Below are positions 1-64,000 of a stretch of 64,000 nt of DNA, piece by piece (positions within the stretch are counted from its first letter, which is position 1; the number at the start of each line of letters is the position of its first letter). A program made the translations under genes and the position numbers. Location of the stretch: the NCBI RefSeq assembly GCF_040409815.1, contig NZ_CP099959.1:682001-746000 (forward strand). The letters are read 5' to 3'. The notes under the pieces are model-generated. The model saw only the letters and a list, made by a program, of their open reading frames with translations, made no database searches and was not told where the DNA came from. Origin of the DNA: Polynucleobacter sp. UK-FUSCHL-C3 (lineage in GTDB: Bacteria > Pseudomonadota > Gammaproteobacteria > Burkholderiales > Burkholderiaceae).

Positions 1-273
1 AATACTGCATCTGGCATGAATGGATATATCTTGTCAGATCGCGCTACCTGGTTGACCTTCAAGAACCGTGGTGATCTCACCATTCTGGTTCAGGGCGACC
101 CAAAACTCTTCAATCAATATGGCGTGATGCTCGTGAGTTCTGCGAAGCACCCAAAGGTGAAGAAAGCAGAAGGCCAAGCATTTATTGATTGGATTGTCTC
201 CAAAGAAGGTCAAGATAGCATCGCATCCTACCGCGTTGCTGGTGAGCAGTCCTTCTTCCCTAATGCAAAATAA
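1..273 (+). CDS. tupA: Tungstate ABC transporter substrate-binding protein (3' part)
   Basis: The frame is open from base 1 and ends at TAA 271-273, so only the last 90 residues are present. The fragment resembles the C-terminal lobe of TupA-type periplasmic binding proteins: an SDRATWLTFKNR stretch, ILVQGDPKLFNQYGV, then AFIDWIVSKEGQ and a final FFPNA. These proteins bind tungstate or molybdate in the periplasm and deliver it to a TupBC permease and ATPase. The upstream genes are outside the window. A tungstate or molybdate uptake gene about 10 kb from a molybdenum hydroxylase locus is suggestive, but nothing here shows a functional link. A PstS-like anion-binding protein is the main alternative. 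Confidence 0.75.
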   Translation, partial: NTASGMNGYILSDRATWLTFKNRGDLTILVQGDPKLFNQYGVMLVSSAKHPKVKKAEGQAFIDWIVSKEGQDSIASYRVAGEQSFFPNAK

Positions 274-275
274 AT

Positions 276-1421
276 CTAGTAAGTCCCCGGGTACAAGATA
301 TCTTTCGTCACATCCTGAATATCACGATGGCCGGTAAATGCCATGGTGAGATCTAACTCCCTATGAATAATCTCTAAGCATTTAGTAACACCAGGGCCAC
401 CCATAGCGCCTAAGCCATATAAAAAGGAGCGACCAATCATTGTTCCCTTGGCACCCAAAGCCCACGCTTTGAGGACATCTTGGCCTGACCGAATACCGCC
501 ATCCATCCACACTTCAATATCCTTGCCCGCTGCATCAACGATACCGGGCAGTGCTTTGATGCTCGATACAGCGCCGTCAAGTTGACGACCACCATGATTC
601 GACACAATGAGGGCATCGGCACCCGATTGTGCCGCAGCACGGGCATCATCAGGATCTAAGATGCCCTTGATAATGAGCTTGCCACCCCAAAGCTTCTTAA
701 TCCACTCAACGTCTCCCCAATTGAGTCCCGGATCAAATTGCTCAGCGGTCCATGAAGATAGTGAAGACATGTTGCCAACACCGGTAGCATGACCAACAAT
801 ATTACGGAAGGTGCGACGGGGTGTTTGTAGCATCCCCATGCACCAACGTGGTTTGGTCATCATGTTCAAAATGTTGGGAATAGTTAATTTGGGTGGAGCA
901 CTTAAGCCATTCTTAATGTCTTTATGGCGTTGACCTAAGATCTGAAGATCTAATGTAAGAACCAGGGCCGAGCAATTGGCTGCTTTGGCTCGTTCGATCA
1001 AGCGCTCAATAAAGCCACGGTCTTTCATGACGTAGAGCTGGAACCAAAATGGTTTTGTAGTGCGTTCGGCAACATCTTCAATCGAGCAAATACTCATGGT
1101 CGATAAGCAGAATGGCACCCCAAATTTTTCTGCGGCTTGGGCAGCAAGGATCTCACCATCGGCGAACTGCATACCCGTTAAGCCAGTGGGCGCCAATGCC
1201 ACAGGCATTGCAACGTCTTGGCCAATCATTTTGGTTTTGGTGGTCCGATTGAGCATATTGACCGCCACCCGTTGCCGTAATTTGATCTTCTGAAAATCGG
1301 ATTCATTGGCGCGATAGGTCGACTCGGTCCACGAACCGGAGTCGGCATAGTCATAAAACATTTTGGGGGTACGTTTTTGATGTAAAACGCGCAGGTCTTC
1401 AATATTGGTAATGATAGGCAT
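276..1421 (-). CDS. lldD: FMN-dependent L-lactate dehydrogenase / alpha-hydroxy-acid oxidase
   Basis: This 381-residue protein has the full length of the FMN-dependent alpha-hydroxy-acid dehydrogenase family, a TIM barrel that oxidises (S)-2-hydroxy acids such as L-lactate and passes electrons to the respiratory chain. Visible landmarks are the N-terminal YDYADSGS (Tyr24 region), the FMN-contacting LAPTGLTGMQ, Lys252 in IIKGI, and the active-site motif SNHGGRQLD with catalytic His276 and Arg279. The C-terminal MDGGIRSGQDVLKA and GAKGTMIGRSFLYGL hold the FMN phosphate. It converges on the tupA fragment with only 2 bases between the stops. Exact substrate (lactate, mandelate or glycolate) cannot be told from sequence alone, though L-lactate is the commonest. 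Confidence 0.88.
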   Translation of the reverse strand: MPIITNIEDLRVLHQKRTPKMFYDYADSGSWTESTYRANESDFQKIKLRQRVAVNMLNRTTKTKMIGQDVAMPVALAPTGLTGMQFADGEILAAQAAEKFGVPFCLSTMSICSIEDVAERTTKPFWFQLYVMKDRGFIERLIERAKAANCSALVLTLDLQILGQRHKDIKNGLSAPPKLTIPNILNMMTKPRWCMGMLQTPRRTFRNIVGHATGVGNMSSLSSWTAEQFDPGLNWGDVEWIKKLWGGKLIIKGILDPDDARAAAQSGADALIVSNHGGRQLDGAVSSIKALPGIVDAAGKDIEVWMDGGIRSGQDVLKAWALGAKGTMIGRSFLYGLGAMGGPGVTKCLEIIHRELDLTMAFTGHRDIQDVTKDILYPGTY

Positions 1422-1509
1422 GGGGTATGGAGTTCAAGGTTATTTATAGAGGTAAGAGTTATTTTTTGTCTATTATGGATTATTGCTTAATTCTGACGGA
1501 TTACTGGAT

Positions 1510-2208
1510 ATGAAACCTAGAGTATTAGCTTTTGATGTATTTGGGACGGTTGTCGATTGGCATGGCTCGATTACTGCGGAGGTTGCTAGCCTTATCCCGG
1601 AGATTGATGCCATTTCATTTACCAGTAGCTGGCGCAGTGGTTATAAACCTGCCATGGCGAGAGTGCGCTCTGGGGAGTTGGGATGGACCCGAATTGATGA
1701 TTTACACCGCATCATCCTCGACCAAGTTTTAAAAGAGTTCAGTATCGACAGGCTCACCGAATCTCAGAAAAGGCATTTGAATCTCGTATGGCACCGCTTG
1801 CATCCATGGCCCGATACCGTTTCTGGACTGACACTCTTAAAACAAGATCACACGATCGTGACCCTCTCCAATGGTAATTTAGGGCTCTTGGCAAATATGG
1901 CCAAGAAAGCGGGTTTACCTTGGGATCTGATCTTGTCAGCAGAGGTATTTCGTCACTACAAGCCCGATCCAGAAACCTATTTAGGGGTTTGCAATATCTT
2001 TGATCTAGAGCCCAACGAGGTGATGTTGGTTGCCTCTCACAAGGACGATCTCCAAGCTGCCCATGCCTGTGGTCTGCAAACAGCATTTATTGAGCGGCCG
2101 CTGGAGTTTGGTCCCAAGCAAGCCAGAAACGATCTGCATCGTGAGACCTGGACTGATTACCACGCTACCGATTTTCTGGATCTCGCCAAACAGCTAAAAA
2201 CCCGATAA
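1510..2208 (+). CDS. HAD-family haloacid dehalogenase, type II
   Basis: The protein is a 232-residue HAD hydrolase of the L-2-haloacid dehalogenase type. Motif I is DVFGTVVD with nucleophile Asp9, motif II is TLSNGN (Ser120, Asn121), motif III is Lys151 in HYKPDPETY, and motif IV is VASHKDDLQAA, whose SHxxDL form is typical of type II dehalogenases. Such enzymes hydrolyse 2-haloalkanoic acids or related small substrates by an aspartyl-ester route. I place the start at ATG 1510 because MKPRVLAFDVFGT fits the family N terminus. A TTG at 1483 in the same frame would add nine residues. It is divergent from lldD, and no ribosome-binding site is strong. Confidence 0.82.
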   Translation: MKPRVLAFDVFGTVVDWHGSITAEVASLIPEIDAISFTSSWRSGYKPAMARVRSGELGWTRIDDLHRIILDQVLKEFSIDRLTESQKRHLNLVWHRLHPWPDTVSGLTLLKQDHTIVTLSNGNLGLLANMAKKAGLPWDLILSAEVFRHYKPDPETYLGVCNIFDLEPNEVMLVASHKDDLQAAHACGLQTAFIERPLEFGPKQARNDLHRETWTDYHATDFLDLAKQLKTR

Positions 2209-2248
2209 AGACCTACAATGAATATAGAACTACTTTCTCAAGGAGAGA

Positions 2249-2530
2249 ATGATGGCAAACCAAATGACTGTGGAAATTGAGAACCTGAAGTGCGGTGGTT
2301 GTGAGAACACGATTATGAAGGGTTTGATGTCGATTACGGGAGTCGCTGGTGTAATTGTCGACCATGCTCAGAAAGCAGTAGTTCTGGAAGCTGATGCAAA
2401 CTTACGCCCGCAGGTTGTGGCGAAGTTGTTGGGCATGGGCTATCCAGAAAAAGGATCAGTGGCCGGACTCGATAAAGGCATTGCGACTGCAAAATCGTTT
2501 GTGAGTTGTGCCATTGGTCGAATTAGTTAA
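2249..2530 (+). CDS. Heavy-metal-associated (HMA) domain protein, CopZ-like
   Basis: This is a 93-residue cytoplasmic protein with a single HMA fold. The metal-binding motif is KCGGC (CxxC) in the first loop, followed by IMKGLMSITGVAGVIVD and a second strand around AVVLEAD, as in copper chaperones of the CopZ/Atx1 type. AGGAG lies six to seven bases before the first of two adjacent ATG codons (2249 and 2252). The C-terminal 25 residues extend beyond the usual 68-residue chaperone and contain one further Cys. No copper ATPase is adjacent, so the client and metal are unknown. Confidence 0.8.
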   Translation: MMANQMTVEIENLKCGGCENTIMKGLMSITGVAGVIVDHAQKAVVLEADANLRPQVVAKLLGMGYPEKGSVAGLDKGIATAKSFVSCAIGRIS

Positions 2531-2566
2531 AGTAGGCTAGAAGTTTTTTAGATGCGCTAAGATCCC

Positions 2567-2830
2567 ATGGTGCTTCATGTTGACATCATTGGCTACTTAG
2601 CTGCCTGCCTAACGACATTCTCCTTTTTAGTTCAGGCAGTAAAGTCTTGGAAAACGAAGGACCTATCGGGCATTTCCTTGGGGATGTACACCATGTTTGC
2701 TAGCGGCGTAGCTTTGTGGCTAGCCTACGGCATTGCGATAGATAGCATGCCACTGATTGTGACCAATGCCTTAACCCTAGCGTTTGCCCTTAGTATTCTG
2801 TTCATGAAGATTCGGGAAGTACGGAAATAA
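2567..2830 (+). CDS. SemiSWEET family sugar transporter
   Basis: This 87-residue integral membrane protein has three predicted helices, the size and layout of a bacterial SemiSWEET (MtN3/saliva half-unit) that forms a homodimer and moves sugars by facilitated diffusion. Helix 1 (about 7-24) ends in QAVKSWKTKDLSGIS, the family's typical loop with charged residues followed by SGIS. Helix 2 is MYTMFASGVALWLAYGI and helix 3 follows SMPLIVTNALTLA, with the conserved Asn in the NALTL segment. Cargo cannot be deduced. The gene starts at ATG 2567, 36 bases after the HMA protein. Confidence 0.85.
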   Translation: MVLHVDIIGYLAACLTTFSFLVQAVKSWKTKDLSGISLGMYTMFASGVALWLAYGIAIDSMPLIVTNALTLAFALSILFMKIREVRK

Positions 2831-2855
2831 AATACATGCTTACTAGAGTCTAACC

Positions 2856-3650
2856 ATGAAAATCCTCAAGATGATCATTATTTCAGTTGTTGTTCTAGCG
2901 GCCATCATCCTCGGCGTAGCCTATTACAGTTCAGGCAAGATTGATGCGTATGTAAAGACTGCGATCGAGCAGTATGGATCAGAGTCACTGGGTACTAAGG
3001 TCAGTGTTGGGGAGGTCAATATTAGTTTGCGTCAGACCACCGCCACGATCACAAATCTTGAGATTGCTAATCCCCCCGGCTTTAATGATCCAGCGGCATT
3101 TAAAGCAGGCCTGATTCAGATTACGCTAAATTCCAAAGAATCCAAATTAGACTCAGTAGTGATTGATCGTATTTTGCTAAATAGTCCGATGGTCTATTAC
3201 ATCAAGACCAAACAAACAGATAATTTATCGGCACTTCAGGATAATGTTGCCCGGTCTGACAAAGAGCACCAGAGCTCGGATCAGGCGGGAGATCCAAAAG
3301 GTAAGAAGGATAAGGATCGCCAACAGCCCAGAATTTTGATCAAGAAGTTCGATATTGAGGGAGCTAATTTATCGTACCGTGATACTCGCATTGTCAGTAC
3401 AACGGTTAATTTAAAGTTAGACGATATTCATATTACAGATATCGATACAGGCAAGAATGGTGCTGGTACACAAGAAGCTGTGAGCAAGATTGTGAATGCG
3501 ATTGTTCCTGCTGTTAAGCAGGCTGCTATAAAAAGTGTTGCAGCCTATCTTGATGTCGCTACCGATACCTTACGAAATGTAAGCGACAGTGCCCAGCAGT
3601 TGGGTAAAGAGGCAGTTACCAATATTAAGAAGTTCTTCCAAAAACAGTAA
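2856..3650 (+). CDS. AsmA-like membrane-anchored periplasmic protein
   Basis: The 264-residue product has one N-terminal transmembrane segment (about residues 5-25, rich in Ile and Val). The remainder is hydrophilic with repeated beta-type segments. The stretch after the anchor (KVSVGEVNISLRQTTATITNLEIANPPGF) resembles the start of AsmA/DUF748-type domains, which form beta-groove bridges linked to outer-membrane lipid handling. A charged, low-complexity linker around residues 132-157 (KGKKDKDRQQ) splits the protein. Length is far below full AsmA. Function is unassigned, and assignment to the AsmA-like group is by N-terminal pattern only. Confidence 0.6.
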   Translation: MKILKMIIISVVVLAAIILGVAYYSSGKIDAYVKTAIEQYGSESLGTKVSVGEVNISLRQTTATITNLEIANPPGFNDPAAFKAGLIQITLNSKESKLDSVVIDRILLNSPMVYYIKTKQTDNLSALQDNVARSDKEHQSSDQAGDPKGKKDKDRQQPRILIKKFDIEGANLSYRDTRIVSTTVNLKLDDIHITDIDTGKNGAGTQEAVSKIVNAIVPAVKQAAIKSVAAYLDVATDTLRNVSDSAQQLGKEAVTNIKKFFQKQ

Positions 3651-3667
3651 TTTTAAATTGAGATTAA

Positions 3668-4726
3668 ATGGTGAATTCCACTACCCCTATCTATAACGGC
3701 CGACTAACATCCTTATCCCATGGTGGCGGTTGCGGTTGCAAGATCGCCCCCGGTATCTTGAGCGATATCTTGAAGGATTCTCCCTTTAAAACGATCTCAC
3801 AAGCTTTATTGGCAGGCTCTGAAAATAATGAGGATGCGGCTGTCTATCAAATCAATGATCGGCAAGCGATTGTGGCAACCACTGATTTTTTCATGCCAAT
3901 TGTGGATGATCCTTTCGACTTTGGACGGATTGCAGCAACTAATGCGATCTCTGATGTGTATGCCATGGGTGGGCAGCCATTGTTTGCACTTGCTCTCTTG
4001 GGAATGCCGATTCAAGTCCTACCGATAGAGACCATTCAAAAGATAACCGCAGGGGGTGAGTCTGTCTGTCAATTAGCTGGAATTCCGATTGCGGGCGGCC
4101 ACTCGATTGATAGTGTGGAGCCAATCTATGGCCTAGTGGTCATTGGGATTGTTGATCCTACAAACTTAAAACGTAATAGCGGCGCGCAGGATGGCGATTG
4201 CATCATCGTCAGTAAACCAATAGGAGTTGGCATCCTTAGTGCAGGCTTAAAGAAAGAGCGTCTATCACCATCGGGGTACGAGCAAATGATTGCTCTCACC
4301 ACCCAGCTTAATAAACCAGGGGTGGACTTAGCCAAGATGACTGGTGTTCATGCCTTAACCGATGTGACCGGTTTTGGGTTAGCAGGGCACTTACTTGAGA
4401 TGGGCCGCGGTGCACATTTACGGGCCGAGCTTCGGTGGGATCAAATACCGCTTGTCACCGAGGCGGTAGAGCTTGCAAAGGCTGATATCTATACAGGCGC
4501 ATCGACTCGTAATTGGCAAGCGTATGGTCATGAGATCAATCTGTCAGCCACCATGCAGGAATGGCAACAAAACCTCATTACAGATCCGCAAACGAGTGGG
4601 GGCTTGCTTATTTCTTGTGCTCCGCAGGCCGAGCAGGAAGTAATCCAACTTTTGCAGCAATCTGGCTTTATGCAGGCTAAAACCATTGGCCGATTTACTG
4701 CTGGCAAGGGCCTTGGCCTGGTCTAA
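3668..4726 (+). CDS. selD: Selenide, water dikinase
   Basis: SelD makes selenophosphate from selenide and ATP for selenocysteine or 2-selenouridine synthesis. The 352-residue length is normal. The catalytic loop reads GGGCGCKIAPG, with Cys22 in the position of E. coli Cys17 and Lys25 matching Lys20, so this is the Cys form rather than the Sec form. Other family signatures are ATTDFFMPIVDDPFDFGRIAA, DVYAMGG, AGGHSID and LTDVTGFGLAGHL, and the C-terminal DPQTSGGLL. No selA, selB, selC or mnmH is in the window, so which selenium pathway it feeds must be settled elsewhere in the genome. Confidence 0.95.
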   Translation: MVNSTTPIYNGRLTSLSHGGGCGCKIAPGILSDILKDSPFKTISQALLAGSENNEDAAVYQINDRQAIVATTDFFMPIVDDPFDFGRIAATNAISDVYAMGGQPLFALALLGMPIQVLPIETIQKITAGGESVCQLAGIPIAGGHSIDSVEPIYGLVVIGIVDPTNLKRNSGAQDGDCIIVSKPIGVGILSAGLKKERLSPSGYEQMIALTTQLNKPGVDLAKMTGVHALTDVTGFGLAGHLLEMGRGAHLRAELRWDQIPLVTEAVELAKADIYTGASTRNWQAYGHEINLSATMQEWQQNLITDPQTSGGLLISCAPQAEQEVIQLLQQSGFMQAKTIGRFTAGKGLGLV

Positions 4727-4780
4727 ACTAAGAAACAGCAAACAAATTACAATCAAGGTAGTTATTTCTAGGGAGCGATA

Positions 4781-4918
4781 ATGAGTAATCAGAATCTAGC
4801 AGCATGCTTTCAGGCATTCATTAAGAATATGATGCAGTCCCCCACGAAGCGTGGCGAGTGGTTTTTGCAGTTAATGATTGAGAAGCGTGACCAGCGTCTT
4901 AGCAAAAAAGTATATTAA
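4781..4918 (+). CDS. Small hypothetical protein, 45 residues
   Basis: A short frame runs from ATG 4781 to TAA 4916-4918. GGGAG at 4771-4775 gives a good ribosome-binding site five bases before the start. The product is amphipathic and rather basic (motifs FQAFIKNMMQSPTKRGEW and MIEKRDQRLSKK). It lies 54 bases after selD and about 45 bases before a strong terminator, so selD and this gene probably share a transcript. I do not recognise the family. The support is the site, the compact placement and protein-like composition. Confidence 0.5.
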   Translation: MSNQNLAACFQAFIKNMMQSPTKRGEWFLQLMIEKRDQRLSKKVY

Positions 4919-4935
4919 TTTGTTTTGGTCTTGAT

Positions 4936-5580
4936 GTGATCTGTTCATCAAGAAATCGTATAGGCATACACCTCGGTGTGTGCCTTTTTCTTTTCTCGAG
5001 TCTCGCTAATTCTTTAGAGAATGCCGATGTGGTGGGTGAGGGTCAAATCCGTTACTTAAAGAATCGGCCAGATCCTGGCGCGTACACCTACGAGTCTAAG
5101 GTGACGATCAGTAAAGCTAGCTTAGAGTCTGGCTTGGTCGAGATCCAGACCTGCCATAAGCAATTAGACCCTATCCGCAAGGTCGTCATTCTCTTTAATA
5201 AAGACCGAATTAAAGATATTCAGGTGCGCAGCCACGATGGAATTGCAATGGCTGAGGTGCGTGACAATCGGGTCACATTAAGCGAGGTACAAAAAGGTGG
5301 CTCGATTTGTATTGATTTGCAATCACGCGCATTAGATTCTTTAGGGAATGGAATGTATCAGCTCAATGCCGGACCTCTAATGCGTCGTTTATTTGATGGC
5401 TATTTACCCATGAGCGCTAATATGAAGTTCTCATGGCCTAATCAGCTCTTAGCTGTCGAGGAGACCAAACCCCATAGTCAGGATGGTGTTCGCATCCAAC
5501 AATCGCAAGACGGGCTTGAGATGGATCTTGTATTCGCAGGCAGGATGACCGCACAGATTCTATTAAAGCGTACCCAATAA
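4936..5580 (+). CDS. Secreted hypothetical protein
   Basis: A 214-residue product of unknown function. The N terminus has basic residues, a hydrophobic stretch (GVCLFLFSSLA) and a plausible signal-peptidase site after LANS. The mature part is beta-rich with three scattered Cys and no motif I know. The start used is GTG 4936, which has no clear ribosome-binding site. The hairpin at 4963-4994 is encoded within this leader, and no ATG in frame lies between it and the mature part. If the signal peptide is real, translation must start upstream of the terminator. The alternative is a leaderless or cytosolic form from GTG 5029 or 5032. Confidence 0.6.
   Translation: MICSSRNRIGIHLGVCLFLFSSLANSLENADVVGEGQIRYLKNRPDPGAYTYESKVTISKASLESGLVEIQTCHKQLDPIRKVVILFNKDRIKDIQVRSHDGIAMAEVRDNRVTLSEVQKGGSICIDLQSRALDSLGNGMYQLNAGPLMRRLFDGYLPMSANMKFSWPNQLLAVEETKPHSQDGVRIQQSQDGLEMDLVFAGRMTAQILLKRTQ
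4963..4994 (+). terminator. Rho-independent terminator overlapping the next gene's signal-peptide codons
   Basis: The arms GGCATACACC (4963-4972) and GGTGTGTGCC (4975-4984) pair over ten positions with one G-T pair. They are separated by a two-base TC loop (in practice a tetraloop) and followed by TTTTTCTTTT. It should end the selD transcript. It also lies inside the first codons of the frame that begins at 4936. Confidence 0.8.
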
Positions 5581-5584
5581 ATAA

Positions 5585-5881
5585 TTAGAGCTTTTCACAC
5601 CGGTATTGCTTTGTATCAATGGTCAAGAGAGATTGGCTCGGAATCAATTGCGCTATCGAGTTTTTAGTCTCTGCTTTACAGGAACGATCAAAATAACTTA
5701 CTAGACCTAGACTGCCACAGTAACTCAGCTTTTGATCCCCAATCTTCATGGTAGATTCTTGAAGAACCATCACTACTTTCTGATCGGGTTGGCCATCTGC
5801 ATAGCAGTTCCATGTGCTGTAGTCAGCCTGGCCGCAGGCGCTGAGAGCCATACCAATACTCAAAATGTAAAGAATGCGCAT
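5585..5881 (-). CDS. Small hypothetical lipoprotein
   Basis: The 98-residue product begins MRILYILSIGMALSACGQ, a type II signal peptide with lipobox LSAC, so Cys16 is probably lipidated. The mature part has further Cys residues (WNCYADG, SYCGSLG, RSCKAE, YRCEKL), which could form two disulfides in the periplasm. The gene is convergent with the secreted protein gene at 4936-5580. No function is recognised. Confidence 0.6.
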   Translation of the reverse strand: MRILYILSIGMALSACGQADYSTWNCYADGQPDQKVVMVLQESTMKIGDQKLSYCGSLGLVSYFDRSCKAETKNSIAQLIPSQSLLTIDTKQYRCEKL

Positions 5882-5931
5882 TTCAGGGACAATGGATCAT
5901 TATTCATCTTACGAGTGTATCTGTAAAACGT

Positions 5932-6351
5932 ATGCGCCATGCGCTCTTACCCCTAACTCTTTTTTATGACGGCGCCTGTCCTTTGTGTCAGGCTGAGATT
6001 ATTTATCTATCTTCCCGCAATCAGCAGGGATTGTTGCGCTTTGTGGATATCAATGGCCCAGAGTATGACCCCCAAGTAGTAGGCGTTAGTTGCGAACAAG
6101 CACTCGCACGGATGTATGGACAAATGGAAGGGCGGGAAGCGATTCATGGAGTACCCGTCTTTGCAGAAGCCTATCGTCGCGCTAACCTACCTGTATTGGC
6201 TTGGTTGTTCTCGCAACCTTTATTAAGACCGATCTGGAACCTCTCGTATCGATTCTTTGCAAAATATCGGCATACGATCTCCGGACTGATCGGACCATTC
6301 TTTCTGCGACTGGCAAAACGAGTAAGCCATTCAAAATCAACTTCAATTTAA
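5932..6351 (+). CDS. DUF393 / DCC-type thiol-disulfide oxidoreductase-like protein
   Basis: The 139-residue protein matches the DCC (DUF393) family, named for its DxxCxxC start: here FYDGACPLCQAEI, with Cys16 and Cys19 in a thioredoxin-like position. Conserved downstream features are the FVDINGP segment and HGVPVFAEAYRR, in which the pre-Pro residue contacts the redox site in thioredoxin folds. Family members are assumed to be thiol-disulfide oxidoreductases, but few have been characterised. The gene ends two bases before the convergent yiiM-like gene. Confidence 0.8.
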   Translation: MRHALLPLTLFYDGACPLCQAEIIYLSSRNQQGLLRFVDINGPEYDPQVVGVSCEQALARMYGQMEGREAIHGVPVFAEAYRRANLPVLAWLFSQPLLRPIWNLSYRFFAKYRHTISGLIGPFFLRLAKRVSHSKSTSI

Positions 6352-6353
6352 TC

Positions 6354-6953
6354 TTAGGATTGGCTTTTGAGTAATGCCTGATTCTGTTCTAAGATGCTCG
6401 TTTCTCGAGGTCCTGGAATCACTGTAATGGCATCACCCGGACAAATCGATCCAAGTTGCAAGACGCGAAGATACCAACCACTTCGAGCAGTGCGGATCAT
6501 TTCTTTGCCAACGGTGCTAACCCCTGTTCGAGCAGTGAACTTATAGTAGGGGGTCCTTAACTTCACCACCACGCATTCAACACCACCCATTTGCCAACGA
6601 TCACCAACAAATACAGAATCTTCTAGTAAGCCACTAATTGTGAGGTTCTCACCAAAATAGCCGTGCGGGAGGTCCATTGCGGTCTTCTTAGCCTCGCTAA
6701 GATAATTAGTCCAGTGAGGATAGTGCTCAATGGGGTAGGCGTATAGAGCTTTTTCAATACCACCATGGGCCAGATGATCAGCTTGCTCATCACTTGCAAT
6801 ACCACTTGCGGTAATTTCAATGGGACAAGGCTTTGCAAGAGTGCTGATAGGAGATTTCTTGATGCCCGACATGACTGAGCGTAATTCATGATCCTCGCGG
6901 ACCCAAAGTGGAGCGACGAGACCGGCTGAGATAGTTTCAATACGAGGCATCAT
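6354..6953 (-). CDS. yiiM: MOSC domain protein, YiiM family
   Basis: The 199-residue protein carries a MOSC (molybdenum cofactor sulfurase C-terminal) domain. Landmarks are the ADHLAHGGIEKALYAYP region, GYFGENLTISGL, VFVGDRWQMGGVECVVV and the following LRTPYYKF. E. coli YiiM binds Moco and reduces N-hydroxylated compounds such as 6-N-hydroxylaminopurine. In the family an active-site Cys lies in a V-x-x-P-R-x-P-C-type segment. Here the aligned segment reads VVKLRTPYYKF with no Cys at that position, so the Mo ligand may differ. The gene overlaps the chaN-like gene by four bases, so the two are probably cotranslated. Confidence 0.8.
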   Translation of the reverse strand: MMPRIETISAGLVAPLWVREDHELRSVMSGIKKSPISTLAKPCPIEITASGIASDEQADHLAHGGIEKALYAYPIEHYPHWTNYLSEAKKTAMDLPHGYFGENLTISGLLEDSVFVGDRWQMGGVECVVVKLRTPYYKFTARTGVSTVGKEMIRTARSGWYLRVLQLGSICPGDAITVIPGPRETSILEQNQALLKSQS

Positions 6954-7858
6954 TTACTGGGCTTACTAAAATGTAGATCTGCACAGGGATCCTTGCGCTC
7001 AATGGGCTTGCTTAGCCAAACGTAATCATAGCGATCTCGATCCTTGGCAAGATTCTTTGAGTCAAGACCATCATCTTCTATAAAGGCAATATTGACCACC
7101 GATCGATGAGGAGCAATCGCCTTGAGAACCTGGGGCACTCCGTAATCCTTACGAATATGCCCATTGCCAGCCAAAAGAATTCCAGAGGGGCGCTCGAGTA
7201 AAGCCTGTGCCATCGAAATATCCGTTAAGCGCTGAACGATCATCATGGGTTTTAAATAGGTGGGCGGTAATTTGCCACAGTGGCCATCAATGAGATCTTG
7301 CTCCAGTGCAGACATTGCTGATCCGGATAACGTGCTTTTTTGGTAGTCGGTCTTGAACTGCACAGGAAGCGGATTAGGCTCTCCTGAGAAAATGGCCTTC
7401 GAAATCGAGCGATCTAGATTGCTTCCAAAGATTGGTCGTTGACTAATACGTAATTGCTCAAAAAGAGGGCTGTAGATTGACCAGGGCCAAGCCTTACTGT
7501 TAAAGCCGGCTGCATGCAGAGAGTCTTGGGTGGAATCTGTAAACCGAACTTCTTTACCGGCAAGTAGATATTCCACAATCACCGCTTGCTTAGGTTTGTT
7601 AAGTCGCAGAATGAACTCACCGCGTAATTGGTGATGACTGGGGTTGTCATGAAACTCTCCCAGCAATATGTAATCCACTCGATCCAGTTTCTGAATCAAT
7701 TCCGCCACTGAGAGAGTCTTCTGTGTTCGAGTATCTAGGATAGGACGCTGAGGATCTACTTTGCCAGCCGATGTCTGACTGTGCGCAACAGAACCAACTA
7801 TGCCGTTGAGTAAAAATACCAGCGTAGCTATTAAATAGGTTCTCTTAATGGTATTCAT
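6950..7858 (-). CDS. ChaN-like heme-binding / TIKI-superfamily protein
   Basis: The 302-residue product has an N-terminal signal peptide (hydrophobic stretch to about residue 27, VAHSQ) without an obvious lipobox. It then has the ChaN (Cofac_haem_bdg) landmarks: YILLGEFHDNPSHHQLRGEFI, AVIVEYL, WPWSIYSPLFEQ, and GILLAGNGHIRKDYGVP near the C terminus. Proteins of this family bind iron porphyrins or act as metal-dependent proteases related to TIKI and TraB. The conserved His residues in GEFHDN and GNGHIR are the likely metal or heme ligands. It is the first gene of a two-gene unit with the YiiM homologue. Confidence 0.75.
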   Translation of the reverse strand: MNTIKRTYLIATLVFLLNGIVGSVAHSQTSAGKVDPQRPILDTRTQKTLSVAELIQKLDRVDYILLGEFHDNPSHHQLRGEFILRLNKPKQAVIVEYLLAGKEVRFTDSTQDSLHAAGFNSKAWPWSIYSPLFEQLRISQRPIFGSNLDRSISKAIFSGEPNPLPVQFKTDYQKSTLSGSAMSALEQDLIDGHCGKLPPTYLKPMMIVQRLTDISMAQALLERPSGILLAGNGHIRKDYGVPQVLKAIAPHRSVVNIAFIEDDGLDSKNLAKDRDRYDYVWLSKPIERKDPCADLHFSKPSK

Positions 7859-8100
7859 TAAAAATAGTCATGATTGGGTGTTAATGGCTTAGCCGATCCT
7901 TGTATTTTGGTACTTAATTGAGATAGTTCCAACGCTCTTATCTAATTTGCGGCTTAGGTGGAGTGCCCGATTGCTTTAATTCTCTAAATATGAAACAGTA
8001 GCAGATGTAGCTTAAAGAGTAATTTTGAGAAACAAATACTAATATTAATAATAATCTCTGATCAACGCATCGCAGTGATTTACTGAGTTGATTTGTATTT

Positions 8101-8283
8101 ATGTACCGAATAACAAAAATTGATACAGCAAAGGAATTGGTGTTTGTCGCCGATGAGCCTCGCGGCAAGTCGCACGAATTCTATTTTCCAAAATTAAGTG
8201 ATGCAGTTTTCGTTGAAGAGTACACGCTCAAGCTCATGAGCAGTGACGGACGCTACAAACTCGTATCTTTACTAGCTTATTAA
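8101..8283 (+). CDS. Small hypothetical protein, 60 residues
   Basis: A short frame from ATG 8101 (an in-frame TGA at 8089 bounds it) encodes a 60-residue polar protein of plausible composition (VFVADEPRGKSHEFYFP). It overlaps the convergent photolyase gene by 12 bases at the 3' ends. There is no clear ribosome-binding site and I recognise no family. The 242 bases before it show no other gene. Treat it as tentative. Confidence 0.35.
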   Translation: MYRITKIDTAKELVFVADEPRGKSHEFYFPKLSDAVFVEEYTLKLMSSDGRYKLVSLLAY

Positions 8284-9834
8284 TGCCGTGCGGTGTTGTT
8301 TGGCTTGAGACTGGATTGCTTGCTTTGTCTCATCGGTCATACGGTTGAGATTACGTACTTGTAATACCATGCGGGGGTTCTTGCTCATGCTTGACTCATG
8401 ACGCATCAAAAAATCCCAATAGAGGGTCGTCATTGGACAGGCATCCTTGCCATGGGATTGATCAGGCTTGTAAATACAGGTCTTGCAGTAATTACTCATG
8501 CGATCAATGTACTTACCGGTTGCGATATAGGGCTTACTGGCCATGAGACCGCCATCTGCAAATTGACTCATACCGATGACGTTTGGAAGTTCAACCCACT
8601 CGACAGCATCGACATACATACTTAAATACCAAGCATGTACCTCTTTGGGATTGACCCCTAGTAGAAGGGTGTACAAACCAGTGACCATTAAGCGCTGGAT
8701 ATGGTGTGCGTATCCTGTACTCAAACTTTGTGTAATGGTTTGTTGCAGGCATTGCATCGTAGTCTTGCCATCCCAAAAGAATGCTGGAAGTGGGGCGCTT
8801 GCATTGAGTGCATTTTGCTCAAGATAGCTAGGCATCTGGGTCCAATAAATACCGCGGACGTATTCACGCCAACCTAATATTTGTCGAATGAAGCCCTCTA
8901 CTGCCGTGATCGGAGCCCGGCCCTTTGTGAACTCTATTTGGGCTGCAGCAACCACCTCTTGGGCAGAGAGCAACTTCAGATTGAGGGAGCTAGCAATATG
9001 CGCATGAAATAACCACGTTTCGTTAGTCCACATCGCATCTTGAAACTGACCATACAGTGGCAAACGATTCTTCATAAAATCAGCGAGCACTAAGAGTGCA
9101 TCAGCACGCTTTACAGGCCACCCAAATCCTTCGCTGGTGGGTGCTAGTTCTCCAGGATGATCAGCAAAGCGTTGGTTTACTAACTGAATAACTGCGCTGC
9201 TGATTGCATCGGGTTTAAATCGAAGTGGTGCGGGGATGGGTGGAGGACCTGCTTTACTAAAGGCGCTACGATTATCGTGGTCGTAGTTCCATTCGCCGCC
9301 AACGGGTTGATCGCCCTCCATCAAGATGGTATGTTTCTTACGCAACTCCCGATACCAATACTCTAGGCGGATTTGCTTACGGCCTTTGCGATGTTGGGCA
9401 AAGTCACGAACGGTGGAAAAGAAATACTCATCCTCCCGAATCTCTATCGGTGTGTTCGTCTGTTTGGCAACGCCTTTAATCTTCTCAAGTACGCGCCAGT
9501 CACCAGGAGCGGTCATGATGAGAGTTTGTGGTCTGAGGGTCTTGATGGCACGAAGTAACTCACCGTCAAGCGATTGAGTGTTGTCAGAATCTTCCAAGGC
9601 GCTGTAGTGCAAGGGGACCTTAGCCTCCTCCAGTTGTTTAGCAAAATGCCGCATGGCACTAATAAATAGTGCAATCCGCTGCTTGGAGGACCAAATATGC
9701 GTAGATTCCTGATGAACCTCGGCCATCCAAACGCAATCACGCTTGGGATCAAAGCCAGTAAAGGCGCTGGAATCTGCATTGAGTTGGTCGCCAAGCACCA
9801 CAATCAGGTGGCGGGTAGAGGTGGGCTTAGGCAT
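8272..9834 (-). CDS. Iron-sulfur cryptochrome/photolyase (PhrB-like, FeS-BCP class)
   Basis: This 520-residue protein belongs to the deoxyribodipyrimidine photolyase-related group (bacterial (6-4) photolyases such as Agrobacterium PhrB). The N-terminal Rossmann domain starts TRHLIVVLGDQLN. The FAD domain includes GWREYVRGIYW, HHIQRLMV and YVDAVEWVELPNVIGMSQFADGG. The C-terminal YCKTC-(12)-C pattern, with a further Cys in the helical domain, would ligate the 4Fe-4S cluster of this class. In known members the enzyme repairs (6-4) photoproducts in UV-damaged DNA using blue light, with a lumazine antenna. This suits a surface-water bacterium. Substrate specificity is inferred from class only. Confidence 0.88.
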   Translation of the reverse strand: MPKPTSTRHLIVVLGDQLNADSSAFTGFDPKRDCVWMAEVHQESTHIWSSKQRIALFISAMRHFAKQLEEAKVPLHYSALEDSDNTQSLDGELLRAIKTLRPQTLIMTAPGDWRVLEKIKGVAKQTNTPIEIREDEYFFSTVRDFAQHRKGRKQIRLEYWYRELRKKHTILMEGDQPVGGEWNYDHDNRSAFSKAGPPPIPAPLRFKPDAISSAVIQLVNQRFADHPGELAPTSEGFGWPVKRADALLVLADFMKNRLPLYGQFQDAMWTNETWLFHAHIASSLNLKLLSAQEVVAAAQIEFTKGRAPITAVEGFIRQILGWREYVRGIYWTQMPSYLEQNALNASAPLPAFFWDGKTTMQCLQQTITQSLSTGYAHHIQRLMVTGLYTLLLGVNPKEVHAWYLSMYVDAVEWVELPNVIGMSQFADGGLMASKPYIATGKYIDRMSNYCKTCIYKPDQSHGKDACPMTTLYWDFLMRHESSMSKNPRMVLQVRNLNRMTDETKQAIQSQAKQHRTALIS

Positions 9835-10100
9835 TGAGTTTATATAAATGATTTATCTCATTATCGAGGAAGTCAAGAAAGTGTGTAGCTCTCCATAAAT
9901 TGGGATGTGCAGAAAATAGCTAATAAATTCAATGACTTTCTGACTCATACCAAAGAAGTCTTGGGGCGCACGTGGCGACGCTCGAATTAGGCAAAAACCC
10001 GAGTGCTCTTTGGGGTAATTCGTTTATGATTAACGAGGCTTTTTATTAAAAAGACTGTTGAAAGTCTGAACTAAAAATAATCATCAATGAGGAGATCCTA

Positions 10101-10550
10101 ATGGCAAAGTTGACCATCAATGGAAAAGTACGAACTGTAGATGTAGATCCAAATACCCCCTTACTTTGGGCGATTCGTGAGCAAGTTGGCTTAACAGGTA
10201 CTAAATACGGTTGCGGTATTGCGCAATGTGGCTCCTGCACAGTATTGCTCGATGGAGCAGCAATTCGTTCATGTGCTTTGCCAGTCAGCGCAGCTGAGGG
10301 TAAGAAAATTGAAACCGTTGAGAGCCTCTCCGTTGGTGGCAAATTAAATAAATTACAGCAAGCATGGGTTGATAAACAGGCACCGCAATGCGGCTACTGC
10401 CAAACCGGCATGATTATGGCTGCTACTGCCTTGCTCAGAAAAAATCCCAAGCCCAGCGATGCCGATATTGATGCTGCCGTGACCAATATCTGCCGTTGTG
10501 GAACCTTCCAAGAAGTGCGTGCCGCAATCCATGCAGCAGCGAAGGCATAA
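10101..10550 (+). CDS. iorA: (2Fe-2S) small subunit of an isoquinoline 1-oxidoreductase-type Mo hydroxylase
   Basis: The 149-residue subunit carries two 2Fe-2S clusters, as in the xanthine oxidase family. The plant-type ferredoxin domain has CGIAQCGSCTVLLDG and a fourth Cys in RSCALP. The helical domain has CGYCQTGMIM and ICRCGTFQEVRAAI. GAGGAG precedes ATG 10101. It passes electrons from the Mo centre of the large subunit, whose gene starts ten bases after this one stops. It is the first gene of a tight six-gene run ending with the SoxA-like gene. The substrate of the complex is unknown; IorAB is the nearest named family, but aldehydes or N-heterocycles are both possible. Confidence 0.88.
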   Translation: MAKLTINGKVRTVDVDPNTPLLWAIREQVGLTGTKYGCGIAQCGSCTVLLDGAAIRSCALPVSAAEGKKIETVESLSVGGKLNKLQQAWVDKQAPQCGYCQTGMIMAATALLRKNPKPSDADIDAAVTNICRCGTFQEVRAAIHAAAKA

Positions 10551-10560
10551 GGAGAAAATC

Positions 10561-12771
10561 ATGAATGCACGCGTACCTAATTTATCCCGTCGCCAATTTA
10601 TTGTTGGCACATCTGCAATTACAACGGGCTTAGCCATTGGTCTAGAGTTTCCCGGCGTCATTGGAACTGCTCATGCACAAGCTGCTGATAAAGCCAGCGC
10701 CCCTGAGATTGGTGTTTGGGTTGTAATTCAGCCAAACGACACCGTTGTGATTCGGGTTGTTCGCTCCGAGATGGGCCAGGGCACTATTACTGGCTTAGCC
10801 CAATTGGTTGCTGAAGAGCTAGAGTGTGATTGGAAAAAAATTACCATCGATTACCCAACACCAGGTGAGAGCCTAAAACGCAAGGGTGTTTGGGGATCAT
10901 TCTCCACCGGCGGTAGCCGCGGTATTCGTACCTCAGAAGACTATGTGCGCAAGGGCGGTGCGGCTGCCCGTATCATGTTGGTTCAGGCTGCTGCTAATCA
11001 GTGGGGTGTTCCTGCAGTCGAATGCTTGGCAGTCAATAGCATCATTACACATCAGGCTAGTGGTCGCTCCGTTAGCTTTGGCAAGGTTGCAGCCGCAGCT
11101 GCTAAGTTACCCGTACCCGATGCAAAGGGTATTGAACTAAAAGATCCGAAGCGTTGGAAGGTGATCGGTAAGCCGATGGATCGCTTGGATAGTTTGGCTG
11201 ATAAGGTCACCGGTAAGCAGGTCTATGCGATCGACCTCAAGATGCCCGGCATGCTGAACGCAACCATTAAGGACAGCCCCGTATTTGGTGGCAAGCTCAA
11301 AAGCTTTGATGCTAGCAAAGTAGCTGGCATGAAGGGTGTCAAAAAGGTTGTGCAGGTTGGTGATTCAGCGGTTGCCGTGATTGCTGACACATTTTGGCAA
11401 GCAAAAACAGCGATGGATCGTTTGCCAATCGTATGGGATGAAGGTCCTAATGCAAATGTGCAACAAGCCGATATTCTGAAGCGTTTAGAAGAAGGCTTAA
11501 AAGCAGAGCAAACCTTTGTAGGTAATGCGAACGGTGATTACAAGAAGGTCGCTGCAGACTCTTCTAAAACGATTGAAGCGCAGTTCTTCTATCCGTTCTT
11601 AAACCATGCACCAATGGAGCCAATGAACGCAACAGCGGTATGGACCCCAGACAGTTGCCGTGCTTGGGTACCAACTCAAGACGGTGAAGCCTCTTTGGCC
11701 GCGGTGATTGCTGCCTCGGGCTTAACCGCTGATAAGTGTGATGTCATTAAGGTAAATCTAGGCGGTGGCTTTGGTCGTCGCGGTGCTTTCCAGGACTACA
11801 CCACCCAGGTGGTCAATATCGCCAAGCAAATGCCAGGCACACCGATCAAGTTGATTTGGACTCGTGAAGAAGATATGACCCAAGGTCGCTATCATCCCAT
11901 CATGATGTGCAAAATGAGCGCTAGCTTTGATAGCAAGAAAAACCTGACGGGTGTTCATATGCGTTTATCGGGTCAATCGATCTTGACCTCCGTGCGCCCT
12001 GCAGTGGTTGCGCAAAACAAGGGTATGGACCCATTGGTATTCCAAGGCGTTGCGAAGGGCGGCGAGCATGGTATTAGCTATGACTTCCCGAACCTGATGA
12101 TCGATCACGCGATGCGCAATACGCACGTACCTCCAGGATTTTGGCGGGGCGTGAACATTAACCAAAATGCGGTGTTCATGGAATGCTTTATGGATGAGTT
12201 GGCAGAATACGCTGGAGTCGATCCAGTCGAGTTCCGTCGCAAGTACTCTGCGAACTATCCACGTAATCTAGCGGTGCTTAATGCAGTAGCCGATCGGATT
12301 GGTTGGACCAAGCCAGCACCCGCCGGGGTATTCCGTGGGATTGCACAGCAAAAATCCTTTGGTAGTTTCGTAGCTGCTGCCTGTGAGCTATCGGTCACCG
12401 ATGGCAACAAGGTCAAGATTCATCGCATCGTTGCAGCAACCGATCCTGGATACGCAGTTAATCCTGCCCAAATTGAGCGTCAAGTCTCCGGCTCGTTTGT
12501 ATATGGCTTATCTGCCTTATTCGAGGAAGAGTGCACGGTCAAGAATGGTCGGATTGAGCAGACCAACTTCGATACCTTTGGATCGATTCGCTTAAAACAG
12601 ATGCCTAAAGTAGAGACCATCATTATTCAGGGTGGTGGCAAGGAGTGGGGCGGTATTGGTGAACCTACTATTTCAGTAGCGGCACCTGCCGTTTTAAACG
12701 CCTTTTACCGAGCAACGGGTAAGCGGATCCGCACAGTACCTCTAAAGAACAGCGGTATTACGCTCGTCTAA
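10561..12771 (+). CDS. iorB: Molybdopterin-binding large subunit, isoquinoline 1-oxidoreductase-type hydroxylase
   Basis: The 736-residue catalytic subunit begins with a Tat signal (LSRRQFIVGTSA), so the folded, cofactor-loaded complex is probably exported. This is consistent with cytochrome partners encoded next door. MCD-binding landmarks include EMGQGTITGLAQLVAEEL, GSFSTGGSRGIR, NHAPMEPMNATA, GGGFGRRG, and the C-terminal GGIGEPTISVAAPAVLNA, whose Glu is the catalytic base of the xanthine oxidase family. I chose ATG 10561 because AAGGAG lies seven bases before it and the Tat motif follows. The frame is open further upstream to 10498, but that part overlaps iorA. The periplasmic site and the following sox-like genes suggest electrons leave through cytochrome c. 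Confidence 0.88.
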   Translation: MNARVPNLSRRQFIVGTSAITTGLAIGLEFPGVIGTAHAQAADKASAPEIGVWVVIQPNDTVVIRVVRSEMGQGTITGLAQLVAEELECDWKKITIDYPTPGESLKRKGVWGSFSTGGSRGIRTSEDYVRKGGAAARIMLVQAAANQWGVPAVECLAVNSIITHQASGRSVSFGKVAAAAAKLPVPDAKGIELKDPKRWKVIGKPMDRLDSLADKVTGKQVYAIDLKMPGMLNATIKDSPVFGGKLKSFDASKVAGMKGVKKVVQVGDSAVAVIADTFWQAKTAMDRLPIVWDEGPNANVQQADILKRLEEGLKAEQTFVGNANGDYKKVAADSSKTIEAQFFYPFLNHAPMEPMNATAVWTPDSCRAWVPTQDGEASLAAVIAASGLTADKCDVIKVNLGGGFGRRGAFQDYTTQVVNIAKQMPGTPIKLIWTREEDMTQGRYHPIMMCKMSASFDSKKNLTGVHMRLSGQSILTSVRPAVVAQNKGMDPLVFQGVAKGGEHGISYDFPNLMIDHAMRNTHVPPGFWRGVNINQNAVFMECFMDELAEYAGVDPVEFRRKYSANYPRNLAVLNAVADRIGWTKPAPAGVFRGIAQQKSFGSFVAAACELSVTDGNKVKIHRIVAATDPGYAVNPAQIERQVSGSFVYGLSALFEEECTVKNGRIEQTNFDTFGSIRLKQMPKVETIIIQGGGKEWGGIGEPTISVAAPAVLNAFYRATGKRIRTVPLKNSGITLV

Positions 12772-12774
12772 GGT

Positions 12775-13212
12775 ATGCGGTTTGGGATTGCGCTAGCGAT
12801 TAGTGCGCTGCTAGCGCTTCCCACAAGCTCTCAGGCGCAAATCATTTGGGATGGCGATGCCATCCCAAATTCATTAAGCGGTAAACCTGGAGACCCCATC
12901 AAGGGCCGCACACTTGTGACCAGTCGGCAGACCGGCTTATGCATCTTGTGCCATGCCGGCCCGTTTCCAGAAGAACGTTTTCAAGGTAACTTAGCCCCAG
13001 AGTTAAAACTCAGCGTTGCTAATCTATCGGCCGCACAACTGCGCGCTCGCTTAGTAGACCCTTCTAAAACCAGTGCCAACACGATCATGCCTTCCTACTT
13101 TAGAATCGATCATCTCCAGCGCGTTGCCCCTCAATTTGCTGGTAAGACCGTATTGAGTGCCCAAGAAATTGAAGATGTCATTGCCTATTTGTTAACCATC
13201 AAAACACCATGA
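12775..13212 (+). CDS. soxX: SoxX-like monoheme cytochrome c
   Basis: The 145-residue protein has a signal peptide cleaved near SQAQ (about residue 21) and one heme c site, CILCH (Cys56, Cys59, His60). A likely axial Met lies in TIMPSYFRID, typical of SoxX, as is GLCILCHAGPFPE. SoxX pairs with SoxA to form the SoxAX enzyme that attaches thiosulfate sulfur to the SoxY arm. It starts three bases after the iorB stop and overlaps the soxY-like gene by four bases. The placement suggests that it may accept electrons from the hydroxylase or from a sulfur intermediate instead of serving a full Sox pathway; soxB, soxC and soxD are absent here. Confidence 0.82.
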   Translation: MRFGIALAISALLALPTSSQAQIIWDGDAIPNSLSGKPGDPIKGRTLVTSRQTGLCILCHAGPFPEERFQGNLAPELKLSVANLSAAQLRARLVDPSKTSANTIMPSYFRIDHLQRVAPQFAGKTVLSAQEIEDVIAYLLTIKTP

Positions 13213-13652
13213 ACCAGCGTCGTGTATTTATTACCTCATTGACTGCGCTTACATTAAGCCCATGGCAGAGCGCTAGCGCGACCCCAAGCGATGCAATGCA
13301 AGCGATGAAAGCGATTGTCGGCAATCGTCCTGTAAACACGGGGCGTATCTATTTTGAGTTACCGCCCCTTGTCGAGAACGGTAATTTAGTGGCGATTAAG
13401 TTTTCTGTACAAAGCCCAATGACGCAAAACGATTACGTAAAAGCCATACACATCATCGCCGAGGCTAATCCATTACCAAACGTGGTGAGTTGTTATTTCA
13501 CACCCCTATCGGGTAAGGCGGAAGCAAGCACGCGGATTCGTTTGGCTGACTCCCAAAAGGTATGGGCTTTGGCACAAATGAGCGATGGCTCATTTTGGCG
13601 CACCAGCGTTGATACGGTGGTAACTCTCTCTGCCTGTACGGAGATGATATGA
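13209..13652 (+). CDS. SoxY-like carrier protein with altered C-terminal arm
   Basis: A 147-residue protein with an N-terminal twin-arginine-like start (MNQRRVFITSLTAL) and a signal peptide ending near SASA. The body resembles SoxY (IYFELPPLVENGNLVAIKFSVQSPM, IHIIAEANPLPNVVSCYFTP, TRIRLADSQKVWALAQMSDGSFW). Canonical SoxY ends in the swinging arm GGCGG. Here the end is VVTLSACTEMI, with Cys143 four residues from the C terminus and no flanking glycines. I recall a named SoxY-paralogue group with an AACIE-type arm, and this protein fits it better than true SoxY. It probably carries a covalently bound sulfur or other group on Cys143. Confidence 0.78.
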   Translation: MNQRRVFITSLTALTLSPWQSASATPSDAMQAMKAIVGNRPVNTGRIYFELPPLVENGNLVAIKFSVQSPMTQNDYVKAIHIIAEANPLPNVVSCYFTPLSGKAEASTRIRLADSQKVWALAQMSDGSFWRTSVDTVVTLSACTEMI

Positions 13653-13978
13653 GTCGTTCCTCTCGAGCAGTCGTTACGCTTCCCAAAACAGCAAAACGGG
13701 GTGAGGTATTTTCAATCCGCGCCATTGTGCAGCATGAGATGGAGTCGGGCTTTCGGCATACCGAGCAGGGTGTTCGCGTGCCCCGCGACATTATTCGGGA
13801 GTTTGTTTGTACCTATAACGGCAAAGAAGTATTTAAGGCTGACCTTCATCCGGGCGTCGGTTCGAACCCACTCTTTATTTTCTATGCCAAAGCAGACCAA
13901 TCCGGAACTCTCGAGTTTAAGTGGACGGGCGATAGCGATTACCTCACGATCGTAAAACAGGCCATTACTGTTTTATGA
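13649..13978 (+). CDS. soxZ: SoxZ-like partner of the SoxY-like carrier
   Basis: The 109-residue product has no signal peptide, as is normal for SoxZ, which is exported in complex with SoxY through Tat. Family features are AKRGEVFSIRAIVQHEMESGFR, the VPRDIIREFVCTYNGKEVF segment, and the immunoglobulin-like tail ending in DYLTIVKQAITV. It overlaps the soxY-like gene by four bases and the soxA-like gene by four bases, so translational coupling is likely. It should form the scaffold half of a YZ-type heterodimer. Confidence 0.85.
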   Translation: MSRSSRAVVTLPKTAKRGEVFSIRAIVQHEMESGFRHTEQGVRVPRDIIREFVCTYNGKEVFKADLHPGVGSNPLFIFYAKADQSGTLEFKWTGDSDYLTIVKQAITVL

Positions 13979-14736
13979 GATTGCTAGGGCAATGTGCCTT
14001 ATTGGGTTTATTGCTGACAAGCACACCTTTCTTACAGGCTGATTCTAGGGTATCAGCTTATGCATTGATGTCGCCCACTAATCAGGCGATGCAAAATGAT
14101 ATGAGCTTAAATCCAGCCATGTTTTGGATCATGGACGGCGAGGCTCTTTGGATCGATCGTAATAATCCCAGTAGTAAAGCCTGCGGTGATTGTCATAGTG
14201 ATGTGAAGCAATCCATGAAAGGTATCTCTGCCACCTTTCCAAAACGGGTTCAAGGTAAATTACTCAATCTGGAAGGGCAAATTAATCAATGCCGTACCAC
14301 TCGCCAACAATCACCCACTTTTGCGTATGAGTCTAAGCCATTACTAGCGCTAAGCACTCTAATTGCCTATCAATCCAGAGGCTTGCGTATTGCTGCTTCG
14401 AAAGATTCTGCAATAGATGCTGATTTTCAAAAAGGTAAAACTCTTTATTTTCAGAGAATGGGGCAGCTAAATCTATCGTGTGCGCAGTGCCACGATGACA
14501 GAGCAGGCTTAAAGCTGGCGGGTAGCGTTATTCCCCAGGCGCATCCTACTGGGTATCCGATCTATCGTTTGGAGTGGCAGAACGTCGGCTCCTTACAGCG
14601 TAGGTTACGTAATTGTATGTCGGGAGTGCGGGCAGAACAATATCCTTATGGTTCTGTGGAGCTTGCCCAAATCGAGCTTTATCTAATGCGTCGTGCAAAT
14701 GGTATGCGGATTGAAAGCCCAGCAATCAGACCTTAG
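13975..14736 (+). CDS. soxA: SoxA-like diheme cytochrome c
   Basis: The 253-residue protein has a signal peptide (to about LQA, residue 22) and two heme c motifs: CGDCH (Cys70, Cys73, His74) and CAQCH (Cys169, Cys172, His173). The RLRNCMSGVRAE segment holds Cys214, the position that in SoxA becomes a persulfide ligand of the active heme. So the key catalytic parts of a diheme SoxA are all present. It ends the operon and its stop overlaps the convergent xdhC-like gene by four bases. Together with the SoxX-like protein it should form an AX complex acting on the altered SoxY arm. Confidence 0.85.
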   Translation: MRLLGQCALLGLLLTSTPFLQADSRVSAYALMSPTNQAMQNDMSLNPAMFWIMDGEALWIDRNNPSSKACGDCHSDVKQSMKGISATFPKRVQGKLLNLEGQINQCRTTRQQSPTFAYESKPLLALSTLIAYQSRGLRIAASKDSAIDADFQKGKTLYFQRMGQLNLSCAQCHDDRAGLKLAGSVIPQAHPTGYPIYRLEWQNVGSLQRRLRNCMSGVRAEQYPYGSVELAQIELYLMRRANGMRIESPAIRP

Positions 14737-15680
14737 GTTTGCTTGCCGTACTTGACTGCAATCACTTCGGCCATTACCGAGACCGCAATCTCTGGAGGCG
14801 TTAGGGCGCCAATGGATAAACCCACAGGCCCATGCAAACGATCGAGTTGCTCGGTCGATAAATTGAACTCCCGCAGACGCTCTTTACGCTTGACGGTGTT
14901 GGTGTAACTGCCTAGCGCTCCAATATAGAAGGCTTTTGATTGCAGGGCGTCGATCAGGGCAAGATCATCAATCTTGGGGTCGTGCGTGAGAGCCACAATC
15001 GCAGTGTGGGAGTCAATCCCTAATTCTTGCATCACATCATCGGGCATGCCTTTGATGAACTGGATACCTTCTTGGCTAAGACCCTCGGTGTATTCCTCAC
15101 GGGGGTCAATGACCACTACATCAAAGTCTGCCGCTAGAGCAAAATTAGCAACATATAAAGAGAGTTGTCCTGCGCCAATCACGAACATACGCCAACGGGG
15201 TCCGTAGGAGGTTTGCATCTCAGACTCGCTTAGCGAGAAACCATCTTCTCTGGTTCCCAGGTGAAGGGTGGATTTACCTGAACCAAGATTAACCCGTCGT
15301 AATATGATCTGATGGCTTTCAATCTTCTCGAGAATGCTGTCTAAAATACCTTGCTCTGGTCTGGGCTCAACCAATAAGCGTATTGTGCCACCACAGGGCA
15401 AACCAAAGCGAGCCGCTTCCTCTTTGCTAACGCCATACACCACGAGTTCAGGGGTATTGCGCGTCAAGATCTCAGTCTGTACCCGCCGGATTAAATCATC
15501 CTCCACGCATCCACCAGATACCGAGCCAACCACTTGTCCATCCTCCCGAATCGCAAGCCATGAACCAACAGGCCGCGGGGAGGAGCCCCAGGTTTGGACC
15601 ACCGTCGCGATGGCCATGCGCTTGCCTTCGTGTAACCACGCTAGGGCAGTTTTGAGGACGATGTAATCTGTACTATTCAT
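14733..15680 (-). CDS. xdhC: XdhC/CoxI-family molybdenum hydroxylase maturation factor
   Basis: This 315-residue protein (start ATG 15680) has the XdhC layout. The N-terminal domain has IATVVQTWGSSPRPVGSWLAI and GSVSGGCVEDDL. The Rossmann C-terminal domain has MFVIGAGQLSLYVANFALAADFDVVVIDPRE, then ALTHDPKIDDLAL and IGALGS. XdhC proteins hold and sulfurate the Mo cofactor before inserting it into xanthine-dehydrogenase-type enzymes. The reading frame stays open to 15902, but the upstream part overlaps the divergent mocA-like gene and has no family match, so the shorter start is preferred. Its position facing the iorAB-sox operon points to that hydroxylase as its client. Confidence 0.85.
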   Translation of the reverse strand: MNSTDYIVLKTALAWLHEGKRMAIATVVQTWGSSPRPVGSWLAIREDGQVVGSVSGGCVEDDLIRRVQTEILTRNTPELVVYGVSKEEAARFGLPCGGTIRLLVEPRPEQGILDSILEKIESHQIILRRVNLGSGKSTLHLGTREDGFSLSESEMQTSYGPRWRMFVIGAGQLSLYVANFALAADFDVVVIDPREEYTEGLSQEGIQFIKGMPDDVMQELGIDSHTAIVALTHDPKIDDLALIDALQSKAFYIGALGSYTNTVKRKERLREFNLSTEQLDRLHGPVGLSIGALTPPEIAVSVMAEVIAVKYGKQT

Positions 15681-15753
15681 GGAAATTAGCTCAGTGCTAT
15701 TGCTCAATGCTATTGTAGAGTCATTAGAGATCGTCATACCAAACTCAGTAATC

Positions 15754-16359
15754 ATGAACGCAAAGCAAACAAAACTCGCAATACTTCTTCTGGCGGCTGG
15801 GCAAGGCAGTCGCTTGGGAAACATTGCGAAGGCGCTCCTAAAAAAAGATGGCATACCCTTGATCCAGCGCTTTTGGCAAGAGGCATCCTCATTAAATGCC
15901 ATCGAATCGATCAGCGTCTTGGGGTTTTATGCAGATGGGATTGAGCCACTAGCAAAACAATATTCACGGGTAGTAATCAATCAGCAAGCAGAAGAGGGAC
16001 ATGGATCGTCAGTACGGTTAGGACTGGAGTCTCTCGATACCCATTTTGATCTTCTACTGATTGCTTTAGTCGATCAACCCAGCATTACTCAAACATCACT
16101 AGAGTTATTACTCAATACTTTTGAGACGCAAGGGGACGAAATAGATGCACTAGTGCCATGCTATCAAGGACAGCGTGGTAATCCAATTGTGATGCGCCGT
16201 AGAGCAGTGCTTGAGATCTTAGATACGCCTACACAAGTGTGTCGCGAATGGCTAGATCTGCATCCTAGCCGAGTTCATTTTCTGGAAACTAATCGAGCTG
16301 AATTCATTGCAGATGTCGATACTCTAGAGGATCTTCAGAGAGAGCATCTAGAGTATTAA
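15754..16359 (+). CDS. mocA: MocA-like molybdenum cofactor cytidylyltransferase
   Basis: The 201-residue nucleotidyltransferase begins LAILLLAAGQGSRLGNIAKALL, a MobA/MocA nucleotide-binding loop. It continues with LLIALVDQPSITQTSLELLL (a Mg-binding DQP motif) and ALVPCYQGQRGNPIVMRR (the GxRGNP motif). MocA makes the cytosine dinucleotide form of Moco, which xanthine-oxidase-type enzymes need, so the gene fits the hydroxylase next door. I start at ATG 15754, which leaves a 73-base divergent spacer from xdhC. An ATG at 15679 would overlap xdhC and adds residues that match nothing. Confidence 0.85.
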   Translation: MNAKQTKLAILLLAAGQGSRLGNIAKALLKKDGIPLIQRFWQEASSLNAIESISVLGFYADGIEPLAKQYSRVVINQQAEEGHGSSVRLGLESLDTHFDLLLIALVDQPSITQTSLELLLNTFETQGDEIDALVPCYQGQRGNPIVMRRRAVLEILDTPTQVCREWLDLHPSRVHFLETNRAEFIADVDTLEDLQREHLEY

Positions 16360-16378
16360 AGAATCCTTTGCATTAATT

Positions 16379-16792
16379 ATGTTCGATATCGACCATTTTA
16401 AATATGTGAATGATCAATATGGCCACTTAGTGGGCGACCTTGTGCTTAAAAATCTAGTGACCCACTGCCAGTCAATTTTGCGAGATATTGATCTATTGGG
16501 TCGAGTGGGCGGGGAAGAGTTTTTGGTGATATTGCCAAATACCGATGAAGGTAGGGCGATGGATGTTGCCGAGCGTTTACGTACTCAAATATCTCAAAAG
16601 ACCCTAGCGTTGGCTAATCAAAATAAAATAAAAATTACGATTAGTAATGGCATCGCAATTTTTGATCCTAAGAATGAAATTGATTTGATCCATTCCGTCT
16701 TAGCCGACAAATACTATCAGCAAGCTGATTTTGCTATGTATTTGGCAAAACAAAAGGGGCGCAATCAAACTAGAGTTTGGAAGGCCACTTAG
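16379..16792 (+). pseudogene. 5'-truncated GGDEF (diguanylate cyclase) remnant
   Basis: The frame encodes about 137 residues of a GGDEF domain from the DIDHFKYVNDQYGH motif through the active-site GGEEF to the C-terminal YLAKQKGRNQTR. The first part of the domain (the DxLTGLxNRR segment and first helix) and any sensor domain are missing. Family-like sequence (SFALIM) continues in frame before the ATG, back to a stop at 16349-16351. This shows that the gene was cut, not that it starts here. There is no ribosome-binding site. The remnant abuts the mocA stop. The active-site loop is intact, but without the missing segment GTP binding is doubtful. Confidence 0.65.
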
Positions 16793-16828
16793 TTCTATGC
16801 TTTAATCGTATTGGGAGAGAGTCTATCA

Positions 16829-17701
16829 ATGCGATTATTTAGCTATCAAGATAAAAAAGGTCGGCATACTGTTGGTGTAATCAACAACCAGAACGTAAGT
16901 AGTTTTATTGATCTTTGCGCCACGGACTCTAGGATTCCTAATCGTCTGCTGGAGCTTATTGAAGCGGACCCTCATTTTTTAATGGTGAAAGATGCCTTAG
17001 CCAACCCTCAGGCTGTGCGAGGGGAGTTAAGTGAAATCACCTTTACTACCTTGATTGATCGCCCCGGAAAGATCATCTGCATGGGGCTTAACTATGCCGA
17101 TCATGCCAAAGAGGGTGGCCATGCTAGACCCGAGTACCCCAGTTTTTTTATGCGAGGACCTAGTTCTTTAACAGCGCATCAAGCACCCATCATTCGTCCT
17201 CGGGTATCGACAAAACTAGATTACGAGGCAGAGCTTGCCTTTGTGATCGGTAAGCAGGCTAGACACTGCACGCTTGAAAACGCCCTAGAGCATGTAGTGG
17301 GCTATAGCATCTTTAATGATGGCAGTGTGCGCGACTACCAACGTAAGTCAACCCAATGGACCATCGGTAAAAACTTTGACCAAACGGGTGCTTTTGGTCC
17401 ATGGCTGGTGAGCACAGATGAGCTACCCCTAGGAGCCTCGGGACTTCAGATCCAGTCTCGCCTAAATGGTCAGGTCATGCAAAATGCCAATACTAAGGAT
17501 TTCTTATGGGGTGTTGCTGAGACCATAGTGCTCATCACTGAATGTATGAGTTTAGAACCTGGTGATGTGGTGATTACTGGTACACCAGCAGGCGTTGGTT
17601 ATGCCAGAACCCCACCCGTGTTTATGAAGCCAGGAGATATTTGCGAAGTGGAGATCGAAGGAATTGGTATCCTACGCAATACTATTGCAGACGAGAGCTA
17701 A
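16829..17701 (+). CDS. Fumarylacetoacetate hydrolase (FAH) family protein
   Basis: The 290-residue protein is of the FAH/HpcE type, metal-dependent hydrolases or decarboxylases acting on acylpyruvates and related keto acids. Landmarks are IICMGLNYADHAKEGG, FFMRGPSSLTAH, LDYEAELAFVIGK (with acidic Mg ligands), GYSIFNDGSVRDYQ, KNFDQTGAFGPWLV and VVITGTPAGVGYARTPP. GGGAGAG at 16813 lies nine bases before ATG 16829, so I prefer that start to the TTG at 16811. Its neighbour downstream is a GMC oxidoreductase, 33 bases away, so both may act in one catabolic route. Substrate unknown. Confidence 0.85.
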   Translation: MRLFSYQDKKGRHTVGVINNQNVSSFIDLCATDSRIPNRLLELIEADPHFLMVKDALANPQAVRGELSEITFTTLIDRPGKIICMGLNYADHAKEGGHARPEYPSFFMRGPSSLTAHQAPIIRPRVSTKLDYEAELAFVIGKQARHCTLENALEHVVGYSIFNDGSVRDYQRKSTQWTIGKNFDQTGAFGPWLVSTDELPLGASGLQIQSRLNGQVMQNANTKDFLWGVAETIVLITECMSLEPGDVVITGTPAGVGYARTPPVFMKPGDICEVEIEGIGILRNTIADES

Positions 17702-17734
17702 CTGGCTAAAAGATCATTTAACATAGCACGTTAA

Positions 17735-19435
17735 ATGAATACGTCTTCACCCAATTTGGAGTTTGATACCGTTATTGTCGGGGCTGGAAGCGCAGGCTGC
17801 CTTTTGGCAAATCGTCTATCCGCTAATCCAAACCACCGCGTTCTATTACTCGAGGCAGGCGGTGAGGACGATTGGTTTTGGATAAAAGTCCCCGTGGGAT
17901 ATTTATTCACGATTGCCAATCCCAGAACCGATTGGTGTTTTAAGACCGAAGCAGATCCGGGACTCAATCAACGATCGATTCATTACGCCAGAGGCAGGGT
18001 CATTGGTGGCTCATCCTCTATTAATGCCATGATCTATATGCGGGGGCAGGCCAGTGATTATGAGCGTTGGGCAGAACTGACTGGTGATCCCATATGGCAG
18101 TGGAGCACCACCCTAGAGACCTATAAATCACTAGAGAGCTATTACGCAGGCTCTAACGCTTGGCATGGCGATGCGGGCGAGATGCGGGTAGAGCGCCCGC
18201 GTGTGCAGTGGGATATTTTGGATGCATGGCGTGAGGCAGCGCACGAGCAAGGCATACCAAAGATTGAGGAGTTTAATCGTGGCAATAATGAAGGCTGCGC
18301 ATACTTTCAGATGACCCAACAGCGCGGTGTGCGTTGGTCAATGGCAGATGCTTATCTACACCCTATCCGCCATCGGCATAACCTTACTGTGCTTACTCGA
18401 GCACAGGTCTTAAAACTTAATCTCAGCACAATTGCCCCAGAGACATTGAACCAAGCTTGCTATACCCAAAGTGCCTGGCGCGGTGCGCACAGTGAAGTTC
18501 GGGGCTTGGAACTTTTGCATCAAGGAGTTCGTAAAACGATTATCGCCAAGGATCAGGTGATTCTGTCGGCTGGGTCGATTGGCTCACCACATCTTTTGCA
18601 AGTTTCTGGAATTGGACCGCGAGGCCATTTAGATAGTATCGGCGTTAAAACGCAGGTCGATTTACCCGGAGTCGGAGAGAACCTCCAAGACCACTTACAA
18701 ATCCGTACCGTTTATCAGGTGGAGAACTGCAAAACGGTGAACACACTGTATAAAAACTGGTTCACACGGATTGGGATGGGGCTCGAGTATCTACTAAAGC
18801 GTACGGGCCCACTAACGATGCCGCCATCGACCTTGGGTGCATTTACGAAGAGCGATCCCAATCAAGTCAGCGCTAATATCGAATGGCATGTTCAACCTCT
18901 CTCGCTGCCGAAGTTTGGGGAGCCCCTCCATCCGTTTAATGCGATTACCCCAAGCGTTTGCAATCTCAGGCCAAGTAGTCGAGGTTGGATTCGGGGGACA
19001 ACACCCAATGTCTTAGACGACCCTAAGATTCAGTGTAATTATTTATCGACTCCTGACGATCTCTCTGTCGCTGTTAATAGTCTTAAAATCACCCGACAGA
19101 TTATGGCAAGCTCAGCACTAGAGTCTTATAGACCAAAGGAAGTATTACCAGGCCCAAGTATTCAAAGTGATCACGATCTAGAACAAGCAGCCAGAGACTT
19201 GGGAACCACCATCTTTCATCCGGTGGGTACTTGCGTGATGGGTAAGGTGGATCAATCCGGTAGAGTAGAAAATCCCAACACCGTTTTGGATTCTGAATGT
19301 CGGGTCAGAGGGGTAGCTCGCCTACGCGTGATTGATGCCTCTGCTATGCCGTGTATAACCTCGGGCAACACCAATGCCCCGGTCATGCTAATCGCAGAAA
19401 CCGTCGCCAGAAAGATTGTGGCGCAGAGAGCTTAG
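17735..19435 (+). CDS. GMC-family FAD oxidoreductase (choline dehydrogenase-like)
   Basis: The 566-residue flavoprotein begins with an FAD-binding Rossmann motif, VIVGAGSAGCLLANRLSA followed by LLLEAGG. The GMC signature 1 region is YARGRVIGGSSSINAMIYMRG and signature 2 includes GSIGSPHLLQVSGIGP. The C-terminal catalytic pair is the His in FHPVGTCVMG and the Asn in SGNTNAP. Such enzymes oxidise primary alcohols to aldehydes and give electrons to quinones or oxygen. Choline dehydrogenase and alcohol dehydrogenase AlkJ are the nearest well-known members. No betaine genes are nearby, so choline is not implied. Confidence 0.88.
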   Translation: MNTSSPNLEFDTVIVGAGSAGCLLANRLSANPNHRVLLLEAGGEDDWFWIKVPVGYLFTIANPRTDWCFKTEADPGLNQRSIHYARGRVIGGSSSINAMIYMRGQASDYERWAELTGDPIWQWSTTLETYKSLESYYAGSNAWHGDAGEMRVERPRVQWDILDAWREAAHEQGIPKIEEFNRGNNEGCAYFQMTQQRGVRWSMADAYLHPIRHRHNLTVLTRAQVLKLNLSTIAPETLNQACYTQSAWRGAHSEVRGLELLHQGVRKTIIAKDQVILSAGSIGSPHLLQVSGIGPRGHLDSIGVKTQVDLPGVGENLQDHLQIRTVYQVENCKTVNTLYKNWFTRIGMGLEYLLKRTGPLTMPPSTLGAFTKSDPNQVSANIEWHVQPLSLPKFGEPLHPFNAITPSVCNLRPSSRGWIRGTTPNVLDDPKIQCNYLSTPDDLSVAVNSLKITRQIMASSALESYRPKEVLPGPSIQSDHDLEQAARDLGTTIFHPVGTCVMGKVDQSGRVENPNTVLDSECRVRGVARLRVIDASAMPCITSGNTNAPVMLIAETVARKIVAQRA

Positions 19436-19438
19436 CCC

Positions 19439-19711
19439 TTAGGTTGAAGAGCCGTATTTCTTCTGGCACTGCTCAAGACTCATCTCAGGATGATTGCGTC
19501 TGCAGCGCTCAACCCGTTGCTCTGGGGTCATATTCTTCATGTTCTGATACATATTTCTGCATTGCTCAACACTCATCTCCGGATGACGTTTTTGGCAATG
19601 CTCAATCATTCTTTGCTCAGGGCTTGGCTCGTTTGCCAATAGTGGCTCAGAAAATGGCACGAAGACCAATAGACCAATGAGGAGTAGGGCGGATTTGAGG
19701 GTGTAGTTCAT
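19439..19711 (-). CDS. Small secreted protein with duplicated Cys motif
   Basis: The 90-residue product has a signal peptide (cleavage near LLANE, about residue 27). Its mature part contains two copies of a roughly 24-residue unit: HCQKRHPEMSVEQCRNMY and RCRRNHPEMSLEQCQKKY, each with a Cys pair 12 residues apart around a shared HPEMS core, separated by an Asn/Met-rich linker. The pattern predicts a small helical disulfide-stabilised periplasmic protein. I do not recognise the function. It is divergent from another small repeat protein 83 bases away and convergent with the GMC gene. Confidence 0.65.
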   Translation of the reverse strand: MNYTLKSALLLIGLLVFVPFSEPLLANEPSPEQRMIEHCQKRHPEMSVEQCRNMYQNMKNMTPEQRVERCRRNHPEMSLEQCQKKYGSST

Positions 19712-19794
19712 CTCTTTCCTTTGTAATAGGAAAAGAATACGCTGAGCGTTTAAAGATGTAAAGGGACCCCTCTAAAATCCTTTAAGATGAGCCG

Positions 19795-20070
19795 ATGAGA
19801 ACAGTTTCTTTGTTAATCGGTCTAGGGCTACTGGGGGCTCAGTCTTCCTTTGCCCAAGACCCAAGCCAGTGTGGGTTTATCTCTGAAAGTAATTACCGAT
19901 CGCTCTGCCGAGCCTTGGCTGAAAAAAACTCTAGCCAATGCGGATTTATTTCTGAGAGCAATCTGCGCTCGATGTGTCGAGCAATTGTGGAGAAGGATTC
20001 AAGTCAGTGCGGCTTCATTAACAATAATGATCAACGATCCATGTGCCGCGCATTAACCGTCAGTCGATAG
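19795..20070 (+). CDS. Small secreted protein with three Cys-containing repeats
   Basis: The 91-residue product has a signal peptide (SSFAQ, cleavage near residue 20). The rest consists of three tandem 23-residue repeats with the pattern SQCGFISESNxRSxCRAxxEK. Cys pairs are at 26/38, 49/61 and 72/84, always 12 residues apart. The third copy has diverged to INNNDQ. The strict spacing suggests one disulfide per repeat in a helical-hairpin solenoid. No function or family is recognised. A signal peptide and codon-level conservation of the repeats argue that it is a real gene. It is followed 16 bases later by an SDR gene. Confidence 0.7.
   Translation: MRTVSLLIGLGLLGAQSSFAQDPSQCGFISESNYRSLCRALAEKNSSQCGFISESNLRSMCRAIVEKDSSQCGFINNNDQRSMCRALTVSR
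19864..20067 (+). repeat. Three in-frame 69-base tandem repeats
   Basis: These bases encode the three 23-residue units of the secreted repeat protein. Copies 1 and 2 are most alike (AGCCA-TG-GG-TTTAT-TCTGA). Copy 3 has diverged most in its central third. Differences between copies are largely at third codon positions, which points to selection on the protein. Confidence 0.7.
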
Positions 20071-20086
20071 CGATAAGGAAAAATAG

Positions 20087-20818
20087 ATGCAAATCAATAA
20101 TCTTGTTTTAATCACTGGAGCAAGCCAAGGCATTGGCAGGGCAATTGCCACTCGAGTCATCCAAGATGGATATCGGGTGATTAATCTCGATAAAAAGGCG
20201 CCTAAGAGCTTATTAGAAGGGGAGACCTATCATTCCATTGATCTAATGGACCCTCAGGCGATTGAAGAGCTCATACCAAAGATAACAAAGCAAGAACCAA
20301 TTCTGCGCTTAGTGAACAATGCTGGATTTATTAGACCTGGCGCTCTAGAAAATACCACCCTCGATGACTTTGAAGCAGTGATGGCGCTTAACTTAAGGGC
20401 ACCAATGCTCTTGGCTCAACAACTATTACCCCATATGCGCCAGGCTAAATTTGGTCGTATTGTGAGTATTGCGAGCCGAGCTGCACTGGGCAAGGAGGAG
20501 CGGACGGTCTATGCAGCTAGTAAAGCAGGGCTTGTTGGGATGACCAAAACCTGGGCGCTGGAGATGGCGAAATTTGGGATTACTGTGAATGCGATTGGGC
20601 CCGGCCCAATTGCTACAGAACTCTTTACTTCGGGTAACCCACCCGATGACCCAAAAACGATCAAGATCATACAAAATATCCCGGTGCAACGCATGGGGCA
20701 ACCAGAGGATGTGGCGCATGCGGTTGCATCCTTATTGGATGATCGTGCTGGCTTCATTACAGGGCAAATACATTTTGTCTGCGGTGGCATGACCGTAGGA
20801 TTAAGTAATGCAACCTAG
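20087..20818 (+). CDS. Short-chain dehydrogenase/reductase (SDR), FabG-like
   Basis: The 243-residue protein is a classical SDR. The NAD(P)-binding TGASQGIGRAIA is at the N terminus, followed by NNAGF, the catalytic Ser in IVSIASRAALG, and YAASK with catalytic Tyr and Lys. The GPIATELF and GFITGQIHFVCGGMTVG segments close the fold as in 3-oxoacyl-ACP reductase-like members. AAGGAAA precedes ATG 20087. FabG-type paralogues act on many hydroxyl or keto substrates, so the substrate is open. No fatty-acid synthesis genes are adjacent. Confidence 0.85.
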   Translation: MQINNLVLITGASQGIGRAIATRVIQDGYRVINLDKKAPKSLLEGETYHSIDLMDPQAIEELIPKITKQEPILRLVNNAGFIRPGALENTTLDDFEAVMALNLRAPMLLAQQLLPHMRQAKFGRIVSIASRAALGKEERTVYAASKAGLVGMTKTWALEMAKFGITVNAIGPGPIATELFTSGNPPDDPKTIKIIQNIPVQRMGQPEDVAHAVASLLDDRAGFITGQIHFVCGGMTVGLSNAT

Positions 20819-20952
20819 CATAGGCTAATGCACACTCTAAGAATATTTAGCCAGTAGATTTTTGATGAGAAACAATACGAGTCTCTGCGCTGTAGATGAC
20901 ATCTTTTCGATTTACCGAGGCGGCAAGTGAATAGGCTGTCACTAATTTGTCA

Positions 20953-20968
20953 TATATTTCGATATAAT
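20953..20968 (+). promoter_or_regulatory. Candidate arsR promoter/operator
   Basis: The inverted repeat TATAT-TTCG-ATATA (20953-20966) overlaps a perfect -10 hexamer TATAAT (20963-20968) just before arsR. ArsR-type repressors commonly bind such AT-rich dyads over the promoter. No good -35 lies at normal spacing. The -10 is only seven bases from ATG 20976, and no ribosome-binding site is present. Confidence 0.4.
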
Positions 20969-20975
20969 TAGAAAC

Positions 20976-21305
20976 ATGAAAAACATAGATGCCATTGAAG
21001 TCCTCCTAGCTTTAGGTCAGGAGTCTCGTCTTAATATCTTCCGCTTGATCGTGCAACGCGGTGAAGCAGGCTTAACCCCTAGTCAATTAATCGAGAAGTT
21101 AGGGATACCCAATGCAACCCTGAGCTTTCATCTGAAAGAGTTAGCCAAAGCGAAGTTACTCCTAGTTGAGCGTCAGAGCCGCAACCTAATTTATCGCCCC
21201 AATCCCAAGCAAATTGAGAGCCTTAGTGACTTTCTGATGGACAACTGTTGCGGGGGTAAATCGTGCAGTCCTTCAGTTAGCAAGAAAAAGGTGGTGTGCC
21301 CATGA
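20976..21305 (+). CDS. arsR: ArsR-family arsenic-responsive repressor
   Basis: The 109-residue winged-helix regulator has LALGQESRLNIFRLIVQRGEAGLTPSQLIEKLGIPNATLSFHLKEL. The recognition helix lacks the ELCVCDL site of E. coli ArsR. Instead, Cys91 and Cys92 (DNCCGGKSC) with Cys97 and Cys108 lie in the C-terminal tail, the arrangement seen in the Acidithiobacillus-type repressors that sense As(III), and in some cases methylarsenite, through a C-terminal thiol site. It heads an operon with arsI, arsC and an aquaglyceroporin, and its stop overlaps the arsI start (ATGA). Confidence 0.9.
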   Translation: MKNIDAIEVLLALGQESRLNIFRLIVQRGEAGLTPSQLIEKLGIPNATLSFHLKELAKAKLLLVERQSRNLIYRPNPKQIESLSDFLMDNCCGGKSCSPSVSKKKVVCP

Positions 21306-21766
21306 AACGACTCCATGTTCATGTTGCTGTGAAAGAGATCTCAGGCAGTATCCCGTTTTACTCCAAACTGTTTGGTTGCGAACCTACGGTAATTAAAAGT
21401 GATTATGCAAAATGGCAGCTCGAGGATCCTAAGGTAAATTTTGCAATATCAGCTCGTGGCGCACCGGTAGGGATTAATCATCTTGGTATTCAAGTTGATG
21501 ATGCGAGTGAGTTGAGTGAGATGAAGACTCGTTTGGATCAAATCCAAGGGGAGGTGGTTGAGGAGATGGGCACGGCATGCTGCTATGCGCAATCTGATAA
21601 GTATTGGGTGAATGATCCCGCTGGAATCCCTTGGGAAACTTTTCATACCCTGGATTCAATCCCTGTTTTTAATCAATCTGAATCGACAAGTGCTGATGCC
21701 TGCTGTGTTCCATCCCCAGTAGCAAGTGTTGCTATTTCGTCGATTACTAAAAAATCATGTTGTTAA
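21302..21766 (+). CDS. arsI: ArsI/CadI-family C-As lyase (vicinal-oxygen-chelate dioxygenase)
   Basis: The 154-residue protein is a VOC-fold enzyme of the ArsI type, which cleaves the carbon-arsenic bond of methylarsenite and trivalent aromatic arsenicals. The likely Fe(II) ligands are His5 (RLHVHVAV), His60 (INHLGIQ) and Glu112 (PWETF). The vicinal Cys93-Cys94 in GTACCYAQSDKYWV forms the organoarsenical-binding site. The C terminus carries extra Cys pairs (DACCVP, KKSCC), which also fits arsenite-binding tails. The operon context supports ArsI over the actinobacterial cadmium protein CadI. A GTG at 21296 in frame is a less likely start. Confidence 0.87.
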   Translation: MKRLHVHVAVKEISGSIPFYSKLFGCEPTVIKSDYAKWQLEDPKVNFAISARGAPVGINHLGIQVDDASELSEMKTRLDQIQGEVVEEMGTACCYAQSDKYWVNDPAGIPWETFHTLDSIPVFNQSESTSADACCVPSPVASVAISSITKKSCC

Positions 21767-21784
21767 TTGATCGATAGGACTCCC

Positions 21785-22264
21785 ATGAAAAAATACAACG
21801 TTCTCTTTTTGTGTACCCATAACTCCGCGCGCTCAGTGCTGGGTGAGGCCTTGGCTTCAACCCATAATAGCGGCCTCTTTGTGGGCTATTCTGCAGGCTC
21901 AACACCAGGTACAGCGGTCAATCCATTTGCGAAGGCCTTAGCGCTCGAGATGGGATATGACGAGTCCAAATTACGTAGCAAGAGCTGGGATGAGTTTGGT
22001 TTACCCAATGCACCCAAGATGGATATCATCATCACCGTTTGCGATAACGCTGCCGGTGAGGTTTGTCCGATATGGCCCGGCAATCCAGCTACCGCACACT
22101 GGGGTTTTCCTGATCCATCGCAAGTGACGGGTACAGACCTTGAGAAGCGAACTGCATTTGTTGCCGTTGCCAATGGACTTAAGAAACGGATTGATCTATT
22201 GGCTAGCATGTCGCTTGAGAAACTCGATTCTATGGCGCTCAAAGAGATTCATCAGAAAGCATGA
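21785..22264 (+). CDS. arsC: Arsenate reductase, thioredoxin-coupled LMW-phosphatase type
   Basis: The 159-residue enzyme carries the P-loop LFLCTHNSARS with nucleophile Cys10, and Cys82 and Cys89 in ITVCDNAAGEVCP. This triple-Cys scheme passes the oxidation to thioredoxin. It reduces arsenate to arsenite. The start ATG 21785 is preferred to a TTG at 21767 because the P-loop then sits at the normal distance from the N terminus and AGGAC precedes it. The stop overlaps the aquaporin start. Confidence 0.93.
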   Translation: MKKYNVLFLCTHNSARSVLGEALASTHNSGLFVGYSAGSTPGTAVNPFAKALALEMGYDESKLRSKSWDEFGLPNAPKMDIIITVCDNAAGEVCPIWPGNPATAHWGFPDPSQVTGTDLEKRTAFVAVANGLKKRIDLLASMSLEKLDSMALKEIHQKA

Positions 22265-22905
22265 TGAAATCCTATATTGCCGAGTTCGTTGGTACTGCTT
22301 TATTGCTCGCTATTGTTGCAGGTAGCGGCATTATGGGCGATACCCTAGCGGGAGGAAATGCTGCCGTTGCTTTATTAGGAAACAGTATCGCGACCGGAGC
22401 AGGGCTCTATGTATTGATTGTTCTGTTGGGACCAATATCTGGAGCACACTTTAATCCGGTGGTGAGCCTCATGTTTTGGAAGCTTGGGCACCTTGATCTC
22501 AAAAAACTCATTACTTACTGGGCTTGTCAGTTCAGTGGTGCCATAGTAGGTATTTGGATCACCCATCTGATGTTCGGTCTAGCGATCATGCAAGAGTCCG
22601 CCAAGGAGAGGACTGGATTAGGCATCTGGGCTAGCGAGTTAATCTCAACCCTAGTATTACTCTCAGTGATTCGGATTGGTGATCAGGGAACAAAAGATAA
22701 AGTGCCGATGTTAGTAGCCTTGACCGTCACCGCAGGGTATTGGTTTACCTCATCTACCTTTTTTGCCAATCCCGCTGTAGCAGTAGCAAGAAGCATGACC
22801 AATACCTTTGTGGGCATTGCGCCATTGGATGTGCCTGGGTTTGTGATTGCCGAAATGATTGCCGCTCTCATCATTGTTTTATTCTTTTGCAAGGCCACAA
22901 AGTAA
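22261..22905 (+). CDS. aqpS: AqpS-like aquaglyceroporin of the ars operon
   Basis: The 214-residue MIP-family channel has about six transmembrane helices and the two half-helix motifs: NPV in SGAHFNPVVSLMF and NPA in FFANPAVAVARS. In rhizobial ars operons an aquaglyceroporin replaces the arsenite pump and lets trivalent arsenic leave down its gradient after reduction by ArsC. AqpS can also move methylarsenicals. Linkage to arsI fits such a role here. The first NPA is changed to NPV, as in other ars-linked members. Confidence 0.88.
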   Translation: MMKSYIAEFVGTALLLAIVAGSGIMGDTLAGGNAAVALLGNSIATGAGLYVLIVLLGPISGAHFNPVVSLMFWKLGHLDLKKLITYWACQFSGAIVGIWITHLMFGLAIMQESAKERTGLGIWASELISTLVLLSVIRIGDQGTKDKVPMLVALTVTAGYWFTSSTFFANPAVAVARSMTNTFVGIAPLDVPGFVIAEMIAALIIVLFFCKATK

Positions 22906-23030
22906 CTCGTGCCCATCTAGATTTCAGAGTTCTTCTAGGCCTTACTCAATATAGCCGCCAATACGGGCTGCTTTCTAAAGTGTCATCCTAGGGTCCCGCC
23001 CTTCATAATATTTATGCACATTCTAGTCAT

Positions 23031-23058
23031 ATCAGTAGGATCGATGGATCCTACTGAT
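23031..23058. terminator. Perfect 12-bp hairpin between convergent genes
   Basis: ATCAGTAGGATC (23031-23042) is followed by GATG and then its exact reverse complement (23047-23058). It sits between the 3' ends of aqpS and the small gene at 23063-23251. There is no T-run on either side, so it is either a 3'-end stabilising hairpin or a Rho-aided bidirectional stop. Confidence 0.4.
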
Positions 23059-23062
23059 TCAG

Positions 23063-23251
23063 TCAATGAACCGCAACTACCTTAGCCCGGCCACTAATCT
23101 CACGACGTATTTTGTCTTTCTGTTTAGGCTTGTTGCTAGCCTCTAGAAGCTTATTTAGTTGGTCGAGGTTGAGCGGACCTAAGCGGGGTTTACCCGTTTT
23201 GGTAAGCATTGGATCATTTTTTCTGTTGCGTTGATTTTGGCCTGCAGCCAT
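23063..23251 (-). CDS. Small basic hypothetical protein, 62 residues
   Basis: From ATG 23251 the product is a strongly basic 62-residue protein (MAAGQNQRNRKNDPMLTKTGKPRLGPLN start; tail KDKIRREISGRAKVVAVH). AAAGG lies seven bases before the ATG. The frame is open to 23320, but the extension is not protein-like. The composition and the KTGKPRLGPL segment suggest an RNA- or ribosome-associated role, but that is a guess. I do not recognise the family. Confidence 0.55.
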   Translation of the reverse strand: MAAGQNQRNRKNDPMLTKTGKPRLGPLNLDQLNKLLEASNKPKQKDKIRREISGRAKVVAVH

Positions 23252-23431
23252 GGTGTGCCTTTTATGGAGATTGAATGAATAAACCAATCTTAGATTGGTT
23301 GAGACCCCATCGTTGGGCACAGAATAGTGATTAATGACAGCTTAACACCATATTGGTATTCTATTGTTCTTAATTACTAATGGGTGTAATAAATGAGAAC
23401 CCTATTTAAACTAATTTTTATTGACTGCATT

Positions 23432-23507
23432 TGGCTCCCCGACCTGGACTCGAACCAGGGACCTGCGGATTAACAGTCCGTCGCTCTACCGACTGAGCTA
23501 TCAGGGA
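23432..23507 (-). tRNA. tRNA-Asn (GUU)
   Basis: A 76-base cloverleaf on the minus strand, including an encoded CCA. The acceptor arm TCCCTGA pairs with TCGGGGA through one T-G wobble. The D arm contains AGCTCAGTCGGTAGAGCG, the anticodon loop is CTGTTAA (GTT = Asn) and the T loop is TTCGAGT within CCTGG/CCAGG. All stems are intact. Confidence 0.97.
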
Positions 23508-23550
23508 ATAGACGCTATTATAGCGAATAGATTAAGACCCTTCCCATTTG

Positions 23551-24426
23551 ATGAAACCATCCACACCAAGCCCCATCTTTATCCCCAAAGTACTTAGTAT
23601 TGCTGGCTCTGATAGTGGTGGTGGAGCTGGTATTCAGGCGGATCTGAAGGTGATCACTGCATTGGGTGGCTTTGGTATGACCGCAATTACAGCGATCACG
23701 GCACAAAACACGATGGGTGTGACCCGCATTCAAGATATTGATTTAGATGTCGTGGAAGCCCAAATTGATGCCGTGGTTACCGATATCGGCGTTGATATTG
23801 TGAAGATCGGTATGCTGGCAAGCCCCGCAATTGTTAAAACTGTTGCTCGTTGCCTCAAGAAACACCAAATCAAACAGATTGTTCTCGACCCAGTCTTAAT
23901 GGCAACCTCAGGTGCTAGTTTGGGTGGCGATGATACGGCAAAAGCGATGGTTGCAGAACTTTTTCCACTCACTACCATCATTACGCCTAATCTACACGAA
24001 GCATCGATCTTGCTAGGCAGACCTATCCAGAAAACATCTCACTTTAAAGAGGCCGCACAAGAGCTCTTAGCAATGGGACCCAAGGCCGTATTAATTAAAG
24101 GTGGTCATCTTGAGGGTGAGCCTAAAGATCTGCTGGACTATTTAATCTGGCATGACATGAAGGATGGCGAGCCAGTCGTTTTGCATCAAGAGTTTTTGCA
24201 TCCCCGTATTCCGACTCTAAACACCCACGGAACGGGTTGCTCTTTATCCTCTGCGATCGCTACCTATTTAGCTGATAAGCATGATCTAAAACATTCAGTC
24301 GCAAAGGCAATCTCATTTGTAACAGCAGCCATTGAAGCGGGGCAGAGATTGGATATCGGAAAGGGTCCTGGACCTTTGTGGCATATGCATGACTTCTATC
24401 CCACCAAACTACCCGAAGCCGATTAA
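23551..24426 (+). CDS. thiD: Hydroxymethylpyrimidine/phosphomethylpyrimidine kinase
   Basis: ThiD phosphorylates HMP and HMP-P to HMP-PP for thiamine synthesis. The 291-residue ribokinase-fold protein has VLSIAGSDSGGGAGIQADLK, FGMTAITAITAQNT, VLDPVLMATSG, ITPNLHEASILLG and the anion-hole motif NTHGTGCSLSSAIATYLA with the catalytic Asp replaced, as normal in ThiD, by Cys. The start is ATG 23551. It is convergent with thiE, so it is not in the riboswitch-controlled operon, although it serves the same pathway. Confidence 0.94.
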   Translation: MKPSTPSPIFIPKVLSIAGSDSGGGAGIQADLKVITALGGFGMTAITAITAQNTMGVTRIQDIDLDVVEAQIDAVVTDIGVDIVKIGMLASPAIVKTVARCLKKHQIKQIVLDPVLMATSGASLGGDDTAKAMVAELFPLTTIITPNLHEASILLGRPIQKTSHFKEAAQELLAMGPKAVLIKGGHLEGEPKDLLDYLIWHDMKDGEPVVLHQEFLHPRIPTLNTHGTGCSLSSAIATYLADKHDLKHSVAKAISFVTAAIEAGQRLDIGKGPGPLWHMHDFYPTKLPEAD

Positions 24427-24441
24427 AACCTTGTTTTACGT

Positions 24442-25371
24442 CTAGTTGGTCTTCATGAGCTCTTGTAGACGCTTGACCGCCGCTTTGGGATCCGCAGCAG
24501 CCACAATTGCTCTAACCACAGCAACAGAGCCAACGCCACTTTGTGCCACCGCATTGATACTAGTCTCATCAATGCCACCAATGGCCACCAAGGGGTAGTG
24601 CTGCATCAGTTTGGCATAGGCATATAAGCGCCCCAGTCCTTGTGGCGCTGTAGGCATCCTCTTGAGGTTCGTAGGGAACACAGCGCCCATTGCAATATAG
24701 CTAGGACAAATTCGATCTGCAATAACGAGCTCGGCATAACCATGGGTACTTAAGCCTAAACGAAGACCCGCATCCCGAATCGCATCTAAATTAGCATCTG
24801 CTAGATCTTCTTGCCCCAAATGCACACCATAGGCACCTGCTGCAATAGCCTCTTGCCAATGGTCATTAATAAAGAGTAGGGTCTTACTACCTTCTACCGC
24901 TGCAACGGCAGCCTTAATCTGTTTACTGATCTCTTTAGGGTCCTCCGACTTAAAGCGTAATTGTGCTGTGGGTAATTCTGCATCGACCATGCGCGCAATC
25001 CAATCGGAATCTGGAAAGACTCCATACAAACCCAAATGCTTAGGACAAGCCTTAAAGGCTTTGGGGTTCATTTCACGAGAGTAAGGAAGCATATCGAAGT
25101 ACTCAGGTCGAGTGGGCCAAGCTTTTGGATTAAAGTCACCTTCATGCTTGATCATGCGCGACCAGGCTTTTCCCAAGACCCGAGCATCACTCTCAATGAA
25201 GCCCATCTCAATGGCAGCAATCGTGCTGGCTAATTCATATTGATCTTGCCCGCTCTCGGTCTTTATCACCGGTAGAGGATTACTGGGGCTAAAAGCAGGC
25301 AATGGCAAACAAAGATCATCGTTGCGATGCGCCGCCACAATGTGTTTTGCTAACTCGCGGATATGGCTCAC
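24442..25371 (-). CDS. thiE: Thiamine phosphate synthase with N-terminal extension
   Basis: ThiE joins HMP-PP and thiazole phosphate to form thiamine phosphate. The C-terminal 200 residues give the TIM barrel: [63 protein letters not shown] and LVAIGGI. Typical ThiE is about 210 residues; this one has about 105 extra N-terminal residues ([19 protein letters not shown] and a [27 protein letters not shown] stretch) of unknown role. It overlaps thiG by four bases and is the last gene of the thiC operon. Confidence 0.9.
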
Positions 25372-26195
25372 GAGTTAGCTCCTTGATCTTGATGCCAGAA
25401 CGGAGTCCCGACTAATGGAGTGCTGGCTTGCGCAGAGTCTTGCGCTTGCATGGCACCAGATAAGTAGGCTTGACGTCCGGCATCAACTGCTTGTGCAAAG
25501 GCATTAGCCATTGATACTGGGTCGTGGGCTAGAGCAACAGCAGTATTGAGTAACACCCCATCAAAGCCCCATTCCATTACCGTGCACGCATGCGAGGGAA
25601 GGCCAAGACCCGCATCCACAAGCAGGGGGACTGATAGGCGCTCGCGTAATAACTTGAGAGCATAGGGATTGAGGGGGCCTTGACCCGTGCCAATCGGAGC
25701 AGCCCATGGCATCACCGCCTGGCAACCTACATCGACCAAACGCTGACACAAAATTAAATCCTCGGTGCAATAGGGCAAAACCTTAAAGCCATCTTTAATC
25801 AGATGCTCAGCGGTTTGAACAAGACGTAAGGTATCGGGTTGCAAAGTGTAGTCATCACCAATTAACTCGAGCTTGATCCAGTGGGTCTCAAAAACCTCAC
25901 GCGCCATTTGGGCGGTGGTAATGACCTCTTGAGGACTATGACAGCCAGCAGTATTGGGCAAAACCGGGACTGCCATTTTCTTGAGGAGTTCCCAAAAGCC
26001 GCTGTGCGCTTCTGTTGCAGCAGAGCCCTGACGGCGCAGACTCGCTGTAATCATGGCAGGGCGCGCACGTTGCACCGCGGTCTCGAGAACCTGAGGCGAT
26101 GGATAGCGAGAAGTACCTAGTAATAAGCGACTCGCAAAAGACTCACCATACAGAATTAATGGATCGTTGAGATGGGAAGGAAGAGGAGCGGTCAT
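25368..26195 (-). CDS. thiG: Thiazole synthase
   Basis: ThiG forms the thiazole phosphate ring from deoxyxylulose phosphate, the dehydroglycine imine from ThiO and sulfur from ThiS thiocarboxylate. The 275-residue TIM barrel has [17 protein letters not shown], the Schiff-base Lys108 in [34 protein letters not shown] and [13 protein letters not shown]. It is slightly longer than the usual 255-265 residues through its C-terminal tail. It lies 24 bases after thiS and overlaps thiE. Confidence 0.94.
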
Positions 26196-26219
26196 AAAAA
26201 AATAATCAGAATAAAAAGC

Positions 26220-26420
26220 TTAACCACCGGTTACTGGGGAGATGATCTCAACCGCATCGTTCTCTTGCAGTACATAGTCCGCATGTTGCGACTTTGGCAA
26301 GAACTGTAAGTTGACGGCAACCGCATACGGCGGTTTGGCATCGATGAGAGCTAAGAGATCACTCACCTTCGAAGCAGGCGCAAGCTCTCGGGGATTTTGG
26401 TTAACGAGTACGCGCATCAT
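26220..26420 (-). CDS. thiS: Sulfur carrier protein ThiS
   Basis: This 66-residue ubiquitin-like carrier ends in the diagnostic Gly-Gly (EIISPVTGG), which is adenylated and thiocarboxylated before giving sulfur to ThiG. The N-terminal MRVLVNQNPRELAPASKVSDLL and AVAVNLQFLPKSQH match the fold. It overlaps thiO by four bases. Confidence 0.92.
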   Translation of the reverse strand: MMRVLVNQNPRELAPASKVSDLLALIDAKPPYAVAVNLQFLPKSQHADYVLQENDAVEIISPVTGG

Positions 26421-27532
26421 GCAAAAGAACTGGTTAGATCATGATGCTGGATAGCAATCTCAAAGCGCTTCGCTAAGGCGCTACCGGTTTCGTGAAGAAG
26501 TTCTTGTGCGGCATCCATCACCGCAGGAGCAATTAAATAACCATGGCGATACAAGCCGTTGATTTGCATTATGCCGGCACGTGGCACACAGATCTCGGGC
26601 AAATTGTTCTTGAGGGTAGGGCGGCATTGCGTTGCAGATTCCAGAATTCGGGCTTCTGCAAAGCCAGAGTGAACCGAATACGCTGCTGATAAGAGCTCCA
26701 TTGATGAGCGTACGCTGACCGGTGAGAGATCCTCAGACTCAATCTCAGTAGCGCCAATAACATAGAGATCATTTTCTTTGGGAGCAATATAAATGGGATA
26801 ACGTGGGTGGATCAAACGAGTAGGGCGTTGCAATTTCACTTCAGGCGCATGCACACGAATGACCTCACCCCGCACACCACGTAATGGATTATGTGTATTA
26901 GACCAAGACGATTTTGCACCCAAGCCACGACAATCAATCACCCAATCAAAACCGTGATCTGCAAGATCATCGGGTTCGCAAGGGGTATGCCAATGCAACT
27001 TCACATGTAACTGCTGGAGTGCTTCTAAGAGGGCCGTTAATAACTGGCGATTATCCAACTGCCCTTCACGGGGCAAGAACAAACCTTGTGAAAAGCGCTC
27101 CGCCACACTGGGCTCAAGCTCGGCTAAGGCCTTGCTATCGAGATGCCATGGGGAAGAGAGTGCTGGGTTCAAACGGACATTGCGCTCGAGATGCTCAGCA
27201 AAGCGTTGCGCCTCGGCAGCATCAAGACGATGCCACAAGACTAGGGTGCCGTTTTGCTGAAAAAAGGTCTGTTGTTCAACCTTGTTATTGAGTTGCTCAA
27301 TCAAACTCTTCCAGCGATCAAGCCCATACAGACCCATGCGCACTACGGATGGTTCGGTAATTGCAGACTCTGCTAGAGGAGCAAGCATCGAGGCAGCAAC
27401 CCGTGCAGCCGATTGCTCTGCATCAGGGCCACTGCGCTCGAATATCTCAACGCGTGCTCCACCTTGCGCAAGGGCATACGCCATCATCCGACCCATCAGG
27501 CCGGCACCGAGGATGGCGTAGGACCGAGACAT
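26417..27532 (-). CDS. thiO: Glycine oxidase ThiO
   Basis: The 371-residue FAD protein starts at ATG 27532 with SYAILGAGLMGRMMAYALAQGGARVEIFERSG, an FAD Rossmann fold. ThiO oxidises glycine to the imine used by ThiG, replacing the oxygen-sensitive ThiH. Further landmarks are DWVIDCRGLGA, LRGVRGEVIRVHAPE, IHPRYPIYIAPKENDLYVIGATEIE and LYRHGYLIAPAVMDAAQELL. The upstream open frame (to 27649) overlaps thiC and has no family match. It lies ten bases after thiC. Confidence 0.9.
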   Translation of the reverse strand: MSRSYAILGAGLMGRMMAYALAQGGARVEIFERSGPDAEQSAARVAASMLAPLAESAITEPSVVRMGLYGLDRWKSLIEQLNNKVEQQTFFQQNGTLVLWHRLDAAEAQRFAEHLERNVRLNPALSSPWHLDSKALAELEPSVAERFSQGLFLPREGQLDNRQLLTALLEALQQLHVKLHWHTPCEPDDLADHGFDWVIDCRGLGAKSSWSNTHNPLRGVRGEVIRVHAPEVKLQRPTRLIHPRYPIYIAPKENDLYVIGATEIESEDLSPVSVRSSMELLSAAYSVHSGFAEARILESATQCRPTLKNNLPEICVPRAGIMQINGLYRHGYLIAPAVMDAAQELLHETGSALAKRFEIAIQHHDLTSSFA

Positions 27533-27542
27533 GCAAAGATCC

Positions 27543-29590
<2,048 letters not shown>

Positions 29591-29672
29591 CATCCTTAGG
29601 AGTATTTAACCATGAATTCCCCATCCTGATCATGGAACCATATGGATGAAGGGCTCTAGACCCGAGCTCGGA

Positions 29673-30491
29673 TTATCTATTGCGCCGCAAGATAAAGTCT
29701 GCGGTCACCAGAGCAGCATCGCTTGTGAACTCATCAGCCAAAATACGGGCAGCTGCTTCGGCAAGATTGACCTCAATAAAACGACTTACCTCGCCATCGT
29801 GATTGACCGGCACAAGATTACGTGGCAACTCAAGATCAAACATAAATAAAGACTCATGATGAATACCATGCGGTGGATGAGGGGTGTGGATCAGTAACTT
29901 CCCAGTAGGATTAATTTGCTGCGCAATTGCTTCGGGAACGCCAGCCTCTTCCCAGAGTTCGCGAATGGCACACTGCACCACGGTCTCATTCGCATTAATG
30001 CCACCAGCACTGAGGTTGTCTAATTTACCGGGATCAATTTGTTTACTCTCACTGCGTCGACCTAACCAAAGCGTTCCTGCCGAGGTATACCCATTGATAT
30101 GTGCCGCTTGACTCCGAAATCCAAAGGTACGAAAGGCTGCCCGCTCAACCCGAAAGTACTCATGCCCATCGGGTCCATACCAAGCAAACTCTTCATTACG
30201 CCAAGCAGGGATGAAGCCAGCCTGATGAAGACCATTTGCTAGAGCGCGCAGATCATCACTGAGTTGTGCCGGCGGTGCACTCTTTAAAATAATTCGTGTA
30301 ATGTCCATCTGAATATGTGGATACGAACCATTTTTTAGGAGCTCTTCAACCGCCCCAATCAATGGACGACCGATATTGCCAATGTATGTTTTTTCAAAGT
30401 ACACCGGCAAACAATCTTGACTTGCATTGCGTTTGGCGTTCTGGAGCATTTCTTCCAGGGCGGCCAAGGTACTTGTCGTTAAACTATTCAT
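29673..30491 (-). CDS. Nudix hydrolase with DUF4743-type N-terminal domain
   Basis: The 272-residue protein has an N-terminal region of about 120 residues like DUF4743 (LPVYFEKTYIGNIGRP, then FAWYGPDGHEYFRVERAAFRTFGFRSQAAHINGY) and a C-terminal Nudix domain. The Nudix box, starting GGINANETVVQCAIRELWEE and ending AGVP, fits GX5EX7REUXEEXGU fully. Fungal DUF4743-Nudix proteins (Tnr3, YJR142W) hydrolyse oxidised thiamine diphosphates. The gene lies directly upstream of the thiC riboswitch and 36 bases from a divergent ThDP-enzyme gene, so the same damage-clearing role is likely here. Confidence 0.85.
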   Translation of the reverse strand: MNSLTTSTLAALEEMLQNAKRNASQDCLPVYFEKTYIGNIGRPLIGAVEELLKNGSYPHIQMDITRIILKSAPPAQLSDDLRALANGLHQAGFIPAWRNEEFAWYGPDGHEYFRVERAAFRTFGFRSQAAHINGYTSAGTLWLGRRSESKQIDPGKLDNLSAGGINANETVVQCAIRELWEEAGVPEAIAQQINPTGKLLIHTPHPPHGIHHESLFMFDLELPRNLVPVNHDGEVSRFIEVNLAEAAARILADEFTSDAALVTADFILRRNR

Positions 30492-30527
30492 CTAAATAGT
30501 GTATTAGCAAAACAAGGAAAGAGCACC

Positions 30528-32192
30528 ATGAGTCAAACCCACCCCAACACGATGCATGGCGGCCAGATATTAGCCAATGCCTTAGTCCGTCAAGGCGTAG
30601 AGCTTGCGTTTGGGGTGCCCGGTGAGAGTTTCTTGCCCCTATTGGATGGCTTGGTGGATCATCAAGACCGTCTAAAATTTATTACCTGCCGGCAAGAGGG
30701 TGGGGCTGCGTATATGGCAGAAGCCTATGCCAAGTTGACCGGTAAACCCGGGGTGGTCATGGTGACGCGCGGGCCAGGCGCAGCCAATGCACTCATTGGA
30801 GTTCATACCGCCTATCAAGACTCTACCCCGATGGTTGTCCTGATTGGTCAAGTAGGAACCGATATGGTGGAGCGCGAGGCTTTCCAAGAGATGGATTACC
30901 GCAAGGTCTACTCCGAGTGCGCCAAATGGGTGGGGAGTATTGATCGCACCGATCGGATTGACGAGTTCGTCTCGCATGCTTTTCATCTAGCGCAGTCTGG
31001 CCGAAAGGGGCCCGTAGTTTTAGCTCTTCCGGAAGATGTTCTATTTAAAGACGCACAAGAACGCATTACCCCAGCGGCACAGATTATTACAACAGGCCTT
31101 GATCAAACACTCTTTGCCAATGCGATGCAAGATTTTGCTAAAGCCAAACGACCGATGGTGATCGCAGGCGGTGGCTCGTGGACCAAAACAGCGTGTCATG
31201 CACTTTCGGCCTGGGCAAATCGTGAGCAGATACCTGTGGCAACGAGCTTTCGGTCTCAAGACCTGCTCGATAACTTAGACCCTTGCTTTGCAGGTGACCT
31301 AGGCATTGCAGCCAACCCCGCATTAGTCAAGCGTGTACAAGAGGCCGACATTTTGTTGGTGATCGGCGAGCGCTTAGGTGAGATGACCATGGCTGGATAC
31401 ACCGTGCTCACAGTCCCTAAGACACAAATGCCACTCATTCATGTGCTACCCAGCCCAGATGAACTAGGTAGGGTGTACTACGCCGACTATCCAATCAGTG
31501 CATCACCACAGGCATTTTGTGAGGCACTTAGTAGCATCACAATGGGTTCACAGTATGAGCGCGGATCAATGCAAGCAGCACACGATGCGTATCTCGCATT
31601 TAGTAAACCCACCACCATCCCAGGTCCTGTGCAATTAAGCGAGATTGTGTCTGCCCTTCAATCTCACTTGCCTCGCAATGCAATCCTCACGAATGGGGCT
31701 GGTAACTTTGCCGCCTTCTTACATCGCTTTTATCCCTACGGGGGATTTAAATCCCAATTAGCACCCGCCAACGGCTCGATGGGCTACGGACTGCCTGCTG
31801 CGATTGCTGCCAAGATCGTTGATCCCAAACGCGTTGCTGTCGCATTCTGCGGCGATGGCGACTTTATGATGAACTGCCAAGAGCTCGCTACGGCCATGCG
31901 CTATCAGGCTAAACCGATCGTGATTATTGTGAACAATGGCATGTACGGCACGATCCGTATGCATCAGGAGCGGGAGTACAAGGCGCGGGTCTCAGGCACC
32001 GAACTCACCAACCCTAACTTTATTGACTTTGCCAAGAGCTTCTCCATGCCAGCTTATCGAATCGAGAAGACCGAAGAGTTCGCATCTGCAATCCAGGCTG
32101 GTCTGAAGAGCCCAGAGGGAGCGATCATCGAGATCGTGATTGATCCTGAAGCAATTAGTCCAAGTAAGCGCTTATCGGAACTTGGGCGATAA
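30528..32192 (+). CDS. Thiamine diphosphate-dependent enzyme, acetolactate synthase-like
   Basis: The 554-residue protein has the three-domain layout of ThDP decarboxylases and synthases. The Pyr domain has FGVPGESFLPLLDGL and the catalytic Glu in RQEGGAAYMAEAYA. The central domain has MVIAGGGSW. The PP domain has the metal motif GDGDFMMNCQELATAMRYQAKP, ending near NNGMYGTIRMHQE. AAGGAAAG precedes ATG 30528. Related proteins include acetolactate synthase large subunit, glyoxylate carboligase and benzoylformate decarboxylase, and the present member cannot be placed among them. No regulatory subunit gene (ilvH) follows, so a catabolic role is more likely. Confidence 0.85.
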   Translation: MSQTHPNTMHGGQILANALVRQGVELAFGVPGESFLPLLDGLVDHQDRLKFITCRQEGGAAYMAEAYAKLTGKPGVVMVTRGPGAANALIGVHTAYQDSTPMVVLIGQVGTDMVEREAFQEMDYRKVYSECAKWVGSIDRTDRIDEFVSHAFHLAQSGRKGPVVLALPEDVLFKDAQERITPAAQIITTGLDQTLFANAMQDFAKAKRPMVIAGGGSWTKTACHALSAWANREQIPVATSFRSQDLLDNLDPCFAGDLGIAANPALVKRVQEADILLVIGERLGEMTMAGYTVLTVPKTQMPLIHVLPSPDELGRVYYADYPISASPQAFCEALSSITMGSQYERGSMQAAHDAYLAFSKPTTIPGPVQLSEIVSALQSHLPRNAILTNGAGNFAAFLHRFYPYGGFKSQLAPANGSMGYGLPAAIAAKIVDPKRVAVAFCGDGDFMMNCQELATAMRYQAKPIVIIVNNGMYGTIRMHQEREYKARVSGTELTNPNFIDFAKSFSMPAYRIEKTEEFASAIQAGLKSPEGAIIEIVIDPEAISPSKRLSELGR

Positions 32193-32498
32193 GAATGAGC
32201 GCATGCCTAATACGACTTTTGTAAAAAGGCAAGACCTAGCAATTTTATTTTCATTCGAAGTGTCTATAAATAAATACAGTGATATGGGTGCACGAAAAGT
32301 ACGTTCATGACTGCTTAATAATTGTGCATCCTAGTTCACTCTATACAAAATCAGTACTTAGAAAACAATTCATGTATTTATCCACATTCGCTGTGGATAA
32401 CTTCAATGGCATCACAGAAAAATAAATAAATACTGCTTGACATCGATTCATTTGCAGAGATTAGGATTAATCCCAATAGAATCTTTATATGGCTTTAA
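32193..32498. other. 306-base gene-free gap
   Basis: The stretch between the ThDP-enzyme gene and tRNA-Arg has no credible reading frame. It holds an inverted pair of DnaA boxes (32378-32400), an AT-rich run (AAAAATAAATAAATA, 32418-32432) and an imperfect dyad ATTAGGATTAATCCCAAT (32460-32477). Confidence 0.6.
32378..32400. promoter_or_regulatory. Inverted pair of perfect DnaA boxes
   Basis: TTATCCACA (32378-32386) and its exact reverse complement TGTGGATAA (32392-32400) are separated by five bases. Each matches the consensus DnaA box TTATNCACA at all positions. The pair could also fold as a nine-bp hairpin, but no T-run follows, so it is not a standard terminator. Confidence 0.6.
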
Positions 32499-32573
32499 TG
32501 GTCCCCCTGCCAGGAGTCGAACCTGGATCTATCGCTTAGGAGGCGATTGCACTATCCATTGTGCTACAGCGGG
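32499..32573 (-). tRNA. tRNA-Arg (CCU)
   Basis: A 75-base cloverleaf on the minus strand with encoded CCA. The D stem is GCAC/GTGC, the anticodon stem ATCGC/GCGAT encloses CTCCTAA (anticodon CCT, Arg), and the T stem CCAGG/CCTGG encloses TTCGACT. The acceptor stem CCCGCTG pairs with CAGGGGG except at position 4:69, which is G-G. Confidence 0.93.
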
Positions 32574-32584
32574 TTAAAACAGAA

Positions 32585-32746
32585 TCACCATCCACACATG
32601 GCCCAAGCTTGATTGGCTAGACCAATGACCACCTCGGGGATGGAGTAGAGCGCGAATACCAAAGCAAGCACCAATGCTGCAATCAGATAGCCCAAGCGCT
32701 TCTTCCAAGAAGCACTGGTATCGCTTAGGAATAAATACTTGCCCAT
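32585..32746 (-). CDS. Small single-span membrane protein, 53 residues
   Basis: A short frame from ATG 32746 to TGA 32585-32587 encodes a basic N terminus (SASWKKRLGY), one strong hydrophobic helix (LIAALVLALVFALYSI) and a short tail ending AMCGW. The topology fits a small inner-membrane protein. It stands between an MFS gene and tRNA-Arg on the same strand. I do not recognise the family, but the clear helix and position make it a likely real gene. Confidence 0.55.
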   Translation of the reverse strand: MGKYLFLSDTSASWKKRLGYLIAALVLALVFALYSIPEVVIGLANQAWAMCGW

Positions 32747-32777
32747 AGTCTTATTCTACCGAAAGCAAATAGGTGCC

Positions 32778-34004
32778 TTAGGCCATCGCAGGGCGCACCA
32801 AGGGCTCTTCGCGAATGGGTAGATTAATAAGGCATGCAAAGACACCCAAGGCAATAGCAATGCCCCAAACGATTTGGTAAGAACCTGTGAGGTCGTATAA
32901 ATAGCCCCCAAAATAGGCCCCACAAAAACTACCGAGCTGATGCGAGAAGAACACCAGGCCAGAGAGCATGGTGAGGTACTTCACCCCAAAAATTTGGGCG
33001 ACGATGGCATTGGTGAGTGGAATGGTAGAGAGCCACAGCACACCCATTACTGCTGCAAAGACGTAGGTACTCGTTGCACTCAGTGGTATCAGTAAAAACA
33101 GGCTAATCGCGACTGAGCGCGTGATGTAAATGCCCGATAGTAAAAAGCGCTTGGGAAAGCGTTGACCCAAGACCCCTGCATAGTAGGTGCCAATCACGTT
33201 AAATAGGCCAATCAAAGCTAGTGCGGTGGTAGCAACCGTTGCACCATTGATCTCAGGATATTTGAGGGACATATCCTTGAGGTAGGGCGCAAGATGCAAA
33301 GTAATAAAGACCACCTGAAAACCGCATACAAAATAGCCCATCATCAAAAACCGAAAATTACGATTCCCCATCGCCTCACGCAGGGCCTCACTGATGGTTT
33401 GATTGCCTCCTTGATTGGCACTGAAGTTACTCTCGCGCAGAAAAAATGCGAGGGGGATCATGAGCGAGGCAAGTAAGCCTAAATAAATCAGCGCTTCATT
33501 GGCACCAAAACTACTAATGAGCCCTTGCTCTAGCGGCATCATTAAGAACTGCCCAAAAGATCCTGCTGCTGCAGTAATGCCCATAGCCCAAACGCGCTTC
33601 TCGGCTGATACATTGCGCCCCAAGATACCGTACACCACGCTATAGGTGGTTGCTGCTAAACCAATTCCGATCGATAGGCCGCCTGCAAGATTAAACAGGA
33701 ATGGATCACTAGTGAGTGCCATCCCAATTAAGCCAAGCCCGTACAAGAGCCCACCGATCACCATGATCTTAAATGGACCATACCGATCAGCCAATGCCCC
33801 AGCCACCGGTTGTGCAAAGCCCCACACTAAGTTTTGCAGGGCAATTGCTAAGGCATAGGTCTCGCGACCCCAGCCATTGGCAGAAGTGATGGGTAAATTA
33901 AATAAACCAAAGCCATGCCGAATGCCCATCGAGAGGGTCACCATCAGGCTACCAAAAACTAAGACCTGCACAAGTGATAAAGAAGGGGTGCGTGCTGTGT
34001 TCAA
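32778..34004 (-). CDS. MFS transporter
   Basis: This 408-residue protein has about 12 hydrophobic segments and the MFS loop 2-3 motif ALADRYGPFKIMVIGGL. The RHGFGLFNLPIT opening and GAYFGGYLYDLTGSYQIVW near the end resemble the oxalate/formate and monocarboxylate antiporter branch (OFA/MCT-like). The gene overlaps the CoA-transferase gene by four bases, so transport of an organic acid that is then activated as its CoA ester is a reasonable guess. Confidence 0.85.
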   Translation of the reverse strand: MNTARTPSLSLVQVLVFGSLMVTLSMGIRHGFGLFNLPITSANGWGRETYALAIALQNLVWGFAQPVAGALADRYGPFKIMVIGGLLYGLGLIGMALTSDPFLFNLAGGLSIGIGLAATTYSVVYGILGRNVSAEKRVWAMGITAAAGSFGQFLMMPLEQGLISSFGANEALIYLGLLASLMIPLAFFLRESNFSANQGGNQTISEALREAMGNRNFRFLMMGYFVCGFQVVFITLHLAPYLKDMSLKYPEINGATVATTALALIGLFNVIGTYYAGVLGQRFPKRFLLSGIYITRSVAISLFLLIPLSATSTYVFAAVMGVLWLSTIPLTNAIVAQIFGVKYLTMLSGLVFFSHQLGSFCGAYFGGYLYDLTGSYQIVWGIAIALGVFACLINLPIREEPLVRPAMA

Positions 34005-35224
34005 TCGATGACTCCTTTGGAGCGTAAGTGCGCGATTTCTTGAATGGTGAGGTTTAGATCGGAGCGCAACACTTCATCGGTATGCTCACCGAGTAAGGGC
34101 GGTGGCATACGTACCTCGACCGGAGTTTTGGATAAACGCATTGGGCTTGCCACGAGTTTCATGGTGCCCGCGCGGGGGTGTGGAACATGTAACTCAATCC
34201 CTCTGGCAATCACCTGTTCGTTTTCAAAGACCTCTTGGAGATTATTAATGGGGCCGCAAGGCACGCCCGCTGATTCTAGAAGAGAGATCCACTGGGCTTT
34301 GGTCTTTTCTTTCACCATCTCGGCCAATAGAGGGATCAGCGCAGCGCGGTTTTCAATGCGAGCGGGATTATTAGCAAAGCGTGGATCATCGGCTAAGTGC
34401 TCGCGTCCACCCACTTGCACAAAGTGTTTAAATTGACCATCATTTCCAACCGCAACAATGATCCAGCTATCGGAGGTTTGGAAGGTTTGGTAGGGCACCA
34501 CATTCGGGTGGGCATTTCCCCAACGATGGGGTGATACGCCGCTACATAAATAATTACTGGAGATATTGGCAAGCATGGCCACTTGAGTATCGAGTAGAGC
34601 CATATCGATGTATTGACCTTCACCACTGCGATCGCGATGGATCACCGCTGCGAGGATGGCAGAACTGGCATACATGCCAGTAAAGAGATCGACAATGGCA
34701 ACACCTGCCTTTTGAGGACCACCGCCAGGTAGATGATCAGCTTCACCCGTAATACTCATGAACCCGCCCATGCCTTGCAATATGAAATCGTATCCTGCGC
34801 GATGTTGATAAGGACCCGTTTGACCAAATCCGGTGATGGAGCAATAAATTAAATTGGGTTTGATCTTCAAAAGGCTCTCGTAATCCAAACCATACTTAGC
34901 GAGTTGCCCAACTTTATAGTTCTCAATCACCACATCGGACTGTGCAACCAGACCGCGCACAATTTCTTGACCCTCGGGTGTGCTGATATCGAGCGTGATG
35001 GATTTCTTATTACGATTAATGGAAATGTAATAGGCTGACTCGGTTGTATCGTTACCCGATGGATCTTTAGCAAAAGGGGGACCCCAGTGGCGAGTGTCAT
35101 CCCCGCTCTTAGGGCGCTCCACTTTAATCACCTCAGCCCCCAAATCGGCTAGGTTCTGAGCGCACCACGGACCCGCTAAAACTCGGCTTAGATCTAGAAC
35201 TCGAATATGACTTAAGGCTCCCAT
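34001..35224 (-). CDS. CaiB/BaiF-type (family III) CoA-transferase
   Basis: The 407-residue enzyme starts with LSHIRVLDLSRVLAGPWCAQNLADLGAEVIKVE. It continues with YYISINRNKKSITLDI, the catalytic-Asp region YDFILQGMGGFMSITGE, GGPQKAGVAIVDLFTGMYA and HPNVVPYQTFQTSD. Family III enzymes move CoA between carboxylic acids such as formate/oxalate, carnitine or succinate/itaconate. The substrate is unknown. It is cotranscribed with and overlaps the MFS gene. Confidence 0.88.
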   Translation of the reverse strand: MGALSHIRVLDLSRVLAGPWCAQNLADLGAEVIKVERPKSGDDTRHWGPPFAKDPSGNDTTESAYYISINRNKKSITLDISTPEGQEIVRGLVAQSDVVIENYKVGQLAKYGLDYESLLKIKPNLIYCSITGFGQTGPYQHRAGYDFILQGMGGFMSITGEADHLPGGGPQKAGVAIVDLFTGMYASSAILAAVIHRDRSGEGQYIDMALLDTQVAMLANISSNYLCSGVSPHRWGNAHPNVVPYQTFQTSDSWIIVAVGNDGQFKHFVQVGGREHLADDPRFANNPARIENRAALIPLLAEMVKEKTKAQWISLLESAGVPCGPINNLQEVFENEQVIARGIELHVPHPRAGTMKLVASPMRLSKTPVEVRMPPPLLGEHTDEVLRSDLNLTIQEIAHLRSKGVID

Positions 35225-35283
35225 ACCCCCATTTTTGCACGCTTTATTCCCCAGGCTCTCGCTTATGGATACAATTTCTGCGC

Positions 35284-37272
35284 ATGGCTACTCGTAAAAC
35301 CGCGCAATACAGCGAATCCTCCATCAAAGTCTTAAAGGGCTTGGAGCCCGTTCGACAGCGTCCTGGGATGTATACCCGGACCGATAATCCCCTGCATATC
35401 ATTCAGGAGGTCTTGGATAACGCCTCGGATGAAGCTCTCGGAGGCTATGGCAAGGAAGTGGTCGTTACCCTGCATACCGATGGCAGCGTGAGCGTGGAAG
35501 ATGATGGCCGGGGTATTCCAGTAGGGATCCATTCACAAGAAAAGAAACCAGTGGTTGAGATTGTGTTTACCCAACTGCATGCGGGAGGAAAGTTTGAGAA
35601 GGGTGCTGGTGGTGCCTATGCATTCTCAGGTGGTTTGCATGGCGTGGGCGTATCGGTCACCAATGCACTCTCCAAACGACTCGAGGTCACGGTTTGGCGC
35701 GAACAACAGGTATCCACCATTACCTTTGCCGATGGCGATGTGATCGAGAAACTCAAATCCAAAGCTGCCACCAAAGGTGATAAAGCGCATGGCACGAAAG
35801 TGCGCGCGTGGCCCAACCCTAAATATTTTGATAGTGCACAAATTCCGCTAGCCGATCTTGAGCGACTCTTACGTTCCAAGGCGGTCTTATTACCAGGAGT
35901 GAAGGTCACCCTGGTTTACGAAAAGAATGGTCAAAGCCAATCCTGGCTCTATGCTCAAGGACTCAAGGGCTACTTGGATGAGTCTCTGGCTCAAGGGGGC
36001 CATAGTGCACCCGTCATTCCAGCCTTTGAGGGCGAGCATTACGCCTCGGGTGCTGGCGAGGAAGAGTCCTTTGCCGAGGGCGAAGGTGCTGCGTGGGTAG
36101 TGAGTTGGACCGAAGATGGCGCCCCCGTGCGTGAGAGTTACGTGAACTTGATTCCTACACCAGCCGGTGGAACACACGAAAGTGGACTACGTGAAGGACT
36201 CTTTAATGCAGTGAAGAGCTTTGTGGAGATACACGCGCTGCAACCCAAAGGTGTGAAGCTCATGCCAGAGGATGTCTTTGCTCGTGCCTCATTCATTTTG
36301 TCTGCCAAAGTATTGGACCCACAGTTTCAAGGGCAAATTAAGGAGCGCTTGAACTCCAGGGATGCCGTACGCTTGGTCTCGGGCTTTGTGAAGTCAGCGC
36401 TAGAGTTGTGGTTAAACCAACATGTGGATTACGGTCGCACCCTGGCTGAACTTGTGATTAAGCAAGCGCAAGCAAGGACCCGTGCTGGTCAAAAGGTGGA
36501 AAAGAAAAAATCCTCCGGGGTTGCGGTACTGCCCGGTAAGCTCACCGATTGTGAGAGCCAAGACATTGCTCTTAATGAACTCTTCTTAGTCGAGGGAGAC
36601 TCAGCCGGGGGCTCAGCAAAAATGGGTCGCAATAAAGAATATCAAGCCATCTTGCCTCTGCGTGGTAAGGTACTTAACACTTGGGAGACCGAGCGTGATC
36701 GGCTCTTTGCCAATAATGAGGTGCATGATATTGCGGTAGCGATTGGGGTTGATCCGCACGGACCGACCGATGAGCCCAATCTCAGCAATTTGCGCTATGG
36801 CAAGATCTGTATCCTCTCGGATGCGGATGTGGATGGCTCGCATATTCAAGTTCTCCTACTCACACTCTTTTATAAACACTTTCCAAGACTGATTGAGAAT
36901 GGCAATGTGTATATCGCTAGACCACCCTTGTTTAGGGTCGATGCGCCCGCGCGTGGTAAGAAGCCTGCACAAAAGATTTATGCGCTCGATGAAAGCGAGT
37001 TGATTGCAATTGAAGATAAATTACGCAAAGATGGCGTGCGCGATGGCGCATGGCAGATCTCACGCTTTAAGGGCTTGGGCGAGATGAGTGCCGAGCAGTT
37101 GTGGGACACCACTTTAAATCCGGATACGCGCAGACTTCTTCCTATGAGTTTGGGTGAGATGAGTGAGAGCGATACGATTAAAACGATGGATATGTTGATG
37201 GGTAAATCAGAGTCGGGCGCCAGACGCGATTGGTTAGAAGAGCGCGGTAACGAGGTCGAGGCCGATATTTAG
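35284..37272 (+). CDS. parE: DNA topoisomerase IV subunit B
   Basis: ParE is the ATPase subunit of topoisomerase IV, which decatenates daughter chromosomes. The 662-residue protein has the GHKL ATP site ([37 protein letters not shown]), the TOPRIM motifs [12 protein letters not shown] and [15 protein letters not shown], and the tail [20 protein letters not shown]. The Gln-Thr/Lys region is normal. It is followed eight bases later by parC, so the two subunits are cotranscribed. Confidence 0.96.
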
Positions 37273-37280
37273 GATCCATC

Positions 37281-39671
37281 ATGCCCAGTAAAAAACCAAG
37301 CCCCACTTCTAAAAATAGCAAGAGCAAGAAAGTCTCTGATCAAGGTGATCTATTTGCCATGGTCGATGAGCACCCCCCTAAAAAAATCACTCTAGCAGAC
37401 GAAGCTCTTTCATTGGGAGTCTATGCAGAACGCGCGTATCTAGATTACGCCATTAGCGTGGTCAAGGGCAGGGCTCTTCCTGAGGTTGCCGATGGGCAAA
37501 AGCCTGTGCAGCGCCGCATTCTGTACTCGATGAACGAGATGGGGCTGCGTGCGGATGCCAAACCAGTGAAGAGTGCGCGAGTGGTTGGTGATGTCTTAGG
37601 CAAATTCCATCCGCATGGTGATCAATCGGCGTACGATGCACTCGTTCGGCTCGCACAAGATTTTTCCTTACGTTACCCATTGATTGATGGGCAAGGTAAT
37701 TTTGGTTCACGCGATGGCGATGGCGCAGCGGCGATGCGTTACACCGAAGCGCGTTTAACCAAAATTGCTAATTTACTGTTAGCCGAGATTGATGAGGGTA
37801 CGGTTGATTTTGTACCGAACTACGACGGCTCATTCAAAGAGCCTAAACTGCTACCAGCTCGCCTACCCTTTGTATTACTTAATGGCGCATCGGGTATTGC
37901 GGTAGGGATGGCGACTGAGATTCCATCGCACAATATTCGCGAAGTTGCAGCAGCTACCATTGCCTTAATGAAGTCCGCTAAAACAAGTACAGCGGATTTA
38001 CTCAAACTCATACCGGGACCAGATTTTCCGGGTGGCGGGCAGATTATTTCCTCGGCGAGTGAGATCGCGCAAATTTATGAGAACGGCCGCGGGTCTATTA
38101 AAGTGCGTGCCCGTTGGAGCATTGAAGAGTTGGCGCGTGGGCAATGGCAGGTTGTGGTTAATGAGTTACCACCTGCTACCTCCACACAGAAGGTCTTGCA
38201 AGAGATTGAAGAGCTCACTAATCCGAAGGTGAAATTAGGTAAGAAGTCCTTAAGTGCTGAACAAATTAATCTAAGACAAACCATCCTCAATGTCTTAGAT
38301 AGCGTTCGCGATGAGTCAACCCGTGGCGCTCCTGTCCGCCTCGTTTTTGAACCAAAGAGCAAGAACATTGAGCAACATGAGTTTGTCACACTGCTCTTGG
38401 CACACACTTCCTTAGAATCTAACGCCTCGATCAATCTCGTGATGATTGGGAACGATGGTCGACCCCGACAAAAAGGCCTTGAGGAAATCCTGAGTGAGTG
38501 GATTGAATTCAGAGTAGGAACGGTCACGCGGCGCACGAGCCATCGTCTTGGTAAGGTCAAAGACCGCATGCATATTTTGGAAGGACGCAAGATCGTCTTC
38601 CTTAATGTTGATAAGGTAATTAAGTTGATTCGGAACAGCGATGAGCCTAAACCGGATCTGATGAAAGCCTTTAAATTGAGTGAGCGCCAGGCTGAAGATA
38701 TTTTGGAGATTCGTCTGCGTCAGCTCGCTAGATTAGAAGGCATTAAGATCGAACAAGAACTCAAAGAACTCAAAGGGCAAAAAACAGAGTTGGATGAGCT
38801 CCTCAACAATGAGTCTTCGCTTCGTAAGCACATCATTAAAGAGATTGAGGCCGATGCGAAGGACTTTGGTGATCAGCGCCGCACCCTGATGAAGCAAGAC
38901 GAGCGCGCAGTGGCAGAGGTCAAGGTGATTGATGAGCCCGTTACGGTCATCGTCTCGCAAAAAGGCTGGGTGCGGGTACGCCAAGGTCATGAGCATGACT
39001 CGCAACAGTTCACGTTTAAGGCAGGCGATGCTCTCTATGACACCTTTGAGTGCCGTACTGTCGATCAGATGCTGGGCTTTGGAACTGATGGCCGGGTTTA
39101 CACCGTTCCCGTAAGCGAATTACCCGGTGCACGGGGTGATGGTTCGCCCTTAACCAGCTTTGTTAATCTTGCCCCTGGGTCGCAGATGGTGGCCTATTAC
39201 GCAGGGCATGCCGATGATCTTGTTTTGATCTCGACCAAAGGCGGCAATGGTTTCTTGGCGAATGTGGCGGATATGTTTACTCGTAATAAGGCTGGTAAAT
39301 CGTTTGTGGGCTTAGACAAAAAAATGCAGGGTGACGCACCGCTTGGAGCAGCCAAAGTAGTGGAGGGTATGCGACAGGTTGCTTGCCTCTCCGAAAATGG
39401 TCGCTTATTGGTATTCCCGCTTGATGAACTCAAACGCTTACCAACCGGTGGCAAGGGCGTCATCTTGATGGGGCTTGATCCAAAAGAATTTCTAAAATCA
39501 GCCATCGCATTTGGAGCACAAGGGGCTAGCTATAGTGGTCTTGGCAGGGGTGGCAAACCAACCGACACTATCTTAGATGCAAAAGCATTGAAGGGATTTG
39601 CTGGCAACCGAGCACGTAAAGGCCATCTGGTAGAGCCGCGACTCAAAGAAGCAAGACTCAAGGCGAACTAA
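37281..39671 (+). CDS. parC: DNA topoisomerase IV subunit A
   Basis: The 796-residue breakage-rejoining subunit has the active-site Tyr154 in [11 protein letters not shown] and the [38 protein letters not shown] region. An N-terminal basic tail ([14 protein letters not shown]) precedes the core. The C-terminal part has beta-propeller blades. At the position equal to E. coli Ser80 the sequence has Gln115, and at Glu84 it has Asp119. I believe such residues are common in Burkholderiales, so this probably reflects lineage and not acquired resistance. Confidence 0.96.
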
Positions 39672-39739
39672 GTCTAATTTAGGATATTGGTTCTGATAAG
39701 ATCATTCACTAAATGAAGAAATTAAATCCCGCCTAAAAA

Positions 39740-40807
39740 ATGCCCTATAAAATCTTATTACTTGGAGCCTCTTATGGCTCTCTCTTGGCCTCAAAACTTT
39801 TATATGGAGGCCACCATATCCACTTAGTGTGTTTACCTGAAGAGGCTGCGCTGATTAATAAAGAGGGCTTTAAGGTCCGACTCCCAATCCGTGGTCGTAC
39901 GGAACCCGTTTTATTGGAGTCACGTTTACTCCCAGGTCGCGTTACTGCTGGACCTGCTGAGGGGAATGATCTAAGCCAATATGACTTGGTAGGACTTTGC
40001 ATGCAAGAACCACAATACCGTTCTGCTGGAGTTCGGGAGTTGATGGATGCAATTGGTCGCTCGGGCTTACCTTGTATGTCCATCATGAACATGCCACCAT
40101 TACCTTTCATTAAGCGCATACCAGGCTTGGATTACAAGTCGCTTGAATCTGCCTATACCGATGCGAGAATTTGGGACTCGTTTGATCCAGCCAATATGAC
40201 CCTCAATAGCCCAGATCCGCAGGCCATTCGTCCACCAGGCGAGCAGGCAAATTTCTTGCAAGTTACCTTGCCAACTAATTTCAAGTGCGCTACTTTTGAC
40301 AATGATCGCTATAACACCATACTGCGCCAACTAGAAACGGATGTTGCTAATGCCCGTTTTGAGACACCAGAAGGAAAAATTGAACTCCCGGTCAAATTAA
40401 AGGTGCATGACTCCTTGTTTGTGCCATTGGCTAAATGGTCGATGTTGTTGGCTGGGAATTACCGCTGCATTACTGAAGATGGAATGCGTAATACCCAGGA
40501 TGCAGTTCATGCCAATATCGAGGAGTCGCGTTCGGTTTATAACTTTGTGTTTGATATGTGTGTAGCACTTGGCGCTCAGCCAAACGACTTGGTTCCTTTT
40601 GAGAAATATGCAGCTGCTGCACAGTCACTCTCACGCCCAGCATCTGCTGCTAGAGCCCTACAAAATGGAGCGCCCAATATTGAACGCGCTGATAAATTGG
40701 TCCAGTTAATTGCCCGCTCAAAGGGAATGAGTAACCCTGCCATTGATGCCCAAGTGGCATTAGTAGATCGACGACTTGAAATCAATCGTAAAAAACTAGC
40801 AGGATAA
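39740..40807 (+). CDS. Ketopantoate reductase-like NAD(P)-binding protein
   Basis: The 355-residue protein starts with a Rossmann-type loop, ILLLGASYGSLLASKLLYGG. This is followed by LVCLPEEAALINKEGFKV, as in the ApbA/PanE fold, then a region QYDLVGLCMQEPQYRSAGV where PanE has its substrate loop. The rest does not fit PanE closely (no clear KxxxN catalytic pair where expected), so it is probably a divergent opine- or ketopantoate-reductase relative. It lies 68 bases after parC. Confidence 0.55.
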   Translation: MPYKILLLGASYGSLLASKLLYGGHHIHLVCLPEEAALINKEGFKVRLPIRGRTEPVLLESRLLPGRVTAGPAEGNDLSQYDLVGLCMQEPQYRSAGVRELMDAIGRSGLPCMSIMNMPPLPFIKRIPGLDYKSLESAYTDARIWDSFDPANMTLNSPDPQAIRPPGEQANFLQVTLPTNFKCATFDNDRYNTILRQLETDVANARFETPEGKIELPVKLKVHDSLFVPLAKWSMLLAGNYRCITEDGMRNTQDAVHANIEESRSVYNFVFDMCVALGAQPNDLVPFEKYAAAAQSLSRPASAARALQNGAPNIERADKLVQLIARSKGMSNPAIDAQVALVDRRLEINRKKLAG

Positions 40808-40843
40808 AGCCTTATACCGACGAAGTTGCATAGGATTATTTAC

Positions 40844-42586
40844 TTAATGGATCTCAGGATCTGTTCCAGATTGCTCTTGGTGCGACGTTTCTAAAAAGTC
40901 AAAGTCACAGCCTTGATCGGCCTGCAAGACATGCGCACTGTACATCTTGCCAAAGCCACGATCAAATTTCTTGAGAGGGGCTTGCCAGGTTTGCTTTCGC
41001 TTGGTCATCTCTGCGTCTGAGATTAAGACATTGAGTTTGCGCGCTGGCACATCCAATTCAATCAAATCACCATCCCTGACTAAAGCCAATGGCCCGCCAA
41101 CATAAGACTCTGGAGCCACATGCAAGACACAGGCGCCGTAACTGGTACCACTCATGCGGGCATCGGAGATGCGTACCATATCGCGCACACCTTGCTTGAG
41201 CAGTTTTTGCGGAATGGGTAATTGACCCCACTCAGGCATACCTGGGGCACCCAAGGGACCCGCGTTTTGCAACACAATTACCGAGTCTTTGTCGACATCC
41301 AGCTGTGGGTCATCAATGCGTGCGGAGAGGTCATCGTAGTTCTTAAAGACCACCGCCTTGCCAGTATGTTTGAGAAGATGCGATTCAGCAGCAGGCGGTT
41401 TGATGACCGCACCATCGGGTGCAAGGTTCCCCTTGAGGATCGCCAAGCTATCGCTGGCTACTAAAGGGTTATCCAGCGAGCGGATAACCTCGGGCTTAAA
41501 CACTTTCGCTTCTGAAATCAATTCACCTAAGGATTTACCATCAACAGTTTGCTGCGTGAGATCTAATAAGGGCGATAGTTGCTTTAAGAGTGCTCGTAAA
41601 CCACCCGCGTAATAAAAATCTTCCATCAGATACTCGCCGGCAGGACGAAGGTTGGCTAGAACTGGAACCTTACGAGCTAGTGCATCGATATGATCGAGCG
41701 TTAATGGAAAGCCAGCACGGCGCGACACGGCAATCATATGTACGACCGAGTTGGTAGAGCCTGCGAGCGCTAAGACTGTACTCATGGCATTGTCAAAAGA
41801 TGCCCTGGTCAAAATATCAGAGGGTTTGAGATCTTCCCAGGCCATTTCCACAATACGCCGCCCGGTCATGCTAGCCATCTGAGAATGACGCGAGTCGGAT
41901 GCCGGAATCGAGGCAAAGCCTGAGAGCGATAAACCCAAGGCCTCAGTGGCGCTCGTCATGGTGGAGGCGGTTCCCATGGTCATGCAGTGACCGGGTGAGC
42001 GTGCAATCCCGTTTTCAATATTCCGCCAATCGCTCTCGGTAATATTGCCCGCCCGTAACTCTGCCCAATATTTCCAAGTATCGCTACCGCTTCCCAAGTA
42101 ATTACCTTGGTAATCACCGCGCAGCATCGGACCAGCGGGCAAGAAGATGGTGGGTAAGTTCATGCTAATCGCACCCATGAGAAGTGCGGGAGTGGTCTTA
42201 TCGCAACCACCCATTAAGACGCACGCATCTGCTGGATAGGAGCGCAATAATTCTTCGGTCTCCATGGCTAATAAATTGCGATAGAGCATGGTGGTAGGTT
42301 TTTGGAAAGGCTCGGATAGTGACATCGCTGGCATTTCTACAGGAAAGCCGCCCGCTTGCCATACCCCCCGTTTTACTTCCTCAGCCCGTTGCCGAAAATG
42401 ACCATGGCAAGGATTAATGTCGCTCCAAGTATTGATGATGGCAATTACTGGTTTTCCCGCATAGTCTTGGCGGGTGTAGCCCATTTGCGCAGTCCGCGAC
42501 CGGTGACCAAAGCTGCGGAGATCTTTAACTCCATACCAGCGATGACTTCGTAACTCTTCGGGCTTTTTTAACTTGCGAGTAGACAT
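40844..42586 (-). CDS. IlvD/Edd-family dehydratase (sugar-acid dehydratase-like)
   Basis: The 580-residue iron-sulfur enzyme has the three cluster cysteines expected in the family: in [32 protein letters not shown] and [15 protein letters not shown]. Late landmarks are [17 protein letters not shown] and [13 protein letters not shown]. The [13 protein letters not shown] form, and the length of about 580, place it with pentonate dehydratases such as L-arabinonate dehydratase, not with IlvD of valine synthesis. Together with the divergent Ldh-type dehydrogenase and the Bug-type binding protein it suggests sugar-acid or hydroxy-acid use. Confidence 0.85.
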
Positions 42587-42668
42587 AGATATCCGTAATG
42601 AGCGATAAGTGATGATTTAATATACACGAGAACCTAAATTCATTAAAACAATAGAACCTCTCACCACC

Positions 42669-43727
42669 ATGCCTGTTATTGCACACCAAGAACTAGAAAA
42701 ACAGATCACAAAAATAGTTAAGGCAATGGGTAGTAGCCTAGCCGAAGCTAAAACAGTGGCTCATAACTTAGTGCTTGCCAATCTCAAAGGACACGACTCG
42801 CATGGCGTAGGAATGATTCCGAGATATGTGGAGGCATTTCTAGAGGGAGTGCTCAAAATTAATCAAGGATGTCAGGTGCGCAGTGATCTTGGTTCATTGC
42901 TTGTGCTCGATGCTCAGCAGGGCTATGGTCAAGTGGTGGGAGAAGAAGCAATGCAACTGGGTATTGAGCGTGCTCATAAGCACGGTAGTTGCATCGTATC
43001 TTTATCTAACGCCCATCACCTTGGACGGATTGGTCACTTTGCCGAGATTGCAGCTAGTCAAGGTTTGGTATCGATTCATTTAGTAAATGTTCGCTCTTTA
43101 CCTGTAGTGGCTGTTTGGGGTGGAGGTGATGGACGCCATGGCACTAACCCCTTTTGTATCGGTGTGCCGATTAAAAACAAAGCACCATTCATCTTAGACT
43201 TTGCAACTAGTCGAGTTGCTCAAGGAAAGATGCGCGTGGCCTATAACCAAGGCAAAACCATGGAGCCAGGATATTTGATTGATCCGCAAGGGCGACCCAC
43301 ACAAGATCCTGGTGTCGTGGTCAAACCCAATGCGGATGGCAAGATGGGCGCCTTGATGCCCTTTGGCGAACACAAAGGATCGGGGCTTGCTATTGCATGC
43401 GAGCTATTGGCGGGCGCGTTAACTGGAAGTGGTACTTGGAAGCCAAGACCCAAAAAAAGTCGGGCCATTTGGAATGGCATGTTGAGCATCTTGATTAATC
43501 CCCAGAGCACCAACACCCAAGAACAGTTTGATGCAGAAGTGGCATCTTTCGTTTCATGGGTCAAACAAAGTCCAGCGGCACATCCATCTAGCCCAGTTCA
43601 AGTAGCGGGAGAACCAGAGTTGGCGATCATGCAAACTAGAATGAAACAGGGTATCGGGATCGATGACCAGACCTGGGCCGATATTGTTCATGCTGCAAAG
43701 CAGTTTGATGTGCCCATTAATAAATAG
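42669..43727 (+). CDS. Ldh-family (malate/L-sulfolactate type) NAD(P) oxidoreductase
   Basis: The 352-residue protein is of the YlbC/MdhII-type L-lactate/malate dehydrogenase family, distinct from classical LDH. Landmarks are NLVLANLKGHDSHGVGMIPRYVE, SNAHHLGRIGHFAEIAA with its His pair, GGGDGRHGTNPFCIGVP and LMPFGEHKGSGLAIACELLAGALTG. Members reduce or oxidise 2-keto/2-hydroxy acids, including delta1-piperideine-2-carboxylate and sulfolactate. It is divergent from the dehydratase and eight bases before the amidase. Confidence 0.85.
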   Translation: MPVIAHQELEKQITKIVKAMGSSLAEAKTVAHNLVLANLKGHDSHGVGMIPRYVEAFLEGVLKINQGCQVRSDLGSLLVLDAQQGYGQVVGEEAMQLGIERAHKHGSCIVSLSNAHHLGRIGHFAEIAASQGLVSIHLVNVRSLPVVAVWGGGDGRHGTNPFCIGVPIKNKAPFILDFATSRVAQGKMRVAYNQGKTMEPGYLIDPQGRPTQDPGVVVKPNADGKMGALMPFGEHKGSGLAIACELLAGALTGSGTWKPRPKKSRAIWNGMLSILINPQSTNTQEQFDAEVASFVSWVKQSPAAHPSSPVQVAGEPELAIMQTRMKQGIGIDDQTWADIVHAAKQFDVPINK

Positions 43728-43735
43728 GACCCGAT

Positions 43736-45160
43736 ATGCCAAGTAATGATCTCTGTTTTCTGGGGGCGTGTGAGCAAGAGCAGTTGATTCGCTCTAAAAA
43801 AATTAGTGTGACCCAATTAATCACTGCCCATCTTGATCAGGTTGAGCGCTTTAATCCAAAACTCAATGCCATTGTGACCCTGACCGCCGAGAGTGCCTTG
43901 CAAGCTGCTAAAGAGGCCGATGCTCAATTGGCAAGACAAGATGCGATCGGTGCTTTACATGGTCTGCCCGTGGCGCATAAAGATTTATTTTTGACCAAGG
44001 GTGTGAAGACTACTTTTGGCTCACCCATCTATAAAGACAATATTCCTCAGGTTGACTCCTTGCCCGTGGAGCGGCAGAAAAATGCCGGAGCGATTAGCTT
44101 AGGCAAAACCAATACCCCCGAGTTTGGTGCTGGTAGTCAAACATTTAATACGCTCTTTGGAGCCACATTAAACCCCTATGACCTGACTAAAACGTGTGGG
44201 GGCTCATCGGGTGGTGGCGCCGTAGCATTGGCAGCCGGGATGGTGGCGCTTGCTGATGGGACTGATCTAGCTGGGTCATTACGCAACCCCGCTAACTTTT
44301 GTAATTTAGTTGGTATGCGCCCATCGGTTGGGCGGGTGCCAACGTGGCCTGAGCAATTGGGTTGGTACACCATGAGTGTGGCTGGACCCATGGCACGTAG
44401 CGTAGAGGACCTTGCGCTCATGATGTCTGTGTTGTCAGGACCTGATGATCGCTCACCGATTGCTATTGATACTCCTGGAGCAATATTTGCTTCACCACTC
44501 CAGCGTAACTTCAAGGGTTGCAAAGTTGCTTACAGTGAAGATTTAGGTGGGTTGCCTCTAGAGCCCGAGGTGCGAACCGTAATGCGAGCAGCGCGTGAGG
44601 TGTTTGAGCGTTTAGGTTGTGAGGTGGTTGATGCTGAGATTGATCTAAGCGAAGCCGGTGAGATCTTTATGCTCTGGCGGGCATGGCGCACTGAGTTACG
44701 GATTGCACCGCTATTAGCCAGTCATAAGGATCAACTCAAAGACACCGTGATTTGGAACGCAGAGCAGGGCCTTGATCTCACTGGACCACAGTTGGCAAGG
44801 GCAGAAGCTAAGCGCACTGAGATCTATCATCGGATGCGCGAGTTTATGAACACCTATGAGTTCTTTATATTGCCGGTGAACCAAGTTGTGCCATTCTCGG
44901 TTGATCTTGACTACCCACGCGAAATTAATGGGGTCAAAATGAACACCTATATCGATTGGCAAAAGACCGCTTACTTTATTAGTGCGATGGGTAACCCTGC
45001 TATTTCAGTGCCCGCGGGTTTTACCGATTCGGGTTTACCTGTAGGAGTGCAAATCGTTGGAGGTCACCGTCAAGACCTTGCGGTCCTGCAAATGGCGTAC
45101 GCCTTTGAGCAAGCAACCCAATTTGGCCTAAAACGCCCTTCTATTTGTACGGTTGCTTAA
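43736..45160 (+). CDS. Amidase-signature family hydrolase
   Basis: The 474-residue enzyme has the Ser-cisSer-Lys triad of the amidase signature family: Lys in LPVAHKDLFLTKG, cis-Ser in CGGSSGGGAVALAAGMVALADGTD, and nucleophile Ser in LAGSLRNPANFCN. The usual DxGGSxRxPA block here has Ala instead of the first Gly. The C-terminal GNPAISVPAGFTDSGLPVGVQIVG is typical. It hydrolyses an amide of unknown structure. Its placement between the Ldh-type dehydrogenase and a Bug-type binding protein suggests one catabolic transcript. Confidence 0.87.
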   Translation: MPSNDLCFLGACEQEQLIRSKKISVTQLITAHLDQVERFNPKLNAIVTLTAESALQAAKEADAQLARQDAIGALHGLPVAHKDLFLTKGVKTTFGSPIYKDNIPQVDSLPVERQKNAGAISLGKTNTPEFGAGSQTFNTLFGATLNPYDLTKTCGGSSGGGAVALAAGMVALADGTDLAGSLRNPANFCNLVGMRPSVGRVPTWPEQLGWYTMSVAGPMARSVEDLALMMSVLSGPDDRSPIAIDTPGAIFASPLQRNFKGCKVAYSEDLGGLPLEPEVRTVMRAAREVFERLGCEVVDAEIDLSEAGEIFMLWRAWRTELRIAPLLASHKDQLKDTVIWNAEQGLDLTGPQLARAEAKRTEIYHRMREFMNTYEFFILPVNQVVPFSVDLDYPREINGVKMNTYIDWQKTAYFISAMGNPAISVPAGFTDSGLPVGVQIVGGHRQDLAVLQMAYAFEQATQFGLKRPSICTVA

Positions 45161-45229
45161 AATAAAAATTCAATAAATAATAAGTTCAAGAAGCAGTAGT
45201 ACATTAATAAAAAACTAGGAGACCTTACT

Positions 45230-46195
45230 ATGCGTTATCACCAAAAGCTTGTGCTGGGCGTATTTGCATTTCTGACCGCCTTTAGTTCAGCATGGGCTCA
45301 ACAGTATCCTGATCGTGCGGTTAAATGGATCGTGCCGTATCCACCAGCGGGAACTACCGATGTGATTGCACGGATTATTGCACCACCCTTAAGTGAGATA
45401 TTGGGTCAACAAGTGATTGTCGAGAACCGACCGGGTGGAGGGAACAATATTGGTGTGGATGCGGTTGTTAAATCACCGCCCGATGGCTACACCATGCTCT
45501 TAGTTAATCCTGCTAACGGGATTAATACAACCCTCTATAAAAGTTTGCCGTTTAACTTCATCCGCGACATTGCTCCGGTTGCGGGGATAATTCGCTCTCC
45601 CAATGTGATGGTTGTGCCACCAAGTTTTCCAGCCAATAACGTGGCCGAGTTCTTGGCGTATTGCAAAAACAACGTCAGCAAAATTAATATGGCATCGTCG
45701 GGTAGCGGTACTTCCGTTCATATGTCTGGTGAGCTATTTAAATCGATGACCGGTTGCAATATGCTGCACGTTCCTTATAAGGGTGCTGGCCCTGCATTGG
45801 TCGATCTCATGGGCAACCAAGTACAAGTACTCTTTGATAACTTGCCATCTTCGGCTGGGCATATTAAGTCCGGTCGTCTAAAAGCCTTGGCCGTGACCTC
45901 AGAAAAGCGTGAACCATCTTTACCGAATATCCAAACCGTGGGTGAGACCATCCCTGGATACGAAGCGACCGCATGGTTTGGTGTTGGAATGCCTCGCGGT
46001 ACTCCACCAGACATTGTTAATAAGATGAACGCTGCGATTAATAAGGTGATGAGTAATCCAAAAATTCGGGAGCGCTTAGCTGAGTTAGGTGGCGTACCCA
46101 TTACTGGCACACCAGCAGATTTTGGCAAGATTATTCAGGCCGAGACCGACAAATGGGCTAAGGTCGTAAAGTTCTCTGGAGCAACTGCAGAGTAA
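45230..46195 (+). CDS. Bug-family (TctC) periplasmic substrate-binding protein
   Basis: The 321-residue protein has a signal peptide ending AWAQQ (residue 24) and the Bug signature: YPDRAVKWIVPYPPAGTTDVIARIIAPPLSEILGQQVIVENRPGGGNNIG, then GSGTSVHMSGELFKSMTG and HVPYKGAGPALVDLMGNQVQVLFDNL. These proteins bind carboxylates for tripartite tricarboxylate transporters or act as orphan sensors. No TctA or TctB gene is adjacent. A terminator lies 31 bases past the stop. GGAG is placed well before ATG 45230. Confidence 0.93.
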   Translation: MRYHQKLVLGVFAFLTAFSSAWAQQYPDRAVKWIVPYPPAGTTDVIARIIAPPLSEILGQQVIVENRPGGGNNIGVDAVVKSPPDGYTMLLVNPANGINTTLYKSLPFNFIRDIAPVAGIIRSPNVMVVPPSFPANNVAEFLAYCKNNVSKINMASSGSGTSVHMSGELFKSMTGCNMLHVPYKGAGPALVDLMGNQVQVLFDNLPSSAGHIKSGRLKALAVTSEKREPSLPNIQTVGETIPGYEATAWFGVGMPRGTPPDIVNKMNAAINKVMSNPKIRERLAELGGVPITGTPADFGKIIQAETDKWAKVVKFSGATAE

Positions 46196-46226
46196 CAAAA
46201 AGCTACCCCGCAATATAAACTTGATA

Positions 46227-46265
46227 CAGTAGGGCCGATGCACGTATCGGCCCTTACTGCTTTTT
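46227..46265 (+). terminator. Rho-independent terminator enclosing the next gene's start codon
   Basis: GGGCCGAT (46232-46239) pairs perfectly with ATCGGCCC (46246-46253) across the loop GCACGT. The outer CAGTA/TTACTG extends the stem with one bulge, and CTTTTT follows. It should end the Bug-protein transcript. The start codon ATG 46238-46240 of the EamA gene lies at the loop border, and its AGGG lies in the 5' arm. Confidence 0.75.
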
Positions 46266-47143
46266 ATCTCACTACCGCCGCATTGATGTGGGCGGGCAAT
46301 GCCATTGTTGGCAAGATATTAGTACAATCTAGTTCACCCGTTTTGCTCAATAGCATCCGTTGGGGAGTCACTGCACTCATTCTGTTGCCATTTGCTTGGA
46401 GAGTCTTTGGATCTGCCAGTCCATTGTGGCAATCCAGTAAACGGTTTGCGCTACTGAGTCTTTTGGGGGTAGGCAGTTATAACGTCTTACTCTACTTGGC
46501 ACTAGAGAGTTCTACGCCAATTAATGTCACCTTAATTGGTGCAAGCATGCCGATCTGGGCCATTGTGATTGGGGCCTTGTTTTATAAAGAACAGCCAAAC
46601 ATAAAACAAATCATTGGTGCGGTCATCTCCTTAATTGGTGTAATCGTAGTGATTGTCCGTGGAGAGCTTGAGCGTTTGATTGAGATTGAGTTTGTGGCCG
46701 GTGACCTGCTGATGGTTCTTGCCACCATCTTATGGGGCGCTTATAGCTGGATGCTAAGTCATCCAAAAGAGAGTACCGAGCGAACCTGGCCGTGGAGCTA
46801 TTTCTTATTAGCACAGGTAGGCTTTGGCTTCTGTTGGTCTTTGGGCTTTGCAGTGACCGAATGGCAGTTGGAATACAGTTACTTCACGTGGTCATGGCCA
46901 ACTGTATTCATGATCATTTACGTGATCATCGGCCCATCCTTGATCGCCTACCGTTGTTGGGGTCTAGGCGTTAGTGGTGCAGGGGCTACGGTAGCGACAT
47001 TCTTTACAAACTTAATTCCGCTCTTTACAGCCATCCTTTCAACCTTGTTACTACAAAAACCCCCTGAGCTATTTCAGGGTGTCGCCTTTGCACTGATCTT
47101 GGCTGGTATTTATCTATCGATTCAGAAGAAGAAACGCATCTAA
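46238..47143 (+). CDS. EamA/DMT-family transporter
   Basis: The 301-residue protein has ten predicted helices in two EamA halves: TAFYLTTAALMWAGNAIVGKIL starts the first, and DLLMVLATILWGAYSWML the second. Family features include SIRWGVTALILLPFAWR, ESSTPINVTLIGASMPIWAIVIGALFY and TFFTNLIPLFTAILSTLLL. Exporters of this family move amino acids or other small metabolites. The start must be at or near ATG 46238, as the first helix begins by residue 6. That puts the start inside the hairpin at 46227-46265. Confidence 0.87.
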   Translation: MHVSALTAFYLTTAALMWAGNAIVGKILVQSSSPVLLNSIRWGVTALILLPFAWRVFGSASPLWQSSKRFALLSLLGVGSYNVLLYLALESSTPINVTLIGASMPIWAIVIGALFYKEQPNIKQIIGAVISLIGVIVVIVRGELERLIEIEFVAGDLLMVLATILWGAYSWMLSHPKESTERTWPWSYFLLAQVGFGFCWSLGFAVTEWQLEYSYFTWSWPTVFMIIYVIIGPSLIAYRCWGLGVSGAGATVATFFTNLIPLFTAILSTLLLQKPPELFQGVAFALILAGIYLSIQKKKRI

Positions 47144-47165
47144 CCCTTAATTGATTTAGTCTTAA

Positions 47166-47612
47166 TTAGACATACGCTAACCAGCGTCCCAAACCAATGA
47201 CGCTGGCCCAGCCCACTAGAGAGATGACTGCTTGTGCTTTAGTAGTCGCATTAATGACTACGCGCATTCGCAACAACACAGCATTGGTAATTAACAAGAA
47301 GATCAGACACATCTTGAGAATGAATAAACGTGAGGCAATCAGATCTCCAGCATGGGTGATAAATAGCATCGAACCTGTGAGTACAGCCAAAGAGAACCCG
47401 AGTAGAGATACTGCGATTCCTAAACGCGAGAGAGCAGAGTAATCAAGAGCTTTGACTAGACCCAATACGCGTAAATCCATTAACACCACACTGCCAAAGA
47501 GCATACCAACCCCCCAAATGTGCACAGTTTCAACAGTGGGGTAGAGCCAGGTCGAGTATTTCATGGCTTGGGCTAGCCAATAGCTCTCTAATGCCAAAAT
47601 TGGGGAATTCAA
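47166..47612 (-). CDS. Hypothetical four-helix membrane protein
   Basis: The 148-residue protein has four hydrophobic segments (about 30-48, 62-82, 92-112 and 127-146). The first follows YPTVETVHIWGVGMLFGSVVLMDLR, in which the conserved His could bind heme, as in small cytochrome b-like proteins. It resembles an uncharacterised family common in Burkholderiales, but I cannot assign a function. It is convergent with the EamA gene. Confidence 0.6.
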   Translation of the reverse strand: MNSPILALESYWLAQAMKYSTWLYPTVETVHIWGVGMLFGSVVLMDLRVLGLVKALDYSALSRLGIAVSLLGFSLAVLTGSMLFITHAGDLIASRLFILKMCLIFLLITNAVLLRMRVVINATTKAQAVISLVGWASVIGLGRWLAYV

Positions 47613-47658
47613 TGTATAAGATGTATGGTGTTATACGCTATTTTCTACTAGATTAGAG

Positions 47659-47678
47659 TATTAGGGTTAACCCTAATA
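47659..47678. promoter_or_regulatory. Perfect 20-bp palindrome before the pilus operon
   Basis: TATTAGGGTTAACCCTAATA is its own reverse complement. It lies in the 182-base spacer between the membrane protein gene (minus) and the first pilin gene (plus), with no T-run on either side. It may be the operator of a dimeric regulator. Confidence 0.45.
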
Positions 47679-47794
47679 TATACAAAATGGTCACTAAATT
47701 CATTTAAGTACGTATTATTATTACAAAACATATTTCAAAGAAGTAGAAAAGTTGTAATAATAAATTGACAGTAAATATCATCCATGGAGAAACG

Positions 47795-48304
47795 ATGAAC
47801 TTAAATCACTCAAAACTTAAACGCGCCTTTACACTAGTTGAGCTCTTAGTTGTTATTGCGATTATCGGAATCTTGGCTGCCGTAGGTGTTCCAATGTATC
47901 AAGGATACCAAGCGAATGCGAGAGTTCAGGCTGCTACCGCTAATTTTGCAAATGCTAAGAAGTTTATTGCTGCAGAGATTACCAAATGTAATTCCGGTAC
48001 CGATTTAGCTGCTATAGCAGCTGCAAATGGTTGTACGGCCGTTACACGCAGTTGCACAACTAGACCTACTGCAGCCGAATATCAAACATATTTCATTTCA
48101 GCCCTTGGGTCAAGTATGAAAAATCCATATTCCCCTGCAAGCACTACTTGTCCAGTAACTAATACTGCCCCTGCGAGTACCACTACCACATTAGGCAATA
48201 TGGGCATTGTTGTGAATGGAAATAATTTAGACGTTACAGCGAACGTTGGAAAGTCTGACGGCACTGCAAGTCTCTCAACGGCATCCATTTCAACCCTAGA
48301 GTAA
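47795..48304 (+). CDS. Type IV pilin (major pilin candidate)
   Basis: The 169-residue prepilin starts at ATG 47795 (GGAGA six bases before it; the frame is open back to 47765). Its leader MNLNHSKLKRA is cleaved before FTLVELLVVIAIIGILAAVGVPMYQGYQ, the class III/T2SS-like N-terminal helix with Glu at mature position 5. The residue before the cut is Ala, not the common Gly. The globular part has Cys pairs (TKCNSG, NGCTAV, RSCTT, TTCPVT) and Ala/Thr-rich loops. As the first gene of the operon it is the best candidate for the major subunit. Confidence 0.85.
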   Translation: MNLNHSKLKRAFTLVELLVVIAIIGILAAVGVPMYQGYQANARVQAATANFANAKKFIAAEITKCNSGTDLAAIAAANGCTAVTRSCTTRPTAAEYQTYFISALGSSMKNPYSPASTTCPVTNTAPASTTTTLGNMGIVVNGNNLDVTANVGKSDGTASLSTASISTLE

Positions 48305-48322
48305 CTTTATTTAGTTGGCCTT

Positions 48323-48751
48323 ATGAAGCAGCCAGTTCTGCGCAGCGGTTTCTCCTTGCTAGAACTGGTTGTAGTGGTTGTGGTGATTGGTATATTGTCG
48401 GCTATTGCTATACCTCAATACACTGGGTACTTGCAAAAAGGGAGAGATACCGATGCTCAAATGAGTTTGAGAGCCATATCTGCATCTCAGGAGCGCTTTA
48501 AGTTATTGTATGGGACTTACTGTGGGCCAACCTCTAATCCAATATGCAATAGTAATGCCACCATCGTTACAAACTTATTATCAGGCGTTAACGTTAGTAC
48601 CAAAAACTACAACTTTTCTATAGTTTCAAGTAGCGCAACTGCCTTTTTAGTGCGTGCAGATAGTATAAGAGTTACAAACTATTATTTTTCTATCGATCAA
48701 ACTGACTGCCTAAGACTAAACGCAACTACTGGAACTGGTAACTGTCTTTAA
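48323..48751 (+). CDS. Type IV pilin, PilE/PilA-like
   Basis: The 142-residue prepilin has leader MKQPVLRSG followed by FSLLELVVVVVVIGILSAIAIPQYTGYLQKGRDTDAQM, with normal Gly(-1) and Glu5. The IPQYTGYLQKGRD segment and the aromatic start of the globular domain are like PilE. Cys pairs (TYCGPTSNPICNS) and a C-terminal D-region (TDCLRLNATTGTGNCL) would close the usual disulfide loop. It is probably the second major or an accessory pilin of the same filament. Confidence 0.87.
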   Translation: MKQPVLRSGFSLLELVVVVVVIGILSAIAIPQYTGYLQKGRDTDAQMSLRAISASQERFKLLYGTYCGPTSNPICNSNATIVTNLLSGVNVSTKNYNFSIVSSSATAFLVRADSIRVTNYYFSIDQTDCLRLNATTGTGNCL

Positions 48752-48773
48752 TTATTTTTTTACAGAGGTATAA

Positions 48774-49784
48774 ATGTGGGATTTGTTCATTGAGTTGGCC
48801 GCCTCTAAAAAACTTTCTGATATACATTTAAGGGCGGGGGAACTAGTAGCCTATAGGGAATATGGCGAAATCGTAAAAACTGATCAGACAGTCCAGCAAC
48901 AAGAGTTATTGAATTTCTTAAAAGAAGAGCTACCCCCAGAGGATTTTGCAAAATTTTTAGATAGCCGCGATCTAGATTTTGCAGCCGAAAAAAAGGGATT
49001 TCGCTTTCGTATTAATGCCTTTTGGGCGGATGAGCAAATTGGTTTAGTTCTTCGTAAGATCGAAACTTCAATTCCAAACTTTGATACCTTAAGCCTCCCT
49101 GCCTATGTGCGAACAGTTCCAAGTATTGAAACAGGATTAGTTCTTGTTACCGGACCCACAGGTTCAGGTAAAAGCACTACTTTAGCGGCGATTATCGATG
49201 TTATTAATCAAACGTTAGCGGGGCATATTATTACCGTAGAGGATCCTGTTGAATTTAAACATCCGGCAAAACGATGTGTGGTTAATCAGCGCGAAATAGG
49301 GCGTGATACCAAATCATTCCTAAATGCTTTAAGAGCCTCATTGCGTGAAGATCCGGACGTTATCTTAGTTGGAGAGCTTCGTGATTTGGAGACCATACAG
49401 TTAGCTTTAACTGCTGCGGAGACTGGTCACCTTGTATTTGGCACATTACACACCAATAGCGCCCCTAGCACTATTACTCGAATAATTGATGTTTTTCCAC
49501 CATCACAGCAAGATCAAATTAGATCTCAGCTATCGTCAACCCTTCGATGTGTTATTACCCAACGCTTATTAAAGCGCATTGATGGCTCAGGTAGAGTCGG
49601 CGCCTACGAAATAATGATTTGTAATCAAGCTATCAAAAATCTTATTCGGGAAAATAAAGTTTTTCAGATTCCAAATGTGATGCAAACTGCACGAAATGAA
49701 GGAATGATGTCTATGGAGGCATCAATCAGAGCGCTTATTGCGGAGGGCAAAGTGGCTCAAGATGCCATGTTGAGCATCACTTAG
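48774..49784 (+). CDS. PilT-like retraction ATPase
   Basis: The 336-residue hexameric ATPase has Walker A GPTGSGKSTTLAAI (about 127-140), Asp box residues in ITVEDPVEF, Walker B DVILVGELRD, and the His box GHLVFGTLHTNSAPSTITRI. The C-terminal NQAIKNLIRENK matches the PilT signature AIRNLIRE. The length equals PilT and is far below PilB. Presence within the operon suggests a dedicated retraction motor for this pilus. AGAGG precedes ATG 48774. Confidence 0.88.
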   Translation: MWDLFIELAASKKLSDIHLRAGELVAYREYGEIVKTDQTVQQQELLNFLKEELPPEDFAKFLDSRDLDFAAEKKGFRFRINAFWADEQIGLVLRKIETSIPNFDTLSLPAYVRTVPSIETGLVLVTGPTGSGKSTTLAAIIDVINQTLAGHIITVEDPVEFKHPAKRCVVNQREIGRDTKSFLNALRASLREDPDVILVGELRDLETIQLALTAAETGHLVFGTLHTNSAPSTITRIIDVFPPSQQDQIRSQLSSTLRCVITQRLLKRIDGSGRVGAYEIMICNQAIKNLIRENKVFQIPNVMQTARNEGMMSMEASIRALIAEGKVAQDAMLSIT

Positions 49785-49788
49785 AAAC

Positions 49789-50334
49789 ATGCAAAGAGGG
49801 GTAACTTTTCTAGAGGTATTGATTTCAATCGGTCTTATTGGAATTATTGCTGCGCTCGTGATGGTTAATAGCCGCGATCAGTTACCATTGGAAAAATTAA
49901 TTGCAGAGACCAAATTAGTGTCACAGCGATTGGGACAAGCCAGTCTGGACGCTAGAGCATCGGGGCGAACTGCTAAGCTTATTTGCTCGCCTGCTGGCAT
50001 TCAGCTTGAGTGGTACCCATTGAAAAGCGATAGCTTTGCCAGTGCCGTTGCTGCAACTACTTCAAGTGCCAAGGTTGGCGCAACAATTGATATTGAAGCT
50101 TCAAATAATGATATCTATTTATCGGCATCTTGGACTACGTTAAATTGCTCAAGTAACAAAAATTTTTACATAGCCTCAAATGGTAATTTCTTTTCTGGAG
50201 ATGCGATTGGTGGTGTTGAACTTGAGTTCAATTTACCTAATAATTTGTACACATCAAAACTAGTTATTTCAGGAGAGAATGCGTTAGGAAGAATTTATCT
50301 ACGAGAGAAGCTAAATGCGTACGGGGATATTTAA
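49789..50334 (+). CDS. Minor pseudopilin, FimT/GspH-like
   Basis: The 181-residue protein starts MQRG followed by VTFLEVLISIGLIGIIAALVMV, a short prepilin leader with Glu5. A GspH/FimT-like helix then leads into a beta-rich domain. Minor pilins of this type form the tip or initiation complex. It is four bases after the PilT-like gene and overlaps the next pilin by 20 bases. Confidence 0.72.
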   Translation: MQRGVTFLEVLISIGLIGIIAALVMVNSRDQLPLEKLIAETKLVSQRLGQASLDARASGRTAKLICSPAGIQLEWYPLKSDSFASAVAATTSSAKVGATIDIEASNNDIYLSASWTTLNCSSNKNFYIASNGNFFSGDAIGGVELEFNLPNNLYTSKLVISGENALGRIYLREKLNAYGDI

Positions 50335-50812
50335 TCAATCCTTAAGGTCAGGCTTTACTTTAATTGAAGCAATGGTTTGTGCCGCTCTTATTTCAGTTGC
50401 ATTACTCTCATCTTTTTCGATTATCAAGATTTTAAATTCAGGTAGAAGTGCAATTGTTGAAAGAACAACTTATCAACGTTTGTCTGATAATCTTTTTGGT
50501 CAGTATCGTTTAATTTTGTTGAGCATACAGTCATCCGAGCTTCCTAGCGTTGTTAATCAAAGCTTGCCAACCTTAAGTAATTCTTCTTGTCCTTCTGCTG
50601 CTGGAATTACGATTCAGCAACAAACGCAAACTATTTTATGCGGTGTGTCATATCCCGTTGGCATGGCAAATTATGTAATTACCTTATCCAATACTGTTAC
50701 TGCAGTAATTAGTGGTATTACTTACATGCGTGTGACTGTAAGTTTTTATTCTCCCACTGATACCAGCAGAACTTCTCCTGTGTATCAACGTGTTAGCTAT
50801 ATGGTGAAGTAA
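50315..50812 (+). CDS. Minor pilin, PilV-like
   Basis: The 165-residue product has leader MRTGIFNQSLRSG cleaved before FTLIEAMVCAALISVALLSSFSI, with Glu5. The helix then runs on to NSGRSAIVERTTYQRLSDNL, as in PilV and MshC/D-like proteins. Three Cys residues lie in the head. It lies within a string of overlapping minor pilin genes, so translational coupling is expected. Confidence 0.7.
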   Translation: MRTGIFNQSLRSGFTLIEAMVCAALISVALLSSFSIIKILNSGRSAIVERTTYQRLSDNLFGQYRLILLSIQSSELPSVVNQSLPTLSNSSCPSAAGITIQQQTQTILCGVSYPVGMANYVITLSNTVTAVISGITYMRVTVSFYSPTDTSRTSPVYQRVSYMVK

Positions 50813-50815
50813 ATA

Positions 50816-51469
50816 ATGAATCAATTTCTACTGCGAAGGGCGTTTACATTGCTTGAGCTAATGTTAGCTCTTATTATCATCTCAATGCTAATGGCTTCTT
50901 TAGTATTTTTTTCTAAGGCTTTTATGAATACTGCTACTAGCTTTAGCAAAGATATTTATGCCGATTTATCTGTTCGGTCTTTTATCGATCGATTTTCTTA
51001 TGATATGTCACAGGCCGGGTTTACCCCAGTCGGCTCTATTTTGGTACCAGCATTAACAGCGGAAACAGGAAATGCCGCTATTTTTATAACCAATGCTTCG
51101 GATGGCAATGTTAGTATGATCAGAATCAGTTATGATTCATATAATCATTCAGGTGCGAGTAACCTTAATCGAAGAAACTATGTAACGTATTCAGTTCAGC
51201 TAATGGATGGTAGAGCAGCCTTTACAAATGGCATTTATGTTGACCGGAGCTATCGAACATCTACAAGTGGTACCCCAACAGCGCCGTTAAAAGTGTTCAA
51301 TACTAAACAATTGGCCCTAGGGCTTGTTAAAGCATTTACCTGTATTGAGAGAAAGATTTCAGGTATTACAAAAGGACTGAGCTGTCGTTTAGAAGTTTAT
51401 TCTGATTTAAATTTAAATAGTCGAGTTTTAACTTATGATTTTGAAGCCAATTCTGAACAGGTTTATTAA
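50816..51469 (+). CDS. Minor pilin, PilW/MshO-like
   Basis: The 217-residue protein has leader MNQFLLRRA cleaved before FTLLELMLALIIISMLMASLVFFSKAF, with Glu5 and Ala at -1. It then has DLSVRSFIDRFSYDMSQAGFTPVG, a segment seen in PilW-type minor pilins. Two Cys in the C-terminal part (FTCIERKI, LSCRLEVY) may form a disulfide. It overlaps the following gene by 35 bases. Confidence 0.7.
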   Translation: MNQFLLRRAFTLLELMLALIIISMLMASLVFFSKAFMNTATSFSKDIYADLSVRSFIDRFSYDMSQAGFTPVGSILVPALTAETGNAAIFITNASDGNVSMIRISYDSYNHSGASNLNRRNYVTYSVQLMDGRAAFTNGIYVDRSYRTSTSGTPTAPLKVFNTKQLALGLVKAFTCIERKISGITKGLSCRLEVYSDLNLNSRVLTYDFEANSEQVY

Positions 51470-51974
51470 ATCAGGTAGCGCCACCGTTATGGTGTTAATT
51501 TCGATTGCTGTAATGGCTGTCGTTGGTGCTTCACTCGTATTAATGCAAAAAAATTATTTTTCAGCTGCAATTCGTATTGAGGAAGAGTCGGTTACTCAAG
51601 ATATTGCATATTTATGTATGAATAAAGTTGCTCAATATTTGCAAAGTCAGGCACTCCTCAATCAATTCCCGACTATTACGGTTGAGACGTCACTTTCTGC
51701 CACGCCATCCATTACTACTGAAATTACTAATTATGTAAATACAAACGCGAGGGGGATACGCTCTTTGTATTCGTCATCTAGCTTGGGATCTTGCACTTAT
51801 GCCTATCTAGTTGGTAACGATAAAATTTCTCAAGGTACAGTGTCTGGGGGTGAAATTAGTACCGCGCGTGAATACAATACAAATCAACAGTTAGAAAAAT
51901 TCTATAGTATTACTTCTAAACCTGTTGCTGGCTCAGCTACCGTCGAAACTATATTTTTTGTTGGGCTTAAATGA
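51435..51974 (+). CDS. Minor pilin-like protein, PilX/MshP-like
   Basis: The 179-residue protein has an N-terminal hydrophobic helix after a basic segment: NRFIKSGSATVMVLISIAVMAVVGASLVLMQ. The SGSATVMVL start lacks the Glu5 of ordinary pilins, as in PilX- and MshP-type proteins. Its place between the PilW-like gene and the PilY1-like adhesin matches the order fimT-pilV-W-X-Y1 of other type IV systems. The start lies inside the PilW-like gene, so I infer re-initiation. Confidence 0.65.
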   Translation: MILKPILNRFIKSGSATVMVLISIAVMAVVGASLVLMQKNYFSAAIRIEEESVTQDIAYLCMNKVAQYLQSQALLNQFPTITVETSLSATPSITTEITNYVNTNARGIRSLYSSSSLGSCTYAYLVGNDKISQGTVSGGEISTAREYNTNQQLEKFYSITSKPVAGSATVETIFFVGLK

Positions 51975-52426
51975 AACGGTCCTTATTCATAACCCTCTTT
52001 CTTTTTGCTAGCAATTGCTATTCTGCTGAATTACAAAACTGCCTGGCCTGGTATATGCAAGTTAATAGTGAGCCACCTCGGCTTTCAAATCGTCTGCAAG
52101 GGCAGGGTGATGGCACCATGCTGATCGATTCACCCATCGACGGCCCATGCTCGATTTTTGGTCCTGGCCTAGTGTATTTACGTGCTGAATTGGGCCTTGT
52201 TAGAGAGTTTAAATTAATGGTTTTTAGTAGAGAGTTAAATCTAATTCTTTTTTTAGACTCTCTTGATCGATTGGCTTTAAATAAACAATATCAAAAAGAT
52301 AACGCTGCATTTTTTTATCCTGTCTCAATCCCAAGGATTTCTAGTCAATTAGGGTATGCAGTAACCAAGACCGGTTATGGCTTTCAAGAGGAGATTTTTT
52401 ATGGGGGTCGCCCAAATGAAAATTAA
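51971..52426 (+). CDS. Secreted hypothetical protein of the pilus operon
   Basis: The 151-residue product begins MKRSLFITLFLFASNCYSAELQ, a signal peptide with likely cleavage after CYS-A. The rest has alternating beta and amphipathic segments with two Cys (LQNCLAW, GPCSIFG) and no family I know. It overlaps the PilX-like gene by four bases and the adhesin gene by 26, so it is part of the operon. It may be a chaperone or a minor surface factor for the adhesin, which is only an inference from position. Confidence 0.55.
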   Translation: MKRSLFITLFLFASNCYSAELQNCLAWYMQVNSEPPRLSNRLQGQGDGTMLIDSPIDGPCSIFGPGLVYLRAELGLVREFKLMVFSRELNLILFLDSLDRLALNKQYQKDNAAFFYPVSIPRISSQLGYAVTKTGYGFQEEIFYGGRPNEN

Positions 52427-55400
52427 GCTTCTAACTTGTCTAAGTTTCATTACTATTTTCGCAAGCAATAGCTTTGCTAAGTTGCCTCCACAAGGAATAA
52501 GTGGGGGAGCCGCAACAGCAAACATTTATTTAATGTTAGATACCTCAGGCAGTATGAGTGCCACTGTTCAAGGTAATGTCTCCACTCCTGCCAAAGGGGG
52601 CTTGCAAGTGGGCTCACAGGTAAATCTAGCGGAATATGCCTCCGATGGTAGATTATGGCTTTACGACGCTGCGTATGGTAGATTTTTAATTAGTTCTAAT
52701 GGCACTTTACAGACTAGTTTTATTCCAAGCCTTGGCGCCCCACTTGCCCTCAAACGCGGTGCGAGTGGATCAATGCTGGCTCTTTTTAGAAGCGGAACTG
52801 TACGCTATCTTGTGGTTTATTCGAATTCCGGGGTTGTGCAAAAAACACTCACCGTAAGTAATGCCGGTAGTTTCATGGATCAAATATGCTACAACAATCA
52901 AAATAATACGGTTGTATTAGTAGACGCAACAGGCCACTTTGTTGTTAATTTGGCCACAAATGGCGTCTCACCAAAATATGCTTTTACCAGAACCTCCCCC
53001 CTAAGCACCCGAAGACCAACAAATTCTTCGTTTATGGGCTGTGCCTTTGCGGGCGGTAATTACTATATCAGCGCAAGTGGCTATGGGACCTATCGTTTTG
53101 TACCGGGGGCAAATGTAATTACACAAGTTACCCTTACCCAATATACAGAGCTGGCAATTGATTCGGTGAACCCCAATTTATTTTATGGCATAACCCCTGG
53201 ATCTATAACGAGAATTAATGCAACAACTCTTGTGCCAACCACAATCATTAGTACAGGCGTATTTAATAGTTCTTATGCCCTGACGATTTCTCCCCTAAAT
53301 ACTAATATTATTTCTTTCGCGAATTCACTTCCGCAAGTCTATGTTTATACTAATAATCTTCAAACAGATACTTATAGCCCTACTGTTACCACCATGACAC
53401 GGCTTGATGTGGCTAAACAGGTAATTAGAGATGTCTTACAGGATTCAGAGTTTAATAAGCGGGCATATTTTGGCCTTATGACATGGGACAGCAACGCAGT
53501 TAGAAGGGTGGATATTGGCCCTTCCTCTAATGCCCAAATTTTGAGTGTATTGCAAGGCGCTTTGAGTCCGTATGGAGGAACTGATTTATATAGAGCGATG
53601 CAGGCGGCGAGCAGTTATCTATCTAGTTCCTCCTTTAGCTCGAATGCGTCGACTTGCTCAAAAACAATTATCATTGTAATTAGTGATGGTGATTGGTCCA
53701 ATGCATCGCTGGCAAATAATATCGCATCTACTCTTTACAGTACAAGAGGCATTGAAACATACGCGATTGGTTTTGGAAATGGGATTGGAAATACAGCTAA
53801 TTATCAAAGCCTATCGATTGCAGGAAAATCATCACCCACCAGTCCGATGTATGCAAACGACAGTGCACAGCTAAAGGATCGTTTAAAGCAAGCTCTCTAT
53901 GTTGCCCTGGCGTCTTCATTTACCTCGGTAGCACCAACGGTAATGCCTAGTTCCCAAATTGGTAACTTGGTTATTCAGCCGACTTTTGAGTACAACTCAA
54001 CTGGCCAGTGGAAAGGGTATCTAAAAGCATATACATTAAGCTCAAGCTTGACCCCTTCCAGCTTGTTATGGGAATTCGGTGCAAATTTGAACTCTACTAG
54101 TCCAAACTCAAGAAAATTGTGGACGGTTGCCCCTAACCTACCACTCCCAGCGAATACTGGGTTTAACAACTTTCTTTCTGGCTATGTTCCTACTTCCCTA
54201 AAGAGTGCAATTTTCGGCCCTAACAATGTTGTGACCGATACAGATGCAACCACTTTGTTAAATTTTGTTAGGGGGTTTGATGCATATGATGAAAATAGTA
54301 ATAATTCAACCTCAGACACTCGCTGGAAGTTACAAGATATTTTTCATTCTCGTCCTATTTTTATAGGCGTTCCAAAGTCAAGTATTTCTTCTGATTCTAG
54401 TTTTGCTGGGGCGGAGGTTTATTACGAGGCTAGAGACCCAGGCTCATATGCCCGTTTTTATGCGTCTTATAAAAATCGTCGTGAAATTGTCTTGGCAGGC
54501 TCCAATAGCGGCGTTTTGCATGCCATTGATGCAAAGACTGGAACCGAGCTATGGGGCTTTATTCCACCGCCAATGTTGCGAAAGCTTAGTGAGCTACCCA
54601 GCACCAATCCAAGCACTGGAAAAAAAACAAGCGTATCCATTTATGGAATTGATGGAACATTAAGTGCTCGCGATCTGTATGTCGATGGTCAATGGAAGAC
54701 CTATGTCGCTATTACATACGGGCTAGGCAGAAGAGCTGTTACGGTGATCGATGTAACCAATCCAGATGTGCCAAAACATATTTTTTCGATAGATAATGTT
54801 TATGAAGGTGGTCAGTGGGTTTTATACCGCTGGGATGCAAACGGAAATCAATCTCAACATAACTCTACTGATACAGGAAATTATTCTTATCGTTCCTTGG
54901 CTTATACAACATCCTCCCCAGTATTTGCGTTTATGTCAGATTTAATTAGTAGGTATATACCCATTTTAATTTTGGGTGCCGGAACCACAGGCACTGAAAT
55001 TGCATCTGGAAATGTAATTTATTACATAGACATTGATGGCAATGATTCAGGAATTGTGGTGGAGAGAACCACCGTTGGGCCATGGACTAGCTTGACCGGT
55101 TTTGCAAGTTTTCCCCAAAACGATATTTCAACAGATGTGGAGGTGATTGAATCCGGTCGGTCAGAGCGTATGAAGGGTCGTTACGGAGTGGAAATGTTTA
55201 TTCCGAATTCAAATGGCGTTCTTCAGACTGCAGATTTCTCGGGAACAAGTGTTGGAGCTGTTAACTTGGCAAATAGTCCGAGAACTATTTTTAATTCTGA
55301 AACAACTGTTACGAATGATAGGCTAATTACTATGCCCATATCGATTTCAAGAAACACTTCTAGAAAAGGTGTTGATGATATTAATATCATTTTTGGCACT

Positions 55401-55979
55401 GGTGATATGGACAGACTTGCAATCGCTGGCACAAGTCCCGATAACTATATTTATTCTATTCAAAATTCTGAAGCTTCTTTGATGTCTTCTTCACCAGTAT
55501 TGACTACAGCCAGTTTAGGATCCACAGCTTCATCATCTGCTCAGTGTCCGCTACCTAGCACTTCAGCAGGTTGGAAATTACAGATTAATAGCTTGAATGG
55601 TGTTTCAAAGTCCGGGGCAACTATAGCCATGACTTATGGTAAGTTAGCCTCGAGAATTGTTCAATACGGTTCTTCAGCGTTGATTGGTATTTATGCACCA
55701 CAAACTTCTAGTGCGTGCTCTATGGGTAATTCTTGTTTTTTTGAAAGAGATGCCGCTTGTGGCTATTCAAAAAATAGTTCTTGTTTTTCAAATGCTATGA
55801 TAGGTGGAATTAGTGTCTTTGGAGATGCTGTATTTATTGGGGTATCTGGGAATGCAGGATCAGAATCATTAGCGGGTGGATTTAATCGGACAGATAATTT
55901 AATTTCTGGAAAAGGGAACTTTACCAGTACCTCATCGAGTGGTAGCTTAACGGTGTATGGAAAGCAAAGAAAGCGTTAA
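52401..55979 (+). CDS. PilY1-like pilus tip adhesin with split vWA domain
   Basis: About 1192 residues from ATG 52401 (AGGAG seven bases upstream; ATG 52416 is also possible). A signal peptide ends near SFAK. The vWA domain starts NIYLMLDTSGSMS with MIDAS DTSGS (47-51). Its helix 1 RLDVAKQVIRDVLQ appears only at about 334. The MIDAS Thr follows in YGGTDLYRAM and the Asp in VISDGDW. The intervening 280 residues are beta-rich, with repeats like GRLWLYDAAYGRFL. The C-terminal half has the PilY1 propeller segment IVLAGSNSGVLHAIDAKTG and WGFIPPPMLRKL. In other species PilY1 controls pilus extension and adhesion. Confidence 0.8.
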   Translation: MGVAQMKIKLLTCLSFITIFASNSFAKLPPQGISGGAATANIYLMLDTSGSMSATVQGNVSTPAKGGLQVGSQVNLAEYASDGRLWLYDAAYGRFLISSNGTLQTSFIPSLGAPLALKRGASGSMLALFRSGTVRYLVVYSNSGVVQKTLTVSNAGSFMDQICYNNQNNTVVLVDATGHFVVNLATNGVSPKYAFTRTSPLSTRRPTNSSFMGCAFAGGNYYISASGYGTYRFVPGANVITQVTLTQYTELAIDSVNPNLFYGITPGSITRINATTLVPTTIISTGVFNSSYALTISPLNTNIISFANSLPQVYVYTNNLQTDTYSPTVTTMTRLDVAKQVIRDVLQDSEFNKRAYFGLMTWDSNAVRRVDIGPSSNAQILSVLQGALSPYGGTDLYRAMQAASSYLSSSSFSSNASTCSKTIIIVISDGDWSNASLANNIASTLYSTRGIETYAIGFGNGIGNTANYQSLSIAGKSSPTSPMYANDSAQLKDRLKQALYVALASSFTSVAPTVMPSSQIGNLVIQPTFEYNSTGQWKGYLKAYTLSSSLTPSSLLWEFGANLNSTSPNSRKLWTVAPNLPLPANTGFNNFLSGYVPTSLKSAIFGPNNVVTDTDATTLLNFVRGFDAYDENSNNSTSDTRWKLQDIFHSRPIFIGVPKSSISSDSSFAGAEVYYEARDPGSYARFYASYKNRREIVLAGSNSGVLHAIDAKTGTELWGFIPPPMLRKLSELPSTNPSTGKKTSVSIYGIDGTLSARDLYVDGQWKTYVAITYGLGRRAVTVIDVTNPDVPKHIFSIDNVYEGGQWVLYRWDANGNQSQHNSTDTGNYSYRSLAYTTSSPVFAFMSDLISRYIPILILGAGTTGTEIASGNVIYYIDIDGNDSGIVVERTTVGPWTSLTGFASFPQNDISTDVEVIESGRSERMKGRYGVEMFIPNSNGVLQTADFSGTSVGAVNLANSPRTIFNSETTVTNDRLITMPISISRNTSRKGVDDINIIFGTGDMDRLAIAGTSPDNYIYSIQNSEASLMSSSPVLTTASLGSTASSSAQCPLPSTSAGWKLQINSLNGVSKSGATIAMTYGKLASRIVQYGSSALIGIYAPQTSSACSMGNSCFFERDAACGYSKNSSCFSNAMIGGISVFGDAVFIGVSGNAGSESLAGGFNRTDNLISGKGNFTSTSSSGSLTVYGKQRKR

Positions 55980-57562
55980 TGATGGATTTTAATAATGGAT
56001 TGATAGCTAAATTTAAAGAAAAATTTAGTAAAAAAGCTGCTGATCAAATTCCTGTCCTAGGAATAGATTTTTCACATCATTACGTTAGGATTTCGCAGCT
56101 AGATAAATCTGGTGAATCATGGGTTCTTTCAAAATTTGCATCACGCGCAATTGAATCGTCCATAAAAGATACAGAGGCTCTAGAAATTGAGCAGGTTCGC
56201 GTTATTCAGCAATTACTAAAAGAAAATAAATTTAATACTGATAAGTGCGCTGTTTCTTTACCAATAACTGCTGCAATTGTAAAGGTTGTTAAAATACCGC
56301 TTTTAAAGGATTTTGAGCTTAAACAGGCGGTTGAAAATGGCTCCCTTTGGGAGAGCACAATTCAACTCCCTTCCGAGCTAAGTGAATATTCTGTTTTTTG
56401 GCAAGTCGTCAGTAAGAATGAGGCTAAAAATGAAATGTCCATCCTTTTTGTTGCCTCAAAAAAGAGTGAAATTGATAACACGGTAGAGCTATTATCTCGC
56501 GCTGGTTTAGATGCATTAGTTGTGGACGTCCGATGCTTTGCTCTTCGGAATATATTACGAACGCGTGGTGAGCAGGCACCCAATCAGCTTAATGCTTTTT
56601 TAGAGCTTAGTGGTGATGAAAATTACTTAGTTATAGTAGATGGAAATTTGCCATTTATCTATGACATATTCTTATCTGAGGATGACAACCAATTAATACA
56701 ACTTGGACAGTTTGATAATTTAGATTATGTATTTACTCGATTGTCTGATCAAATTAGGGCAGCAATTCAATCTTTTTTTATTCAAAGCGGAAGAAATACT
56801 ATCAATGTAATTGAATTTGCAAGTTCACTATCAAATGCCGATTTAGTTTTAACTAAGATTAAACAAGCAATGCCTGATTTCAAGATTGAAATTCTGGATC
56901 CTATTAAAACAATTTTGGTGCCTGAAAATTTAAAAGCTAATATCCAGGCTGATAAAAATAAATCGAGTAAAGCAGTTAGTATTGGGTTGGCCAGTAGGCG
57001 ACTGGATGTTTTTGGGTATTATAAATTTGTAACTGCAGTTTCAAATATCAATCTTTTGCCCAATCGTGAAGAGCGTTTAGACCAGCAAAAAAGAAAGGTT
57101 GTGATTAGCGATTCTGCGAAGAAAATCGGAATTTTATTTTCTGCCATCGGAATTTTTGTTTTTACATTGTCAGTAGTTTTTTCTTTTATGTTCAGTTATT
57201 CGGACAAAGTAACTGAATTAACAAAAAAGTATCAAGAGCTTGAGCAAAAGAAAACACTGGTTGATACACAGTTAACAAATATGCAGTCATTTATTAATCA
57301 AAGGGCTGCTCGAAATGAACGTATTTTAGGGCTTCGTTTTTTAAATGGACTTCCTCGTTCAGTAATGGTTAAAGAATTAAAATTAAATTACGAAACCCCA
57401 TCTGTACTTATTTTGATGGCAAAAGATGCCTCTCAGTTTTCTAACGTTGTTGCTCTTTTAAATAAACACCCTGATATTAGTGCTGCTAAATTAGAGGGAA
57501 TTGAATTAGAATCAGGAAAAAGGGATCAACAATTAGGTAAGATCGTGATGGTGCTCAAATGA
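55979..57562 (+). CDS. PilM-PilN fusion protein
   Basis: The 527-residue protein joins two alignment-complex parts. Residues 1 to about 335 are an actin-like PilM domain (VLGIDFSHHYVRISQLDK, FNTDKCAVSLPITAAIVKVV, ELKQAVENGSLWEST, LDALVVDVRCFALRN). Residues 357-363, INLLPNR, are exactly the cytosolic PilN start motif that binds PilM in two-protein systems. A transmembrane helix (382-406), a coiled coil (410-445) and a periplasmic PilN-like domain follow. In the fusion the PilM-PilN contact becomes intramolecular. MSHA MshI may be the closest named relative. It overlaps the adhesin gene by one base and the next gene by four. Confidence 0.78.
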   Translation: MMDFNNGLIAKFKEKFSKKAADQIPVLGIDFSHHYVRISQLDKSGESWVLSKFASRAIESSIKDTEALEIEQVRVIQQLLKENKFNTDKCAVSLPITAAIVKVVKIPLLKDFELKQAVENGSLWESTIQLPSELSEYSVFWQVVSKNEAKNEMSILFVASKKSEIDNTVELLSRAGLDALVVDVRCFALRNILRTRGEQAPNQLNAFLELSGDENYLVIVDGNLPFIYDIFLSEDDNQLIQLGQFDNLDYVFTRLSDQIRAAIQSFFIQSGRNTINVIEFASSLSNADLVLTKIKQAMPDFKIEILDPIKTILVPENLKANIQADKNKSSKAVSIGLASRRLDVFGYYKFVTAVSNINLLPNREERLDQQKRKVVISDSAKKIGILFSAIGIFVFTLSVVFSFMFSYSDKVTELTKKYQELEQKKTLVDTQLTNMQSFINQRAARNERILGLRFLNGLPRSVMVKELKLNYETPSVLILMAKDASQFSNVVALLNKHPDISAAKLEGIELESGKRDQQLGKIVMVLK

Positions 57563-58689
57563 AATTTACAGATATAGCAAATGAAATTAAACGCCAAATA
57601 AGTTCTTTTAAGGCGAATAGTGGTGCTAAAGGCGCCCCTAATTTTTCTTTAGATGGTTTGCTGGGTAAGGCTGATCGAAAATTAGTTGGGATCGTTTTAT
57701 TCTCTATATTTATGGTGGTGGTTGGCTTCGGTAATTTACTTAACCAATGGTCATTAAGTAAACAACATGATGAGTTATCAGAAAAAATATTGACAACAGA
57801 GGAAGAGATAAATTTAACGGCTCAAAAGTTGACTAATATTTACAAGCAAAATAGCCTGTCTTTGGAGCAAGCAAAGCTAGCACCGAAGACATCTTCGGAC
57901 TTGTTGAGATTAATTTCCGAGTCGATACAGCGCTCTGGCATGGTCGTAACTAAAGTTTCTTCAGCGGGAAGTCAAGCCCCAGATGTTTTTGTCATAGAGG
58001 CTGAAGGTGGATATGGCGGTATCCGTATGTTGCTTACTGAACTAAGATATTACTCAGCTTCTATGGACATAAAAGCGATCGGCATAACTGCGGAGCCAAC
58101 AAGGCGAACCTTGATATTAACGACAACATTTAAATTTGTGACTCCACCAAAATTTGAGAACTTCACTACACCCACTCCTACGAAAGTAAGCTTTTTTCCT
58201 TTGATTGACGAAGTCTATGATGATGGTGATAGCCTTTTGAGGTTTGCTAATAGAAAAGATTTCAAGCAAGTTCAATTTACGCCGCGCCCTAATAATAATG
58301 ATCAACAATTAACCCCCAAGTCTCCATCGCCACCTCAAAGGTCAGGTAATGAACCTATGGCGCCTGAAATAAATCCTTTTTTTGTACCTGCTGGACCTGC
58401 AGGAGTTTCAACAGGTGGCTTTCCGGCTGGTGGTGTGGGCTCATCAGTCAGTGGGGCCACCAGAGCCTTACCTGTAAGAAGTAACGATGGTTTATATGTA
58501 ACTGGGTGTATGGCATCAAATAAAAAATCAGCTTGTATTTTTCAACTTTCAGATGGCACTACTTCTATTATTAATTTAGGTGGTCAGATTTCTAAAAATC
58601 TTATACTAGTTAGGGTTAATTCAGATAGTATTGTTATCCGTAATGAAGGAAAAGAAGTAAGAGTAAAGATCGGCGATCAAATAAGATGA
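57559..58689 (+). CDS. PilO-PilP fusion-like protein
   Basis: The 376-residue protein has a cytosolic N terminus, a helix at about 42-60 (IVLFSIFMVVVGFGNLL), a coiled coil (about 65-110) and an alpha/beta core with YGGIRMLLTELRYYSASMDIKAIGI, as in PilO. A Pro/Gly-rich linker (about 245-300) leads to a small C-terminal beta domain (LYVTGCMASNKKSACIFQLSDG to VRVKIGDQIR) like the PilP/GspC homology region that docks on the secretin. PilP is normally a separate lipoprotein. Here its domain seems to be joined to PilO. It overlaps pilMN and the secretin gene by four bases. Confidence 0.7.
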   Translation: MKFTDIANEIKRQISSFKANSGAKGAPNFSLDGLLGKADRKLVGIVLFSIFMVVVGFGNLLNQWSLSKQHDELSEKILTTEEEINLTAQKLTNIYKQNSLSLEQAKLAPKTSSDLLRLISESIQRSGMVVTKVSSAGSQAPDVFVIEAEGGYGGIRMLLTELRYYSASMDIKAIGITAEPTRRTLILTTTFKFVTPPKFENFTTPTPTKVSFFPLIDEVYDDGDSLLRFANRKDFKQVQFTPRPNNNDQQLTPKSPSPPQRSGNEPMAPEINPFFVPAGPAGVSTGGFPAGGVGSSVSGATRALPVRSNDGLYVTGCMASNKKSACIFQLSDGTTSIINLGGQISKNLILVRVNSDSIVIRNEGKEVRVKIGDQIR

Positions 58690-60272
58690 ATACAAACTTT
58701 AATTTTTTTATTGCTATTTTCTTAACAACGATCCTTTCTGGTTGTGCTGGACTCGCAAACAGGCAGTTAGATAAGTCATCTGTTCCAAAAAGCCCTGATG
58801 ATGTAAGAGAAATTATTGCAAAAACGAGACAAGTAGATCCTATTGATACTCGTGGTCTTACAAAAAACGAAAGACCTGCCCCTGAAGAAATAAGATCGAA
58901 AGACTTATTTAGCGTTAAATCGCATAGCGACCCTACAATTTTCAATTATCCGACCTGGAAGTCAGATAAGTTTAGCGCTGACTTCGCAATAGTTTCTATC
59001 GCTGATTTTTTTGCTTTAGTCGGGGAGTTAAATGGTATTAATTTTTATGTTGGACAAGATGTTAGCGGCGAAGTTTCTTTACAGGTTAAAGATATGGCCT
59101 GGAAGGATATTGTAGATATTGTTTTGGCAACAAAACGGCTAGTAGCTGAAATATCAGATGATGGTAAGTCGGTAAGAATTAATTCGATTGAATTTGTTGC
59201 CGAACGAAGCGACACAGTAAAAAAATTATTGACACAAAGATTCGAAGAGCAGAGGGTACGCCAGGGTCTTGAACAAAAAAATACAGCTGTGATTAGAGTT
59301 TTTTACTCAAAGGCAGATACCGTTTCAAAAATGTTACGTGAAATGCTTTTGGGACTCGAAGCAAGACCGGGTGCTGGTGCTGCTGTCGGCGCTCAAGCTC
59401 AATCTGCTAGAGCAGCATTTACAGTAGATGTTAGAACAAATTCGATTGTGGTTCAAGCCTCGGCTGCAGATATTGATTGGATTAAGAAGACGGTATCGCA
59501 TATAGATAAACCTTCTAAACAGGTAATGGTAGAGGCCTATATCGTTGAAGGGCGTGATAATTTTCAGCAAGAACTAGGAGTTAGACTAGGCATTTATGCC
59601 GCTGGGACAAATTCCAGAGGTCAACCCCGATCTTTATCTGGCGTATTGGGGGAGGGCGCTACCAGTCAATCTAGCATGGTGCTTGGAACGGGTACTGGTT
59701 CAAGCATAGGAACTGCCGTAAGCGGTGGAAATGCTACAACAGCAGTTGGTGGTCTTGGATTTTTATTGGCAACCGGCACAGGTCAACTCAAAGCTGAGTT
59801 ACTTGCTATGGAAAAAGATGGCTTGACAAAGATTGTCTCTAATCCGAGGTTATTTATCATTGATAATGAGCAAGCATCCATTACAGATGGCGTACAAATA
59901 CCTTATCCAGTACCAGGAGTTGGTCCAAGTCAAATAACATATGAGTTTAAAGATGCAGCTCTTAAGCTCGATGTTAAGCCATCAATCGTTGGGGATGGAA
60001 ATATTTATATTGAGGTAGTTGTCAACAAAGACTCTCCTAACTATGCAACCAACCCACCAGCAATTGATAAGCGTGAGGTAAGGACAAAATTACTTATTCG
60101 TGATGGAGGAATTGCAATGATAGGAGGTATTAATATTTCCACAGCTTCATCTACGGATACCCAAGTACCAATTTTAGGTAGCATACCTTTAATTGGTAAC
60201 TTGTTTAAAAGTACTGCGCAAGGAAATGAACGTCGTCAGTTATTCATTTTCTTGTCACCAGCTGAGATATGA
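58686..60272 (+). CDS. Secretin, MshL/PilQ-like lipoprotein
   Basis: The 528-residue outer-membrane secretin has a lipobox ILSGC (Cys20), an N-terminal STN-like domain (INFYVGQDVSGEVSLQVKDMAWKDIVDIVLATK), an N-domain with FTVDVRTNSIVVQASAADIDWIKKTVSHIDKPSKQVMVEAYIVE, and the core ending VPILGSIPLIGNLFKSTAQ and RRQLFIFLSPAEI. The lipidated short form resembles MshL, not PilQ, which has AMIN domains. It forms the channel for the filament. It overlaps the next gene by four bases. Confidence 0.9.
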   Translation: MNTNFNFFIAIFLTTILSGCAGLANRQLDKSSVPKSPDDVREIIAKTRQVDPIDTRGLTKNERPAPEEIRSKDLFSVKSHSDPTIFNYPTWKSDKFSADFAIVSIADFFALVGELNGINFYVGQDVSGEVSLQVKDMAWKDIVDIVLATKRLVAEISDDGKSVRINSIEFVAERSDTVKKLLTQRFEEQRVRQGLEQKNTAVIRVFYSKADTVSKMLREMLLGLEARPGAGAAVGAQAQSARAAFTVDVRTNSIVVQASAADIDWIKKTVSHIDKPSKQVMVEAYIVEGRDNFQQELGVRLGIYAAGTNSRGQPRSLSGVLGEGATSQSSMVLGTGTGSSIGTAVSGGNATTAVGGLGFLLATGTGQLKAELLAMEKDGLTKIVSNPRLFIIDNEQASITDGVQIPYPVPGVGPSQITYEFKDAALKLDVKPSIVGDGNIYIEVVVNKDSPNYATNPPAIDKREVRTKLLIRDGGIAMIGGINISTASSTDTQVPILGSIPLIGNLFKSTAQGNERRQLFIFLSPAEI

Positions 60273-62074
60273 AATCAGCGTTCTCTAGTATTTGTAATCA
60301 ACTTTCTGCCGAGCTAGCTTCTCTAGCTTTAGAGTTAAATATCATCTCTGCAGATCAATTTATTCAGGCACAAAAACATTCTAAAGAGACTCATCAAGAT
60401 ATTTATTCAATTATTCAAGCAGATGGGTTAATCAATGAAAATGAGTTTATTAAAAAATTAGCAGATCGATATGGCTTTAATTCAAATAAGGAATTTGATA
60501 CAAAATTAGTTGATAATAAATTTCCTAAGAAATATTGTGTACAAAATTTCTTATTACCGGTCGAAGATAAGAATAATAAGTTTTTAATAGCCTTAGCGGC
60601 ACCTTCTTCTTTAAATTCATTAAAAAACCTTTCTGTTTTAGTGGGGGCTAAGGCAGAAGCTATTTTTGTTCCATTTTCAAAGTTAAAAAATGAACTTTTA
60701 AACTTTGAAAAGTTGGGGATCGTAAATGATGGCATTAATCAAAATGAATCTGTTAAGAAGTCAAATGAGAGTTTGAATCCATCCATTAATAGTAATTTAA
60801 CATCTAAAACAGGCTCGGTAGATCACAGTCTTAATCATGAAAATGATTCAAAGAAATATGAAAAAAATACGAAAGTTGTAAAATCTCTTACAGGAGATGT
60901 TATATCGGGTATAAATGAGATTTTTGATTCTGCAATTACTCAAAAAATAAGTGATATTCATTTCGAACAGCATAAAAACGAAGCTAGGGTACGTTTTCGC
61001 CGTAATGGCGCTTTATTTACCCCCGAGGAATTTCAACCTTTTGTTTCTAAAAACTTTTTAGCAATAGTTTCTAGAATAAAAATATTATCTGGTTTGGACA
61101 TAGCTGAGAGAAGGCTTCCTCAAGATGGGGGTGCAAACTATATTTCTCAAAAAAATCAGATTGATGTTGACTTGAGAATATCCATCGTACCAACATCATT
61201 TGGCGAGAGAGTTGTTATTCGTATTTTAAATAAATCCTCTTTATCGTTAGATATAAATTCTCTTGGCTTTAGTGACGGCCAACGAGCTATCTTTCAAAAA
61301 TCTATAGAAGCACCCCAAGGGTTGGTATTGGTAACGGGGCCAACAGGCAGCGGTAAATCAACTACATTATACGGAGCTATTAATCATTTAAATAAAAATG
61401 ATGTAAATATACTAACTGCTGAGGATCCTGTGGAATATTCTATATCTGGGATCGGGCAAGTTCAAGTTAGAGAAGAGATAGGACTAACATTTGCCTCAGC
61501 ATTACGTTCCTTTTTAAGACAAGATCCTGAGATTATCTTGGTCGGTGAGATACGTGATGCTGAAACGGCGGATATTGCGACAAAAGCAGCTTTAACTGGT
61601 CATTTAGTACTAAGTACATTGCATACAAATAGTGCTGTGGGTGCAATTACCAGATTAATTAACATGGGGCTACCACGCTATTTAGTTTCTAACGCCTTAA
61701 CTTGTGTTGTAGCGCAACGGTTGGTGAGAATTAATTGTAAAAATTGTATCCGCCCCTATAGACCAAATGAGCTAGATGAGATATCAAATAACCCTCTCTT
61801 TGATGTTAATCTTCGACATTTATTGAAGAAAAGTGATGGCTGTCAAAAATGCCTCGGGACTGGATTTGTATCGCGAATGGCCGTACATGAGGTTCTCAAT
61901 ATTTCATTTGGTATTAAAGCTCTAATTAATAAGGATTCTAGTGAACAGGATATTGTTGAATTTGCTAAAAAAGAAGGCTACCTCCCGATGATTGATCGGT
62001 CTAGGGATCTGGTTTATGAGGGATTAACAACTATAGATGAAATTTTACGAGTTGTTCCAGTAGAGACCTCATGA
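60269..62074 (+). CDS. PilB/MshE-like extension ATPase
   Basis: The 601-residue ATPase has an N-terminal MshEN/GspE-N domain (QLSAELASLALELNIISADQF, RYGFNSNKEF), an Asn/Lys/Ser-rich linker (about 155-195), and the GspE core. Key motifs are Walker A GPTGSGKSTTLYGA, LTAEDPVEYSISGIGQVQVREEIGLTF, Walker B EIILVGEIRDAETADIA, and the tetracysteine Zn site NCKNC...CQKCLGTGF. It drives pilin assembly. Linker and N domain are AT-rich in codon use. It overlaps the platform gene by four bases. Confidence 0.92.
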   Translation: MKSAFSSICNQLSAELASLALELNIISADQFIQAQKHSKETHQDIYSIIQADGLINENEFIKKLADRYGFNSNKEFDTKLVDNKFPKKYCVQNFLLPVEDKNNKFLIALAAPSSLNSLKNLSVLVGAKAEAIFVPFSKLKNELLNFEKLGIVNDGINQNESVKKSNESLNPSINSNLTSKTGSVDHSLNHENDSKKYEKNTKVVKSLTGDVISGINEIFDSAITQKISDIHFEQHKNEARVRFRRNGALFTPEEFQPFVSKNFLAIVSRIKILSGLDIAERRLPQDGGANYISQKNQIDVDLRISIVPTSFGERVVIRILNKSSLSLDINSLGFSDGQRAIFQKSIEAPQGLVLVTGPTGSGKSTTLYGAINHLNKNDVNILTAEDPVEYSISGIGQVQVREEIGLTFASALRSFLRQDPEIILVGEIRDAETADIATKAALTGHLVLSTLHTNSAVGAITRLINMGLPRYLVSNALTCVVAQRLVRINCKNCIRPYRPNELDEISNNPLFDVNLRHLLKKSDGCQKCLGTGFVSRMAVHEVLNISFGIKALINKDSSEQDIVEFAKKEGYLPMIDRSRDLVYEGLTTIDEILRVVPVETS

Positions 62075-63303
62075 AATATTTGTGGAAAGGATTAAAAGCT
62101 GGCGAATTCGAAAGCGGAGTTATTGAAGCTTTAACACGAGATGAGGCTGTTTTTTTATTGAAAGAGAAAAACATCATCATCACAGATTTATTTGGTGATG
62201 AATCACCAAAGATAGTAAAAGTAAAAACTAAAACAAAATTAACTTTATTCTCAAGTAAAAATAAAATATCAGAAAAGCAGTTATTACTTTTTACTCGAAA
62301 ATTATCTGCAATGCTTTCGTCAGGACTTCCGATAGTGCCTGCATTGGAGATGTTGAGAGATCAATCTGAAAATGAAGGCATAAAGAAAATACTATCTTCA
62401 ATTGTTGAGGAAGTAAATTCTGGTATTTCAATATCAAAATCATTTGAACGCTATCCCGATACATTTGATAGTGTTTATTTAAATCTCATAAAAGCTGGAG
62501 AATCAAGTGGATCACTTGAAAAATTTCTAGATAAGATTTGTCAAAGTCTTGAAAAAAAGATAAAGATCATGTCTTCACTCAGAAGTGCGCTAACATATCC
62601 TATTATCCTTTTGGTAGTTGCTATTGGCGTAATTATTGTCATGATGACTTTTGTTGTGCCCGTGTTTGCAGAAATGTATAGCAACATGGGAAAAGCATTA
62701 CCATTGCCAACTCAAATAATTATGAACATAAGCAATTGGATTCGAAGTCCTTTTGCTATTCTTTTTGTGATTTTATTATTTATTGGCTTTATTTTTTTCA
62801 AGAAAAAAGTAAATAGTAATCTTACTTTAAAAAGAAAAGTTGATGAAAAATTACTGAGATTACCTGTTTTTGGGGATTTAATTCGAAATTCAGCGATTGC
62901 AAGAATAGCAACAGTTTTATCTAATTTAGTTTCTGCGGGCGTTGGCTTAATTGAAGCTATTGAAATTTCTAGATTATCTATTAGAAATGAATTTCTCAAA
63001 GAGGCGCTTGAAAATATGAAGCGTGATGTTTTTTCTGGAATGTCATTAGAGGCAATCTTAAAAAAAGATAATCGCTTTCCAGAGACATTCAAAGCATTTA
63101 TTGGTGTTGGTGAGCGGACAGGTAAGTTAAACGATATGCTGGCTTCCATTGCTAAATATTATGAGGAAGAATTTGATGGTTCTGTCGACCGCCTATCTCA
63201 ACTACTTGAGCCCGTAATGATTGTATTTTTAGGGACAACTATTGGTTTTATTCTTGTAGCTATGTATCTCCCAATATTTAGTATGGGATCTGGTTTAAAT
63301 TAG
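62071..63303 (+). CDS. PilC/MshG-like inner-membrane platform protein
   Basis: The 410-residue protein shows two GspF domains with three membrane helices (about 172-195, 222-242 and 375-400). Landmarks are LLLFTRKLSAMLSSGLPIVPALEML, GLPIVPAL, LIKAGESSGSLEKFLDKI, ALTYPIILLVVAIGVIIVMMTFVVPVF and FGDLIRNSAIARIATVLSNLVSAGVGLIEAI. It sits at the base of the filament and couples the ATPases to pilin insertion. A lytic transglycosylase gene starts 13 bases on. Confidence 0.92.
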   Translation: MKYLWKGLKAGEFESGVIEALTRDEAVFLLKEKNIIITDLFGDESPKIVKVKTKTKLTLFSSKNKISEKQLLLFTRKLSAMLSSGLPIVPALEMLRDQSENEGIKKILSSIVEEVNSGISISKSFERYPDTFDSVYLNLIKAGESSGSLEKFLDKICQSLEKKIKIMSSLRSALTYPIILLVVAIGVIIVMMTFVVPVFAEMYSNMGKALPLPTQIIMNISNWIRSPFAILFVILLFIGFIFFKKKVNSNLTLKRKVDEKLLRLPVFGDLIRNSAIARIATVLSNLVSAGVGLIEAIEISRLSIRNEFLKEALENMKRDVFSGMSLEAILKKDNRFPETFKAFIGVGERTGKLNDMLASIAKYYEEEFDGSVDRLSQLLEPVMIVFLGTTIGFILVAMYLPIFSMGSGLN

Positions 63304-63315
63304 TCTTAATTAATC

Positions 63316-64000
63316 ATGGTTCAAAAGTTGCTGCTAATAATTTTATTGGCATATCCTCATGTTGCTTTTGGTTCGCTTATGGCGAAAATAATTAATGATT
63401 TTCCAGTTTGCAAAAATATTTTATGCTTTGAAAGAGATCTCGGATATTCATCTTTACAAAAAATCCAAATTGATAAAGAGATAAGTTCCTTAATTTCAGC
63501 TATACCATTGCTTAAATATTATTCAGAGGCATTAAATCAACAGGGCATTCCTGGCTATTATGCATTTATCCCGTTAATAGAGAGTTCAAATTTACCAACA
63601 GCAGTTTCTTCTGCTGGGGCATCTGGTGTTTGGCAACTCATGCCAAGCACGGCTTTTGACGGAGGTATTTTTTATCATAATAGTTACGACTACAGACACG
63701 ATCTATATTTATCAACTATGGTTGCTGTTCGTCATATAAAGATACTGGATGAGAAATATTTTGGAAACTTAGCGATCGTTTTAGCTGCGTATAACTGGGG
63801 CGGTGCAAATGTTGATCGCTTATTAAAAAAGTTTAACAATACTGATGATTTTTTTTTGAACTTACCAGAGGAGACAAAATCGTATATTAGAAAATTCTAT
63901 CGTATAAACAACAATTTACAAACTATAAACTTTAGTCACCCAATATGGTCTTATCCAGATGTGCATTATTTGATGACAGTAACAAAAAAAGATAATTTAA
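63316..64000 (+). CDS. Lytic transglycosylase, MltD/Slt-like (cut by window end)
   Basis: From ATG 63316 at least 228 residues are visible; the frame continues beyond the window. A short signal peptide (LLLIILLAYPHVAFG) precedes a goose-lysozyme-type SLT domain: FIPLIESSNLPTAVSSAGASGVWQLMPSTAF with the catalytic Glu, then YLSTMVAVRHIKILDEKYFGNLAIVLAAYNWGGANV. It cuts peptidoglycan glycan strands and probably clears room for the pilus or secretin in the wall. Its place right after the platform gene supports this. Any C-terminal LysM repeats would be off the edge. Confidence 0.85.
   Translation, partial: MVQKLLLIILLAYPHVAFGSLMAKIINDFPVCKNILCFERDLGYSSLQKIQIDKEISSLISAIPLLKYYSEALNQQGIPGYYAFIPLIESSNLPTAVSSAGASGVWQLMPSTAFDGGIFYHNSYDYRHDLYLSTMVAVRHIKILDEKYFGNLAIVLAAYNWGGANVDRLLKKFNNTDDFFLNLPEETKSYIRKFYRINNNLQTINFSHPIWSYPDVHYLMTVTKKDNL

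What the first reader, a model, noticed from the sequence alone, without database searches (positions are those of the whole stretch)
10101..14736. Exported molybdenum hydroxylase fused operonically to a SoxXYZA-like module
Two hydroxylase genes and soxX-, soxY-, soxZ- and soxA-like genes run in one direction with gaps of 10, 3, -4, -4 and -4 bases. The large hydroxylase subunit has a Tat signal, so all products should meet in the periplasm. True thiosulfate oxidation also needs SoxB and usually SoxCD, and none is here. A reasonable idea is that the Sox-like proteins carry a substrate or a sulfur group on the SoxY arm for oxidation by the Mo enzyme, or that SoxXA takes electrons from it. As a joint system this looks undescribed.
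Basis: partly seen in the sequence, partly recalled or inferred. Interest (0 to 1): 0.75.

Follow-up and report, generated by a model that had tools for sequence, protein, structure and literature searches.

The report
Molybdenum enzyme operon with repurposed SoxYZ
A six-gene operon, found again in many proteobacteria, pairs an exported molybdenum enzyme with an altered set of sulfur-carrier proteins and no thiosulfate-oxidising partners, suggesting that a known sulfur carrier was repurposed to serve another enzyme on a substrate still unknown.

Summary
Six genes at 10101-14736 run as iorA-iorB-soxX-soxY-soxZ-soxA (gaps 10, 3, -4, -4, -4). SoxY fails the thiosulfate-carrier model and passes TIGR04487, 'SoxY-related AACIE arm protein'. 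The genome has a separate soxCDYZAXB with a GGCGG-arm SoxY.

The unit is conserved. In a 399-genome sample of its order, 67 of 75 strong SoxY-paralog hits lie within 6 kb of an IorB homolog; of the 64 genomes with that linkage, 17 have no SoxB over cut-off. Bradyrhizobium-type genomes carry the same genes plus a flavocytochrome c sulfide dehydrogenase (FCSD). Of 102 IorAB-SoxXYZA loci none has GGCGG and 100 have C-x-[DE]; all 12 SoxB-linked loci have GGCGG. The linked SoxYs form one group (99/96).

Best reading: SoxXA loads a sulfur-containing, probably organic, cargo on SoxY Cys143, and IorAB oxidises it there; FCSD drains released sulfur. Linkage is shown; the chemistry is inferred. I found no paper describing the unit; its SoxY family is named in NCBIfam.

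The parts
10101..10550 (+). iorA-like small subunit, two [2Fe-2S] clusters predicted (8 Cys: 38, 43, 46, 58, 97, 100, 131, 133)
   Evidence: best solved match 8gy3_B, 157 bits
10561..12771 (+). iorB-like large Mo subunit, 736 aa, RRQF twin-arginine motif at residue 10, loop EWGGIGEP with Glu701
   Evidence: only MoCoBD_2 gene found in the genome; model closest to 8gy3_C
12661..12663 (+). codon of IorB Glu701 in the GEP motif (catalytic base of the xanthine oxidase family, role recalled)
   Evidence: alignment to 8gy3_C and position
12775..13212 (+). soxX-like cytochrome, one CxxCH
   Evidence: TIGR04485 above cut-off; CxxCH at residue 56
13209..13652 (+). soxY paralog, C-terminal arm ...VVTLSACTEMI, TIGR04487
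13635..13637 (+). codon of SoxY Cys143, arm cysteine
   Evidence: invariant in the 12-sequence alignment A1; aligns with the arm Cys of solved SoxY 2ox5/2oxg
13649..13978 (+). soxZ-like carrier subunit
   Evidence: PF08770 and TIGR04490 above cut-off
13975..14736 (+). soxA-like dihaem cytochrome, CGDCH and CAQCH, predicted haem-ligand Cys214
   Evidence: TIGR04484 above cut-off; aligns with 1h31_A and 2c1d_A over the ligand Cys
14614..14616 (+). codon of SoxA Cys214 (predicted substrate-side haem ligand)
14733..15680 (-). xdhC-like Mo-enzyme maturation factor, convergent with soxA; start at 15680 chosen from relatives (open frame reaches 15902)
   Evidence: homolog near the block in 6 of 116 loci, all close relatives
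15754..16359 (+). mocA-like molybdenum cofactor cytidylyltransferase relative (TIGR03310 106.5 of 186 bits, below cut-off), divergent from xdhC

Best explanation
A periplasmic Mo-hydroxylase / SoxYZ-carrier system, separate from thiosulfate oxidation. SoxXA, which keeps its cysteine haem ligand, oxidatively couples a sulfur-containing cargo (most likely an organic thiol or thione) to Cys143 on the altered SoxY arm. The arm presents the adduct to IorAB, which hydroxylates the carbon next to the sulfur with water. This yields a carbonyl product and leaves sulfane sulfur on SoxY or releases sulfide. Flavocytochrome c sulfide dehydrogenase, linked in some loci, oxidises that sulfur, and electrons go to cytochrome c. 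Shown here: conserved linkage, altered arm, absence of SoxB from the module, catalytic motifs of IorAB and SoxXA, recurrent FCSD. Inferred: cargo, tethered oxidation, C-S cleavage, electron route.
For: Linkage: IorB near para-SoxY in 77 of 80 named loci and for 67 of 75 order-sample hits of 113 bits or more; 101 of 102 IorAB-SoxXYZA loci have IorB upstream on the same strand. Some loci keep IorAB with SoxYZ alone, making carrier plus Mo enzyme the core. SoxA is still found in 65 of 67 genomes, among them the five SoxB-less genomes whose four-gene locus I fetched. Arm: GGCGG in 0 of 102 linked against 12 of 12 SoxB-linked; acid at C+2 in 100 of 102. SoxA has two CxxCH and C....R in 100 of 102, the other two masked or cut. 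FCSD in 21 of 102 linked loci; the window's genome has one FCSD elsewhere, at 1.35 Mb. In B. diazoefficiens soxY1, not soxY2, is essential for thiosulfate oxidation (PMC5748708); that soxY2 is this paralog is my inference.
Against: No cargo, adduct or activity is known. The nearest solved relative is an aldehyde dehydrogenase (8gy3), which has no such carrier. Neighbouring catabolic genes differ between lineages (GMC oxidoreductase, GSDH-type dehydrogenase, hydantoinase A/B) and name no organosulfur substrate. No linked FCSD in 81 of 102 linked loci, the window included. Nine fetched IorBs of the linked clade sit away from any para-SoxY, in genomes chosen because they carry the paralog. 47 of 64 linked genomes have SoxB (one as a fragment), so cross-talk with canonical Sox is possible. 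L178 and L179 lack the acidic arm residue.
Confidence: 0.38

Rival explanations
1. SoxYZ is a periplasmic sulfur donor or protector for the exported Mo enzyme: a persulfide on Cys143, charged by SoxXA or FCSD, restores the terminal sulfido ligand of molybdenum, which XdhC can supply only in the cytoplasm (XdhC role recalled).
For: Explains why the unit sits beside unrelated catabolic genes, lacks SoxB and SoxCD, can shrink to IorAB-SoxYZ, can have a second IorAB in tandem (L055, L058, L063, L077, L082, L112) and was joined by an IorB of another clade in L122. Maturation, redox control or protection has been proposed for SoxYZ-like carriers of PQQ alcohol dehydrogenases (PMC12997753 section 15).
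Against: The 12 fetched outgroup IorB loci, four of them with an XdhC homolog near, have no SoxYZ. No precedent for periplasmic resulfuration is known to me.
Confidence: 0.2
2. An ordinary exported aldehyde dehydrogenase: SoxXA is its cytochrome partner and SoxYZ rides along or scavenges reactive sulfur or aldehydes that would poison the enzyme.
For: Both subunits are closest to Gluconobacter aldehyde dehydrogenase 8gy3, whose third subunit is a cytochrome c (recalled). A GMC oxidoreductase lies near in 6 of 116 loci and a GSDH-type dehydrogenase with a cytochrome directly upstream in L071.
Against: Four-gene loci keep SoxYZ, not SoxXA, next to IorAB; fetched unlinked IorABs have no credible adjacent cytochrome; SoxA keeps its catalytic Cys ligand, not needed for simple electron transfer; the arm change tracks the partner.
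Confidence: 0.2
3. A side branch of inorganic sulfur oxidation: IorAB replaces SoxCD as the Mo enzyme that oxidises sulfane sulfur on SoxY.
For: SoxXA, SoxYZ and FCSD are sulfur-oxidation proteins; SoxC is also a Mo enzyme. A SAR324 paper suggests a novel sulfur-oxidising mechanism for FCSD flanked by SoxYZ alone (PMC4782131).
Against: Without SoxB no sulfate is released (recalled role); IorB belongs to the xanthine oxidase, not the sulfite oxidase, family; the arm differs from all 12 SoxB-linked SoxYs examined; B. diazoefficiens soxY2 is not essential for thiosulfate oxidation (PMC5748708), if it is this paralog.
Confidence: 0.1
4. Cys143 forms a thiohemiacetal with an aldehyde made by a neighbouring alcohol dehydrogenase and hands it to IorAB for oxidation.
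For: Parallels the SoxYZ-like carriers beside PQQ alcohol dehydrogenases (PMC12997753, PMC11237559); GMC or GSDH genes in some loci.
Against: Does not need SoxXA or FCSD, both retained; only 8 of 116 loci show the GMC or GSDH genes searched for.
Confidence: 0.1

Closest known systems
Canonical Sox system (SoxXYZA, SoxB, SoxCD), here soxCDYZAXB of the same genome
   Same: SoxX, SoxZ and SoxA pass the same NCBIfam models; SoxYZ carrier with one arm cysteine; SoxA cysteine ligand
   Different: No SoxB or SoxCD in the block; arm SACTE instead of GGCGG; its own SoxY group; operon with a Mo hydroxylase
NCBIfam TIGR04487, SoxY-related AACIE arm protein
   Same: The window SoxY is a member (180.5 bits, cut-off 172)
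   Different: I could see only the family name, not its notes; they may mention neighbours. This work adds the IorAB partner, the FCSD, the SoxB-less genomes and the tree
Quinoprotein-dehydrogenase-associated SoxYZ-like carrier (TIGR04557) with SoxH-like hydrolase (PMC12997753, PMC11237559)
   Same: A SoxYZ-type carrier genetically tied to a periplasmic dehydrogenase rather than thiosulfate oxidation
   Different: Partner is a PQQ enzyme; Y and Z fused; SoxH-like hydrolase and rhodanese present; no SoxXA mentioned in the passages read. Window SoxY scores 54 of the needed 140 bits
FCSD flanked by SoxY and SoxZ in SAR324 bins (PMC4782131, passages)
   Same: Incomplete sox set with FCSD; the same genomes encode isoquinoline 1-oxidoreductase
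   Different: The passages do not say that the oxidoreductase is linked to soxYZ; no SoxA or SoxX recovered; arm type not given; I did not compare sequences
Membrane-bound aldehyde dehydrogenase of Gluconobacter oxydans (PDB 8gy3)
   Same: Best solved match for both IorA (157 bits) and IorB (249 bits; next best 82)
   Different: 26% identity over the fold match; cytochrome subunit absent here; Trp696 before the GEP loop falls on a gap beside Pro in 8gy3
Flavocytochrome c sulfide dehydrogenase (FccAB, SoxEF)
   Same: Linked flavoprotein has FCSD_central and FCSD-flav_bind domains; small cytochrome c detected in 8 of the 21
   Different: Linked in 21 of 102 loci, not in the window

Membership tests
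Thiosulfate-oxidising Sox system | SoxB in the locus | tested here: not met
   None in the block; SoxB homolog in 0 of 116 fetched para-SoxY stretches, SoxC homolog in 2 (L139, L140, neither with IorAB); the genome's SoxB lies in the other cluster
Thiosulfate-oxidising Sox system | SoxY arm GGCGG and SoxY_true model | tested here: not met
   SACTE; 90.7 of 125 bits; GGCGG in 0 of 102 linked loci
Thiosulfate-oxidising Sox system | SoxXA with cysteine-ligated active haem | tested here: met
   TIGR04484 and TIGR04485 above cut-off; Cys aligned with 1h31_A and 2c1d_A; motif in 100 of 102. Sequence only; ligation itself not testable here
TIGR04487 SoxY-related AACIE arm protein | score above curated cut-off | tested here: met
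   180.5 against 172 bits
Xanthine oxidase family Mo hydroxylase (IorAB / AldFGH type) | Mo-pterin domains, GEP glutamate, eight FeS cysteines | tested here: met
   IorB GxGEP in 99 of 102 loci
Xanthine oxidase family Mo hydroxylase (IorAB / AldFGH type) | cytochrome c subunit beside the enzyme (AldFGH, recalled), other than SoxXA | tested here: not met
   No such gene in the block; 8 of 9 unlinked clade members have no same-strand CxxCH frame within 5 kb and 1 a 73-aa frame; of 12 outgroup loci 10 have no CxxCH frame and 2 a doubtful one
Xanthine oxidase family Mo hydroxylase (IorAB / AldFGH type) | hydroxylation of an aldehyde or N-heterocycle | not testable with these tools
   needs enzyme assay
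Quinoprotein-associated SoxYZ-like carrier (TIGR04557) | fused SoxYZ above cut-off | tested here: not met
   54.0 (SoxY) and 33.2 (SoxZ) of 140 bits; separate genes
Quinoprotein-associated SoxYZ-like carrier (TIGR04557) | PQQ dehydrogenase and SoxH-like gene adjacent | tested here: not met
   None among the neighbours scanned between 6950 and 20070; not every small ORF there was scanned

The most novel reading that the evidence does not exclude
The first Mo hydroxylase that works on a substrate covalently tethered to a protein swinging arm: SoxXA attaches an organosulfur compound to SoxY, and IorAB oxidises the tethered compound and breaks its C-S bond. It would be a carrier-based periplasmic route for organic sulfur, spread through many proteobacteria.
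Probability: 0.3. Interest if true: 0.87.

Novelty: new variant of a known kind. Interest (0 to 1): 0.68.

Why it matters
SoxYZ is taught as the thiosulfate carrier. Here a whole group of SoxYs with an altered arm is tied to a different oxidative enzyme, keeps SoxXA and also occurs in genomes in which no SoxB was found. Counting soxY, soxZ, soxA or soxX in metagenomes as evidence of thiosulfate oxidation would therefore mislead for these lineages, which include Polynucleobacter and Bradyrhizobium-type bacteria. It also gives a concrete, testable second case (beside PQQ alcohol dehydrogenases) of Sox carriers serving another oxidising enzyme. A published SoxY survey deleted sequences without a GGC motif (PMC11237559, passage), so this group would have been left out of it.

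Tried and rejected
Rejected: (1) paralog that serves the genome's own SoxB/SoxCD: these have their own SoxYZ in their operon and the paralog falls in another part of the tree. (2) Chance neighbours: order conserved while flanks differ (LrgAB- and PurU-like in most Polynucleobacter, photolyase-like and XdhC here, others elsewhere; names of the first two by eye). (3) SoxXA filling a vacant cytochrome slot: no support. (4) One shared catabolic neighbour that would name the substrate: hydantoinase A in 9 of 116 loci, GMC in 6, FAH family in 6, GSDH-type in 2; none general. Hydantoinase A and B homologs also lie just upstream in L178, but were not found in its relative L179.

Led nowhere: literature searches for the joint system and for the 8gy3 paper. 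I looked at passages of the three papers listed: one is the SAR324 paper named above; in the other two the terms occur apart, unrelated to such a unit. The papers listed were otherwise not opened, except PMC12997753. The AlphaFold model of IorB (mean pLDDT 73, residues 108-122, 401-409 and 520-531 below 50) is too weak around the active site to judge a binding funnel; I used it only for the fold match.

Caveats on counts: the 143 loci are the named loci, the window, the genome's own sox cluster, and stretches I picked for variety or to follow exceptions, so 102, 12, 11, 15 and 3 are not random proportions; 77 of 80 and 67 of 75 are the less selected figures. Of the 102, L125 holds only a 33-residue piece of IorB and six loci (L038, L044, L051, L066, L084, L125) show no IorA, most being cut by the contig end. 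The 75 hits are those at 113 bits or more; weaker TIGR04487 hits (other SoxY types) were dropped. The listing was itself cut, and I entered 88 of its rows, so linkage can only be undercounted. Of the 17 linked genomes without SoxB over cut-off, 12 are at least 90% complete; two of these, G039 and G016, have matches of 80-91 bits (cut-off 550) that I counted as no SoxB, and G393, with a 331-bit fragment, I counted as having SoxB. The SoxY tree used 90 of 143 rows; the IorB tree 82 rows with the quick method and SH-aLRT only; both roots are midpoints. In the IorB tree the label 'second' for L117 and L174-L179 only reflects FCSD lying between IorB and SoxY.

Full report
WHAT IS THERE. Six open frames on the + strand at 10101-14736 encode, in order, a [2Fe-2S] small subunit, a molybdopterin large subunit, and SoxX-, SoxY-, SoxZ- and SoxA-like proteins, with gaps of 10, 3, -4, -4 and -4 bases. 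NCBIfam supports all four Sox names and Pfam three of them. The large subunit starts with a twin-arginine motif and SoxY has an RR-containing leader. Downstream, an xdhC-like gene (14733-15680, - strand) overlaps the end of soxA by four bases, and a mocA-like gene (from 15754, + strand) diverges from it: both look like maturation factors of the Mo enzyme. That enzyme is the only one with a MoCoBD_2 match in this 1.90 Mb single-contig genome.

NOT THE THIOSULFATE SYSTEM. The same genome has a soxC-D-Y-Z-A-X-B cluster about 164 kb away, with a SoxY ending in GGCGG. The window SoxY ends SACTEMI, misses the SoxY_true cut-off and passes TIGR04487, 'SoxY-related AACIE arm protein'.

CONSERVATION. 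A scan of the named genome collection with a 12-sequence SoxY profile found 370 relatives, of which the best 80 were fetched. IorB lies beside SoxY in 77 of these 80; in L056 and L085 the contig starts too close, and in L099 (a Polynucleobacter) IorAB is missing from its place. In a sample of 399 genomes of the same order, 75 hits in 67 genomes score 113 bits or more; 67 of the 75, in 64 genomes, have an IorB homolog within 6 kb. The block keeps its order although flanks differ between genera. A sample of 398 genomes of the phylum gave the highest scores in genomes of 6-9 Mb; SoxYs at 96-97% identity to that of one such locus (L175) are named Bradyrhizobium. The four loci fetched from that family (L174-L177) have IorA-IorB-FCSD-SoxX-SoxY-SoxZ-SoxA, with a small cytochrome c detected before FCSD in three. 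Two loci of another, unnamed family (L178, L179) have the same order, and L180 has it without FCSD.

SHOULD SoxB BE THERE? Of the 64 genomes with linkage, 17 have no SoxB above cut-off, 12 of them at least 90% complete. In seven of the 17 (G005, G012, G060, G100, G140, G181, G272) the only SoxA match is the module's own. SoxC above cut-off occurs in 2 of the 18 SoxB-less genomes searched (G140, G368). So, as far as these assemblies go, the module occurs without the genes for SoxB-dependent thiosulfate oxidation. The other 47 linked genomes have SoxB, one only as a fragment.

CORE AND VARIANTS. Among 143 classified loci, 102 have IorAB with SoxXYZA, 11 IorAB with SoxYZ and no SoxA nearby (one, L055, cut by its contig), 12 are SoxB-linked, 15 have SoxXYZA without IorAB or SoxB, and 3 only SoxYZ. 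Of the 102, 101 have IorB upstream of SoxX on the same strand; L132 has IorAB divergent. FCSD is linked in 21 of the 102: after SoxA in 14 (contigs labelled Alcaligenaceae, Comamonadaceae and others) and between IorB and SoxX in 7 (L117, L174-L179). The window's genome has one FCSD, far away at 1.35 Mb. In the five SoxB-less genomes whose four-gene locus I fetched (G016, G039, G065, G075, G148) the only full-length SoxA lies elsewhere, beside another SoxYZ pair. SoxA is present in 65 of 67 genomes; the two misses are an 84% complete genome and one where SoxY lies near a contig end.

THE ARM FOLLOWS THE PARTNER. GGCGG: 0 of 102 IorAB-SoxXYZA loci, 12 of 12 SoxB-linked loci. An acidic residue two places after the cysteine: 100 of 102 and 0 of 12; exceptions L178 and L179. 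In 8 of the 11 four-gene loci the arm is of a third kind (for example TACGG, SSCG, AGCGL).

TREES. In a 90-row SoxY tree, all IorAB-linked rows (52 six-gene, 10 four-gene) plus five SoxXYZA rows without IorAB form one group with support 99/96; its neighbour L131 has a GGCGG arm and no IorAB; the SoxB-linked rows lie outside. Within the group, labels change several times: SoxXA or IorAB has been lost or gained locally. In an 82-row IorB tree, 69 rows, including all linked ones except L122, are separated with support 100 from the 12 distant unlinked IorBs plus L122; nine unlinked IorBs nest among the linked. L122 thus pairs para-SoxYZ with an IorB of the distant group, apparently an independent joining. 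Sequences of the linked-type clade have Trp696 just before the GxGEP loop in 99% of 122, where 12 of 12 outgroup sequences have Pro; further clade-specific residues are Arg120, Gly121, Trp199 and Glu376.

CATALYTIC PARTS. Both Mo-enzyme subunits match Gluconobacter aldehyde dehydrogenase best among solved structures, the large one also by fold (from a moderate model). SoxA aligns with Rhodovulum and Paracoccus SoxA (organisms recalled) through both haem motifs and the ligand cysteine. In the Sox pathway SoxXA forms a disulfide between thiosulfate and the SoxY cysteine (PMC4423706, passages).

HOW IT PROBABLY WORKS. Retention of SoxXA with its ligand cysteine, absence of SoxB, a changed arm and a dedicated Mo hydroxylase fit a carrier whose cargo is made by SoxXA and processed by IorAB instead of SoxB. 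Linked FCSD fits released sulfide or sulfane sulfur. I therefore favour oxidation of an arm-bound organosulfur compound, at 0.38. The repair rival (SoxYZ persulfide restoring Mo=S) explains the variable catabolic surroundings at least as well, and is 0.2. No tool here can tell them apart.

LITERATURE. PMC12997753 (section 15 read, other passages) and PMC11237559 (passages) describe SoxYZ-like carriers beside PQQ alcohol or methanol dehydrogenases, a conceptual precedent. PMC5748708 (passages) reports that only soxY1 of two soxY homologs in B. diazoefficiens is essential for thiosulfate oxidation. PMC4782131 (passages) reports in SAR324 bins an FCSD flanked by SoxY and SoxZ with no other sox genes recovered, and, separately, isoquinoline 1-oxidoreductase; it may hold a relative of this unit, which I did not test. 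PMC11582611 (passages): no aldehyde or xanthine enzyme named. Ten searches found no description of the joint unit.

Noticed in passing
L003:8280-10610 (G000:C1:858.3-860.6 kb): Directly upstream of the canonical soxCDYZAXB lie an ABC transporter ATPase and permease that look like molybdate ModC/ModB (by eye; ABC domain of the ATPase) and an ArsR-like regulator (by eye).
   Followed up: partly
G000:C1:1351840-1352037: The window's genome has a single FCSD flavin-binding match (448-aa frame), not linked to either sox block.
   Followed up: no
L122:6504-9435: A para-SoxYZ pair sits with an IorB of the distant (about 38% identical) clade: apparently an independent joining of Mo hydroxylase and SoxYZ.
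   Followed up: partly
L138-L141, L099: SoxXYZA of the paralog type without IorAB; L138-L140 are from one genus, with TctC-type receptor homologs and SoxCD-like genes around it in L139 and L140; L099 is a Polynucleobacter with IorAB missing from its usual place.
   Followed up: partly
L158, L160, L162, L165: SoxB-less SoxYZ-A (or SoxA-only) clusters next to a BepA-like M48 protease gene and, in three, moaC (names by eye); in L160 SoxY and SoxZ appear to be read as one frame.
   Followed up: no
L178, L179: The unit is followed by an XdhC homolog and what look like molybdenum cofactor biosynthesis genes (by eye), in L179 with a LysR/ModE-like regulator first (HTH_1): a Mo-enzyme island.
   Followed up: no
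L044, L050, L057, L059, L063, L066, L082, L098: A MarR regulator, a dihydroorotate-dehydrogenase-like protein and hydantoinase/oxoprolinase genes follow the unit, in some with a DctP-type receptor (by eye): possible catabolic operon hinting at an N-heterocyclic substrate.
   Followed up: partly
window 19795-20070 (+): 91-aa secreted Cys-containing protein made of three similar units of about 23 residues (SQCGFI...RSMCRA); no convincing Pfam match.
   Followed up: no
window 17735-19435 (+): GMC oxidoreductase whose relatives also lie near the unit in L037, L129, L130, L166 and L167.
   Followed up: partly
L057, L066: Contigs titled Bordetella parapertussis carry the unit with neighbours like those of Zwartia and other Alcaligenaceae loci; the titles look like misassigned metagenome bins.
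   Followed up: no
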